Origin: Arcticibacter svalbardensis MN12-7
GTDB taxonomy: Bacteria; Bacteroidota; Bacteroidia; Sphingobacteriales; Sphingobacteriaceae
Assembly: GCF_000403135.1 (NCBI RefSeq)
Contig: NZ_AQPN01000076.1
Location: forward strand, 1-42,120
Direction: 5' to 3'
Length of the DNA: 42,120 nt
The position numbers and the translations under genes are program-made. Numbering within the stretch: position 1 is the first letter of the stretch; every line of letters begins with the position of its first letter. The notes beneath the pieces are model-generated. The model was not told the origin of the DNA. It saw only the letters and a program-made list of their open reading frames with translations, and ran no database searches. Of the stretch, positions 1-42,120 are shown in pieces.

Positions 1-32
1 GTACGTCTTCGTTATTATATAAATCTTTTACA

Positions 33-1712
33 TTACCAGAAGACCGTGTAAAGAGCGACAAGTATACCAATCACTAATACTGATCCTGCAATAAAACCTG
101 GATGTGGTTTAAACATAGAAGTGTCTATTTCAAGATTTACAGTCTTAACACCATTCCTACTTTCGTAAGTACTGATAAGGAACATGCCAACAAAACAGAT
201 TACGAATACAAAACCCATTCTATCAAGGAAAGGTATTTCAACCAATCCAGATATCGCACTCTTAGCAGCAAATCCGTAAGGAATAAGGAAGCTTAAATCT
301 GTCCATTCAGGTAAGAATTTAAATACCAGGGAGAATAAGAAACCACCAACTGTTGCAAATAGAGCCGCATTTGAAGTAGCCTTTTTCCAAAAGAAACCTA
401 ATATAAACATGGCAAAGATACCTGGAGATACAAATCCTGTATATTCCTGAATATATTGAAATCCACCTTTTTTATCAATCCCTAAATGTGGAGCAATAAT
501 TACCCCTAATATCATTGATACCACTACAGTGAGCTTACCTACATTAACTAAGTTTTTTTCACTTGCTTCGATATTAAACACTTTTTTGTAAATATCTAAA
601 GTAAAGATAGTCGCAATACTATTTGCTTTACCAGCTAACGAGGCTACAACTGCAGCTGTTAATGCCGCAAATGATAGACCTTTTAAGCCTGCCGGAAGAA
701 GATTTAACATTACAGGATAGGCTCTATCCTGATTTAATTCTCCATTCATCAACATATCATGACCAAAGTTCCCTGAACCTTCCTTATAAAGAATATAAGC
801 TGCAATACCTGGAAGAACCACAATAACCGGCATTAACAACTTAAGAAATGCGGCGAATAGAATACCATTACGGGCTGTCTTTAAATCAGCACCTAAAGCA
901 CGCTGAACGATATATTGATTACATCCCCAGTAATTTAAATTCACAATCCATAAACCACCTAGTAAAACAGTTAAGCCTGGAAGATCCAAGAAGTTACCAT
1001 TATCCTTTTTCAGAATCATCTGGAAGTGTTCCGGCGCTCTCTCCATCATATGGCTAAAACCGCTTATGACCCCTGAATCACCATAGTGCTCAGCGACAAG
1101 GTTTAATGCCAGGTAAGTAGTAGCCAAACCTCCAAGAATCAAGAAAAACACTTGAATAACATCCGTATAACCAATTACTTTCATCCCTCCAAGGGTGATA
1201 ATAATGGCAAAGAATGCAAGGAAGTACATACAAAAAGTCAGGCTGATTCCCGAAATAGCACTAACTGCGATCGCACCCAAATACAGGATAGATGTTAAGT
1301 TAACCACTACATACAATAACAACCAGAAGATTGCCATAACCATTGCCACTGTACCATTATATCGCTGGTGCAGGAACTGGGGCATAGTAAAAATCTTATT
1401 TTTTAAATACACCGGAATAAAGAACACCGCTACAATGATCAATGTAAGTGCGGCCATCCATTCATAGGCTGAGATAGCCAATCCGATTTGAAATCCTGAT
1501 CCACTCATTCCGACAAACTGCTCTGCTGAAATGTTAGATGCAATTAAAGAGGCTCCGATGGCCCACCAGGTTAAAGATCCTTCCGCGAGGAAGTAATCCT
1601 TTGAGCCCATGGTAGCAGCTTTCTTTCGGTAATAGATCCACAATCCATAACCGGCTACTATCACAAAATAGATAAGAAAAACAATGTAATCCTTCGTGTC
1701 AAGCGTATTCAT
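33..1712 (-). CDS. SSS-family sodium:solute (sugar) symporter
   Basis: A 559-residue polytopic membrane protein of the sodium:solute symporter (SSS/SLC5) family, expected to take up a sugar together with Na+ across the inner membrane. The sequence shows about 13-14 hydrophobic segments, the family-typical N-terminal stretch around residues 48-70 (WWAIGASLIASNISAEQF), and a segment near residues 262-275 (NYWGCNQYIVQRAL) characteristic of SGLT-like members. Length fits the family. It lies downstream of a GH3 beta-glucosidase on the same strand (215-nt gap) and probably imports the released sugar. The substrate cannot be read from the sequence; glucose/galactose-type is inference from the family and the neighbours. 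The gene is intact; its downstream flank lies outside the window. Confidence 0.9.
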   Translation of the reverse strand: MNTLDTKDYIVFLIYFVIVAGYGLWIYYRKKAATMGSKDYFLAEGSLTWWAIGASLIASNISAEQFVGMSGSGFQIGLAISAYEWMAALTLIIVAVFFIPVYLKNKIFTMPQFLHQRYNGTVAMVMAIFWLLLYVVVNLTSILYLGAIAVSAISGISLTFCMYFLAFFAIIITLGGMKVIGYTDVIQVFFLILGGLATTYLALNLVAEHYGDSGVISGFSHMMERAPEHFQMILKKDNGNFLDLPGLTVLLGGLWIVNLNYWGCNQYIVQRALGADLKTARNGILFAAFLKLLMPVIVVLPGIAAYILYKEGSGNFGHDMLMNGELNQDRAYPVMLNLLPAGLKGLSFAALTAAVVASLAGKANSIATIFTLDIYKKVFNIEASEKNLVNVGKLTVVVSMILGVIIAPHLGIDKKGGFQYIQEYTGFVSPGIFAMFILGFFWKKATSNAALFATVGGFLFSLVFKFLPEWTDLSFLIPYGFAAKSAISGLVEIPFLDRMGFVFVICFVGMFLISTYESRNGVKTVNLEIDTSMFKPHPGFIAGSVLVIGILVALYTVFW

Positions 1713-1926
1713 TTGGTTTATATATCTGTTATTAATAATTTACAATACTCCTTTTCTTAAAATGAAGGGAAGGATAACCTTGCCTTTCACGCTAATTACC
1801 AATAATTTAAACAATTTTAACTACACAGTTAGTGTATAGTAAACACTCATAAATTCCGAGCCTCAAAGTAGGAATATTTATCTAAATAATAGTAGGAAAA
1901 TGAATTTTTATCCATTATTAAAACAA
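1713..1926. other. intergenic gap, no gene seen
   Basis: AT-rich spacer between the GH3 gene and the symporter gene, both on the minus strand. I see no ORF, RNA gene or strong hairpin. The length (214 nt) could hold a separate promoter for the symporter, but no clear TAnnTTTG element was identified. Confidence 0.5.
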
Positions 1927-4098
1927 TTACAACTTTATTCTATTTTTCGTCCTGATATCTGATGAAGAGCTTCCTATAAGGATGTCAAATTTACCAGGTT
2001 CTAAAACCCATTGATTTTGCTTGTCATCATAATAACTAAATGCACTTTTATCTAAATTGAATTCAATTTCTTTAGACTCTCCTGCGTTTAGAAAAACCTT
2101 ATTAAATGCCTTCAACTCTTTTACAGGTCGTTTCAAAGAAGACTTTAAATCACGAACGTACAATTGAACTACTTCTGCCCCTTGTCTGGTGCCTGTATTC
2201 TGAACCGATATTTTCACACTGGCAGAGCCAGTTGAAGTCACCACAACAGGTTTACTATATTTAAAGGAAGTATAGGATAGGCCGTGACCGAAAGCGAACT
2301 GAGGTTCTACTTTATAGGTATCGAAATAGCGGTAACCCACAAATATATCTTCGTTATAATGCACATTTATGCTATCACCGGGGTATTCACCTAACTTGTG
2401 AGCTGGAGAATCTTCCAAATGTTTCGGAAAAGTCACTGTTAATTTGCCCGAAGGATTAACAACACCGAAAAGAATTTCTGCTAATGCTGTTCCTCCTTCC
2501 ATCCCCGGATATCCTACTTGTAAAATACCTTTAGCCTCATTGACCCATGTATCAATATCAATAGGACCACCGCCATAAAGCACAACAATCGTGTTCGGAT
2601 TTGCTTTTATAACCGCACGAATCAATTCATCCTGACCAAAGGGCATATTCATATCAGGTTTATCAAAACCTTCAGTATCGTAGGCATTATCACTCCAGAC
2701 ACTATAATCATAACCATGAGTCCAGCCACCCACAACAATAGCCACATCAGCCTTCTTAGCCGCATCAACTGCCTGTTGAATTAGCTTTGGATCTGCCTGC
2801 GCATTCCTGGCAATCGTATAGCCCTGTTCGTAAGTTATCCCTACACTATTTCCACAAAGATTTTGAAGTCCTTTTAAAGGAGTAATTTCATACTTGGTTC
2901 TAACCTGAGAACTTCCACCACCCATTCCATTAGTACGATTTCCATTAGCACCTATAACTGCTATTGTTTTAATAGTCTTTTTATCAAGTGGCAAAACATT
3001 ACCCTTATTCTTCAACAGGATAATCCCTTCTTCTGCTATCTTGCGAGCAACATCGGCATGTTCTTTAGTAGCATAAGTTCCTGAAGGGCGCTTGTCGAAC
3101 ATATGAGTCTTATACATCACTCTTAGAATGCGCCGCACTTTATCATCTATTACCGATTCGGCAATTTCACCTCCGCGTACCATTCTAAGAGCAGCATCTG
3201 CGAAAAAGAATTTACTGTAATCCGGATTTGGTAACATTTCAAGATCCGTTCCCATTTCCAGGTCCGCTCCACCAAGCAAAGCTTCTTTAGTGCTATGAAT
3301 CGCTCCCCAATCACTCATTACCAATCCCTGGAAACCCCATTCTCCCTTTAAGATCTTATTGATCAGGTAATCATTATAGGTGCAATATTCTCCTCTGAAC
3401 CTGTTATAAGATCCCATCACCGTATTTACGCCACCTTCTACAACTGCAGCTTTAAAACCCGGCAAATAAATCTCTCTCAATGCCCGCTCACTCATTTCTA
3501 CATTAATACCACTCCTGTTGATTTCCTGATTATTCCCCATATAATGCTTCAAACTCGCTGAAACACCCTGGTCCTGTACCCCTTTAATGTATCCAACCAC
3601 CATTTTGGAGATCAGATAAGGATCTTCACTCATATATTCAAAGTTCCTTCCATTAAGTGGAGTCCTCATGATATTTATTCCCGGACCCAGAATAACATCC
3701 TTTCCCCGATAATTAGCCTCACTGCCCAATACAGAACCTGATGCATATCCCATTTCAGGATTCCAGGTTGAAGCCAAAGTTATACCAACCGGCAAATACG
3801 TAGATGAATCATCCCCCTTATTATCCAAAACCCAATCTCTTCCATGTTCGGGACGCACTCCATGAGGTCCATCAGATGTCATCAATTCTGGAATTCCTAA
3901 ACGCGCCACACCAGTGGATGTAAAAGAAGAATTTCCATGAATCATACCTATCTTTTCTTCAAGAGTCATCTTCTTAATGAGACTTTCGATTTTAGATTCA
4001 GTAGCTGGGTCGGTTGTTTGTTGAGCCGAGACCGGAAGCAAATTAGTGCCCATATAAATGGCACAACAAAGAATGGATAATAGCAATTTAGATTTCAT
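1927..4098 (-). CDS. GH3 beta-glucosidase-type glycoside hydrolase
   Basis: A 723-residue secreted glycoside hydrolase of family 3, retaining, acting on beta-linked glucosides or xylosides in the periplasm or at the cell surface. Residues 1-25 form a Sec signal peptide ending VSA-QQ. The N-terminal TIM-barrel domain carries the substrate-binding KHYMGNN stretch at about 184-190 and the nucleophile Asp263 in VMSDWGA. The alpha/beta sandwich domain follows (about 360-580), and a fibronectin type III-like domain lies at the C-terminus (about 630-710), the BglX-type architecture. The gene is intact and full-length, unlike its upstream neighbours. Co-directional position between the GH43-like gene and the symporter suggests one catabolic unit. 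Exact sugar specificity is not determinable here. Confidence 0.92.
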   Translation of the reverse strand: MKSKLLLSILCCAIYMGTNLLPVSAQQTTDPATESKIESLIKKMTLEEKIGMIHGNSSFTSTGVARLGIPELMTSDGPHGVRPEHGRDWVLDNKGDDSSTYLPVGITLASTWNPEMGYASGSVLGSEANYRGKDVILGPGINIMRTPLNGRNFEYMSEDPYLISKMVVGYIKGVQDQGVSASLKHYMGNNQEINRSGINVEMSERALREIYLPGFKAAVVEGGVNTVMGSYNRFRGEYCTYNDYLINKILKGEWGFQGLVMSDWGAIHSTKEALLGGADLEMGTDLEMLPNPDYSKFFFADAALRMVRGGEIAESVIDDKVRRILRVMYKTHMFDKRPSGTYATKEHADVARKIAEEGIILLKNKGNVLPLDKKTIKTIAVIGANGNRTNGMGGGSSQVRTKYEITPLKGLQNLCGNSVGITYEQGYTIARNAQADPKLIQQAVDAAKKADVAIVVGGWTHGYDYSVWSDNAYDTEGFDKPDMNMPFGQDELIRAVIKANPNTIVVLYGGGPIDIDTWVNEAKGILQVGYPGMEGGTALAEILFGVVNPSGKLTVTFPKHLEDSPAHKLGEYPGDSINVHYNEDIFVGYRYFDTYKVEPQFAFGHGLSYTSFKYSKPVVVTSTGSASVKISVQNTGTRQGAEVVQLYVRDLKSSLKRPVKELKAFNKVFLNAGESKEIEFNLDKSAFSYYDDKQNQWVLEPGKFDILIGSSSSDIRTKNRIKL

Positions 4099-4239
4099 CG
4101 TGGTTAACTGTTAGCTTATTGTTCAAAATTAAACAGCATTATAATAATATTAGGTATTGATATGTTACTATTAGGGACTCATTATGTTAAGTAAGCTCAT
4201 TTAAGTTTATTTACTTCCGCTTCATTAATAGTAAATATG

Positions 4240-5115
4240 CTATCCATGCCATATTTCATCAGGCATACTGATTTTTGTGGATACATCTGTCCAAGTTTTT
4301 AAATCTTTAGAGGTAATAGCACCGTATTTATGATCTCTGTACTTGTCAAAATAAACAATCCACTGATAATTTATTTTAAGAGTTGCGGGACCCTCTGCCC
4401 AATAATTTCCTGTAATAGGTTCACTAGCCTTGCTGTATGGTCCTGCCAGATGTTTGGAAAATGCCATTTTCAAGTTCTTTTTTACCGGCTCCTTTGTTTC
4501 ATCTTTCATAAACATCACCCACTTTTTCCCTACCTTCACGATAGCAGCATCAATTACATTAAACCCGGGATCATATAGCAGTTTAGTATCCGTGAATATC
4601 TTGAAATCTTTGGTTGTCGTATAGTACCTCCGGTGATTATAGCTATTATCCGCAGTGCTTTGCGTTTCAGGAAACAATCCTTTTATCGTGGTAGCCCAAT
4701 AAATCAGGTAGGTCTTCGACTTTGCATCATAGGTTATTTCTGGTGCCCAGGTATTTCTGGTGCCTTTTTCATGCTGCATAACAGGAATAAACTGCTGTTC
4801 AGACCAATTAATCAAATCATCAGAACTCACATAACCTATTCCTTTATCTTTGCAGCTCACGGTCCGCACCATATGAAACTTACCATCACCGCCACGTATT
4901 ACACATGGATCTCGCATTAACTTGTCAGCACTCACTGTGGGTGTTAAAAAAGACTGATCATTTTTAAGCGCTTCCCATTGATATCCATCTCGACTATAAG
5001 CCAAATGAAGGCCATCTTCTCCATTCCCTTTAAAGTAATAGAAAAGATAAACGGGCTGAGCAAATGCAGAAATAGCTAAGAATAGAAATAAAACTGGCAG
5101 TATAACTGTCTTCAT
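4240..5115 (-). CDS. GH43-like glycosidase, C-terminus frameshifted
   Basis: A 291-residue secreted five-bladed beta-propeller glycosidase of the GH43 type (arabinosidase/xylosidase-like). Signal peptide at residues 1-19 (ending SAFAQ). Candidate catalytic features: Asp in MRDPCV (about 69), WAPEITYD with a conserved Asp/Glu region (about 123-130), and the general acid Glu in WAEGPATL (about 240). The reading frame stops right after IWHG. Skipping one base past that point reopens a frame on the minus strand that reads SIFTINEAEVNKLK and ends at TGA (4197-4199), which matches the usual end of this family, where an RHGTVF-like strand closes the propeller. The gene therefore seems to have lost its last ~14 residues through a 1-nt indel; activity is uncertain. 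It sits beside a GH2 pseudogene. Confidence 0.8.
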   Translation of the reverse strand: MKTVILPVLFLFLAISAFAQPVYLFYYFKGNGEDGLHLAYSRDGYQWEALKNDQSFLTPTVSADKLMRDPCVIRGGDGKFHMVRTVSCKDKGIGYVSSDDLINWSEQQFIPVMQHEKGTRNTWAPEITYDAKSKTYLIYWATTIKGLFPETQSTADNSYNHRRYYTTTKDFKIFTDTKLLYDPGFNVIDAAIVKVGKKWVMFMKDETKEPVKKNLKMAFSKHLAGPYSKASEPITGNYWAEGPATLKINYQWIVYFDKYRDHKYGAITSKDLKTWTDVSTKISMPDEIWHG

Positions 5116-5204
5116 AATGGTTTAAAGTGGTCAAAAATAATGAGGCAAGTTATCAGATTATTCAGTAGAAAGAAAATCCTTTCTTATAAATCAATCAAAT
5201 TGTC

Positions 5205-5796
5205 TTAATTCGCCTCAATTGTAATCGAATTTGCACTTAATCCTGCCGATGTTGCTTCCTCAATAATAGCCCCACTCGCATTCCTCGACTGAATGATAGC
5301 CAATGCCAAACCATTAAAGGCACTACGCCGACTTACTTTAAAGGATTCGTGACTAGTTGAACAGGACTAGCTGCCGACCATAGATGAGGGCTGTTAATGA
5401 GCACATTTGATCAACCCGATAGGAACTACCCCAAGCAAGAGCACTTGTATTAGAAACAACAGCCACCTGCTCTCCCTGATCATTGCAAATCTCAGTTTTG
5501 AGCATTACATTTAAGGTTTTTAGGACTTATTAGTGATTATAGTGTTAACAAGAGCATCTGCTTCCTTTGCCGAAACCAAAGGAGTAGATACAAAAATACC
5601 ATACTGAGGAATATGAACCGGATTTACAGTCGTTAACCATACATTCCGATAAATTCCAAAGCCCGAATACCAGCCTGAGTTAGGTTGTTTCGAGTTATCC
5701 ACTTTTACAGCAATCACATTGCTTCCCCCGTAATTAAGATACTTAGAAAGCTCATATAGAAAAGAAATATAGCCATTAGGACACTTTCCTAAATAA
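5205..5796 (-). pseudogene. GH2 beta-galactosidase remnant, deleted and frameshifted
   Basis: Pieces of a glycoside hydrolase family 2 protein, in order on the minus strand, in several frames. The first piece (about 5796-5523) reads HYLGKCPNGYISFLYELSKY through GIYRNVWLTTVNPVHI, the N-terminal jelly-roll sugar-binding domain. The next (about 5513-5395) reads VMLKTEICNDQGEQVAV. After a frameshift comes LINSPHLWSAASP (near 5370-5395), the usual end of the immunoglobulin-like domain. Then, with the whole catalytic barrel missing, SRRSAFNGLALAIIQ… ending TITIEAN-stop (5205-5207) matches the extreme C-terminus of the family. At least two frameshifts, an in-frame stop at 5520 and a large internal deletion are visible. 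Assignment rests on recognition of family sequence, not on a search. Confidence 0.8.
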
Positions 5797-5992
5797 TGTA
5801 CCTGATGGACTGCCTGATGGGCACTGCGTCCTGGCGGGAAGCCATAACTGTTTGTTGAAAAGCCGCCCTCGTACTTAGGGCTCAGCCATTGGGAAATGGC
5901 TTGCTTTAGTAACCTGTCGGTTACAGTTGGGATGTCCAGTTTCCTTTGACATTCTAACATTCAGTCCTTCCGGTTTGTCATACAAACCTTAC
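5797..5992 (-). pseudogene. group II intron reverse transcriptase fragment
   Basis: Translation of the minus strand from about 5942 gives LDIPTVTDRLLKQAISQWLS, followed by STNSYGFPPGRSAHQAV. These are the hallmark blocks of group II intron LtrA-type reverse transcriptase/maturase (family form G-I-P-T-V-T-D-R and Y-G-F-R-P-G/N-R-S-A-H-Q-A). Upstream, KPEG and VRM can be read in broken frames, matching the preceding block (…KPEGG-VRMLGIP…), so the homology probably extends to about 5992. The fragment covers only some 60 residues, lacks the YADD catalytic site and any intron RNA 3' end, and is joined directly to the GH2 remnant at about 5797. An open frame runs through the junction (5520-5960), but it is a chimera, not a gene. 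Confidence 0.82.
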
Positions 5993-6034
5993 TATGACTT
6001 GCAGCCTATAGCTGATTGCCATGCCCGACAAACT

Positions 6035-6078
6035 AAAAAACCCGGTAAAGCATTTCAAAAGCTCTACCGGGTTTTTTT
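6035..6078 (-). terminator. rho-independent terminator of starch-synthase-like gene
   Basis: Inverted repeat AACCCGGTA(A)AGC / GCT(C)TACCGGGTT with A and T runs on the two flanks, so it can work in both directions. It lies 14 nt beyond the stop of the minus-strand gene ending at 6092. Confidence 0.8.
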
Positions 6079-6091
6079 ATTGTAGAATTAA

Positions 6092-6922
6092 TTAAGCTAA
6101 AGAAGCTAATTCTTCATCTTGAATCTCTTCATAGAGATTAAAATAATTTTCATAATCAGCAGATGCTTCATATTCAATTACTGGTTTGTCAGTTGCCTTT
6201 ACAAACTTAACAAGCTCAGGACTAATTGCTGCTCCACCAAAAACAACAGCATCAGAGTAAGAAATTGCACCTAAGTGTAATGACTCACAATCTAGATTTT
6301 TGAATGCCTCTAAGTGCGATGCATCCATACCATTCATAATTGCTTTTCTCGAAAAATCAGGGTTTAGCTTTTCCGTAAAACAATTGTCGTAAACTGAATA
6401 AACAATCTTCGAGTTTTTAAACGTAGGATCATCTTTGTAAGTAGTTCTCATGTAAACAGGAACTAAAGAAGTCATCCATCCATGGCAATGTACCACATCA
6501 GGCGCCCAACCTAGTTTTTTTACTGTTTCTAATGCTCCTTTACAAAAAAAGATAGTCCGTTCATCATTATCTTCATAGAACTTATTACTATTGTCTCTGA
6601 AAACATGCTTTCGCTGAAAATACTCTTCATTGTCTAAGAAATATACCTGCATGCGAGCTGAAGGTATTGATGCGACTTTAATGATCAACGGGTTATCGTT
6701 TTCATCGATGATGATGTTCATTCCTGAAAGACGGATGACTTCATGTAAGCGATTGCGACGTTCATTTATGCTACCAAAACGAGGCATTAAAATGCGGATT
6801 TCGAATCCTTTGTCTTGCATTGCTTGTGGAAGTTTCCGGGTAATTTCAGAAATTTTTGTTAACTCGAGGAAAGGCGACATCTCGTGAGTAATAAATAATA
6901 ACTTCGTTTTTGCCATCTCCAA
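6092..6922 (-). CDS. orphan starch/glycogen synthase N-terminal domain protein
   Basis: A 276-residue protein matching only the N-terminal Rossmann half of GT5 starch/glycogen synthase: LLFITHEMSPF at 8-18, VVHCHGWMTSLVPVY at about 143-157, and a conserved YSVYDNCF strand. The C-terminal half, which carries the nucleotide-sugar site, is absent, and the usual Lys-x-Gly-Gly-Leu motif after the first strand is replaced by LELTKISEI. Such short forms are, to my knowledge, common in Bacteroidetes and typically sit beside panC, as here. Catalysis as a glycogen synthase is doubtful; a regulatory or sugar-binding role is possible, but unknown. The start could be Met1 or Met3 (MAKTKLLF). A TATATTTG promoter element lies 31 nt upstream. 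The C-terminal 20 residues are highly acidic. Confidence 0.82.
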   Translation of the reverse strand: MEMAKTKLLFITHEMSPFLELTKISEITRKLPQAMQDKGFEIRILMPRFGSINERRNRLHEVIRLSGMNIIIDENDNPLIIKVASIPSARMQVYFLDNEEYFQRKHVFRDNSNKFYEDNDERTIFFCKGALETVKKLGWAPDVVHCHGWMTSLVPVYMRTTYKDDPTFKNSKIVYSVYDNCFTEKLNPDFSRKAIMNGMDASHLEAFKNLDCESLHLGAISYSDAVVFGGAAISPELVKFVKATDKPVIEYEASADYENYFNLYEEIQDEELASLA

Positions 6923-6952
6923 ATGTTAAATAAATGAAAGAATTTGGGACTG

Positions 6953-6960
6953 CAAATATA
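6953..6960 (-). promoter_or_regulatory. Bacteroidetes -7 element (TATATTTG)
   Basis: On the minus strand the sequence reads TATATTTG, an exact match to the Bacteroidetes primary-sigma consensus TAnnTTTG, about 31 nt upstream of the starch-synthase-like start codon. No clear -33 TTTG box was found at the usual distance. Confidence 0.5.
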
Positions 6961-7812
6961 CACATATAATATGACATATCAATGAATTACGCAATAGGTA
7001 TCGATATTATTTATCGATTTATTAGCTGTGTGGGTCCAATTATTATCAATTTCCAAGGTGTTTTATAGTTAAAATGAAAAATAAACCGGGCTATTTTATT
7101 TTGAGAATTGTATTCGTTTTTATATAATTGCTGCTATTTACCTAATTTTTAACTCCCAATTCGTAATCAATAGGTTTTCACAGTTTTAAAACTCATTTTA
7201 AAGGGAACCTAATAGATAAACTTCGCCCGTATTATCAAATATTTATTTACAAGTCAGCAAGCACAAATTAATTCTACATCCTTAGAGAAGAGAAGAAAAT
7301 TATTTGCTAGATCAATTTTTTTTTTAAATGATGTTTTAAGTTTTAATACGTGAAAAGACCAGAACGATCAGGTACCTATTTCTAATGCTGCTTATCGCTT
7401 AACCGATATATATTCCCCTATTCCTGGCCTGTCATGATTATTAATTTATTCACACTTCCTACCCACCTCCCTCGCACCTTCTCCGCACCTTGTCCGCTCG
7501 AAATGCGAATCAACTGCGAAACAGGTCAAACCTAGATCCGTGTTAGTTACAACCACAATAAGATGTTCCATTTTGAATTAGAATAACCGAACAATGGATC
7601 ATGATTATGTAATTTGATACGCAAGGCTTTTTGTGATGATAATCATTGCTCGCTATTCATTTTTCTTATAGCTTCGCTGAACCTATAAAAGCTGGCTTAA
7701 TTAATTCAAGCGTATTTGGATTAAAAACGCCTGCCTTTTATAGAAGATAAAGTGTTACAACTGTTTAACATCTCTTATCATTCAGCATAATTGTCATTAA
7801 ATACTATTACAA
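6961..7812. other. long non-coding gap (about 850 nt) between divergent genes
   Basis: The spacer between the starch-synthase-like gene and panC is AT-rich and has no ORF of useful length on either strand. Visible oddities are a T-run at about 7317-7324 and an abrupt C-rich patch at 7465-7500 containing two imperfect copies of C-T-C-C/G-G-C-A-C-C-T-T. I could not identify an RNA gene. It may hold regulatory sequence, or the remains of a deleted gene or repeat. Confidence 0.5.
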
Positions 7813-8649
7813 TTGAAAATCTTTACATCAAAAGCAGAGTTATCTCATTTGCTAACGGAGTTAAAAAAGGAAAATAAGAAAATAGGTTTAGTTCCTACAA
7901 TGGGCGCTCTTCATTCCGGTCATTTATCTTTGATCAAAACGGCCAAACAGCAGACAGATGTCGTAGTTTGCAGCATTTTTGTTAATCCTACTCAGTTTAC
8001 AGATCAAAAAGATCTGGAAAAATATCCGCGTACAGTTTCTGCTGACATTGAAAAACTCACAGAGGCGGCTTGCGATTACTTATTCCTTCCAGAAGTAACT
8101 GAAATGTATGAAGAGCATGAAACCTGGCATTTGGACATAGGTTATCTGGAGAATATGCTGGAAGGAGCAATTCGTCCCGGACATTATCAGGGTGTGACAC
8201 AAGTAGTTTTCAAGTTATTCCAAATTGTAAACCCTACGAAAGCATTTTTCGGCCAAAAGGATTATCAGCAAGTGCTTATCATTCGCAAAATGGTCGAAAT
8301 TCTAAATCTGCCTGTTGAGTTAGTGATGTGTCCTATTGAAAGAAACAAAGAAGGACTTGCACTAAGCTCCAGGAATGTACATCTATCAGAAACAGAAAAA
8401 AGCAAGGCACTCTTGCTCAGCAAATCACTCTTTACGATACGGGACCTTTCGGCCCAGCATACTCCTGAGGAATTAAAAGCTATCGCCCTGAATATCCTGA
8501 AATCTGACGCTGATATTAAACTGGATTATTTCGAACTATTAGATAAAGACACCTTAACAACCCTAAATAATGACAGTAAAGGCATGGTAGCCTTAGTAGC
8601 GGCCACTATCGGAAAAACGCGGTTGATTGATAATATGATTTTTAATTAA
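7813..8649 (+). CDS. panC: pantothenate synthetase PanC
   Basis: Cytoplasmic pantoate-beta-alanine ligase (278 aa), which forms pantothenate from pantoate, beta-alanine and ATP in coenzyme A synthesis. Family motifs are clear: VPTMGALHSGHLSLI at 27-41 (with the HxGH nucleotide-binding motif), VNPTQF near 57-62, FGQKDYQQ near 148, and the SSRN loop near 185. Length is typical. The start codon appears to be TTG at 7813: the frame upstream is closed and the next in-frame Met (in PTMGAL) lies inside the active-site motif. panD follows after 55 nt, so beta-alanine production and use are genetically linked. Confidence 0.96.
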   Translation: MKIFTSKAELSHLLTELKKENKKIGLVPTMGALHSGHLSLIKTAKQQTDVVVCSIFVNPTQFTDQKDLEKYPRTVSADIEKLTEAACDYLFLPEVTEMYEEHETWHLDIGYLENMLEGAIRPGHYQGVTQVVFKLFQIVNPTKAFFGQKDYQQVLIIRKMVEILNLPVELVMCPIERNKEGLALSSRNVHLSETEKSKALLLSKSLFTIRDLSAQHTPEELKAIALNILKSDADIKLDYFELLDKDTLTTLNNDSKGMVALVAATIGKTRLIDNMIFN

Positions 8650-8692
8650 CAGGAGAAGGGATTTCAACTAGTAGACTTTCAATACCTTTTGC

Positions 8693-8700
8693 TAATTTTG
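8693..8700 (+). promoter_or_regulatory. -7 element just upstream of panD
   Basis: TAATTTTG matches TAnnTTTG exactly and ends only 4 nt before the panD ATG. If used, the transcript would be leaderless or nearly so. No strong -33 box at the right spacing. Confidence 0.45.
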
Positions 8701-8704
8701 CATC

Positions 8705-9055
8705 ATGATTATTCAGGTTTTGAAGTCAAAGATACACCGGGTAAAAGTTACCCAGGCAGAATTGAATTACGTGGGAAGTATCACAATTGATGAAGACTTA
8801 ATTGATGCAGCGAATATTATTCCTAATGAGAAGGTTCAAATTGTAAATAATAACAATGGCGCCCGTTTTGAAACCTACGTGATTAAAGGAGAGCGCGGCT
8901 CCGGCATAGTTTGTTTGAATGGTTCATGTGCACGCCTTGCTCAGGTAGGGGATATCGTCATTGTGATGTCTTTTGGTTCCCTGACAATGGAAGAGGGTAG
9001 AAAATATCAGCCTATTCTTGTTTTTCCGGACGATAACAACCGACTTATTAAATAA
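8705..9055 (+). CDS. panD: aspartate 1-decarboxylase PanD
   Basis: Pyruvoyl-dependent decarboxylase (116 aa) that makes beta-alanine from L-aspartate for PanC. The self-cleavage site Gly24-Ser25 is present in NYVGSITID; Ser25 becomes the pyruvoyl group after processing. Lys9 and Tyr/Asn residues of the active site ([15 protein letters not shown] at about 63-77) are in place. Normal length for the bacterial proenzyme. It lies 55 nt downstream of panC. The -7 element immediately before the ATG suggests it may also have its own promoter. Confidence 0.96.
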
Positions 9056-9080
9056 ATATCAGGATACTGTTGAATAGCTT

Positions 9081-9578
9081 ATGGATAAGTTAGAAATCAT
9101 CGACAAAAAGATAGTTAGTTTACAACAACTTAGTCCATTGATTAATATGTGGAAATTTCTTGGTAAAAAAATCGTTTTTACCAATGGATGTTTCGACTTG
9201 TTACATCTTGGACATATTGATTATCTGGCAAAAGCAGCAGCATTAGGTAATAAGCTAATTATCGGATTAAATACAGATAGCTCTGTGTCCAGGATCAAAG
9301 GTCCTTCAAGACCTATTACCGATCAAAACTCAAGAGCAGCACTGCTTGCCTCCTTGTTTTTTGTTGATGCAGTGGTATTGTTCGATGAGTCCACTCCTGC
9401 AGACCTGATTTCGGCAATTACGCCTGATGTTTTGGTTAAAGGAGCAGATTATACAGTAGAACAGATAGTAGGAGCAGATATTGTGTTGGCTAATGGTGGA
9501 GAAGTGAAAACCATTCCCTTTTTAGATGGCTATTCCACTTCATCAATTGAGCGTAAAATACGTGAGCAAGAAAACTAA
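9081..9578 (+). CDS. rfaE2: D-glycero-beta-D-manno-heptose 1-phosphate adenylyltransferase
   Basis: A 165-residue nucleotidyltransferase equivalent to the C-terminal half of HldE. It activates heptose 1-phosphate with ATP to give ADP-heptose for lipopolysaccharide inner core. Motifs: VFTNGCFDLLHLGHIDYL at about 31-48 (HxGH), GLNTDSSVSRIKGPSRP at about 65-81, DVLVKGADYT at about 118, and the YSTSSIERKI signature at the C-terminus. It follows panD by 25 nt on the same strand, an arrangement common in Bacteroidetes; co-transcription is likely. The kinase half (RfaE1) is not in the window. Confidence 0.9.
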   Translation: MDKLEIIDKKIVSLQQLSPLINMWKFLGKKIVFTNGCFDLLHLGHIDYLAKAAALGNKLIIGLNTDSSVSRIKGPSRPITDQNSRAALLASLFFVDAVVLFDESTPADLISAITPDVLVKGADYTVEQIVGADIVLANGGEVKTIPFLDGYSTSSIERKIREQEN

Positions 9579-9604
9579 TATATTTCATTTTTAACGATGT
9601 TATT

Positions 9605-10849
9605 ATGCCTTTAAAGACTTTTCGCCTGTTTTATACCTTTATAATTACATCAACTGTCCTTTTTACGGCATGTGGTAAATCAGAAAATGGCTTATCTCAA
9701 GGAACCTGGAGAGCGACAATTAAAAATGAAGCAGGCACAGAGGTTCCTTTTAATTTCGAGGTATTAGATTCTGCAGGCAAGAAAGTCATTTATATATTAA
9801 ATGCAAATGATCGGTTAAAGGTAGACGATATCACGGTAACTGCTGATTCGGCTATTATTAAACTCCCACTGTTTGACTCTGAATTCAGAGCAGCTTTTAC
9901 ATCAGATGGTCTGACTGGAAATTGGGTCAGGCATTTAGCAGATAAGTCTGTAAGCATGGAATTCAATGCGGAAAGAGACGTAAAATATCGCTTCTTTGAA
10001 GAGGATCCTGAAACGCCTGAACAAATAACAGGAAGATGGTCCAGTAATTTTATCAGCACAGACGGTAAAGACACTACGTTAGCAGTAGGAGAATTTACAC
10101 AGCATAAGTCTAAAGTAACCGGTACATTTCTGACCACTACTGGCGATTACCGTTTTCTTGAAGGGTCTATTTCGCAAGGCAAGCTTTTTCTCTCTGCCTT
10201 TGATGGATCTAATTGTATGCTTTTCACAGGTACGATTGATGGTAAAAATATCGTGGATGGCAAATTGTATTCAGGGTTTTCTTCGGTTACAAACTGGTCG
10301 GCAGCGAAAGACGATCAAGCTATACTTCCAGATGCTTATTCCTTAACTACGCTTAAACCCGGCTTTTCTACCCTGGCTTTCAGCTTTCCTAATTTAGATG
10401 GGAAAATAGTGTCCCTGACTGATCCTGTGTATAAAAACAAGGTTGTTATTATTCAGTTTCTGGGAACGTGGTGCCCGAATTGTATGGATGAAACTGCTTT
10501 TATGACCGATTTTTATAAACAGTATAAAGACAGGGGAGTGGAAGTAATAGGTTTAGCATTTGAGCGTACAAGTGATCCTATAAAGTCGAAAAACAGTATT
10601 GAACGACTTCAGAAGCGCTTTGATATCACTTATCCGCTATTAATAACCGGATATTCAAATAAAGATGTTTTAAAAGGCATACCAGCTCTTCAGAATTTTA
10701 ATGCATTCCCTACCACTATCATCATTGATAAAAAAGGAAAGGTAAATAAAATTCATACCGGATTTAGCGGTCCGGGTACAGGTAAGTATTACACCGACTT
10801 TATTAAAGAGTTCGAAACACATGTAAATCATTTACTTACCGTAAAGTAA
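9605..10849 (+). CDS. TlpA-like thiol-disulfide oxidoreductase lipoprotein
   Basis: A 414-residue predicted lipoprotein (lipobox FTAC, Cys23) anchored in the envelope and facing the periplasm. The N-terminal ~240 residues are an all-beta region (SQGTWRATI, ITGRWSSNF repeats) with no named function. The C-terminal ~155 residues form a thioredoxin-fold TlpA/ResA domain with the redox pair Cys290-Pro-Asn-Cys293 in FLGTWCPNC, and a cis-Pro region in NFNAFPTTIIID. It probably reduces or rearranges disulfides in exported proteins. Its stop is only 2 nt before the start of the M1 aminopeptidase gene, so the two are likely co-expressed. Confidence 0.85.
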   Translation: MPLKTFRLFYTFIITSTVLFTACGKSENGLSQGTWRATIKNEAGTEVPFNFEVLDSAGKKVIYILNANDRLKVDDITVTADSAIIKLPLFDSEFRAAFTSDGLTGNWVRHLADKSVSMEFNAERDVKYRFFEEDPETPEQITGRWSSNFISTDGKDTTLAVGEFTQHKSKVTGTFLTTTGDYRFLEGSISQGKLFLSAFDGSNCMLFTGTIDGKNIVDGKLYSGFSSVTNWSAAKDDQAILPDAYSLTTLKPGFSTLAFSFPNLDGKIVSLTDPVYKNKVVIIQFLGTWCPNCMDETAFMTDFYKQYKDRGVEVIGLAFERTSDPIKSKNSIERLQKRFDITYPLLITGYSNKDVLKGIPALQNFNAFPTTIIIDKKGKVNKIHTGFSGPGTGKYYTDFIKEFETHVNHLLTVK

Positions 10850-10851
10850 TT

Positions 10852-12960
10852 ATGAAAGACCCTTATAAACTGCTCGGCCTTTTTGTGGCAGGGCTTTTTT
10901 TGATAACCTGTTCCAGCACTAAAAAGGTGGTAATGGACCCTTTGTCGGTATATGAAACCAGAGCGGGTGCTCATATTTACCAACCCGCTTATACGCAGGT
11001 CACAGATATCATCCATACAGGGCTTGACATCAAACTAGATTGGGATAGTGCTTTTGTAATCGGGAAGGCCACGATAGAAGCCAGACCCTATATCTATCCA
11101 TCCGCTCAGATTATATTGAATGCAAAAGGGTTTAAAATTAACCAGGTCTATCTTCTGGATAATTATGATCAAAAACCATTAAAATATACATACGACGGTA
11201 AATTGCTAATAGTTGATCTGAATAAAACCTATACGCATGATGAGGAATACAAAATCATGATCGACTATGTGGCTATGCCCGAAAGGTTAATAGTAGGTAA
11301 GGATATTGCGTCATCAGGCGACAGAGGGTTTTACTTTATTAACCGCGATAGCAAGATTGCCAAGAAACCCCGTGAGTTCTGGACTCAGGGTGAAACCCAA
11401 AGTAACTCAGGTTGGTTTCCTACAATAGATGATCCGCAGGAAAAGATGACCCAGGAAATCAGTATCACCTTACCTAAAGATATGGTTTCGCTGTCCAATG
11501 GCTTGTTGGATTTCTCTGCTGACAATGGAGATGGCACGCATACAGACAATTGGCGGCAAGAACAAGCGCATTCTACCTACCTGACCATGCTTGCAGGTGG
11601 CGACTTTAAAATTGTTAAAGACACATGGAACGATAAAGAGGTCAATTATTACATGGAACCAGAATTTGCTGATAATGCCAGGCTAATTTTTGGTAAGACA
11701 CCTGAAATGATTGGATTCTTTTCTAAAAAGCTGGGAGTTGAATTTCCATGGGATAAATATTCGCAGATTGTGGTACGTGATTTTCAGGGAGGTGCCATGG
11801 AAAATACCACTGCAACGACCTTTTTTGAAGGGATGAACATGACTGCAGGGTACCATCTGGATGAAGATCATGAAGATATTATTGCCCATGAGCTTTTCCA
11901 TCATTGGTTTGGTGATTTTGTTACAGCGAAATCATGGTCAAATTTACCCTTAAATGAATCGTTTGCTACCTATGGGGAATACCTCTGGGAAGAACATGAA
12001 TATGGCTTGGATGAGGCTGATTACAAAGGATGGGGGGATGCAAACTCGTATTTAAACGATACAAGGGCGAAAGAGAAAGATGTGATCCGGTTTAATTACT
12101 CCGATCGCGAGCAGATGTTTGATGTGGTAAGCTATCAAAAAGGCGGACGGATTCTTCATATGTTAAGGAAAACAGTTGGTGACGATGCTTTTTTTGAAAG
12201 CCTTAATTTGTATTTAAAAAAACATGCTTATCAGAATGCAGAGATTCATGATCTCCGTTTGGCTTTTGAAGAGGTTACGGGAAAGGATCTGAACTGGTTT
12301 TTTAATCAGTGGTTTTTAAACTCTGGCAACCCCGAACTGACTATAAACAGTAAATATGATGCGCTGACTAAAAAATCGATGGTGAGTATCAGTCAAACGC
12401 AATCATTAAACACCGCACCTTTATATCGGTTACCATTAGCCATTGATATTTATAGTAACGGAAAAGTGCGGAGGGAAGAGGTAATTGTAGATCAAGCGGA
12501 TCAAACATTTTCATTCGACCAGGAGATTGAGCCTGAATTGATTAACGTAGATGCTGAAAAATATATTCTCTGCAGTAAAAAAGAGAATAAAAGTATTAAA
12601 CAGTATGCATTTCAATATGCAAATGCTCCTTTATTTGCTGACAGGATGGAAGCCTTGCAGGGATTGATTAAACAGCCATCGCAGACTCTTTCCATTAGCA
12701 CTGTGATTAAGGCTTTAGATGACAAACAATGGGCTATCAGAAGAATGGCTGTCCGGAGTTTGAGTTTACTTCCTGCCGAAGCACAGGCTACTGCTTATAA
12801 TAAAGTAAAAAACATGGCATTAAAAGATGTTCGGTCTTATGTTCGGTCGACAGCTATAAATGCCCTAAAGGGTGTTTATAAGTCTAAAAACAATGCTGAA
12901 GTACTTAAAAAAGCAGCCAAAGACCAATCACCCAGTGTGATTCAGGCCCTGGCAGGATAG
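10852..12960 (+). CDS. M1-family aminopeptidase lipoprotein
   Basis: A 702-residue zinc metallopeptidase (gluzincin, family M1), predicted to be a lipoprotein (LITC, Cys20) and thus periplasmic or surface-located. It removes N-terminal residues from peptides. The exopeptidase motif GAMEN is at 314-318 and the zinc site HELFH at 346-350, with the third ligand Glu369 in NLPLNES. The last ~130 residues resemble HEAT-like repeats (IKALDDKQWAIRRMAVRSL). A paralogue lies at 31232-33748 on the other strand, with the same domain order. It begins 2 nt after the TlpA-like lipoprotein gene. Start chosen because it gives a proper lipoprotein signal. Confidence 0.92.
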   Translation: MKDPYKLLGLFVAGLFLITCSSTKKVVMDPLSVYETRAGAHIYQPAYTQVTDIIHTGLDIKLDWDSAFVIGKATIEARPYIYPSAQIILNAKGFKINQVYLLDNYDQKPLKYTYDGKLLIVDLNKTYTHDEEYKIMIDYVAMPERLIVGKDIASSGDRGFYFINRDSKIAKKPREFWTQGETQSNSGWFPTIDDPQEKMTQEISITLPKDMVSLSNGLLDFSADNGDGTHTDNWRQEQAHSTYLTMLAGGDFKIVKDTWNDKEVNYYMEPEFADNARLIFGKTPEMIGFFSKKLGVEFPWDKYSQIVVRDFQGGAMENTTATTFFEGMNMTAGYHLDEDHEDIIAHELFHHWFGDFVTAKSWSNLPLNESFATYGEYLWEEHEYGLDEADYKGWGDANSYLNDTRAKEKDVIRFNYSDREQMFDVVSYQKGGRILHMLRKTVGDDAFFESLNLYLKKHAYQNAEIHDLRLAFEEVTGKDLNWFFNQWFLNSGNPELTINSKYDALTKKSMVSISQTQSLNTAPLYRLPLAIDIYSNGKVRREEVIVDQADQTFSFDQEIEPELINVDAEKYILCSKKENKSIKQYAFQYANAPLFADRMEALQGLIKQPSQTLSISTVIKALDDKQWAIRRMAVRSLSLLPAEAQATAYNKVKNMALKDVRSYVRSTAINALKGVYKSKNNAEVLKKAAKDQSPSVIQALAG

Positions 12961-12965
12961 CTTTT

Positions 12966-13304
12966 TTAATTTCTGCTTAAGGATCCGAAAACCATTTTAA
13001 TGATGGACAGCACGATAGCGAAGATTAAAGCCGCTAAAAAGCCTGTGGTATTGAAACCTTTCATGAAATGGTCGACTAATAAAACCATCAGTACGGTGAT
13101 GATAAATGACATCAAACCCAAACTTAAAATATTAATAGGAAAAGTAAAAAGCCGGAGTATCGTACCGATGGTGGCATTGGCTAAAGCGATAAGAATACCT
13201 GCAATGATGGCACTTAAAAATCCATCAACGTGCACTCCAGGAACAAGAAAAGCAGCTACCGACACGGCTATGCCGGTAAGTAATAGTTCAATTATAAATC
13301 TCAT
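12966..13304 (-). CDS. phage holin family IV-type small membrane protein
   Basis: A 112-residue inner-membrane protein with four hydrophobic segments (residues about 3-20, 28-48, 53-75, 88-108), matching the mycobacterial-type four-TM phage holin superfamily IV (Pfam PF04020). Despite the family name, these are ordinary chromosomal genes in many bacteria and no prophage is seen here. Function is unknown. It converges on the M1 aminopeptidase gene with only 5 nt between the stop codons and has no obvious terminator. Confidence 0.82.
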   Translation of the reverse strand: MRFIIELLLTGIAVSVAAFLVPGVHVDGFLSAIIAGILIALANATIGTILRLFTFPINILSLGLMSFIITVLMVLLVDHFMKGFNTTGFLAALIFAIVLSIIKMVFGSLSRN

Positions 13305-13400
13305 TTAATTATCTTTTAAAATTACGAACAGTATTTAAGCTCATAAAGTTTAAACATACTTCAAATTGTGCATTGATTCGTATTATTCTTAATTTTATCC

Positions 13401-15215
13401 ATGTCCTTATCTGCTCAGGAAATTTTACAAAAGTATTTTGGATACGATGAATTCCGTCCACAGCAGGAAGAAATTATCAATGAAGTCATATCTGGAAACG
13501 ATGTATTGGTATTAATGCCTACAGGCGGAGGAAAATCAGTGTGTTTTCAGATTCCGGCATTGCTGAGGGATGGAGTTTGTATTGTGATCTCCCCTTTGAT
13601 TTCGCTCATGAAAGATCAGGTAGATGCCTTAAAAACTAATGGCATAGCGGCTGCATTTTTAAATAGCACACAAAGCTTTGAGGAACAGCAAAAAATTCTG
13701 GAATCCTGTTATAAAAAGGAAATTGCACTATTATATGTATCGCCTGAGCGGCTTATTTCCGATATTTCGTCGATCACTTCGATGACTAACCCTTCGATGT
13801 TTGTTATTGATGAGGCGCATTGTATCTCCGCGTGGGGACATGATTTCAGACCGGAATACAGGCACATTGGCTTATTGCGGCAACGATTCAGTCACCTGCC
13901 TTTTATTGCGCTTACGGCAACTGCAGATAAGGTAACGCGAAAGGATATCATCAAACAGCTTCATTTAAAGGATCCGAAGATCTTTGTTTCCTCATTTGAC
14001 AGGAAGAACCTGAGTCTGGATGTACGAATAGGGATTAAAACCAAGCAGAAACTGGAAGAGATAACCACTTTCATTAAACAAAACAACAGTCTGTGTGGAA
14101 TTATATATTGTTTAAGCAGGACTACCTGTGAGGAGGTAGCTTATGAACTTAAAATAAAGGGCATCAACGCGGGTTATTACCATGCGGGGATGAATGCAAG
14201 GGAAAGGGAGCGCGTTCAGGAGAACTTCATAAACGACGATTTAATGGTAGTTTGTGCTACTATCGCTTTTGGGATGGGAATAGACAAGTCGAATGTCCGC
14301 TGGGTGATTCATTATAACCTACCCAAAAGTATGGAGAGCTACTACCAGGAGATTGGCCGTGCAGGCAGAGATGGCCTTCCGGCAGCAACTATCCTATATT
14401 ATAATTATTCGGACCTCACGATGCTAAATAGATTTGCTGCTCAAAGTGGACAGGCGGATATTAACCTGGAGAAGCTAAAGCGCATTCAGCATTACGCAGA
14501 AGCAGATATTTGCAGGAGAAAGATCTTGCTTAGCTATTTTTCGGAGACCCTAGAGAAGAATTGTGGCAACTGCGATGTATGCCGCCATCCCAGGAAACAC
14601 TTCGACGGCACACTACTCATTCAAAAAGCACTCTCGGCAATGGCTAGAATGAGAGAAAAAGAAGGAGCAACGATGGTTATCGATGTATTAAGGGGTTCGT
14701 TGCGAACGGACTTGAGAGAGGCCGGTTATGATAAATTGAAAACGCATGGTATTGGTTCGGATTTGTGCACGTCAGACTGGCAACGCTATTTGATGCAAAT
14801 GCTAAATCTGGGCATTATTGAGATGGCTTACGACGAAAACTTCGCTCTTAAAAGTACTGCCTATGGTAAGGAGATCTTATTTGGCAAGAAAAAAGCGGAA
14901 CTCATTGTACTTCCACCTTTAATTAAACCTGCAAAAACCAGTTTAACTACTCATGCTCGACCAGTAAATTACGAAGACGAATTATTAGAACAATTAAAAA
15001 AAGTAAGACGCAAGTTTTCACTGGAAGAAAAGGTTCCTGCCTATATTATTTTCAGTGACGCAACGCTGCATGAAATGGCGGATAAAAAACCACTCACAAC
15101 AAGCGAAATGTTGTCGATAACTGGTGTCGGCGAGTATAAGTTTGATCGTTACGGTGAAGAATTCCTTGATTTAATTGGAAATTATATGGTTCGTAAAAAG
15201 CGGTCCTATAGATAG
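13401..15215 (+). CDS. recQ: ATP-dependent DNA helicase RecQ-type
   Basis: A 604-residue RecQ-family 3'-5' DNA helicase for recombination and fork repair. Walker A PTGGGKS at 40-46, DEAH box at 137-140 (VIDEAHCISAWGHDFRPEY), motif VI YQEIGRAGRDGLP near 310-322, the RQC zinc-binding cysteines (CRRKIL…CGNCDVC, about 366-390), a winged-helix region and a C-terminal HRDC-like domain (about 525-600). Shorter than the ~700-residue RecQ forms also found in Bacteroidetes, so this may be a second copy in the genome. A near-consensus TAATTTTA element ends 2 nt before the ATG. Confidence 0.93.
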   Translation: MSLSAQEILQKYFGYDEFRPQQEEIINEVISGNDVLVLMPTGGGKSVCFQIPALLRDGVCIVISPLISLMKDQVDALKTNGIAAAFLNSTQSFEEQQKILESCYKKEIALLYVSPERLISDISSITSMTNPSMFVIDEAHCISAWGHDFRPEYRHIGLLRQRFSHLPFIALTATADKVTRKDIIKQLHLKDPKIFVSSFDRKNLSLDVRIGIKTKQKLEEITTFIKQNNSLCGIIYCLSRTTCEEVAYELKIKGINAGYYHAGMNARERERVQENFINDDLMVVCATIAFGMGIDKSNVRWVIHYNLPKSMESYYQEIGRAGRDGLPAATILYYNYSDLTMLNRFAAQSGQADINLEKLKRIQHYAEADICRRKILLSYFSETLEKNCGNCDVCRHPRKHFDGTLLIQKALSAMARMREKEGATMVIDVLRGSLRTDLREAGYDKLKTHGIGSDLCTSDWQRYLMQMLNLGIIEMAYDENFALKSTAYGKEILFGKKKAELIVLPPLIKPAKTSLTTHARPVNYEDELLEQLKKVRRKFSLEEKVPAYIIFSDATLHEMADKKPLTTSEMLSITGVGEYKFDRYGEEFLDLIGNYMVRKKRSYR

Positions 15216-15271
15216 GAAAGCCGCATTATGTGTATCATTTGCCTGATAATCTTGGGCTTATCCGGAAATAA

Positions 15272-15301
15272 TTTCCATAAAAAGATAATTACCTATATTT
15301 G
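15272..15301 (+). promoter_or_regulatory. Bacteroidetes-type promoter of O-methyltransferase gene
   Basis: TTTC at 15272-15275 (-33 box, consensus TTTG), 18 nt spacer, then TATATTTG at 15294-15301 (exact -7 box). The ATG follows 5 nt later, again implying a very short leader. Confidence 0.55.
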
Positions 15302-15306
15302 CAGCC

Positions 15307-15942
15307 ATGGAACTGCTAACTGATGACGTGCAGATCTATCTGGAACAACACTGCGAAGAAGAGTCAGAGTTGCTCAGATATATAAGTCGTGAAACGCATT
15401 TAAAGGTGCCAATGGCCCGAATGCTTTCAGGGCATTATCAGGGTCGTGTGCTAAGTTTTCTGAGTAAAATACAACATCCGGATCGAATTCTTGAGATAGG
15501 AACTTATACGGGTTACGCAACACTTTGTCTGGCTGAAGGACTAAGGGAAGATGGATTACTGCACACGATTGATGTGAATGAAGAACTTGAAGAACGAGTA
15601 AGGGAGTATTTCAATAGTTCACAATTAAGTAACAAAATAGTGTATCATATAGGTCAGGCAGTTGATGTAATTCCTACTTTAACTGATTCTTTTGATTTGG
15701 TGTTTATAGACGCTGACAAGAAGAATAATGGCACTTATTACGATATGGTGTTTGATAAGGTGACCAAGGGAGGCCTTATTATAGTCGATAATGTTTTGTG
15801 GCATGGGAAGATAGCCATGGGAGCAAAAGATAAAGACACTCAAAATATCAGTACATTTAATGACAAAGTAACTAACGATCATCGCGTTGAAAAATTAATT
15901 CTTCCTGTACGTGATGGTTTATTGATAATCCGTAAATTGTAA
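15307..15942 (+). CDS. class I SAM-dependent O-methyltransferase
   Basis: A 211-residue cytoplasmic methyltransferase of the caffeoyl-CoA/catechol O-methyltransferase family (Methyltransf_3). SAM-binding motif I is ILEIGTYTGYATLCLAEGL at about 62-80. The metal-binding Asp pair is represented by DLVFIDADKKNNG at about 132-144 and IIVDNVLWHG at about 157-166. The natural acceptor is unknown. It heads a tight plus-strand group: its stop is 3 nt before the first glucosaminidase gene, though a functional link is not obvious. Confidence 0.9.
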   Translation: MELLTDDVQIYLEQHCEEESELLRYISRETHLKVPMARMLSGHYQGRVLSFLSKIQHPDRILEIGTYTGYATLCLAEGLREDGLLHTIDVNEELEERVREYFNSSQLSNKIVYHIGQAVDVIPTLTDSFDLVFIDADKKNNGTYYDMVFDKVTKGGLIIVDNVLWHGKIAMGAKDKDTQNISTFNDKVTNDHRVEKLILPVRDGLLIIRKL

Positions 15943-15945
15943 TCT

Positions 15946-16605
15946 ATGCTAAAAAAAATAATATATGCCAGCCTTATAGTTTTTCTTTCAGGGACAGCCG
16001 TAGCTCAAACTCCAGCAGAAAACTATATTGAAACGTATAAAAAAGTAGCTGTTACTACAATGAATCAGCATGGTATTCCAGCCAGTATTATTCTGGGCAT
16101 CGCTATTCATGAATCGGCAAGTGGAACCAGCAGAATAGCAAAATACCTTAATAACCATTTTGGACTGAAAGGAAAAAGTGGACCTAAACCAATAAAATCT
16201 GCATATAAAGGGTATGACAACGTAGACGACTGTTACGTTGACTTCGTATCGTTTTTAAAGAATCAATTTACAGGCTTATTTACCCGATATGCATCTGATG
16301 ATTACAGAGGCTGGGCAATGGGCATTCAACGTGGCGGATATGCGCACAGCCGTACCTGGGCGAGTCAGGTAACTGCCATCATTAAAAAATATAAACTTAA
16401 CGAGCTGGATACCCCTTCTTCGAGTATCTTGCAAAGCAATGTTTCAACGCCTGCCGAATCAGAAGAAACTAGTACTTACAATGTAAGAAGAGGGGATACA
16501 CTAATACGGATTGCCGAGCGTTTCAGAACTACTGTAAAAGAAATAAAAAACAAAAATGGCTTAACAAGCAGTATGCTTAATATTGGCCAGAGCTTACATT
16601 TGTAA
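15946..16605 (+). CDS. glucosaminidase-LysM cell-wall hydrolase (first of tandem pair)
   Basis: A 219-residue secreted peptidoglycan hydrolase: signal peptide 1-21 (AVAQ), a GH73-type N-acetylglucosaminidase domain (about 25-155) with the likely catalytic Glu in IAIHESASG near 54-57, and one LysM peptidoglycan-binding domain at about 176-219 (TYNVRRGDTLIRIAERF). It cleaves glycan strands during cell-wall turnover or division. The next gene encodes a related, longer protein 8 nt downstream, so the pair looks like a local duplication. Confidence 0.87.
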   Translation: MLKKIIYASLIVFLSGTAVAQTPAENYIETYKKVAVTTMNQHGIPASIILGIAIHESASGTSRIAKYLNNHFGLKGKSGPKPIKSAYKGYDNVDDCYVDFVSFLKNQFTGLFTRYASDDYRGWAMGIQRGGYAHSRTWASQVTAIIKKYKLNELDTPSSSILQSNVSTPAESEETSTYNVRRGDTLIRIAERFRTTVKEIKNKNGLTSSMLNIGQSLHL

Positions 16606-16613
16606 TATTCTGA

Positions 16614-17477
16614 ATGAAAAAATATCTTCTGATTGCATTGATGGCCACAATGCTGGCTTCTTGTAGCAGCAAAAAACAACTTGTTGGTACTCATCGTACC
16701 TTTAAAAAGCCGGAAAAAATTATTACCAATAAGCCTGATAAAATAAAGTTCCCCAAACATGACGGTGTTCTTGTTGAAGATAAAATTGTGAAAGTGTATT
16801 CCACCAACGGTTATGTAGAACGGTTTAAAGATATTGCCATTGAAGAAATGATTAAAAATGGCATTCCGGCGAGTATCACACTTGCACAAGGGATGCTGGA
16901 GTCTGCAAGTGGCAATAGTCCCTTAGCACGCGAAGCAAATAATCATTTTGGCATTAAGTGCCATGCTGGATGGACAGGTAAGACGATCTTAAAAGATGAT
17001 GACACTGCTGGTGAGTGTTTCCGCTATTATAATTCGGCAGAGGAATCGTATAAAGACCACAGTGAGTTTTTAAAGCGTAGCCACTATTCTTTTTTGTACG
17101 ATTTGCAAAGGGACGATTATAAAGGCTGGGCAAAGGGACTTAAGAAAGCTGGATATGCGACTAACCCCCGGTACCCCGAATTATTAATTGACCTGATAGA
17201 AAGGTATGGACTTGACCGCTACGATAGGAGCGAGTCTATATACGATAAGGTTCAAAGAGAAGAGAAGGTAATGGCTCAGATTGCGGAGAAACCTGCGGAA
17301 ACCCCTGCAGAAATCGTTAAACCAGCTGTCGCATTGAAAATTTATCAGGTAGTTCCGGGTGACACTTTATATGCAATAAGCAGAAAAGTAGGGTTATCGG
17401 TAGACGAGATTAAACTAGTTAATTCGTTGGGAGGAAATGATCTTAAACCAGGACAGCTTTTAGTTGTTTCAAAATAG
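16614..17477 (+). CDS. glucosaminidase-LysM lipoprotein (second of tandem pair)
   Basis: A 287-residue predicted lipoprotein (LASC, Cys17) with a basic linker, a GH73 N-acetylglucosaminidase domain (about 55-205; catalytic Glu in GMLESASGNS), and one C-terminal LysM domain (YQVVPGDTLYAISRKVG at about 243-259). It shares motifs such as IPASI, NNHFG, DDYKGWA and GYA with the protein encoded just upstream. The lipid anchor contrasts with the secreted first copy, suggesting that the duplicates work in different envelope layers. This is inference. Confidence 0.87.
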   Translation: MKKYLLIALMATMLASCSSKKQLVGTHRTFKKPEKIITNKPDKIKFPKHDGVLVEDKIVKVYSTNGYVERFKDIAIEEMIKNGIPASITLAQGMLESASGNSPLAREANNHFGIKCHAGWTGKTILKDDDTAGECFRYYNSAEESYKDHSEFLKRSHYSFLYDLQRDDYKGWAKGLKKAGYATNPRYPELLIDLIERYGLDRYDRSESIYDKVQREEKVMAQIAEKPAETPAEIVKPAVALKIYQVVPGDTLYAISRKVGLSVDEIKLVNSLGGNDLKPGQLLVVSK

Positions 17478-17485
17478 GTTAAGAG

Positions 17486-18289
17486 TTGTTAAACTTTAGG
17501 CCTTTTATATCATTCTGGGTAGATTTACCATCGGTGAAAAGTCTAATATTCTTACTTTTATTACTTCATGTAACCTGCACTGCCTTTGCGCAAGAAAAAA
17601 CAGTGCAAGGAATCGTATTTGATAGAGATTCTAAGCTCAGGATTACCCGTGTCTATCTGTATAATATGCGTACCCATACTGGGTTCTATAATAATACGAA
17701 AGGTGAATTTACCACTAAGGCCCTATTAGGTGACACGCTTGTGGCAGCTGTTCATGGTTATAATGTCGATACACTGGTTATTCCAAAGGCCAATGCTGTA
17801 CTGTTCTATTTGAAACGAAATAGCATTCAGCTGCAGGAAGTCACGATAAATGACACTCTGCTCAGTCCGGATAAGCGTTTAAATCGCACTAAAAATGAAT
17901 ACAAGGACATTTATTTTAAAGGTGATCCACAAGATATTCTACAGATGGGAACAGAAAACAGACCTGGGGGTGCAGGATTGGGTATAGATGCCATTTTTAG
18001 TCTATTAAGCAGGGAAGGGAAAAATGCCCGTTATCTTCAGGAAATCATAGAACGGGATTACAAGGATAATATCATCAATTACAGGTATACTGCTACGCTA
18101 ATAAATAGAGTGACCGGATTAACAGATGATAGGCTATTGGATTTCATGCAGCAATATCGTCCTTCATACAACTTCATTCTGAGAGCTGACGAGTATCAAT
18201 TAATCAGCTTTATTAAAGAATCATTTCGGCGGTATCAATCAAATCCTACACTCAACCGGTTACCGCCACTTATTCCAGAGTATAAATAA
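17486..18289 (+). CDS. carboxypeptidase-regulatory-like domain protein
   Basis: A secreted protein of up to 267 residues with an N-terminal beta-sandwich like the carboxypeptidase-regulatory-like domain (TVQGIVFDRDSKLRITRVYLYN, split here as two adjacent strands) that commonly begins Bacteroidetes surface proteins. The rest is helical with no family that I recognise. The longest frame begins at TTG (17486), but GTG at 17534 gives a clean signal peptide (VKSLIFLLLLLHVTC…AFAQ) and is the more likely start (251 aa). It follows the glucosaminidase gene by 8 nt and abuts the next gene directly. Confidence 0.7.
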   Translation: MLNFRPFISFWVDLPSVKSLIFLLLLLHVTCTAFAQEKTVQGIVFDRDSKLRITRVYLYNMRTHTGFYNNTKGEFTTKALLGDTLVAAVHGYNVDTLVIPKANAVLFYLKRNSIQLQEVTINDTLLSPDKRLNRTKNEYKDIYFKGDPQDILQMGTENRPGGAGLGIDAIFSLLSREGKNARYLQEIIERDYKDNIINYRYTATLINRVTGLTDDRLLDFMQQYRPSYNFILRADEYQLISFIKESFRRYQSNPTLNRLPPLIPEYK

Positions 18290-18613
18290 ATGCAGTTTCC
18301 TATAAGAAAAATATCCTTTTTACCGGCTTCAGGAATGGCTTTGTTCCCCTTTATACTGGTAAAGTATGACTCTTACAAAAAGGATCCGTATTTAATTAAT
18401 CACGAAAGGATCCACATCTATCAACAGATTGAATTGCTGGTCTTATTTTTCTATTTATTTTATATTTTGCATTATTTGATTAATCTTGTGCGCTATCGCA
18501 ATCATCACAAAGCGTATGCAAATATTGTATTTGAAAGGGAGGCATTTTCTATGGATCATGATATCTCCTATCTTGAAAAGCGTAAAATTTTCTCTTGGTT
18601 TAAGTTTTTGTAA
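18290..18613 (+). CDS. small membrane protein with HExxH-like motif
   Basis: A 107-residue protein whose first codon directly follows the preceding stop. It has HERIH at about 39-43 (an HExxH zinc-protease signature), then one long hydrophobic hairpin (about 49-68), then FEREAF near 86-91, which could supply a third zinc ligand. This resembles the core of integral-membrane metallopeptidases such as the M56/BlaR type reduced to its minimum. Similar proteins occur in other Bacteroidetes as hypothetical proteins, as far as I recall. Protease activity is inference from the motif only. Confidence 0.72.
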   Translation: MQFPIRKISFLPASGMALFPFILVKYDSYKKDPYLINHERIHIYQQIELLVLFFYLFYILHYLINLVRYRNHHKAYANIVFEREAFSMDHDISYLEKRKIFSWFKFL

Positions 18614-19671
18614 TGGTAGTTTTTTTAAATAGATGGCTTTGCTATTTCTTTTTTTCTTTAATTTGCCCTAATATGGTGAAAAGACTAATCTTTCTGCTGT
18701 GCTTGGCCTGTTCTTTACATGCATATTCTCAGGATAGTAAATCGGACACAACTGAGTTAAGCAAATTAAGACAATATCCTCAAAAAAAAAGTCTTCCTGT
18801 TAGGCGACCGTTTCTGCAGCTTCAACCAATACAAATTCCCCAATCAGAACTTAACCTGAAGGTGAACTACTGGCGGAATTGGGTATCTTTTGGAATCAAC
18901 ATGAATCAGGCTTCTTTTAGTGATAATTGGAGTGGTGGGGGCATTACTTCACTCGCTGTAGGAACGTCCTTCAATTATAAAACAGACTATACTAAAGGCG
19001 ATAAAAGTTATGTTTCGGAAGTTATTTTGCAATATGGTAAGATAAAAAATAAAGGCCAGTTGCAACGGAAAACAAATGACCGCTTGTATTGGGATAACAA
19101 AGTGGCCTTAAAATTATCAAAAAGCTGGAATTTCTTTGGGTCTGTTAACTTTGAATCTCAATTTGACAGAGGATTCGCCTACTCAACGATAACTGAAGAT
19201 GATGTCAAGAGAGAAAAGGCTACAACTATTTCCCGTTTTATGTCGCCAGGTTACTTAACGGAATCGTTGGGTTTGGAGTTTAGACCAAGTCGTTATTATT
19301 CCTTACGTATCGGTACTGGAACTGCCCGTCAGACCTTTGTTTTGGACAAGAATATTTATAAAAATATAGCTAAGAATTATGGTGTAGATACTGGTAAAGT
19401 AGTCAGAAACGAGCTTGCCTTTCAGCTGGTGAGTAACTTTGAAAAAGAAGTGATGCCTAATTTAGTAGTTAAAAGTGTGTATACGATGTTTGCCAACTAC
19501 GAAAAACTCCGGAGTATTGACCAACGTCTTGACCTTACCATGATTGCTAAAGTAAATAGGTTAATCAATGTCACTGTAGCAGGAGTAGTATTGTATGATG
19601 ATGATGCCAGTCGTAAAATCCAGGCAAGTCAATCGATCTCATTGGGAATTCTTTATAAGTTCCCATACTAA
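18613..19671 (+). CDS. DUF3078 outer-membrane-associated protein
   Basis: A beta-rich secreted protein matching the DUF3078 family of Bacteroidetes. The family hallmark is WRNWVSFGINMNQASFSDNW (about 87-106). The C-terminus ends in alternating hydrophobic strands and a terminal aromatic (LGILYKFPY), typical of outer-membrane barrels. The longest frame opens at 18613, overlapping the previous stop, but ATG at 18673 (Met21, MVKRLIFLLCLACSLHAYSQ) gives a regular signal peptide and is preceded by a TTAATTTG element; I prefer it (332 aa). Function unknown. Confidence 0.8.
   Translation: MVVFLNRWLCYFFFSLICPNMVKRLIFLLCLACSLHAYSQDSKSDTTELSKLRQYPQKKSLPVRRPFLQLQPIQIPQSELNLKVNYWRNWVSFGINMNQASFSDNWSGGGITSLAVGTSFNYKTDYTKGDKSYVSEVILQYGKIKNKGQLQRKTNDRLYWDNKVALKLSKSWNFFGSVNFESQFDRGFAYSTITEDDVKREKATTISRFMSPGYLTESLGLEFRPSRYYSLRIGTGTARQTFVLDKNIYKNIAKNYGVDTGKVVRNELAFQLVSNFEKEVMPNLVVKSVYTMFANYEKLRSIDQRLDLTMIAKVNRLINVTVAGVVLYDDDASRKIQASQSISLGILYKFPY
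18638..18665 (+). promoter_or_regulatory. promoter-like element before DUF3078 gene
   Basis: TTTG at 18638-18641 and TTAATTTG at 18658-18665 (7 of 8 matches to the -7 consensus), 7 nt before ATG 18673. This supports the internal Met as the true start. The spacer (16 nt) is shorter than usual. Confidence 0.35.
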
Positions 19672-19702
19672 CACCACCTAACTTTCATTTAAAAATATTA
19701 CT

Positions 19703-19710
19703 TAACTTTG
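19703..19710 (+). promoter_or_regulatory. -7 element of ffh
   Basis: TAACTTTG is an exact TAnnTTTG match 29 nt upstream of the ffh ATG. A TTTC lies 16 nt further upstream. Confidence 0.5.
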
Positions 19711-19739
19711 CAACAGCTGTTTAAAAGCGGATTATTAAC

Positions 19740-21080
19740 ATGTTTGAAAATTTACAGGATAAACTAGACAGAGCCTTTAAAGTACTTAAAGGTCAAGGTT
19801 CGATTACGGAAATTAACGTGGCGGAAACCATGAAGGAGATTCGAAAAGCCCTTCTTGATGCCGACGTAAACTATAAAACAGCCAAAACTTTTACAGATGA
19901 CGTTAAAGTAAAAGCCTTAGGTCAAAACGTTTTAACGGCTGTATCGCCCGGACAGCTTCTTACCAAGATCATGAATGATGAGCTTGCAGGATTAATGGGT
20001 GGCACTGCAATAGAATTGAATTTAACCGCTAATCCTACAATCATACTGATTGCGGGATTAAATGGTGCTGGTAAAACCACATTTTCAGGTAAGCTGGCTA
20101 ACTATCTAAAGACACAAAAAGGGAAAAAACCTTTGTTAGTGGCTGGAGACGTTTATCGTCCTGCTGCTATTACACAGCTTCAGGTTCTTGGAGAACAAAT
20201 CGGAATCCCAGTTTATGCTAACCTTGAATCAAAAGATCCAGTTGCTATTGCTCTGGAAGGGATAGCCGAAGCGAAGCGAAATGGGAATACTGTTGTCATT
20301 CTGGATACTGCAGGTCGTCTTGCTATAGATGAGGCCATGATGAATGAAATTGCTGCTGTTAAAAGTAGTACCAAACCTCATGAGATTCTCTTCGTTGTAG
20401 ATGCAATGACCGGACAGGATGCTGTGAATACCGCTAAAGCATTCAATGATCGCCTGGACTTTACTGGTGTCGTTTTAACCAAGCTAGATGGTGATACCCG
20501 GGGTGGAGCTGCCCTTTCTATAAAGTCTGTGGTCAATAAACCGATTAAGTTTATTGGTACTGGCGAAAAAATGGAAGCACTGGATGTATTTTATCCAGAA
20601 AGAATGGCCTCCAGAATACTCGGAATGGGTGACGTGGTATCCCTGGTTGAACGTGCTCAGATGCAGTTTGACGAAAAGGAGTCTGCTGAATTACAGAAAA
20701 AAATACGCAAGAATAAATTTGACTTTAACGACTTTATCGGACAGATCCAGCAAATCAAAAAGATGGGTAACATGAAAGACCTTATGGGAATGATTCCGGG
20801 GGTTGGTAAAGCGGTTAAAGACATGGATATTGACGACAATGCATTTAAGCCGATAGAAGCCATCATCCATTCTATGACCCCTTATGAACGCGAGAATCCT
20901 GATGCTATAAATCAGAGTCGACGTGGTCGTATTGCAAAAGGATCAGGAACAAACCTTCAGGAGGTGAATAAGCTGATTAAACAATTCGATGATATGCGAA
21001 AAGTCATGAAGCAGTTTAGTAATCCTGCAGCTATGACTAAAATGATGAAAGGCATGCCGAAAATGCCTTTCGGGAAATAA
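19740..21080 (+). CDS. ffh: signal recognition particle protein Ffh
   Basis: The 446-residue SRP GTPase that binds signal sequences of nascent membrane proteins together with the 4.5S RNA and delivers ribosomes to FtsY. N domain (1-90), G domain with GLNGAGKTTFSGKL at about 106-119, LDTAGRL near 190, TKLDGDTRGG near 248-257, and a methionine-rich M domain from about 325 to the end (…MTKMMKGMPKMPFGK). Domain order and length are standard. The SRP RNA gene was not seen in the window. The gene is followed by a strong hairpin shared with the convergent murF. Confidence 0.97.
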   Translation: MFENLQDKLDRAFKVLKGQGSITEINVAETMKEIRKALLDADVNYKTAKTFTDDVKVKALGQNVLTAVSPGQLLTKIMNDELAGLMGGTAIELNLTANPTIILIAGLNGAGKTTFSGKLANYLKTQKGKKPLLVAGDVYRPAAITQLQVLGEQIGIPVYANLESKDPVAIALEGIAEAKRNGNTVVILDTAGRLAIDEAMMNEIAAVKSSTKPHEILFVVDAMTGQDAVNTAKAFNDRLDFTGVVLTKLDGDTRGGAALSIKSVVNKPIKFIGTGEKMEALDVFYPERMASRILGMGDVVSLVERAQMQFDEKESAELQKKIRKNKFDFNDFIGQIQQIKKMGNMKDLMGMIPGVGKAVKDMDIDDNAFKPIEAIIHSMTPYERENPDAINQSRRGRIAKGSGTNLQEVNKLIKQFDDMRKVMKQFSNPAAMTKMMKGMPKMPFGK

Positions 21081-21087
21081 GATAAGG

Positions 21088-21120
21088 GGCTGTATCAGAA
21101 TTTCAAATTCAGATACAGCC
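21088..21120. terminator. hairpin between convergent ffh and murF
   Basis: GGCTGTATC and GATACAGCC flank a nearly self-complementary centre (A·A mismatches), giving a 33-nt hairpin immediately after ffh and 5 nt from the murF stop. T-rich sequence follows on the plus strand. Probably a two-way terminator. Confidence 0.75.
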
Positions 21121-21125
21121 TTCAT

Positions 21126-22424
21126 TTATAATAGCGGTACCAACTTTTCCATTTTCATTCCCCTGGATCCTTTGATAAGTATCATGGCCTCCTTGATAGG
21201 ATTATCTGATAGTCCACTCATCGCACTGTCAATATCTGTATAAAACTCAGCCTGAATATCCGTTTTCAAAGCATCAAACTCCTTGCCTATGAATATCCGA
21301 CGGTCAACTGGTATACTTAATGCATGATTTACAACTTGCTGATGCTCTTCCAGAGAATTAGCACCTAATTCAAACATATCTCCTAAAATAAGCACCTTTT
21401 TACTGGCATGAACCAGGTTGAGATTGTCTATTGCTACCCTCATGCTGCTTGGATTAGCATTGTAATAATCGCAGATCAGTGTATTTATAGCTGTTTTAAT
21501 AATTTGCGAACGATTATTTCCTGGAGTATAAGAGGATATCCCCAAATCAATTTCATCTGCTGACACACTAAAATAAAGGCCAATAGCAACTGCAGCTAAA
21601 ATATTCTCCAAATTATAACTCCCTGTGAGATTAGTTTTTAGCTGACGTCTCTCCTTAGCAGATACCCACTCTATAGTGAGTAAAGGGTCATTTGAGAGAA
21701 TAAAACCCGAAACTTCATTATCCTCATTCTGCCCATATCGTACTGCCTGATCAATTCCCCGGCAAAGATACATCTCCTTTAATAGCGAATTATTACCGTC
21801 AACAAAAATCACACCCTTATTTGATTTAATAAAATCATATAATTCCCCCTTTGCCTCTTTAACTCCTTCAAATCCACCAAATCCATCCAAATGGGCCTTC
21901 CCTACATTTGTAATTATACCATGTGTAGGTTGGGCAATGGCACAAAGGCCTTTTATTTCCTTCTTATGATTGGCCCCCATTTCTACAATGGCTATTTCCA
22001 CATCAGGCTTAATAGATAACAGCGTCAAAGGCACACCAATATGATTATTCAAATTACCAATGGTGCAGTATGTTTTATAATGTTGGGATAGCACGGCATT
22101 CAGCAACTCTTTAGTCGTTGTTTTGCCATTTGTTCCGGTGATACCTATAATTGGAATAGTTAGTTGAGCACGGTGATACGTGGCCAGTTCCTGAAGCGTC
22201 TTTAACGTATCCTGAACTAATATATACCGGTTATTTTTATAATACAGGCCATCATCAATTATTGCATACGATGCCCCAGCTTCTAATGCCTTGGCCGCAT
22301 ACTCGTTTCCATTAAAATTATCACCCTTAAGTGAAAAAAACAGACTTCCTGGTGTAATATTTCTCGTATCCGTACTAACTGTCCGGTTCTTCGTATAGAG
22401 AATGTATAATGCTTCAATATTCAT
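21126..22424 (-). CDS. murF: UDP-MurNAc-tripeptide-D-Ala-D-Ala ligase MurF
   Basis: Cytoplasmic Mur ligase that adds D-Ala-D-Ala to UDP-MurNAc-tripeptide, the last soluble step of peptidoglycan precursor synthesis. The N-terminal domain has VSTDTRNITPGSLFFSLKGD. The ATP loop is GITGTNGKTTTKELL, the central domain has VEMGANHKKEIKGLC, and the C-terminal domain has LILGDMFELGANSLEEHQ, all typical of MurF. The open frame extends to 22493, but the 23 extra N-terminal residues are not like MurF; I take ATG at 22424 (MNIEALYILYTKNRTVSTD), giving 432 residues, as the start. Confidence 0.95.
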   Translation of the reverse strand: MNIEALYILYTKNRTVSTDTRNITPGSLFFSLKGDNFNGNEYAAKALEAGASYAIIDDGLYYKNNRYILVQDTLKTLQELATYHRAQLTIPIIGITGTNGKTTTKELLNAVLSQHYKTYCTIGNLNNHIGVPLTLLSIKPDVEIAIVEMGANHKKEIKGLCAIAQPTHGIITNVGKAHLDGFGGFEGVKEAKGELYDFIKSNKGVIFVDGNNSLLKEMYLCRGIDQAVRYGQNEDNEVSGFILSNDPLLTIEWVSAKERRQLKTNLTGSYNLENILAAVAIGLYFSVSADEIDLGISSYTPGNNRSQIIKTAINTLICDYYNANPSSMRVAIDNLNLVHASKKVLILGDMFELGANSLEEHQQVVNHALSIPVDRRIFIGKEFDALKTDIQAEFYTDIDSAMSGLSDNPIKEAMILIKGSRGMKMEKLVPLL

Positions 22425-22495
22425 GACAAACACTTTGATGCAATTATAAATTAAATAAAGAGAGGATTGCTGTTTGTTAAAAAAATGAAACAAAA

Positions 22496-22517
22496 AAAAC
22501 CGGACTTAGCCGGTTTT
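22496..22517 (-). terminator. rho-independent terminator after the 22539-23033 gene
   Basis: AAAACCGG and CCGGTTTT flank a 6-nt loop, followed on the minus strand by a run of eight T. It sits 21 nt past the stop of the minus-strand gene and separates it from murF. Confidence 0.8.
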
Positions 22518-22538
22518 CTAAATATGTTTAAGAATTTC

Positions 22539-23033
22539 TTATAAATACTTCAGGAAAGAAACATCTCCATCTGGAGTAATCTTAACTAATACATTTGCAT
22601 TGCCTTTCTTAATGTTAGCAAAATAGATTGTATTATAGAATCTTTTGCCAGTAAGCATTTGTAAAGGTGAAGCCGCTTCGCCATCAAAGTCGTAACGTAC
22701 AACTTCATTCACCTTATAATCATTATAAAGCTTTGTTAGTCTGCGTTGACCAACTGCAGGAATCTTATCAGCAGCTACATATTGTGTAGTTGCGATATAC
22801 TCACCATTGCTGTCAAAAAATGCAGATAGTTTTTGACCGTCTAATGTAAAGACTGCCTTCTGGAAGTTATTTGTAACTCTCCATTTTACATCTTTAGCTG
22901 CCTGATATTTATTAAGGAAGTTATTTTCTGCAAAATAAGAAACGTTTGCTTCCTTACTTTCGTTTTTATCATCAGCAAATCCCTTTGTTGATAAAGCCAG
23001 AACTAAAAAGGCTAAGTAAAAAATCTTTTTCAT
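22539..23033 (-). CDS. small secreted protein, PepSY-like
   Basis: A 164-residue exported protein (signal peptide 1-20, TKGFA-DD). The mature part resembles the PepSY-like/BLIP-like fold often seen in Bacteroidetes periplasmic proteins: a first half with FLNKYQAAKDVKWRVTNNF followed by strands, and a second half with GKRFYNTIYF and LVKITPDGDVSFLKYL. No catalytic residues are seen. Function is unknown. It has its own promoter element (TACTTTTG on the minus strand, 23056-23063) and its own terminator, so it is a single-gene unit. Confidence 0.65.
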   Translation of the reverse strand: MKKIFYLAFLVLALSTKGFADDKNESKEANVSYFAENNFLNKYQAAKDVKWRVTNNFQKAVFTLDGQKLSAFFDSNGEYIATTQYVAADKIPAVGQRRLTKLYNDYKVNEVVRYDFDGEAASPLQMLTGKRFYNTIYFANIKKGNANVLVKITPDGDVSFLKYL

Positions 23034-23055
23034 AACGCTGTTTTTATTTTCACAT

Positions 23056-23063
23056 CAAAAGTA
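23056..23063 (-). promoter_or_regulatory. -7 element of the PepSY-like gene
   Basis: Reads TACTTTTG on the minus strand, an exact TAnnTTTG match, 23 nt upstream of the start codon at 23033. Confidence 0.45.
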
Positions 23064-23313
23064 ACATATTATTGAATATATTTAAAATATATTTTACTTT
23101 TTATGATATTTTCACAATAAATAGCTTTATTTATTGAAATATTAAAAATATACCTATGCAAACGTACGTCATTTGAGGATTTCAAAATTGATGACAACTT
23201 TATTACATGTTATCGGTTTAAAATTCGATTTAATTGCTATTTCGGAAACCTATAACTACTTTCTTTGTTACAAGTTGAACAATTAACAGGTCACAAACAC
23301 TTGAAAAACAGCT

Positions 23314-23514
23314 ATGAAAACTAAAATCATCATGTTAATGCTTACGGCCGGACTAGGTCTGGCATCATGCTCTGCAAGCAGAGAATCTCAATCCAGCACG
23401 GACAGTTCAATGATAGATTCCACTTCAACTGGAACAATGACTGACAGCACAATGACTGATAGTTCTACAACTACCCCAGCGCCAACTACTGATAGCACAA
23501 ATACTGGTATGTAG
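23314..23514 (+). CDS. small Ser/Thr/Asp-rich lipoprotein
   Basis: A 66-residue predicted lipoprotein (GLASC, Cys19). After the lipid anchor, the mature 48 residues are almost wholly Ser, Thr, Asp and a few Met/Pro, with repeats of MTDST. It should be disordered and acidic and may act as a hydrophilic surface spacer; no family is recognised. A 16-bp perfect hairpin directly follows, indicating a monocistronic transcript. Confidence 0.75.
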   Translation: MKTKIIMLMLTAGLGLASCSASRESQSSTDSSMIDSTSTGTMTDSTMTDSSTTTPAPTTDSTNTGM

Positions 23515-23518
23515 TTCT

Positions 23519-23556
23519 ATTATCAGTCTGTTAGGTATCTCTAACAGACTGATAAT
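23519..23556 (+). terminator. 16-bp perfect hairpin after small lipoprotein
   Basis: ATTATCAGTCTGTTAG and its exact complement flank a 6-nt loop, starting 4 nt after the stop codon. The following T content is moderate rather than a clean T run, so it may act partly as an mRNA 3'-end stabiliser. Confidence 0.7.
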
Positions 23557-23649
23557 CTGTCATTTTATTCTTTTATACACTCAATTGACCGAAAACCAAA
23601 GCAGGATTATTAATTTTGTATCAAACATTTTCTATTTATACTTTTGATT

Positions 23650-25404
23650 ATGAGAGCCACCCGGCCCCTGTTGTTTTTTATACTCTTACTTTCTATTATT
23701 ACCCATCTTTCCGCACAAACCAGAAACCCCTTCTATGAACCCATGTCAGGCAAAGACAGATGGGTAGATTCCGTTTTTAAGAAATTAAATAAGAAAGAAA
23801 AAATAGCTCAAATGTTTTTTATCAGGGCACATACTGATAAAGGAAAAGCTTACGAAGACTCTATACAAACTTTGATTCACAATTCAAGAGTAGGGGGACT
23901 GGTCTTTTTCCAGGGAGGCCCTATACGGCAGGCTGTATTAACGAATTCTTACCAATCGGTATCACTTGTCCCATTGCTTGTTGCGATGGATGCAGAGTGG
24001 GGAATATCAATGAGACTAGATAGCACAATACAATATCCCTATCAAATGACACTTGGCGCCATTCAGAACAATGACCTGATCTATCAAATGGGAAAGGAAA
24101 TTGGAAAAGAATTTAAAATGCTAGGGATGCATTTAAACTTTGCACCAGTAGTAGACATCAACAATAATCCAGACAACCCTGTAATTGGATACCGTTCATT
24201 TGGTGATAACAAGTACAACGTTACAGCAAAAGGACTAGCCTATATGCGCGGGTTACAAGATCAAGGCATATTAGTGAGCATTAAACATTTTCCAGGTCAT
24301 GGAGACACTAATGTGGATTCCCATCAAGCTTTACCCGTATTGAATTTCACAAAGGAAAGGCTTGATTCTCTGGAATTATATCCATTTCGGGAGCTTATCA
24401 AGCAAGGCGCTTCGGGTGTTATGATCGCACATATGAATATCCCTGCACTCGATCCTACTAAAAATTTACCCTCTACACTTTCGCAACCAATAGTTACCAG
24501 CTTACTTAAAGGGGAACTAGGCTTTAAAGGATTAGCGATTACTGATGCCATGGAAATGAAAGGTGTAGTCAAGTTTTTCCCTGACGGAGAAGCTGATGTA
24601 AGGGCAGTAATTGCAGGAAACGATATTATTGAATTGTCTGAAAATACAAAACGTGCCATCAAACTAGTAAAGAAGGCTATTAAAACAGGTAGGATCACTC
24701 GCGAAAGAATCAACCAAAGTGTTAAGAAGATCTTAGAGGCAAAATATTGGGCCGGTCTCAATAACTATCACCCAATAGATACAACCAACCTCCTGAGAGA
24801 CTTAAATCTTGCTGAGGCCCTAAGTTTGAATCAACATCTTACAGATGCTTCCATTACTGTTTTGCATAGTGATAGTCTTTTAAAAGCACTCGACCCTAAA
24901 AAACGGACTGCAATCATTAGTCTGGGAGTAACTGAACTTACCAATTTCCAAAAGGATCTTAAATTAAAGATTCCTAATTCCATGCTCTTCCTGATGTCTA
25001 AAATTGGTTCTGCCACAGATATGAACGCAATGCTTAAGGAGGTTAAAAAGTACGATCAGGTTATTATGGCTATCCATGATTACCGCAAAAGGCCACAAAG
25101 CTCCCTGGATTACAACACTCCACTTAAAATATTCATAGCAGAACTTGCTCAATTAAACACCATTACCTGTGTCTTTGCAAATCCTTATACTATTGCAGGT
25201 ATACCAGGTATAGAAAATAGCAAAAGTGTCCTTGTAACGTACCAAAATAATGATGAGGCACAACGTTCTGTAGTTAAGATTCTAACAGGACAAATGCCAG
25301 CAATGGGGAAACTTCCGGTAACTATTAATTCATTTTATAAGTTTGGAGATGGTTTGGACTATTTTCCTGAGCCCAAACCAGTCTTGGGAAAGACCTCTTA
25401 TTGA
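23650..25404 (+). CDS. NagZ-like GH3 beta-N-acetylhexosaminidase
   Basis: An exported GH3 enzyme (584 aa from ATG 23650; the frame can also open at TTG 23644) with a signal peptide ending HLSAQ. NagZ-type signatures are clear: KHFPGHGDTNVDSHQALP at about 212-229, where the Asp-His dyad supplies the acid/base, and the nucleophile Asp299 in LAITDAMEMKG. It removes GlcNAc from muropeptides or similar glycans. The C-terminal ~200 residues form the GH3 second domain. In Bacteroidetes this protein is often fused to a class C beta-lactamase-like domain; that fusion is absent here. Its 3' end overlaps the convergent receptor gene by 7 nt. Confidence 0.9.
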   Translation: MRATRPLLFFILLLSIITHLSAQTRNPFYEPMSGKDRWVDSVFKKLNKKEKIAQMFFIRAHTDKGKAYEDSIQTLIHNSRVGGLVFFQGGPIRQAVLTNSYQSVSLVPLLVAMDAEWGISMRLDSTIQYPYQMTLGAIQNNDLIYQMGKEIGKEFKMLGMHLNFAPVVDINNNPDNPVIGYRSFGDNKYNVTAKGLAYMRGLQDQGILVSIKHFPGHGDTNVDSHQALPVLNFTKERLDSLELYPFRELIKQGASGVMIAHMNIPALDPTKNLPSTLSQPIVTSLLKGELGFKGLAITDAMEMKGVVKFFPDGEADVRAVIAGNDIIELSENTKRAIKLVKKAIKTGRITRERINQSVKKILEAKYWAGLNNYHPIDTTNLLRDLNLAEALSLNQHLTDASITVLHSDSLLKALDPKKRTAIISLGVTELTNFQKDLKLKIPNSMLFLMSKIGSATDMNAMLKEVKKYDQVIMAIHDYRKRPQSSLDYNTPLKIFIAELAQLNTITCVFANPYTIAGIPGIENSKSVLVTYQNNDEAQRSVVKILTGQMPAMGKLPVTINSFYKFGDGLDYFPEPKPVLGKTSY

Positions 25405-28229
25405 TCTCTTCCTTGTGGACCACCACCACCTCCACCACCATGATTAAATCCACCTTCTCTTCTTTCACCACCCCCGGGAGGCATATCACCGCGGTTGTTT
25501 TGTGTTCTTCCTGCAAATTTATTGAAGCGATAAGCGAAGGTTAACATGAAATAACGGGTCAATCGGTTTGTATTACTCACCGAATAACCATTATCACCCT
25601 GTGTAGAGCTAACAGTAGCCGCTTGATTCAATAAATCATAGCCCTGTAATCTCAGCCGTCCCTTTCTGTTAAATAACTGCTTTTCCAGGTAGCTGTTAAT
25701 CACTAAAGGATTAGCATTGACATCTCTAAATCCCGAATTAATACTCTTGCTTCCGTCCAGACCAAGAATCCAGGTACTAAAAACATAAATTTTTGCATTC
25801 AAATCCAAAGAGAGCGTAGAGTTCTTGGAATCAATACTATTCGGAAGGGAATAATTTACAAATCCATAACGGTAAGAAGCTCCTGGCGTAATATCAATAT
25901 TTTCATTAGGGTTAATCTGCAACCTGGCATTCTGAGAAAAGGTCCAGTTCTTACCAATGTTTTTTTCGTTATCCACATAAGAGACATCATTGGTATAATT
26001 CACGGTTCCTCCTATCTGAAGCCTGTATTTCGTATCCATAAACGGCTTAGACCATCTATAATATACATTGGAAGCATAATAACCATCTTCATTTAAAAAG
26101 CGTCTTTCCTGAATTAAATTATAAGTCGTATCCGTTCCGTTAATGATAGGCTCCCTGATTCTAACCGTATTATTAATAATCCGATCGCTGGTGATGTTTC
26201 CCCTTGCTCCTGCACTAAAGTAAGCTCCTGTTTGTGCATCCGTATTATTGTACTCAATATTAATATTCTGGTTCAGTGCTGACTTCAGATTAGGATTTCC
26301 AATTACCGGGCTTTGAGGATTACTTAAGTCAACCACTGGCTGAATCTGCTCAAAACTGGGCTCACTGCTCTCTCCTGAATAGTTAATCTTTAAAGATACC
26401 GTCCTGGCAAAATTATAAGAGAATCGTACAGTAGGAAACACGTTAAATCCTGTTTTCCCCGCACTTACATGATTAGTTTCCGAATAACCCTTTAATGTAG
26501 TAGGCTGAGCAGCCATACCAATAGAGAAATTATACAACTTATTCCGGTCATACCGATAGCTTAAGCCAAACCGATTCGTAGTAAATGAATAATTGAAAAT
26601 ATTACTTAACGAATCTGATCGGAAATACGCACCATTAACATCCGCCAAATCAGTAATCTTGCTATTATCATTTTCTGTACGGCTGTATCTATAAGAGAAA
26701 TCCAATCGGGAATAAACCCCTAAAGGCTCACTATAAGTAACATTCAATTGATTACTTAAGCGTTCATTATCCGTATTAATCAACCGCCTGGAGCTAGAAT
26801 CAGCATCCGCAACTATAATTCCTCCTGTATCATAAAAATTAAACTCATCACTGATATCCTGATCGTTTTTATTGTAGGACTTATTAAATGAATAGCTTAA
26901 TGAAAGATTCCTTCCCTGTTTGCGGAAACGCTTATTATAAAGGATGTCAGCTCCATAAGCCGGAGAGCTTGCATCGTTACTCGATACCGTATTCTGGTCC
27001 TGTCTTACCAGCTCCTGTATTTGCTTAAAGCTGACACCATCGTTCTTATTTGTACTCAGATTTATAGATGGCGCTACTTTTAAATAATTTAAGGAGTCAA
27101 TCTTATATTCCATATTAAGATTAATCCCTTGATTCAGGTTATCACTATTCGTATTGCTTTTTTGTGTAGTCGTAATCGCTTGACCACCAGTCGTAGTTTC
27201 TGTATACCGATCTGTTATAGCGTTATTATCAGATGACGATACCCTGTAACTACCAAACAACGTAATCTTTTTCGAAACATCTTTTCTATAGTCGAACCCA
27301 CCGGCTTGTGCGTTGGTAATCCCACCCGTATTTCCATCTCTGCCACCACCACTACCACGATATCTTCCGCCTCTTTGATTTCCACCACCGGCAAAATCAA
27401 ACAGATTGGCATTTGTATTATTTAAATTGAGCATCATGGAAAGTTGTTCATCATTATTCATGAACCTTCCCATACCCGATACAATATAACGGTTATCATT
27501 ACCTCCACCGGCAACACCATTAGCAATCATCCCTTTATTCTTGCTGGGACTTATCGTGATATTTAATATTTTATCTGGATCACCATCCCTGATACCGCTG
27601 GCATTAGCCTGATCTCCATAGTCGTCAATGATCTGAATATTCTCAATAATGTCTGCCGGAAGATTCTGTGTGGCAGTTTTTAAATCACCATCAAAAAAAT
27701 CTTTACCGTTAACCCTAACCCGCGTTACACTTTTACCCTGGGTAGTCACATTTCCATCTTTATCTACTTCAATTCCAGGCAGCTTCTTCAATACATCTTC
27801 TACAACCGAATTTTCCCGCACAGGAAAGTCTTTAGCACTGTATTCAATCGTATCTTCTTTTACCGTAATTGGAGTTACACCTGAAATGTTCACCGTATTC
27901 AACACATTACTCTCCACTTTTAAAACTATAGTAGAAAGCTTAAGCGGTGTTGTTGTCTCAGGAAACTGAAAATGTTGACTAAAACTCTTATATCCTAAGC
28001 TAGTAACACTTAAAACAAACTGGCTCGATTTAACATTCCTGAAAGAATACTTACCGTCAACATCGCTCCGGGTAAACAGTGTATCCTTGGGAGATGTCAG
28101 TTTAATAGAGGCGGCAATTACGCTCACTTTTGTCGAATCAAGCACTATACCGCTAACTACCCGGCCCCCTTGCGCATGTAAAAATGTCGTACAGAGACAA
28201 GTAAAAAATAAAAGGAAAAAATGTTTCAT
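25398..28229 (-). CDS. outer-membrane beta-barrel receptor (TonB-dependent-like)
   Basis: A 943-residue outer-membrane protein: signal peptide 1-19 (FLHAQ), a carboxypeptidase-regulatory-like domain (about 22-105, VVSGIVLDSTKVSVIAASIK), a plug-like domain (about 110-225; VVEDVLKKLPGIEVDKDGN), and a C-terminal barrel of the OMP_b-brl_3 type (about 400-905, many alternating strands). The plug has a Gly/Arg/Asn-rich insertion near 285-310 (GGGNQRGGRYRGSGGGRDGN). The C-terminus carries an unusual Gly-rich tail after the barrel. No clear TonB box is seen, so energised import is not certain. There is no SusD partner nearby, which argues against a classical SusC polysaccharide transporter. Confidence 0.87.
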   Translation of the reverse strand: MKHFFLLFFTCLCTTFLHAQGGRVVSGIVLDSTKVSVIAASIKLTSPKDTLFTRSDVDGKYSFRNVKSSQFVLSVTSLGYKSFSQHFQFPETTTPLKLSTIVLKVESNVLNTVNISGVTPITVKEDTIEYSAKDFPVRENSVVEDVLKKLPGIEVDKDGNVTTQGKSVTRVRVNGKDFFDGDLKTATQNLPADIIENIQIIDDYGDQANASGIRDGDPDKILNITISPSKNKGMIANGVAGGGNDNRYIVSGMGRFMNNDEQLSMMLNLNNTNANLFDFAGGGNQRGGRYRGSGGGRDGNTGGITNAQAGGFDYRKDVSKKITLFGSYRVSSSDNNAITDRYTETTTGGQAITTTQKSNTNSDNLNQGINLNMEYKIDSLNYLKVAPSINLSTNKNDGVSFKQIQELVRQDQNTVSSNDASSPAYGADILYNKRFRKQGRNLSLSYSFNKSYNKNDQDISDEFNFYDTGGIIVADADSSSRRLINTDNERLSNQLNVTYSEPLGVYSRLDFSYRYSRTENDNSKITDLADVNGAYFRSDSLSNIFNYSFTTNRFGLSYRYDRNKLYNFSIGMAAQPTTLKGYSETNHVSAGKTGFNVFPTVRFSYNFARTVSLKINYSGESSEPSFEQIQPVVDLSNPQSPVIGNPNLKSALNQNINIEYNNTDAQTGAYFSAGARGNITSDRIINNTVRIREPIINGTDTTYNLIQERRFLNEDGYYASNVYYRWSKPFMDTKYRLQIGGTVNYTNDVSYVDNEKNIGKNWTFSQNARLQINPNENIDITPGASYRYGFVNYSLPNSIDSKNSTLSLDLNAKIYVFSTWILGLDGSKSINSGFRDVNANPLVINSYLEKQLFNRKGRLRLQGYDLLNQAATVSSTQGDNGYSVSNTNRLTRYFMLTFAYRFNKFAGRTQNNRGDMPPGGGERREGGFNHGGGGGGGPQGRDQ

Positions 28230-28301
28230 GAAATCTTATTGAGTAATTACCATTTGCTACCTTCTAAGACTTCATAAATACAAGGAGGTTTAAAAAGAAA
28301 A

Positions 28302-29555
28302 TTAATTTTTTTCTTCCCAAACCAAGGCAATCTGCACAATGGTTTCAACCGCCTTTTGCATGTCCTGTACCGACACCCATTCCTGCTTTCCATGAAAGGC
28401 ATGTTCGCCAGCAAAAATATTTGGACAAGGCAAGCCGATAAATGATAAACGAGAACCGTCTGTGCCTCCACGGATACTCTGAAGTTTCGGATTCACACCC
28501 GTCCGCTCTACCGCAATCTTCGCATATTCAATAAGTTCCGGATGTTTATCCAGCACCACTTTCATATTCCGATACTGCTCTTTCACTTCTAATTTATACG
28601 AAGACGAAGGATAACCTTCCATAACATCATCTGCAATCGCTTTTAAAATGTCTTCGTGGTTTTTAAGCTCAGCATCATCAAAATCACGCAATATAAACTC
28701 AATTGAAGCCTCTTCCACCGATCCCTGCATCGCTACCGGATGAATAAACCCTTCCATTCCTTCTGTACTTTCCGGCGAAAGCCTGTCTTTAGGCAAGAAA
28801 GAAACAATTTCGGCAGCAATTTTTATCGCACTTTCCATATTTCCCTTTGCAAAACCAGGATGAGAACTCACTCCCGAAATAGTTATCCTGGCATAATCTG
28901 CTGAAAACGTTTCATTCTCAATAGAACCACATGACTCGCCATCTACAGTATACCCATAATCGGCTCCTAATTTCTTAATATCAACCTTATCTACACCACG
29001 ACCAATTTCTTCATCAGGTGTAAATAGAATCCGGATCTTTCCATGTTTCAATTCAGGATGAGCAATTAAAAAAGCAGCAGCATCCATTATTTCTGCTAAC
29101 CCGGCTTTATTATCGGCCCCTAATAACGTATTTCCACTTGCCGTTACAATATCATTGCCAATCTGAAACTCCAGGTCAGGATGATCAACCTTCCTCATAA
29201 CCTGATTAGGGTCCAGAGGTAATACCAAATCCTGTCCCTGATAATTTTGATGAATGACAGGAACAACATTCAGCCCACTGCAATCTGGAGAAGTATCCAT
29301 GTGCGAGCAGAAACAAATTACCGGAACTTCTTTTGCTGTCGTAGCAGGAACAGTGGCATATACATACCCAAACTCATCCAATTCTGCATCTGTTATACCA
29401 ATTTCCAGAAGTTCTTCTACTAATATTTCACCTAAATTCTTTTGCTTGTCTGTTGAAGGCTGTGTTAAAGAATTCGGATCTGACTGTGTATCGATTTTTA
29501 CATATTTCAAAAAACGCTCAAGTGCTGTAAATGAATATGATTTAAAAATTTCCAT
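28302..29555 (-). CDS. pepT: peptidase T (tripeptidase)
   Basis: Cytoplasmic M20-family zinc aminotripeptidase. Metal-site motifs: CFCSHMDTSPDCSG (His and Asp), LGADNKAGLAEI (bridging Asp), LFTPDEEIGRG (catalytic Glu pair), YTVDGESCGSIENETFSAD, and the C-terminal SIRGGTDGSRLSF with EHAFHGKQEW. The frame runs to 29603, but the residues before MEIFKSYSF are not family-like and would overlap the divergent rhomboid start; I take ATG at 29555 (417 aa), which has a TACTTTTG promoter element 17 nt upstream. Confidence 0.95.
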   Translation of the reverse strand: MEIFKSYSFTALERFLKYVKIDTQSDPNSLTQPSTDKQKNLGEILVEELLEIGITDAELDEFGYVYATVPATTAKEVPVICFCSHMDTSPDCSGLNVVPVIHQNYQGQDLVLPLDPNQVMRKVDHPDLEFQIGNDIVTASGNTLLGADNKAGLAEIMDAAAFLIAHPELKHGKIRILFTPDEEIGRGVDKVDIKKLGADYGYTVDGESCGSIENETFSADYARITISGVSSHPGFAKGNMESAIKIAAEIVSFLPKDRLSPESTEGMEGFIHPVAMQGSVEEASIEFILRDFDDAELKNHEDILKAIADDVMEGYPSSSYKLEVKEQYRNMKVVLDKHPELIEYAKIAVERTGVNPKLQSIRGGTDGSRLSFIGLPCPNIFAGEHAFHGKQEWVSVQDMQKAVETIVQIALVWEEKN

Positions 29556-29572
29556 TGATTCTGATTTTAAAA

Positions 29573-29580
29573 CAAAAGTA
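29573..29580 (-). promoter_or_regulatory. -7 element of pepT
   Basis: Reads TACTTTTG on the minus strand (exact TAnnTTTG), 17 nt before the chosen pepT start. This supports the shorter pepT reading and places the promoter in the 46-nt gap shared with the divergent rhomboid gene. Confidence 0.5.
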
Positions 29581-29601
29581 AATATTTTGTACATTACGGG
29601 C

Positions 29602-30225
29602 ATGATTCAAGCGATCTTTAGTCAGGCACCCGTTGCTGCCCTCATTTTTATATTAACGATTATAACAAGTATCTATACTTTCTCCAATCCAGAGATGTAT
29701 GGAAAATTGATGCTTCATCCTTATAGTGTTACAAGGGGAAGTAGAGTCTATTCTATCATCACCAGTGGATTTATACATGCCGATTGGGGACACCTATTTT
29801 TCAATATGTTTTCTTTCTATTTCTTTGCCTTTACCCTTGAAGGTATTATTGGAAGCATGCAATTCGCTGTTTTATATATTGTTAGCCTGATACTAAGCGA
29901 CCTCAGCACCATTATGCGCCATAAAGATGACTTCAGATACAACAGTCTTGGCGCCTCAGGAGCTATATCTGGCATCATTTTCAGCTATATCCTCTTTGAT
30001 CCCAGTACCAAATTTTACATCATGTTCATTCCTATCGGAATCCCTGCCGTTATATTTGGTGTCCTGTACCTGCTTTATAGCGCTTATGCATCCAAACAAT
30101 CCAGTGGCATTAATCACGATGCCCATTTCTACGGCGCACTTTCCGGACTGATTATCACGATCCTCTTTAATCCCGGAGTACTAAGTCACTTTTTCTCTGA
30201 AATCCAAAGAATGGTTGGTCACTGA
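29602..30225 (+). CDS. rhomboid-family intramembrane serine protease
   Basis: A 207-residue polytopic protein with six hydrophobic segments. It has the rhomboid catalytic pair: Ser119 in GASGAIS (GxSG) and His175 in NHDAHFYGAL, plus the N-terminal conserved HADWGHLFFNM at about 59-69. It cleaves transmembrane substrates within the membrane. The continuous frame extends upstream to 29254, but that part is the antisense of pepT; the true start is ATG 29602, which gives the normal length of a minimal rhomboid. Confidence 0.93.
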   Translation: MIQAIFSQAPVAALIFILTIITSIYTFSNPEMYGKLMLHPYSVTRGSRVYSIITSGFIHADWGHLFFNMFSFYFFAFTLEGIIGSMQFAVLYIVSLILSDLSTIMRHKDDFRYNSLGASGAISGIIFSYILFDPSTKFYIMFIPIGIPAVIFGVLYLLYSAYASKQSSGINHDAHFYGALSGLIITILFNPGVLSHFFSEIQRMVGH

Positions 30226-30237
30226 TCAACAAACAAA

Positions 30238-31221
30238 TTACTCCAATCTTAACGGAACCGAAGGACTTTTGATAAATTTCCCCTGTTCATCTAAAATAAA
30301 GCTTAAAGGATTCTCTGGATCTTTGATAATTTCAAAGAGCACAAAACCCCAGGGTTTCCAGAAGTTTTCAAGTACTTGTCCGTATGTCTTCACCTGCCAG
30401 TTATCAAATAACGGCCTGCTGCTAATCCGCAGGGGCATACCATCAATATAATACATTTCACCCGTAGACAATATGGAATATTCAGGCAAACGATTAAATA
30501 TATAAGCGGAATAAAAGAAACGGGCACAAATCTCTTCAAACTGGATCGGCTGTAAAGTATGATCAGAAACCATATGCAGCACAGCATCATGATAAATTGC
30601 ATTTTCACCATTATCCTGTAAACAGGCAATCAGACCAAAGTCCTTCATTTTTAATGAAAAAACCAGGGTATTAATCTCGTCCCTGTAGCTGAAAGTTTCA
30701 GGAGGGTTATCTACTGGAAATACCAAAATCTTCCATGGAAGAACGCCCTCAAATTCCATCGGATTCAGGAGCGATTGCAACATGAGGTGCAGATTACCGA
30801 ATTTCTGCATTAAACTCTGCGAAAAATTCAAAGCCTCACCAGTAGATCTTTGCTGCCTGATTCCCGCTCGTACCTCAAAGTGGATCATGCCATAAACCTG
30901 CTTGGCAATCCATTGAAATAAGCGAAGGTCATCTAATGCCTTAACGGCCTCATAACCTGTATTCAGAGCCACACTAACCTCTTGCTCTAATTTTTCTATC
31001 TCCTGATAAGCGAACTCAGAAACTGGAATCTTAATGTCTGGATAAGTCAATATATGCTCATCCAGCATTTTTAAAGCTTGATCTTTCAGATTAAATTTAT
31101 TGACCATCCATTCGGGAAACAGTTGCATCTGTCGGTCTGCTTCCAAACCAGTCATAAAACAAACCTTTTCGCTAAAATCAAACCGTTCAAACGGTCGAAA
31201 TAATGAAGTACTCATGGCCAA
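30238..31221 (-). CDS. conserved hypothetical protein (327 aa)
   Basis: A soluble, cytoplasmic-looking protein of 327 residues with no signal peptide or membrane segment. I do not recognise a named family. Notable are an N-terminal VCFMTGLEA followed by FPEWMVNKF, a pattern slightly reminiscent of a Cys-containing nucleic-acid-binding knuckle but with only one cysteine, a helical middle part (KLEQEVSVALNTGYEAVKAL), and a C-terminal mixed region with SSRPLFDNWQVKTYG. Its Met3 (MSTSLFRPF) may be the real start. It sits 10 nt upstream of the second M1 aminopeptidase gene on the same strand, so the two are transcribed in the order 327-aa protein, then no: the peptidase gene at 31232-33748 is read first. 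Confidence 0.6.
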   Translation of the reverse strand: MAMSTSLFRPFERFDFSEKVCFMTGLEADRQMQLFPEWMVNKFNLKDQALKMLDEHILTYPDIKIPVSEFAYQEIEKLEQEVSVALNTGYEAVKALDDLRLFQWIAKQVYGMIHFEVRAGIRQQRSTGEALNFSQSLMQKFGNLHLMLQSLLNPMEFEGVLPWKILVFPVDNPPETFSYRDEINTLVFSLKMKDFGLIACLQDNGENAIYHDAVLHMVSDHTLQPIQFEEICARFFYSAYIFNRLPEYSILSTGEMYYIDGMPLRISSRPLFDNWQVKTYGQVLENFWKPWGFVLFEIIKDPENPLSFILDEQGKFIKSPSVPLRLE

Positions 31222-31231
31222 ATATACACCT

Positions 31232-33748
31232 TTATGATCCTTTAAGTTCAGCCATTGCCTGAGTCAATGCAGCAAGCTGTTTTTGCAATTCAACCTTTAC
31301 TTCCGGACTTGCCTGTTTGACCATTTCCGTCTTAATCTCCTTGAATGATTTAAATAGATTTAAAACATATTTATCGATATCATACTTCTTATTTTTTATC
31401 CCTACTTCTTTAAAATCGGCAACACGTTTATTTACTTCCTCACTATTATCAATCCTTGCCAGGATACTCAAATAAGGACTAATCATTTCTACCTTATCCT
31501 GCAATCCTGCTTTTTCATAAGAATCATTAAAAAAAGGAAGCTCTTTCTCAGTTCCACCGTATGTATAGGCAGCAAGAATAGCTTTGGTCAAATCACCTTT
31601 ACTATCTTTTTGTAAGGTTTTTGCTATAGCAAATGCTTCTTTCGGATCAAGCATGATCACTCCAGCCAATGCAGCTCCCTGAACCGAGTACGATTCACTT
31701 TTCAATGCCGAATCAAATAAGGGCCTGTTGGTCACATCCCGCATAGAGGCAAGACTTTGTAAGGCAGCTGCCCGTACTAATGTTCTTGGATCAGAAACAG
31801 ACAGCGTTTTTAAAACAGGTAATGCTGCCACCCGGACAAGGGAATCAGTCAGATCAATTGTATTGATTGCCAAAATGCGCAATCCATAATAAGGGTCTTT
31901 TAATGCAGTAAGCATCACTTTACGTGCATCCTCGTTTTTAGTCTGATTGGCACTGCAGCTATCAATTGCTTCCAACCGGTCTACATACAAAGGCGCATGA
32001 GCGTATTGAAATACATAGTCTGATAAAACCTTATGGTCCTCTTTTTTTGCCAATAGCACTTTATCGGCATCCACATTAACCAGATCCGGACGGACATCAA
32101 CACCAAAACTTAGGGTATCCATTTTGTCCTTCATCAGGAAATCATGGCGTACTTTTTTCCCGCCTGCATAAACATCCACTGCCATAGGCAAAATAAATGC
32201 CGCACCATCCTGAAGTTGTGTTAAAAACACCTTTTGCGTTTTGCTAACCTCATCCCATTGATAGCTGATGTTCAATTCCGGATGACCACTTCCAAAATAC
32301 CATTGATTAAAGAACCAGTTTAAATCCTTTCCACTAGCTTCTTCCAAAGCAAGTCGCAGTTGATGAGCTTCACCATTTTTAAAAGCATTTTGCTTCAGAT
32401 AGGTGTTAAGACCCTTAAAAAAAGCCTCTTCACCTAAGTAATTGCGCAGCATATACAACACCCGGCCGCCCTTCTGGTAGCTTACCAGGTCAAACATATC
32501 TTCCTTATCGGCATAATGAAAGCGAACAAGATCTTTAGAAGCATCTTTAGGCGAACCCAAATATTCCTGCATATCCTTATAGTTCCCAGCATCCCCTTCA
32601 TCCTTACCATATTTATATTCCCGCCATAGTACCTCACTAAAATTAGCAAACGACTCATTGACGGTCAGGTTACTCCAGCTTTCCGTAGTCACATAATCAC
32701 CAAACCACTGATGAAACAGCTCATGGGAAATCACATCCTCTCCTTTATTCTCATCCAGCAGCTCTCTGTCAGTAGCCTGCACAAACTCTCCATGCAAAGT
32801 TGCCGTTGTATTTTCCATTGCCCCACTTACAAAATCACGCACCACAATCTGCGAATACTTATTCCATGGAAAATCAACACCCAACTTTTTAGAGAAAAAC
32901 TCCATCATCTCAGGCGTATGTCCAAATATCTGTTTGGCATAAGGAGCAAAAGCCGGTTCCAGGTAATAATTAACCTCTTTATCTCTCCATTTATCTTTGA
33001 ATATTTTAAAATCACCTACAGCCATCATAAACAAGTATGGCGAATGAGGCAAATCCATCTTCCATGTATCTGTACGTGTTCCATCTACATTCATTTTCCG
33101 GGAAACTAACTTTCCATTCGACAGCGTTTCATATTTAGAAAGCACGGTCATAGCTATTTCAGACGTTGTTTTCTGATTGGAATGATCTATTGTTGGAAAC
33201 CAAACCGAAGAAGCTTCCGTTTCCCCCTGTGTCCAGATCTGCACTGGTTTATCTTTATCTTCGTTCGCCGGATTGATAAAATACAAGCCTTTCGCATCCG
33301 TGATCGCTGAACTTCCTATAGTCTTCAGATCATTGGGCTTGGAGACATAGTCAATAAACAGCGTATACTTTTCCGTTCTGCTATATATACGGCCCAGTTT
33401 AATATTCAACTGCAGGCTATCATAGGTGTATTTCAACGGCTTCAGCACATTGCCTTCCACCATTGAAACTTGTTTTATATCCATGCCTTTTGCATCAAGG
33501 CGCAAAGAATCTGTGGAATAAAAATAGGGTTTCAAGGTTAGCCATGCCTTTCCGTACAAATAACACTTTGCATAATCAAAGCGGACATCCAGTTTGGTAT
33601 GTATCAGGGCATTGATCTTTACTGGAGTCTCCCTGTAAATCCGGACTAAAGAATCAGGTGATTTTTTTACCTGCGACTGAACATTCAAGCTAAGAGTAAA
33701 TGTAACAGCAATCAGCAATGCAAATTGCTTCAATGGAAAATATTTCAT
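31232..33748 (-). CDS. M1-family aminopeptidase with HEAT-like C-terminus
   Basis: An 838-residue secreted zinc aminopeptidase of family M1, signal peptide 1-26 (LNVQSQ). GAMEN motif at 309-313, HELFH zinc site at 342-346, third ligand Glu365 in NLTVNES. The N-terminal beta-domain and catalytic domain closely parallel those of the lipoprotein at 10852-12960 (shared stretches such as VNYYLEP, KYSQIVVRDF, YQKGGR and DLNWFFNQW). The C-terminal ~250 residues form HEAT-like repeats, longer than in the paralogue. Likely periplasmic peptide degradation. The 327-residue unknown gene follows 10 nt downstream on the same strand. Confidence 0.92.
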   Translation of the reverse strand: MKYFPLKQFALLIAVTFTLSLNVQSQVKKSPDSLVRIYRETPVKINALIHTKLDVRFDYAKCYLYGKAWLTLKPYFYSTDSLRLDAKGMDIKQVSMVEGNVLKPLKYTYDSLQLNIKLGRIYSRTEKYTLFIDYVSKPNDLKTIGSSAITDAKGLYFINPANEDKDKPVQIWTQGETEASSVWFPTIDHSNQKTTSEIAMTVLSKYETLSNGKLVSRKMNVDGTRTDTWKMDLPHSPYLFMMAVGDFKIFKDKWRDKEVNYYLEPAFAPYAKQIFGHTPEMMEFFSKKLGVDFPWNKYSQIVVRDFVSGAMENTTATLHGEFVQATDRELLDENKGEDVISHELFHQWFGDYVTTESWSNLTVNESFANFSEVLWREYKYGKDEGDAGNYKDMQEYLGSPKDASKDLVRFHYADKEDMFDLVSYQKGGRVLYMLRNYLGEEAFFKGLNTYLKQNAFKNGEAHQLRLALEEASGKDLNWFFNQWYFGSGHPELNISYQWDEVSKTQKVFLTQLQDGAAFILPMAVDVYAGGKKVRHDFLMKDKMDTLSFGVDVRPDLVNVDADKVLLAKKEDHKVLSDYVFQYAHAPLYVDRLEAIDSCSANQTKNEDARKVMLTALKDPYYGLRILAINTIDLTDSLVRVAALPVLKTLSVSDPRTLVRAAALQSLASMRDVTNRPLFDSALKSESYSVQGAALAGVIMLDPKEAFAIAKTLQKDSKGDLTKAILAAYTYGGTEKELPFFNDSYEKAGLQDKVEMISPYLSILARIDNSEEVNKRVADFKEVGIKNKKYDIDKYVLNLFKSFKEIKTEMVKQASPEVKVELQKQLAALTQAMAELKGS

Positions 33749-33833
33749 AAACGAAAGAAAATGCTATAGGATAATATGTTAAAAAGCGATTAAAATCTCT
33801 GTAAGATGAATAAACAACGCTTTTTTCAGATAA

Positions 33834-34325
33834 TTAGTTTTTTAAATACGATTTAGGATCAAGGGCAGCTGGCGACCAGTTGGTAAAGAACTCCAGTACC
33901 TTTTTGGGATCATGACCCTTGCCACTCTCCAGATACGCACTATTCTGCGTATGCAGCCGATTTCCTTTTCGATCCAGCACAACAAATACCGGAAATCCAA
34001 ACCGCTGCGGATAGCCTAAAGAAGCAAGAACTGCTTTGTTCTCATTTTCCTTGCTATAGTTGACATGTACCACTACAAAACCAGCATTTTGAGCAGTCCT
34101 CAATGTATCATTCCTATTTACTAACTGATTAAACCGAATACACCATATACACCAGTTCCCTCCAATTTGAAGCAGCACATGTTTACCCTCTACAGCAGCT
34201 TTTGCTACTGCAACCTTAATATCCTTAGCCGCATCGGCTTGAGGATTATACAATTTCACATCTTGTGCATTCCCTGCGGTATGCAGTACAAGCATCATCG
34301 TAAACAATAGAAAGACTTTTTTCAT
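33834..34325 (-). CDS. secreted thioredoxin-family protein
   Basis: A 163-residue exported protein (signal peptide 1-20, TAGNAQ) with a thioredoxin fold resembling the thioredoxin_7/DsbD-gamma type. The redox motif is Trp-Cys59-Ile-Trp-Cys62 in GGNWCIWCIRF, and a cis-Pro segment occurs in RFGFPVFVVLD. It probably acts as a periplasmic disulfide reductase or isomerase. It lies 85 nt upstream of the M1 peptidase gene on the same strand; a weak AAAAAGCG/CGCTTTTT inverted repeat with a long loop lies between them. Confidence 0.87.
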   Translation of the reverse strand: MKKVFLLFTMMLVLHTAGNAQDVKLYNPQADAAKDIKVAVAKAAVEGKHVLLQIGGNWCIWCIRFNQLVNRNDTLRTAQNAGFVVVHVNYSKENENKAVLASLGYPQRFGFPVFVVLDRKGNRLHTQNSAYLESGKGHDPKKVLEFFTNWSPAALDPKSYLKN

Positions 34326-34726
34326 TCAGACCTTATTTAGGATATATCCGCGTTAAAATAAGCCCCAAAGATAGGAGCCTTTCTTAACATAAAAGTCATA
34401 TAAAACACTTAAAAATTTAAAGGCCTAATCAAACTAGGGCTTCTCTAATTTTAACTTCGCAATAATATATTCACTCACCTTTCTACCCTGCTCAACACCC
34501 ATCTTCATAACCCTTCACTGAATCTAACGAAAAAGTAACTTTTCTTACCACAGTAAAAAATGCCTGAGTCGCTGCTAAGGTGAAATCATATATTTTACCC
34601 TTTTCTGGGGTTGCAATAGGACCAAATCCAAATCTTTAGGTAAATCCCCGAATTAACATTATTTAACTAAACACACATTAAACTATTCTTTACCGGATTC
34701 ATCTATTCATTAAAACACACAAAGAA
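34326..34726. other. intergenic gap of 400 nt, no gene seen
   Basis: AT-rich spacer between the divergent thioredoxin and DUF4890 genes. On the minus strand there are short broken frames near 34435-34560 (for example a 25-codon frame ending at 34437), too weak to call. No RNA gene recognised. Confidence 0.4.
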
Positions 34727-35200
34727 ATGAAAAAGTCAATCATAACAGCTCTATTGTTCGCCGGATTTGCAACTGCAGGGTTCTCTCAAGAAAGAAACAT
34801 TCAACGCGTAGACAGAAATGATAAACGCATGGAAAGTCCGGAACAACAGTCACGCCTGGCTACCGATAGGATGGACAAACAACTCTCACTTTCTGAAAAT
34901 CAAAAAACTCAGATTTATAACCTGAACCTGGACCGGGCAAAAAAAATGAACAAAGCCCATGAAAAGGCTGAAAAACAACGGATGGAGCAGCACAAGAAAA
35001 TGCAAGCCGAACATGCTTCAAGCGACAGGAAAATTAATAGTGTGCTAAGTCCGGCTCAACAAAGCAAATACGCTTCGTTAAAAAAAGAAAGAGCAGACAA
35101 GTTTAAAGGCCGTAAAGGCAACCACAATAATAGAAACAAAAACCGGACAAGTCGGAATGCATCTCCTAAAAACAGACCAGAATCAGATCACAAACTATAA
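34727..35200 (+). CDS. DUF4890-like secreted basic protein
   Basis: A 157-residue exported protein, signal peptide 1-20 (GFSQ). The centre matches the DUF4890 pattern of Bacteroidetes (RLATDRMDKQLSLSENQKTQIYNL… and INSVLSPAQQSKYASLKKER), a helical, Spy-like arrangement, possibly an envelope stress chaperone. The last ~35 residues are extremely basic and Asn-rich (KGRKGNHNNRNKNRTSRN) and should be disordered; they could bind nucleic acid or acidic envelope polymers. A terminator hairpin follows 22 nt after the stop. Confidence 0.75.
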   Translation: MKKSIITALLFAGFATAGFSQERNIQRVDRNDKRMESPEQQSRLATDRMDKQLSLSENQKTQIYNLNLDRAKKMNKAHEKAEKQRMEQHKKMQAEHASSDRKINSVLSPAQQSKYASLKKERADKFKGRKGNHNNRNKNRTSRNASPKNRPESDHKL

Positions 35201-35222
35201 GCTCTAATTTTAATAATTCCAT

Positions 35223-35257
35223 AAAAATGGCTGGAGAAATCCGGTCATTTTTTGTTT
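35223..35257 (+). terminator. rho-independent terminator after DUF4890 gene
   Basis: AAAAATGGCTGGA / TCCGGTCATTTTT with a GAAA loop and two G·T pairs, followed by a T-rich tail. Confidence 0.75.
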
Positions 35258-35419
35258 TAGTCCTACTGGTAGAAAATAATCAGATCTAAAAAAGAAAATA
35301 ATAGGTAACAATTTATATAAACATACGGCTACAATCGTCCCTTCATAGCCAAAAACGGTCGTTAGAACACATATCTATGTCATCTCCTGTATAAAGCACC
35401 AATATCCTAACCTTCAGCA

Positions 35420-35451
35420 CTTGTTTCCCAAGCAATACTGCATTATATTTG
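35420..35451 (+). promoter_or_regulatory. promoter of pdhB-like gene
   Basis: CTTG at 35420-35423 (-33-like), 20-nt spacer, and TATATTTG at 35444-35451 (exact -7). Start codon 28 nt downstream. Confidence 0.55.
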
Positions 35452-35478
35452 CGTTCCAAAATATTGATTTAGCAAATA

Positions 35479-36465
35479 ATGAGAGAAATACAGTTCAGAG
35501 AAGCGCTTCGTGAAGCATTGAACGAAGAGATGCGCAAAGACGAAAAGATTTTTTTAATGGGCGAAGAAGTTGCTGAGTATAACGGGGCTTATAAAGTAAG
35601 TCAGGGTATGCTTGCAGAATTCGGAGCTAAGCGGATAATCGATACTCCAATCGCGGAATTAGGGTTTACCGGTATTGCTACCGGCGCGGCCATGAATGGT
35701 TTGAAACCAATTGTTGAATACATGACCTTCAACTTTTCCCTGGTTGCCATAGATCAGATCATTAACGGTGCTGCCAAGATCCTCTCCATGAGTGCTGGCC
35801 AGTTTCCTATTCAAATCGTTTTTCGCGGACCAACAGGTAATGCAGGTCAGTTAGGCGCTCAGCACTCTCAGAATTTCGAGAACTGGTTTGCTAACGTACC
35901 TGGATTAAAAGTGGTTATCCCTTCTAACCCATACGATGCAAAAGGATTATTGAAACAAGCTATCATCGATCCAGATCCGGTAATTTTTATGGAATCTGAA
36001 GTGATGTATGGTGATAAAGGACCTGTTCCTGAAGAGGAGTATTATCTTGAAATAGGTAAAGCACATGTAGAAACTGAAGGTACCGATGTAACCATCGTAT
36101 CTTTTGGAAAAATGCTTTCCCGCGTAGTTCATCCTGCTCTTGAAGAATTAACCAAAGAAGGTATCAGTGCAGAAGTAATTAACCTGCGTACTGTTCGCCC
36201 TATTGATTACGAAACCATTATCAATTCGGTGAAGAAAACAAACCGTCTGGTTATTGTTGAAGAAGCCTGGCCACTTGGTTCTATTGCTACAGAGATCGCA
36301 TTTAAGGTTCAAAATGAAGCCTTTGATTACCTGGATGCTCCGGTAGTACGTGTTGTTTCGGCAGACGTTCCTCTACCTTATGCTCCAACTTTAATTAAAG
36401 AAGCATTACCTAATGCCGAACGCGTTGTTAAAGCGGTTAAAAGCGTTTTATACGTAAATAAATAA
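35479..36465 (+). CDS. pdhB: pyruvate dehydrogenase E1 component beta subunit
   Basis: A 328-residue E1 beta subunit of a 2-oxo-acid dehydrogenase complex, which with the alpha subunit and thiamine diphosphate decarboxylates pyruvate to feed acetyl-CoA formation. Family motifs: MREIQFREALREALNEEM at the start, GEEVAEYNGAYKVSQGM (the ThDP-contacting Glu near 28-29), FRGPTGNAGQLGAQHSQ (about 114-130), and LRTVRPIDYETI and VVSADVPLPYAPTLIK near the end. The alpha subunit and E2/E3 genes are not adjacent, so subunits are encoded elsewhere. The gene has its own promoter and terminator. A branched-chain 2-oxo-acid E1 beta is the main alternative, less likely from the sequence. Confidence 0.92.
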   Translation: MREIQFREALREALNEEMRKDEKIFLMGEEVAEYNGAYKVSQGMLAEFGAKRIIDTPIAELGFTGIATGAAMNGLKPIVEYMTFNFSLVAIDQIINGAAKILSMSAGQFPIQIVFRGPTGNAGQLGAQHSQNFENWFANVPGLKVVIPSNPYDAKGLLKQAIIDPDPVIFMESEVMYGDKGPVPEEEYYLEIGKAHVETEGTDVTIVSFGKMLSRVVHPALEELTKEGISAEVINLRTVRPIDYETIINSVKKTNRLVIVEEAWPLGSIATEIAFKVQNEAFDYLDAPVVRVVSADVPLPYAPTLIKEALPNAERVVKAVKSVLYVNK

Positions 36466-36468
36466 GTA

Positions 36469-36504
36469 AAAAAAGACCAATCTGTCATCAGGTTGGTCTT
36501 TTTT
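36469..36504 (+). terminator. rho-independent terminator after pdhB
   Basis: AAAAAAGACCAA / TTGGTCTTTTTT with a 12-nt loop, 3 nt after the stop codon; symmetrical A/T runs allow use from the convergent Lrp gene too. Confidence 0.85.
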
Positions 36505-36539
36505 ATTTATGGTGATTGATCAGTACTAAAAATTTAGTA

Positions 36540-37016
36540 TTATAAATCCAAATTGATCTGTCTTTTAATGCTTTCTTCAAGTGATATAAAGGTCTCTGTA
36601 CGTTGAATTCCCGGTACAGATTGAATATGATCGTTTAATACTAACCGAAGATGGTTGGTATCGCGACAAATAATTTTAGCGAACATGCTCCAGGCACCTG
36701 TAGTATAATGCAACTCCACAATTTCCTTTATATTCCGCAACTTTTCTACTGCATCTTTATAAGTTGATCCCTTTTCAAGGTAAATGCCTAGATAAGCACA
36801 AACATCATATCCGATTTTTTGTGCATCCACTAATAGGTTTGACCCTTTTATTATACCCAGATCCTGCATTTTTTTCATCCTCACATGAATGGTGCCACCC
36901 GAAACAATCAGCTTTTTCGCTATCTCTGTATAAGGGATTGTTGCATCTTCCATAAGGATTGACAGAATCTGCATATCCAGATTATCAATTTCTAAATTAA
37001 GGCTCTTCTTTTCCAT
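36540..37016 (-). CDS. Lrp/AsnC-family transcriptional regulator
   Basis: A 158-residue DNA-binding regulator with an N-terminal winged helix-turn-helix (residues about 10-65: IPYTEIAKKLIVSGGTIHVR as the HTH) and a C-terminal RAM ligand-binding domain (about 70-150: GYDVCAYLGIYLEKG, VVELHYTTGAWSMFAKII). It probably responds to an amino acid and forms dimers or octamers. It diverges from the tRNA-like gene and the sulfur-carrier operon, so these are candidate targets alongside its own promoter; that is inference from position only. Confidence 0.92.
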   Translation of the reverse strand: MEKKSLNLEIDNLDMQILSILMEDATIPYTEIAKKLIVSGGTIHVRMKKMQDLGIIKGSNLLVDAQKIGYDVCAYLGIYLEKGSTYKDAVEKLRNIKEIVELHYTTGAWSMFAKIICRDTNHLRLVLNDHIQSVPGIQRTETFISLEESIKRQINLDL

Positions 37017-37092
37017 AAATAATTTGAAAGATATTAATATATATACGAAGTAAATAAAAAATTTACAAAAATTAAAATAATTTGTTAAAATA

Positions 37093-37125
37093 TTTGCAAA
37101 AATACCGAATAACCTGCTATATTTG
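37093..37125 (+). promoter_or_regulatory. canonical Bacteroidetes promoter of tRNA-like gene
   Basis: TTTG at 37093-37096, 21-nt spacer, and TATATTTG at 37118-37125; both boxes match the consensus exactly. The tRNA-like sequence begins 35 nt downstream. Confidence 0.7.
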
Positions 37126-37160
37126 TTTCAAGCAAATGCAAATAGCAAATGTTTAAATAC

Positions 37161-37268
37161 TGTAAGGTGGTGAAATAGGCAGACACACCTCCTTGTCTCG
37201 GTGGTGGAGATCATGGGAATCCGGAAACGGTTAACCACTCCTTGGAGGTTCGATTCCTTCCCTTACAG
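37161..37268 (+). tRNA. atypical class II tRNA (Leu-like body, GUC at anticodon position)
   Basis: Folds as a cloverleaf: acceptor TGTAAGG/CCTTACA (extendable by a C-G pair to the discriminator), U8, D stem GTG/CAC with an 11-nt loop containing GG (the tRNA-Leu pattern), anticodon stem CCTCC/GGTGG (one U·U mismatch) with loop TTGTCTC, a 39-nt variable region (37205-37243) with outer GGAG/CTCC and an inner CCG-GAAA-CGG hairpin, and T stem GGAGG/CCTTC with loop TTCGATT. The triplet at 34-36 is GTC, nominally Asp, at odds with the Leu-like body; the discriminator is G, not the A that leucyl-tRNA synthetase prefers. CCA is not encoded. A consensus promoter and a terminator flank it, suggesting expression. 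Amino acid identity is unresolved; a degenerate tRNA-Leu copy is the alternative. Confidence 0.75.
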
Positions 37269-37306
37269 CTCCTTTCAATAATTTAGGTTTATAATTGGTT
37301 AGTTTG

Positions 37307-37336
37307 AGCTTCCGCCCATCGGAAGCTTCATTTTTT
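37307..37336 (+). terminator. terminator of the tRNA-like gene
   Basis: AGCTTCCG/CGGAAGCT with a 5-nt loop, then a run of T (about eight), 38 nt after the tRNA-like 3' end. Confidence 0.85.
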
Positions 37337-37651
37337 TTAATACCTTCCAAACCGCGATTCTCTTCAATCATTTTTGTAAAAAGTTCAAAGGATAATCATT
37401 TCTCCTTATTTCACACTTTTATACAAAAGTAAGTAAATCCAATTCTCACCTCATTGATCTACGAAACAAATACTGTAAGTTTATGTTGAAAATTGAATTC
37501 TACTAACATTTAATTCTTAATAAAATTAACGTAGAATTTCAACATAGATTAATAAAATAATTAAAATTTGATATGCAGAGAATCATTATGACAACATCGA
37601 GAGTCGTTAATAAATTCCTTTAGCGGGGTAATTTAATAGTACATCATTTTT
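37337..37651. other. 315-nt leader/intergenic region of the sulfur-carrier operon
   Basis: No ORF or RNA gene recognised. It contains a long imperfect inverted repeat at 37483-37545 (listed separately) and a direct AT-rich run up to the ATG at 37652. No consensus -7 box was found close to the start codon. Confidence 0.5.
37483..37545 (+). repeat. imperfect inverted repeat upstream of SDR gene
   Basis: The left arm at 37483-37503 and the right arm GTAGAATTTCAACAT (37531-37545) pair over 15 bp if six bases in the left arm are bulged; the loop itself holds a smaller TTAAT/ATTAA repeat. It lies 107 nt before the SDR start codon. Could be an operator, an RNA leader structure or a mobile-element remnant. 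Confidence 0.5.
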
Positions 37652-39070
37652 ATGAATACTAAAAACATGTATACAAATTCTTCAATTTTTGAGAAAATAT
37701 GGGAATTGTCTCCTAAACTGCACTTACCAGAATCATACTCAGAACTCCTGAATTTAACAAAACAGCTAATTGAACTATATAATGCTGATGGTCGACTGGA
37801 TGAAAATCCATTTTTGCCTACTACAAAGAGAAAATTAAGCTTGCCTGTAGTTGAAATAAACGATTTGTTAAAATCAAGTACTTGCATTGTTACAGGAGGA
37901 TTGGGATGCGTAGGCAGCTGCCTGGTAAACAAATTACTGGATTTCCAAATCAGCAAAATAATTGTTATAGATAAAAAACCTTTTAATGATAAAAAAAATA
38001 CTAGTAATAACAGAGTAGAATATGCTCAGGGAGACATTTGTAATTCGGATGAATTAAATGAAATTTTTGCAACCTACAAACCTGAGTTCGTATTTCACAC
38101 CGCAGCTCAGCGCGATCCTGGTTTTGCTGAAAATCATATTTTTGATGCTGTAAACATAAATGTTATAGGAAGCTGGAATGTGGCGAAAGCTTGCGAAAAC
38201 ACACCTTCAGTAAAACAATGTGTCTTTTCATCTACTGGCAAATCGAGCAGGTATTATACAGACGAAGTTTATTCTGCTACCAAGAAAATATGTGAATTAG
38301 TATTTGATACCTATGCCCGACGTAGTGCGGTACGCTATTCAATAGTTCGATTTACTCATATTCTGGATAATAGCCTGATGGATATTGAATTTCAAAACGC
38401 CAGAAATGAAGATCATCTTTCTATCCACAGCCCTGGAAAGTATGTAACGGCCCAGAACGTTCAGGAAGCAGCTGACCTGATGCTGAACGCCTTACTCCAT
38501 TCCTCTCCCGGAAAAGCTAATTTTTTAATTGTACGAAACCTCGAATGGCCAGTTGAAAGTCTGGAAGTCGCCCTGTATTACATTAAAGAGGCCGGTAGCT
38601 TCATCCCCGTCATTTTTAGGGGAAACCCACCAGGATACTCCGAAAAATTCTTTAGAGGACAAATGGATTGGTCTCATCCCCAGGAATTAAATTTGCTGAT
38701 TAATGTATATGAATGCAATGACAAATCATACAACGAAGAGGGTGATATTATCATCTCGCATGTTTGTCCTGTAGATGAAGAGATTCTTCTGGAGTCCCTC
38801 ACTCGTATTAAAAATACCGAGGGAGAAAATTGCTCCAAAGTACGGTTACTTACTGAACTAAAGGTTCTTGTACGGGCCGCATTAACGAAAGTAGATAAAG
38901 GAGTAACTTTTAAAATTTTAGAATGGGGACTTAAACCTCAATATTTAAAAGCAGAGGGCACTACTATTGCTCATTATGGTCCCACTGTTTCTTTGTTGAT
39001 TGAAAGTTTGGAAGATTCTGAATATTCTGAACTGATAAAAGATTTAATAGAAGAAAAAGATATTTCTTAA
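37652..39070 (+). CDS. SDR-family epimerase/dehydratase-like protein with unassigned extensions
   Basis: A 472-residue cytoplasmic protein. Residues about 1-68 form an unassigned helical segment. Residues about 69-325 are an extended short-chain dehydrogenase/reductase of the NAD-dependent nucleotide-sugar epimerase type: nucleotide loop CIVTGGLGCVGSCLVNKLL, an acidic end to the second strand (IIVIDKKP), TAAQRDPGFAE, and the catalytic Tyr-x-x-x-Lys in VYSATKK. The last ~145 residues (from GQMDWSHPQEL) match nothing I recognise; they include a YxxC segment and HVCPVDEE. It leads the operon containing JAMM, ThiS-like and MoeZ-like genes (23-nt gap), so it may make or use the sulfur acceptor. 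Substrate unknown. Confidence 0.8.
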   Translation: MNTKNMYTNSSIFEKIWELSPKLHLPESYSELLNLTKQLIELYNADGRLDENPFLPTTKRKLSLPVVEINDLLKSSTCIVTGGLGCVGSCLVNKLLDFQISKIIVIDKKPFNDKKNTSNNRVEYAQGDICNSDELNEIFATYKPEFVFHTAAQRDPGFAENHIFDAVNINVIGSWNVAKACENTPSVKQCVFSSTGKSSRYYTDEVYSATKKICELVFDTYARRSAVRYSIVRFTHILDNSLMDIEFQNARNEDHLSIHSPGKYVTAQNVQEAADLMLNALLHSSPGKANFLIVRNLEWPVESLEVALYYIKEAGSFIPVIFRGNPPGYSEKFFRGQMDWSHPQELNLLINVYECNDKSYNEEGDIIISHVCPVDEEILLESLTRIKNTEGENCSKVRLLTELKVLVRAALTKVDKGVTFKILEWGLKPQYLKAEGTTIAHYGPTVSLLIESLEDSEYSELIKDLIEEKDIS

Positions 39071-39093
39071 CCCCGATTTGAAAATATACAGGT

Positions 39094-39527
39094 ATGGCAA
39101 ACTTTAACAAATTGATCATAGAAGCGGATCCCTGGTCAGTAATGATTGAAAGTGCTGTACGTACATTTCCGAATGAATGCTGTGGTTTTTTTTTGGCCTT
39201 CAGGGAGCACGGGAAGATGATGTAAAAGTTGCTTTGGAAGTTAAAAATGATGAGGGTTTAGAAAAGCATCGGTATTTTAAAATAAATCCGTACGACTATA
39301 TGAAAGCAGAACAATACGCTGAAGAAAATAACCTAGCATTGCTGGGAATATATCATTCCCATCCCAATCAGCCGGCATTACCTTCTCCAGATGATAAGCA
39401 GTTTGCTTTGCCGAATATTTCCTATCTCATTATCTCCGTATCCGGAAAAGACATTTTAGAACCTAAATGCTGGCAGCTAGATGAAGAACAAATATTTCAA
39501 GAACAAATTATAGAAACGTTGATATAA
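39094..39527 (+). pseudogene. JAMM (Mov34/MPN/PAD-1, Mec+-like) metallopeptidase, frameshifted at T9
   Basis: Frame 1 opens at ATG 39094 and reads to FPNECCGFF before running out of frame at 39186-39194, ending at TAA 39223-39225 (43 codons). The other frame continues from the same T run (GLQGAREDD…) to 39527. If the run were T10 instead of T9, one 144-residue JAMM protein would result with the full zinc motif: Glu28, His88-Ser-His90, Ser98 and Asp101 (HSHPNQPALPSPDD). The order, spacing and length match CysO-peptidase Mec+. The frame break separates Glu28 from the zinc ligands. It may be a sequencing error, a recent mutation or a slippage-dependent gene. Role: trimming the adjacent carrier protein, or releasing its cargo. 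Confidence 0.85.
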
Positions 39528-39553
39528 AAATAAAATACTCTCAAAAAAAACAT

Positions 39554-39835
39554 ATGGCTACTGTTATCATTCCAACCCCCTTAAGGAAATTTACTGGCAA
39601 TTCAGCTAAAATTAATGTTTCAGGAAACGATGTGTCTGAAATTATTGCCAATCTTGTACATCAATACCCCGATGTACAAAAACATCTTCTTGATCCAAGC
39701 GGCTCTGTTCGCTCGTTTATTAATGTTTTCGTAGATGAAGATGATATACGAAACCTACAGTACAACCATACACACGTAGAAACACGTTCAGTTATCAGTA
39801 TTGTACCAGCCATAGCAGGCGGAAATTTAATTTGA
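39554..39835 (+). CDS. ThiS/MoaD-like sulfur carrier protein
   Basis: A 93-residue ubiquitin-fold protein like CysO/MoaD: TVIIPTPLRKFTGNSAKINV at 3-22, INVFVDEDDIRN at 56-67, and ISIVPAIAGG at 81-90. The di-glycine is at 89-90 but is followed by Asn-Leu-Ile, whereas active carriers end exactly at Gly-Gly. The tail must therefore be removed before adenylation by the downstream MoeZ-like protein; the JAMM gene just upstream is the natural candidate. The gene is 26 nt after the JAMM stop and 6 nt before the MoeZ-like start, so it is in one operon. As a thiocarboxylate it would donate sulfur to an unknown acceptor. Confidence 0.9.
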   Translation: MATVIIPTPLRKFTGNSAKINVSGNDVSEIIANLVHQYPDVQKHLLDPSGSVRSFINVFVDEDDIRNLQYNHTHVETRSVISIVPAIAGGNLI

Positions 39836-39841
39836 TCACCA

Positions 39842-40999
39842 ATGACTCAGAATACACTATTCTCTAAAGAAGAGCTGGCGCGATACAATCGCCATATTAT
39901 CATTCCTGGTTTTGGCATGGAAGCTCAGGAAAAATTAAAGAAATCAAGCGTACTGGTAGTGGGTGCGGGTGGTTTAGGCAGTCCTGTTCTCTTGTACCTC
40001 GCTGCAGCTGGCGTAGGCCATATCGGGATTGTGGATTGCGACGTGGTCGATGACAGTAACCTGCATCGGCAAGTCCTGTTTGGCATAGAGGAAGTCGGCA
40101 TTCCGAAAACGGAAGCGGCAAAAAAACGACTGTTATCTCTAAACCCACATATTACTATTACTGTATATAATACGCAGCTGACCTCTCAGAATGCCATGGA
40201 AATTATAGGTGGTTACGATGTTGTTGCTGATGGCACTGACAATTTCCCTACCCGGTATCTAGTAAATGATGCCTGCGTGTTGCTTAATAAGCCAAATGTG
40301 TACGCTTCTATTTTCCAGTTTGAAGGGCAGGTTTCGGTGTTCAATCAGGTAAACGAACAAGGCGTACGAGGTCCCAATTACCGGGACTTGTTCCCAACTC
40401 CTCCCGATCCCGGAGCTGTGCCTAATTGTTCGGAAGCTGGCGTACTAGGTGTTTTGCCCGGAATTATTGGCAGCCTTCAGGCATTGGAAGTCATTAAGGT
40501 GATTACCAACGTAGGGGACAGTCTGAGTGGTCGTTTTTTTACATTTGATGCCCTTAGTTTTGAATCCAGAACTTTCAATATCAGCAAAAATCCGGCTAAC
40601 CCTGTTAACGGAGAAAATCCGACCATCAAAGAATTGATTGACTATGAACAATTTTGCGGCGTTAAAGCTATTGAAAAGCCACTTAAAGAAGTAAGTCCTA
40701 TAGATTTGCAGGATTGGCAGGAACAGGGCTTAGATTTTCAGATCATTGATGTGCGCGAAGCGGATGAGTATGATTATGTGAATATTGGAACGGAATTGAT
40801 TCCGCTTTCTACCATAAGTGTTCTGGGAGGTACTATTGACAGGAATACGAGGGTAGTAGTGATGTGCAAATCAGGTATGCGCAGTGCCAAAGCCATCCGT
40901 ATTCTGGAGGATAAGTATGGTTTCAATAATCTGTATAACCTCGAAGGAGGGATTATTAATTATATCAATGAGCTGGAATTAGATCTTCCTACTTATTAA
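39842..40999 (+). CDS. MoeZ-like E1 adenylyltransferase-rhodanese fusion
   Basis: A 385-residue two-domain protein. Residues 1-~250 are a ThiF/MoeB E1-like domain: ATP loop GAGGLG at 41-46, DGTDNFPTRYL at 130-140, and the catalytic Cys196 in VPNCSEAGVLG. Residues ~285-380 are a rhodanese domain with active-site Cys342 in VVMCKSGMRSA. It adenylates the carrier's C-terminal Gly and passes sulfur from the rhodanese persulfide to give a thiocarboxylate. The MoeB zinc cysteines (CxxC before and after the catalytic Cys) are absent: NYRD is found where CYRC is usual, as in mycobacterial MoeZ. The linker ELIDYEQFCGV also matches MoeZ. The gene is complete. Confidence 0.93.
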   Translation: MTQNTLFSKEELARYNRHIIIPGFGMEAQEKLKKSSVLVVGAGGLGSPVLLYLAAAGVGHIGIVDCDVVDDSNLHRQVLFGIEEVGIPKTEAAKKRLLSLNPHITITVYNTQLTSQNAMEIIGGYDVVADGTDNFPTRYLVNDACVLLNKPNVYASIFQFEGQVSVFNQVNEQGVRGPNYRDLFPTPPDPGAVPNCSEAGVLGVLPGIIGSLQALEVIKVITNVGDSLSGRFFTFDALSFESRTFNISKNPANPVNGENPTIKELIDYEQFCGVKAIEKPLKEVSPIDLQDWQEQGLDFQIIDVREADEYDYVNIGTELIPLSTISVLGGTIDRNTRVVVMCKSGMRSAKAIRILEDKYGFNNLYNLEGGIINYINELELDLPTY

Positions 41000-41118
41000 A
41001 ACGTCCTGTATTAATCTGACGAGCAATTAATATCGGTTGTAGATTTTGTATCTAATTGGAATGCGTATGTGTACCTTTATTCATTCCTTTATACAAATTG
41101 ACATCTAATACAAATAGC

Positions 41119-41406
41119 ATGTTTATTATAGATTTGATTTATAAAGTATCAGCCGAAGAGGTTGATACTTTCCTTGAAGCGCATAAAAAATATCTTCAGG
41201 AGAATTACGACAATGGAAACTTTAATGTCTCTGGTAGAAAGAATCCAAGAATCGGTGGGATAATTCTGGCTAAAGGTAACAACCGGGAGCTCATTGATCA
41301 TCTGATCTCTTCTGATCCATTCAAAATAAATAATATTGCAGCATATCAGGTAACAGAGTTCATCCCTACCAAATTTGCTAAGGAGTTTTCTTTCTTTATC
41401 AGTTAG
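41119..41406 (+). CDS. YciI-family small protein
   Basis: A 95-residue cytoplasmic protein with the YCII/DGPF ferredoxin-like fold: FIIDLIYKVSAEEVDTFLEAHKKYL at the start, then SGRKNPRIGGIILAKGNNRE and a helical end (LIDHLISSDPFKINNIAAYQVTEF). The family has a conserved His-Asp pair that is thought to be catalytic; here HKKYL and SDPF are in place. The ORF opens at 41056, but ATG at 41119 gives the normal length. It follows the MoeZ-like gene by 119 nt and may not belong to the same transcript. Confidence 0.8.
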   Translation: MFIIDLIYKVSAEEVDTFLEAHKKYLQENYDNGNFNVSGRKNPRIGGIILAKGNNRELIDHLISSDPFKINNIAAYQVTEFIPTKFAKEFSFFIS

Positions 41407-41753
41407 GATTATAATTCTTTATTTGGTTTTGGTATGACCAGCATGACCTTTAATCAAAATCATGCTGGTATCTAAGAATACTTAATGCTTACAAGAATCA
41501 GAGATAAGCCCGCGATAAGTCCGACATGGACGTCCATAAATGGGACTTATGCCTGGATGTACAGGGTTTGTTTTTGGCTTCATTAAGCAGATTTTAGGCT
41601 GATTTATACTATTTAATAAGCAAAAATTCAGAGTTAAGAAAAATCTGCTGTATTCTTACCCTTTTTTGTCTTTTTTAGGAAGTTATGCAAATACTTTGCT
41701 TTAAGATTTCTATAACGATTACCTTACGAGACTAATGTAATCAAATCGCTATT
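41407..41753. other. intergenic region with two inverted repeats
   Basis: The 347-nt spacer contains ACCAGCATGA (41437-41446) and its exact complement at 41460-41469, a likely terminator/stabiliser for the YciI gene though without a clean T run. It also has a nested palindrome at 41515-41550: ATAAGTCC, then a 12-nt perfect palindrome ATGGACGTCCAT (41526-41537), then GGACTTAT. No ORF or RNA gene recognised in the rest. Confidence 0.6.
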
Positions 41754-42120
41754 ATGGCTTATGTAGATAAAAATGGAATGGTCCGCGGTACCGCAGGATC
41801 TGTTGTATACCGTACTTACGGCAAAAAGAACCTGATTCAAGGCAAACCTAAAGCATTTAAACAAACCCCGGAAAGTATTAAAACTTCGACAGAATTCGGG
41901 CTTTCCAGCTCTGCTGCTGCTATTATTCGCAGGGCATTTGATCCGGCCTATCTTTTTCGGGATGGGGCAGCGGTTAGTCGTAGTACCCGTTATGTGTACC
42001 ATAGCATCCGAAACAGTGTTAGTGGTTCTGTAGGTAAAAGGGATTTGCATGATGCAGACCTTTCTTACCTGAACGGTATGGAATTTAATGCAGACAGTCC
42101 GCTGGCCGATGTGCTGCGTA
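41754..42120 (+). CDS. hypothetical protein, truncated by window end
   Basis: The first 122 codons of a protein that continues past the window. It opens MAYVDKNGMVRGTAGSVVYR with several conserved-looking short Gly/Lys/Pro patches (GKKNLIQGKPKAFKQTPESI). It has no signal peptide and looks like a soluble protein. I recall similar N-termini (Gly-rich start followed by a Lys-Pro segment) in multi-copy Bacteroidetes hypothetical families such as the DUF6266 type, but the match is not close enough to name it. Start ATG at 41754 is the first in an open frame. Confidence 0.5.
   Translation, partial: MAYVDKNGMVRGTAGSVVYRTYGKKNLIQGKPKAFKQTPESIKTSTEFGLSSSAAAIIRRAFDPAYLFRDGAAVSRSTRYVYHSIRNSVSGSVGKRDLHDADLSYLNGMEFNADSPLADVLR

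Follow-up and report, generated by a model that had tools for sequence, protein, structure and literature searches.

A conserved tRNA-like RNA family with a very long variable arm in Bacteroidota and its possible part in asparagine synthesis

A non-proteinogenic tRNA-Gly serves cell-wall synthesis in Staphylococcus. It is similar to the RNA described here in that, as we propose, a tRNA would work in a biosynthetic route and not at the ribosome; the amino acid, the body and the pathway are different, and no evolutionary tie is claimed. In Deinococcus, Thermus and Bdellovibrio, asparagine synthesis is tRNA-dependent, a non-discriminating AspRS and GatCAB acting on tRNA-Asn (excerpt of PMC4206432). 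The same excerpt reports 18 genera, including Bacteroidetes, which have AsnRS, GlnRS and GatCAB and no asparagine synthetase, and for which tRNA-Asn is taken as the likely carrier (PMC4206432). The RNA family analysed here shares with this route U1-A72, a G73-bearing body that we propose to be charged with Asp, GatCAB, AsnRS, and, in some of the genomes, the lack of an asparagine synthetase. The carrier here would, however, be an RNA distinct from tRNA-Asn, with a giant variable arm, an anticodon loop of Asp type and linkage to AsnC, and the route would do without a special AspRS. In case of E. coli, AsnC is described in an excerpt of PMC8707732 as a local activator of the divergent gene asnA, damped by asparagine. 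The arrangement is alike here, where an AsnC-type regulator is divergent from a gene proposed to supply asparagine, but the divergent gene is asparagine synthetase A there and an RNA here. Moreover, the selC* tRNA-Cys and the allo-tRNAs are natural RNAs with unusual bodies and long variable arms (excerpt of PMC7609411); their acceptor or anticodon stems are lengthened, in contrast to the 7/5 acceptor branch and 5-bp anticodon stem found here. With class II tRNA-Leu, which has A73, the RNA has in common the D arm and the geometry of the variable arm, whereas it carries G73, U1-A72, an Asp-type loop and a variable arm of at least 39 nt. Amino-acid synthesis on a tRNA is already known; we regard the RNA family as a variant of that kind and the function proposed for it as bold.

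Layout of the RNA gene and its AsnC-type neighbour

The window, the whole stretch of DNA analysed, comprises 42,120 nt from Arcticibacter svalbardensis MN12-7. A permissive search over 351 bases gave a match to the Rfam tRNA family RF00005 at exactly 37161-37268 on the plus strand; it scored 35.6 bits, above the gathering score of 29. This RNA was missed by ARAGORN and by a whole-window Rfam scan at the gathering threshold. The features of the locus are as follows.

36540-37016, minus strand: gene for an AsnC-type (Lrp/AsnC family) regulator, divergent from the RNA; Pfam PF01037 and PF13412
37093-37125, plus strand: promoter of Bacteroidetes type, TTTG (37093-37096), 21 nt, TATATTTG (37118-37125)
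37161-37268, plus strand: tRNA-like RNA, based on the RF00005 match, family alignments and covariation
37161-37167, plus strand: 5' side of the acceptor stem with U1 and G2, pairing with 37261-37267; G73 at 37268
37170-37186, plus strand: D arm with stem GTG/CAC, G18 and G19 kept
37188-37204, plus strand: anticodon arm CCTCC-TTGTCTC-GGTGG, loop at 37193-37199, GUC at 37195-37197, C38 at 37199
37206-37241, plus strand: variable arm with stems GGAG/CTCC and TGG/CCA, a GAA/TAA internal loop and a GAAA-capped hairpin
37244-37260, plus strand: T arm GGAGG-TTCGATT-CCTTC
37269-37305, plus strand: trailer with AGGTTTATAATTGGTTAG (37285-37302), kept across genera of the window's family
37306-37337, plus strand: intrinsic terminator, a hairpin with a T run

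The acceptor stem has 7 bp and the T and anticodon stems 5 bp each, and an 8/5, 8/4 or 9/3 acceptor branch as in tRNA-Sec or allo-tRNAs is absent. Between the anticodon and T stems lie 39 nt (37205-37243), and the geometry is Leu-like in the D arm and in the spacing of the variable stem, which has one nucleotide on its 5' side and two on its 3' side. The initial annotation had already read from the letters a Leu-like class II body whose anticodon position holds GUC, a discriminator G, and a variable region of 39 nt with a GAAA-capped inner hairpin, framed by a promoter and a terminator; all of these were confirmed, the framing signals being TTTG/TATATTTG and 37306-37337. Across the copies the variable arm is built of two stems, of 4 and 3 bp, and in most cases a GAN/UAA internal loop, which we take to be the UAA/GAN motif, and its tip is a short tetraloop hairpin in the window versus a larger insert elsewhere, often with GGGTYGACCAC.

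The promoter is preceded by TTAAAATA, which is common to asnC-linked and unlinked copies. Two paralogues of 92% identity are located on another contig of the same genome with the same trailer and promoters of their own, and these copies unlinked to asnC are extra paralogues. In addition, GTTCTTTAAC-like stretches occur between promoter and RNA in several leaders (L015, L023, L088, L096 and others); they resemble the boxA element of rRNA leaders, and such a leader would suit strong, rRNA-like transcription.

The best PDB match of the window regulator is E. coli AsnC (2cg4, 4e-34), the next being at 4e-21. An AsnC homologue adjoins the RNA divergently in 62 of the 88 loci of a first set, in which some places were fetched twice. 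Among the 119 matches listed from a DNA-pattern search, an AsnC-type gene is present at 68 named loci (45 of the first 80), with 50–66% identity, and is divergent in 68/68, 121–278 nt from the nearest RNA. There is no AsnC-type gene in the flanking DNA examined at the other 51 of these 119 loci; the 35 without it among the first 80 belong mainly to Saprospiraceae, Cyclobacteriaceae and similar groups. No neighbour other than AsnC recurs widely at the loci examined, and reading a function from such neighbours was therefore dropped; a sub-group (16 of 80 loci among the matches listed) has the gene of an AMP-binding enzyme on the downstream side. In the window itself, a downstream operon (37652-41406) encodes epimerase-like, JAB-domain, ThiS-like carrier, ThiF-rhodanese and YCII proteins, which we take to recall the CysO/Mec+/MoeZ sulphur-carrier route to cysteine.

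Structural support and spread of the family

BLAST matches were found in 24 of 60 relatives, the source genome counted, and all 24 are among the 37 genomes of the window's taxonomic family; there are up to seven matches per genome, and G009 carries a tandem array. From 41 sequences of the window's family a covariance model, R1, was built. It finds the RNA in many genera of this family and, among 395 sampled genomes of the phylum, also in the six families f15, f25, f27, f29, f30 and f68, with lengths of 110–171 nt. The R1 tallies of 301/301 and 351/395 are not prevalences: hits about 84 nt long that scored less than about 60 bits were regarded as ordinary class II tRNAs. A DNA pattern derived from a distant form matched at least 119 stretches, and the titles of all 119 listed matches are Bacteroidota, judging by their names. 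They include Chitinophaga, Niabella, Ferruginibacter, Saprospiraceae, Algoriphagus, Cyclobacterium, Fulvivirga, Flammeovirga and others, with environmental strains such as Chitinophaga pinensis, Niabella defluvii, Algoriphagus and Cyclobacterium among the matches listed. R1 matched in all 119 listed stretches, 157 times in total, the longest match being 210 nt, and the length range of the family across Bacteroidota is 108–210 nt. The family was not found in the library or in the openly licensed literature searched, which does not by itself establish its absence from print.

In the 41 family sequences, nine pairs changed on both sides, a number reached in 0 of 500 shuffles. In an alignment of 114 distinct rows, which was fitted to the model and so leans towards structure, 98.2% of the cells are paired versus 49–60% for slid controls, double changes occur in 17 of 29 pairs, and the 286 double-changed cells compare with a shuffled mean of 59 and with 4–36 in the slid controls. 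The folding energy of the single window sequence is ordinary (z 0.01). The anticodon stem is invariant in the window's family (CCTCC/GGTGG with a U-U mismatch), and its covariation comes from other families, where CCCTC/GGGGG, CCCTC/GAGGG, CCGTC/GACGG, CCCGC/GCGGG, CCGCC/GGCGG and CCCCC/GGGGG are found. The covariation over the 114 distinct rows thus indicates that the cloverleaf is real, anticodon stem included. This is a real, conserved family of tRNA-like RNAs with a very long extra arm, and the earlier idea of a specialised tRNA with genuine stems is borne out by the covariation; the model keeps the same anticodon register, and the stems are conserved in the relatives.

The anticodon arm of the window also contains ACACCTCCTT (37186-37195), which matches the anti-Shine-Dalgarno 3' end of 16S rRNA in Bacteroidetes; a search for ACACCTCCTTTC in the organism's own assembly gave no hit. 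An anti-Shine-Dalgarno mimic was considered, and it is judged to be chance, with CCCTC/GGGGG, CCGTC/GACGG and other stems in other families.

Frozen positions and co-occurrence with GatCAB

Conservation was counted in 112 distinct full-length copies, 78 from the window's family and 34 from outside, the latter taken from the loci that scored highest with a model trained on the window's family. This choice favours similar copies, and some of the 34 come from the same species as the named loci. U1-A72, G2-C71, U35, C36, C38 and G73 never vary (112/112), and position 34 is G in 109 of the 112 copies and changed in three. Position 33, in contrast, drifts outside the window's family (T 22, A 6, C 3, G 3; n = 34), whereas all 78 distinct copies of that family have U33 with GUC. 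Position 37 is a pyrimidine in 107/112 (T 63, C 10 and G 5 among the 78), and pair 10-25 is G-C within the window's family and A-U or U-A beyond it. The matches listed supply 149 distinct copies of full length, of which 148 have U1-A72 and all 149 have G2-C71 and G73; these copies were left out of the anticodon-loop counts because the pattern itself fixed those bases. According to an excerpt of PMC9976931, aspartate identity consists of G73, G34, U35, C36 and C38, helped by G1-C72 and G2-C71, and G1-C72 is strictly conserved in bacterial tRNA-Asp and said to aid AspRS. Bacterial GatCAB recognises U1-A72 (excerpt of PMC4206432). In the source genome U1-A72 starts tRNA-Asn, which also has G73, and tRNA-Gln, whereas G1-C72 starts tRNA-Asp, and an ordinary tRNA-Asp is thereby present in addition to the RNA. 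The counts and the published determinants together mean that the positions read by AspRS and GatCAB are frozen while position 33, needed by the ribosome, drifts. As an elongator tRNA-Asp the RNA has the AspRS determinants and lacks G1-C72 (U1-A72 in 112/112); as a tRNA-Leu it lacks the discriminator A73 (G73 in 112/112). The initial annotation had considered charging by LeuRS or SerRS, which is unlikely, the frozen positions being those that AspRS reads. Misreading of Asp codons, its other concern, is unlikely for the family at large, given the variable position 33 of the copies beyond the window's family and the pyrimidine at 37 in 107/112, and keeps some force in the window's own family, which retains U33.

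GatCAB presence was scored by GatB, which is present in the source genome. RNA presence in the class was accepted at E 3.2e-11 or better in the phylum sample, plus G050 (1.1e-9 there; 81 bits elsewhere). Of the 98 genomes of the class in this sample, 35 have the RNA, and GatB is present in 35/35 of these; 57 of the 63 RNA-less genomes are without GatB and six have it (G055, G391, G409, G469, G517 and G682), which gives a Fisher p of 1e-20 with no correction for phylogeny. Outside the class both are present in three genomes of f68, and GatB without the RNA is found in many genomes of other classes. Within the 37 genomes of the window's family, 22 have both, one has the RNA only (G031), nine have neither and five have GatB only, namely G013, G015, G027, G028, and G017 with a truncated RNA counted as broken (p 1.4e-4, or 5e-5 with G017 as present). 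No AsnC orthologue was found in G013, G015, G027 and G028. In an AspRS tree of 20 genomes the GatB-negative family members fall on one weakly supported branch, so the co-loss in this family may be a single event. Further RNA-less and mostly GatB-less lines are the f25 genomes G338 and G432 and a block of f22, f26, f28, f31 and f32. In the same tree the AspRS from G021, a genome without GatB, clusters at 100/100 with that of G057, which belongs to another family; AspRS may have been replaced there alongside a change of the asparagine route.

The nine family genomes without RNA and GatB keep the AsnC orthologue, and the adjacent tRNA domain is gone or reduced, as judged by eye and with R1. Promoter and trailer remain upstream of asnC without the tRNA domain in five loci (L269, L270, L272, L273 and L274), only an acceptor/T-arm minihelix with the trailer is left in L268 and L275 (g6 genomes), and nothing is recognisable in L267 and L271. 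The truncated copy of G017 (L283) lost the T arm and the 3' acceptor side by deletion. The tRNA domain thus seems dispensable once GatCAB is gone. The trailer with AGGTTTATAATTGGTTAG and the terminator (37269-37337), together with the promoter, outlast the tRNA domain in five genomes, and the trailer is perhaps a small RNA of its own. Because the trailer persists without the tRNA domain, part of the transcript should have another role; pairing of its TGGTTAG with CTAACCA of the variable arm was dropped as the reason for conservation, as the trailer is kept in genomes which have no tRNA domain.

With respect to asparagine supply, AsnRS is over the cut-off in 58 of the 60 relatives, with fragments in G014 and G028, and since AsnRS is present GatCAB is not needed for Asn-tRNA in the relatives. 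AsnA occurs in two of the 60 (G021 and G043), both without the RNA. No AsnB-family protein is over the cut-off in eight of the 23 RNA-bearing family genomes (G002, G003, G005, G009, G014, G023, G029 and G033), of which G014 is only 71% and G003 87% complete, and none in G037 outside the family. The other 15 of the 23 have an AsnB-family protein of about 600–680 aa, which could make asparagine. In the source genome such genes lie among glycosyltransferases and one is interrupted. Short AsnB frames (563–578 aa) occur in 10 of the 60 genomes, that is, in 10 of the 16 without GatB and in 0 of the 44 with it.

A rule reportedly from work on Pseudomonas ties AspRS discrimination to residues 31 and 83, and S. 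aureus is an exception to it. Tried on 20 genomes it was uninformative, with RDLG in 18, RDKG in two and K in the second motif in all 20; the pattern is alike with and without GatB, and thus these residues neither prove nor exclude discrimination.

Proposed function and alternative explanations

We consider it rather probable that the RNA is a non-decoding tRNA for asparagine synthesis, which would receive Asp, have it converted to Asn by GatCAB and be controlled by AsnC. The proposal draws on features established from sequence, that is, the conserved family, the frozen determinants, the drifting position 33, the AsnC linkage, the co-occurrence with GatB and the asparagine synthetase unrecognised in part of the carriers; from these we infer expression, charging, amidation, release and AsnC control. 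AspRS would read G34, U35, C36, C38 and G73 and charge the RNA with Asp, GatCAB would read U1-A72 and amidate the bound Asp to Asn, and Asn would be released or handed on, by hydrolysis or by a further enzyme; we know of no enzyme for this release step. The long variable arm may organise the complex or bar the RNA from translation, and by analogy with E. coli, AsnC would raise its transcription at asparagine shortage. This would allow a discriminating AspRS, together with AsnRS, to keep translation faithful and asparagine still to be made on the RNA. Several findings weigh against this model: U1-A72 is present here versus G1-C72 in bacterial tRNA-Asp, G031 has the RNA and no GatB was found there, some genomes have GatB only, and an AsnB-family protein is present in 15/23 carriers. 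The fit of the long variable arm into AspRS is assumed. In its stronger form, to which we give about even weight, AspRS, the RNA and GatCAB would constitute an RNA-based asparagine synthetase, switched by AsnC and producing free asparagine, in Bacteroidota which have no dedicated protein asparagine synthetase.

It is possible, though we think it unlikely, that this is instead a regulatory RNA of an AsnC regulon, whose tRNA-like domain senses Asp or Asn via charging or GatCAB binding and whose trailer or variable arm acts on targets, asparagine being made elsewhere, for example on tRNA-Asn. The AsnC linkage, the trailer kept in the five genomes without the tRNA domain, and U1-A72 with G73 in the organism's own tRNA-Asn are in line with this. 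However, the loci read from other families have no such trailer, the occurrence of the tRNA domain follows that of GatCAB, and a carrier would better account for several copies in a genome, each with its own promoter. A less probable explanation is that the charged and amidated RNA donates Asn (or Asp) to a lipid, a peptide or the end of a protein and no free asparagine is formed; tRNA-dependent transferases exist in bacteria and no releasing enzyme is evident, but no transferase recurs beside the RNA at the loci examined, and asparagine supply is what the AsnC linkage and the missing asparagine synthetases suggest. That the RNA is a tRNA-Asp of unusual class II shape which reads GAC and GAU in translation would be in line with GUC and U33 in the 78 family copies, and it is very improbable in view of the ordinary tRNA-Asp already present, the loss of U33 in 12 and the change of position 34 in three of the 34 outside copies, the pyrimidine at 37 and the replacement of G1-C72 by U1-A72. 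A decaying or pseudo tRNA-Leu, as the initial annotation had allowed, can practically be dismissed despite the Leu-like D arm and variable-arm geometry and the decayed forms L283, L268 and L275, since the stems covary, the frozen positions extend across families, the promoters are conserved and the same ends occur in 112/112 distinct copies.

The RNA family is added to genomes in which it escapes standard tools or receives a poor tRNA score from them. If the RNA-based asparagine synthetase is true, it would explain why GatCAB is retained despite AsnRS, and despite GlnRS as reported for some genera, and it would tell how Bacteroidota with AsnRS and without a recognisable asparagine synthetase make asparagine. 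The RNA would then be a tRNA for metabolism and not for decoding, in which identity elements of a synthetase and of an amidotransferase are joined, and how a misacylated intermediate stays off the ribosome would become directly testable.
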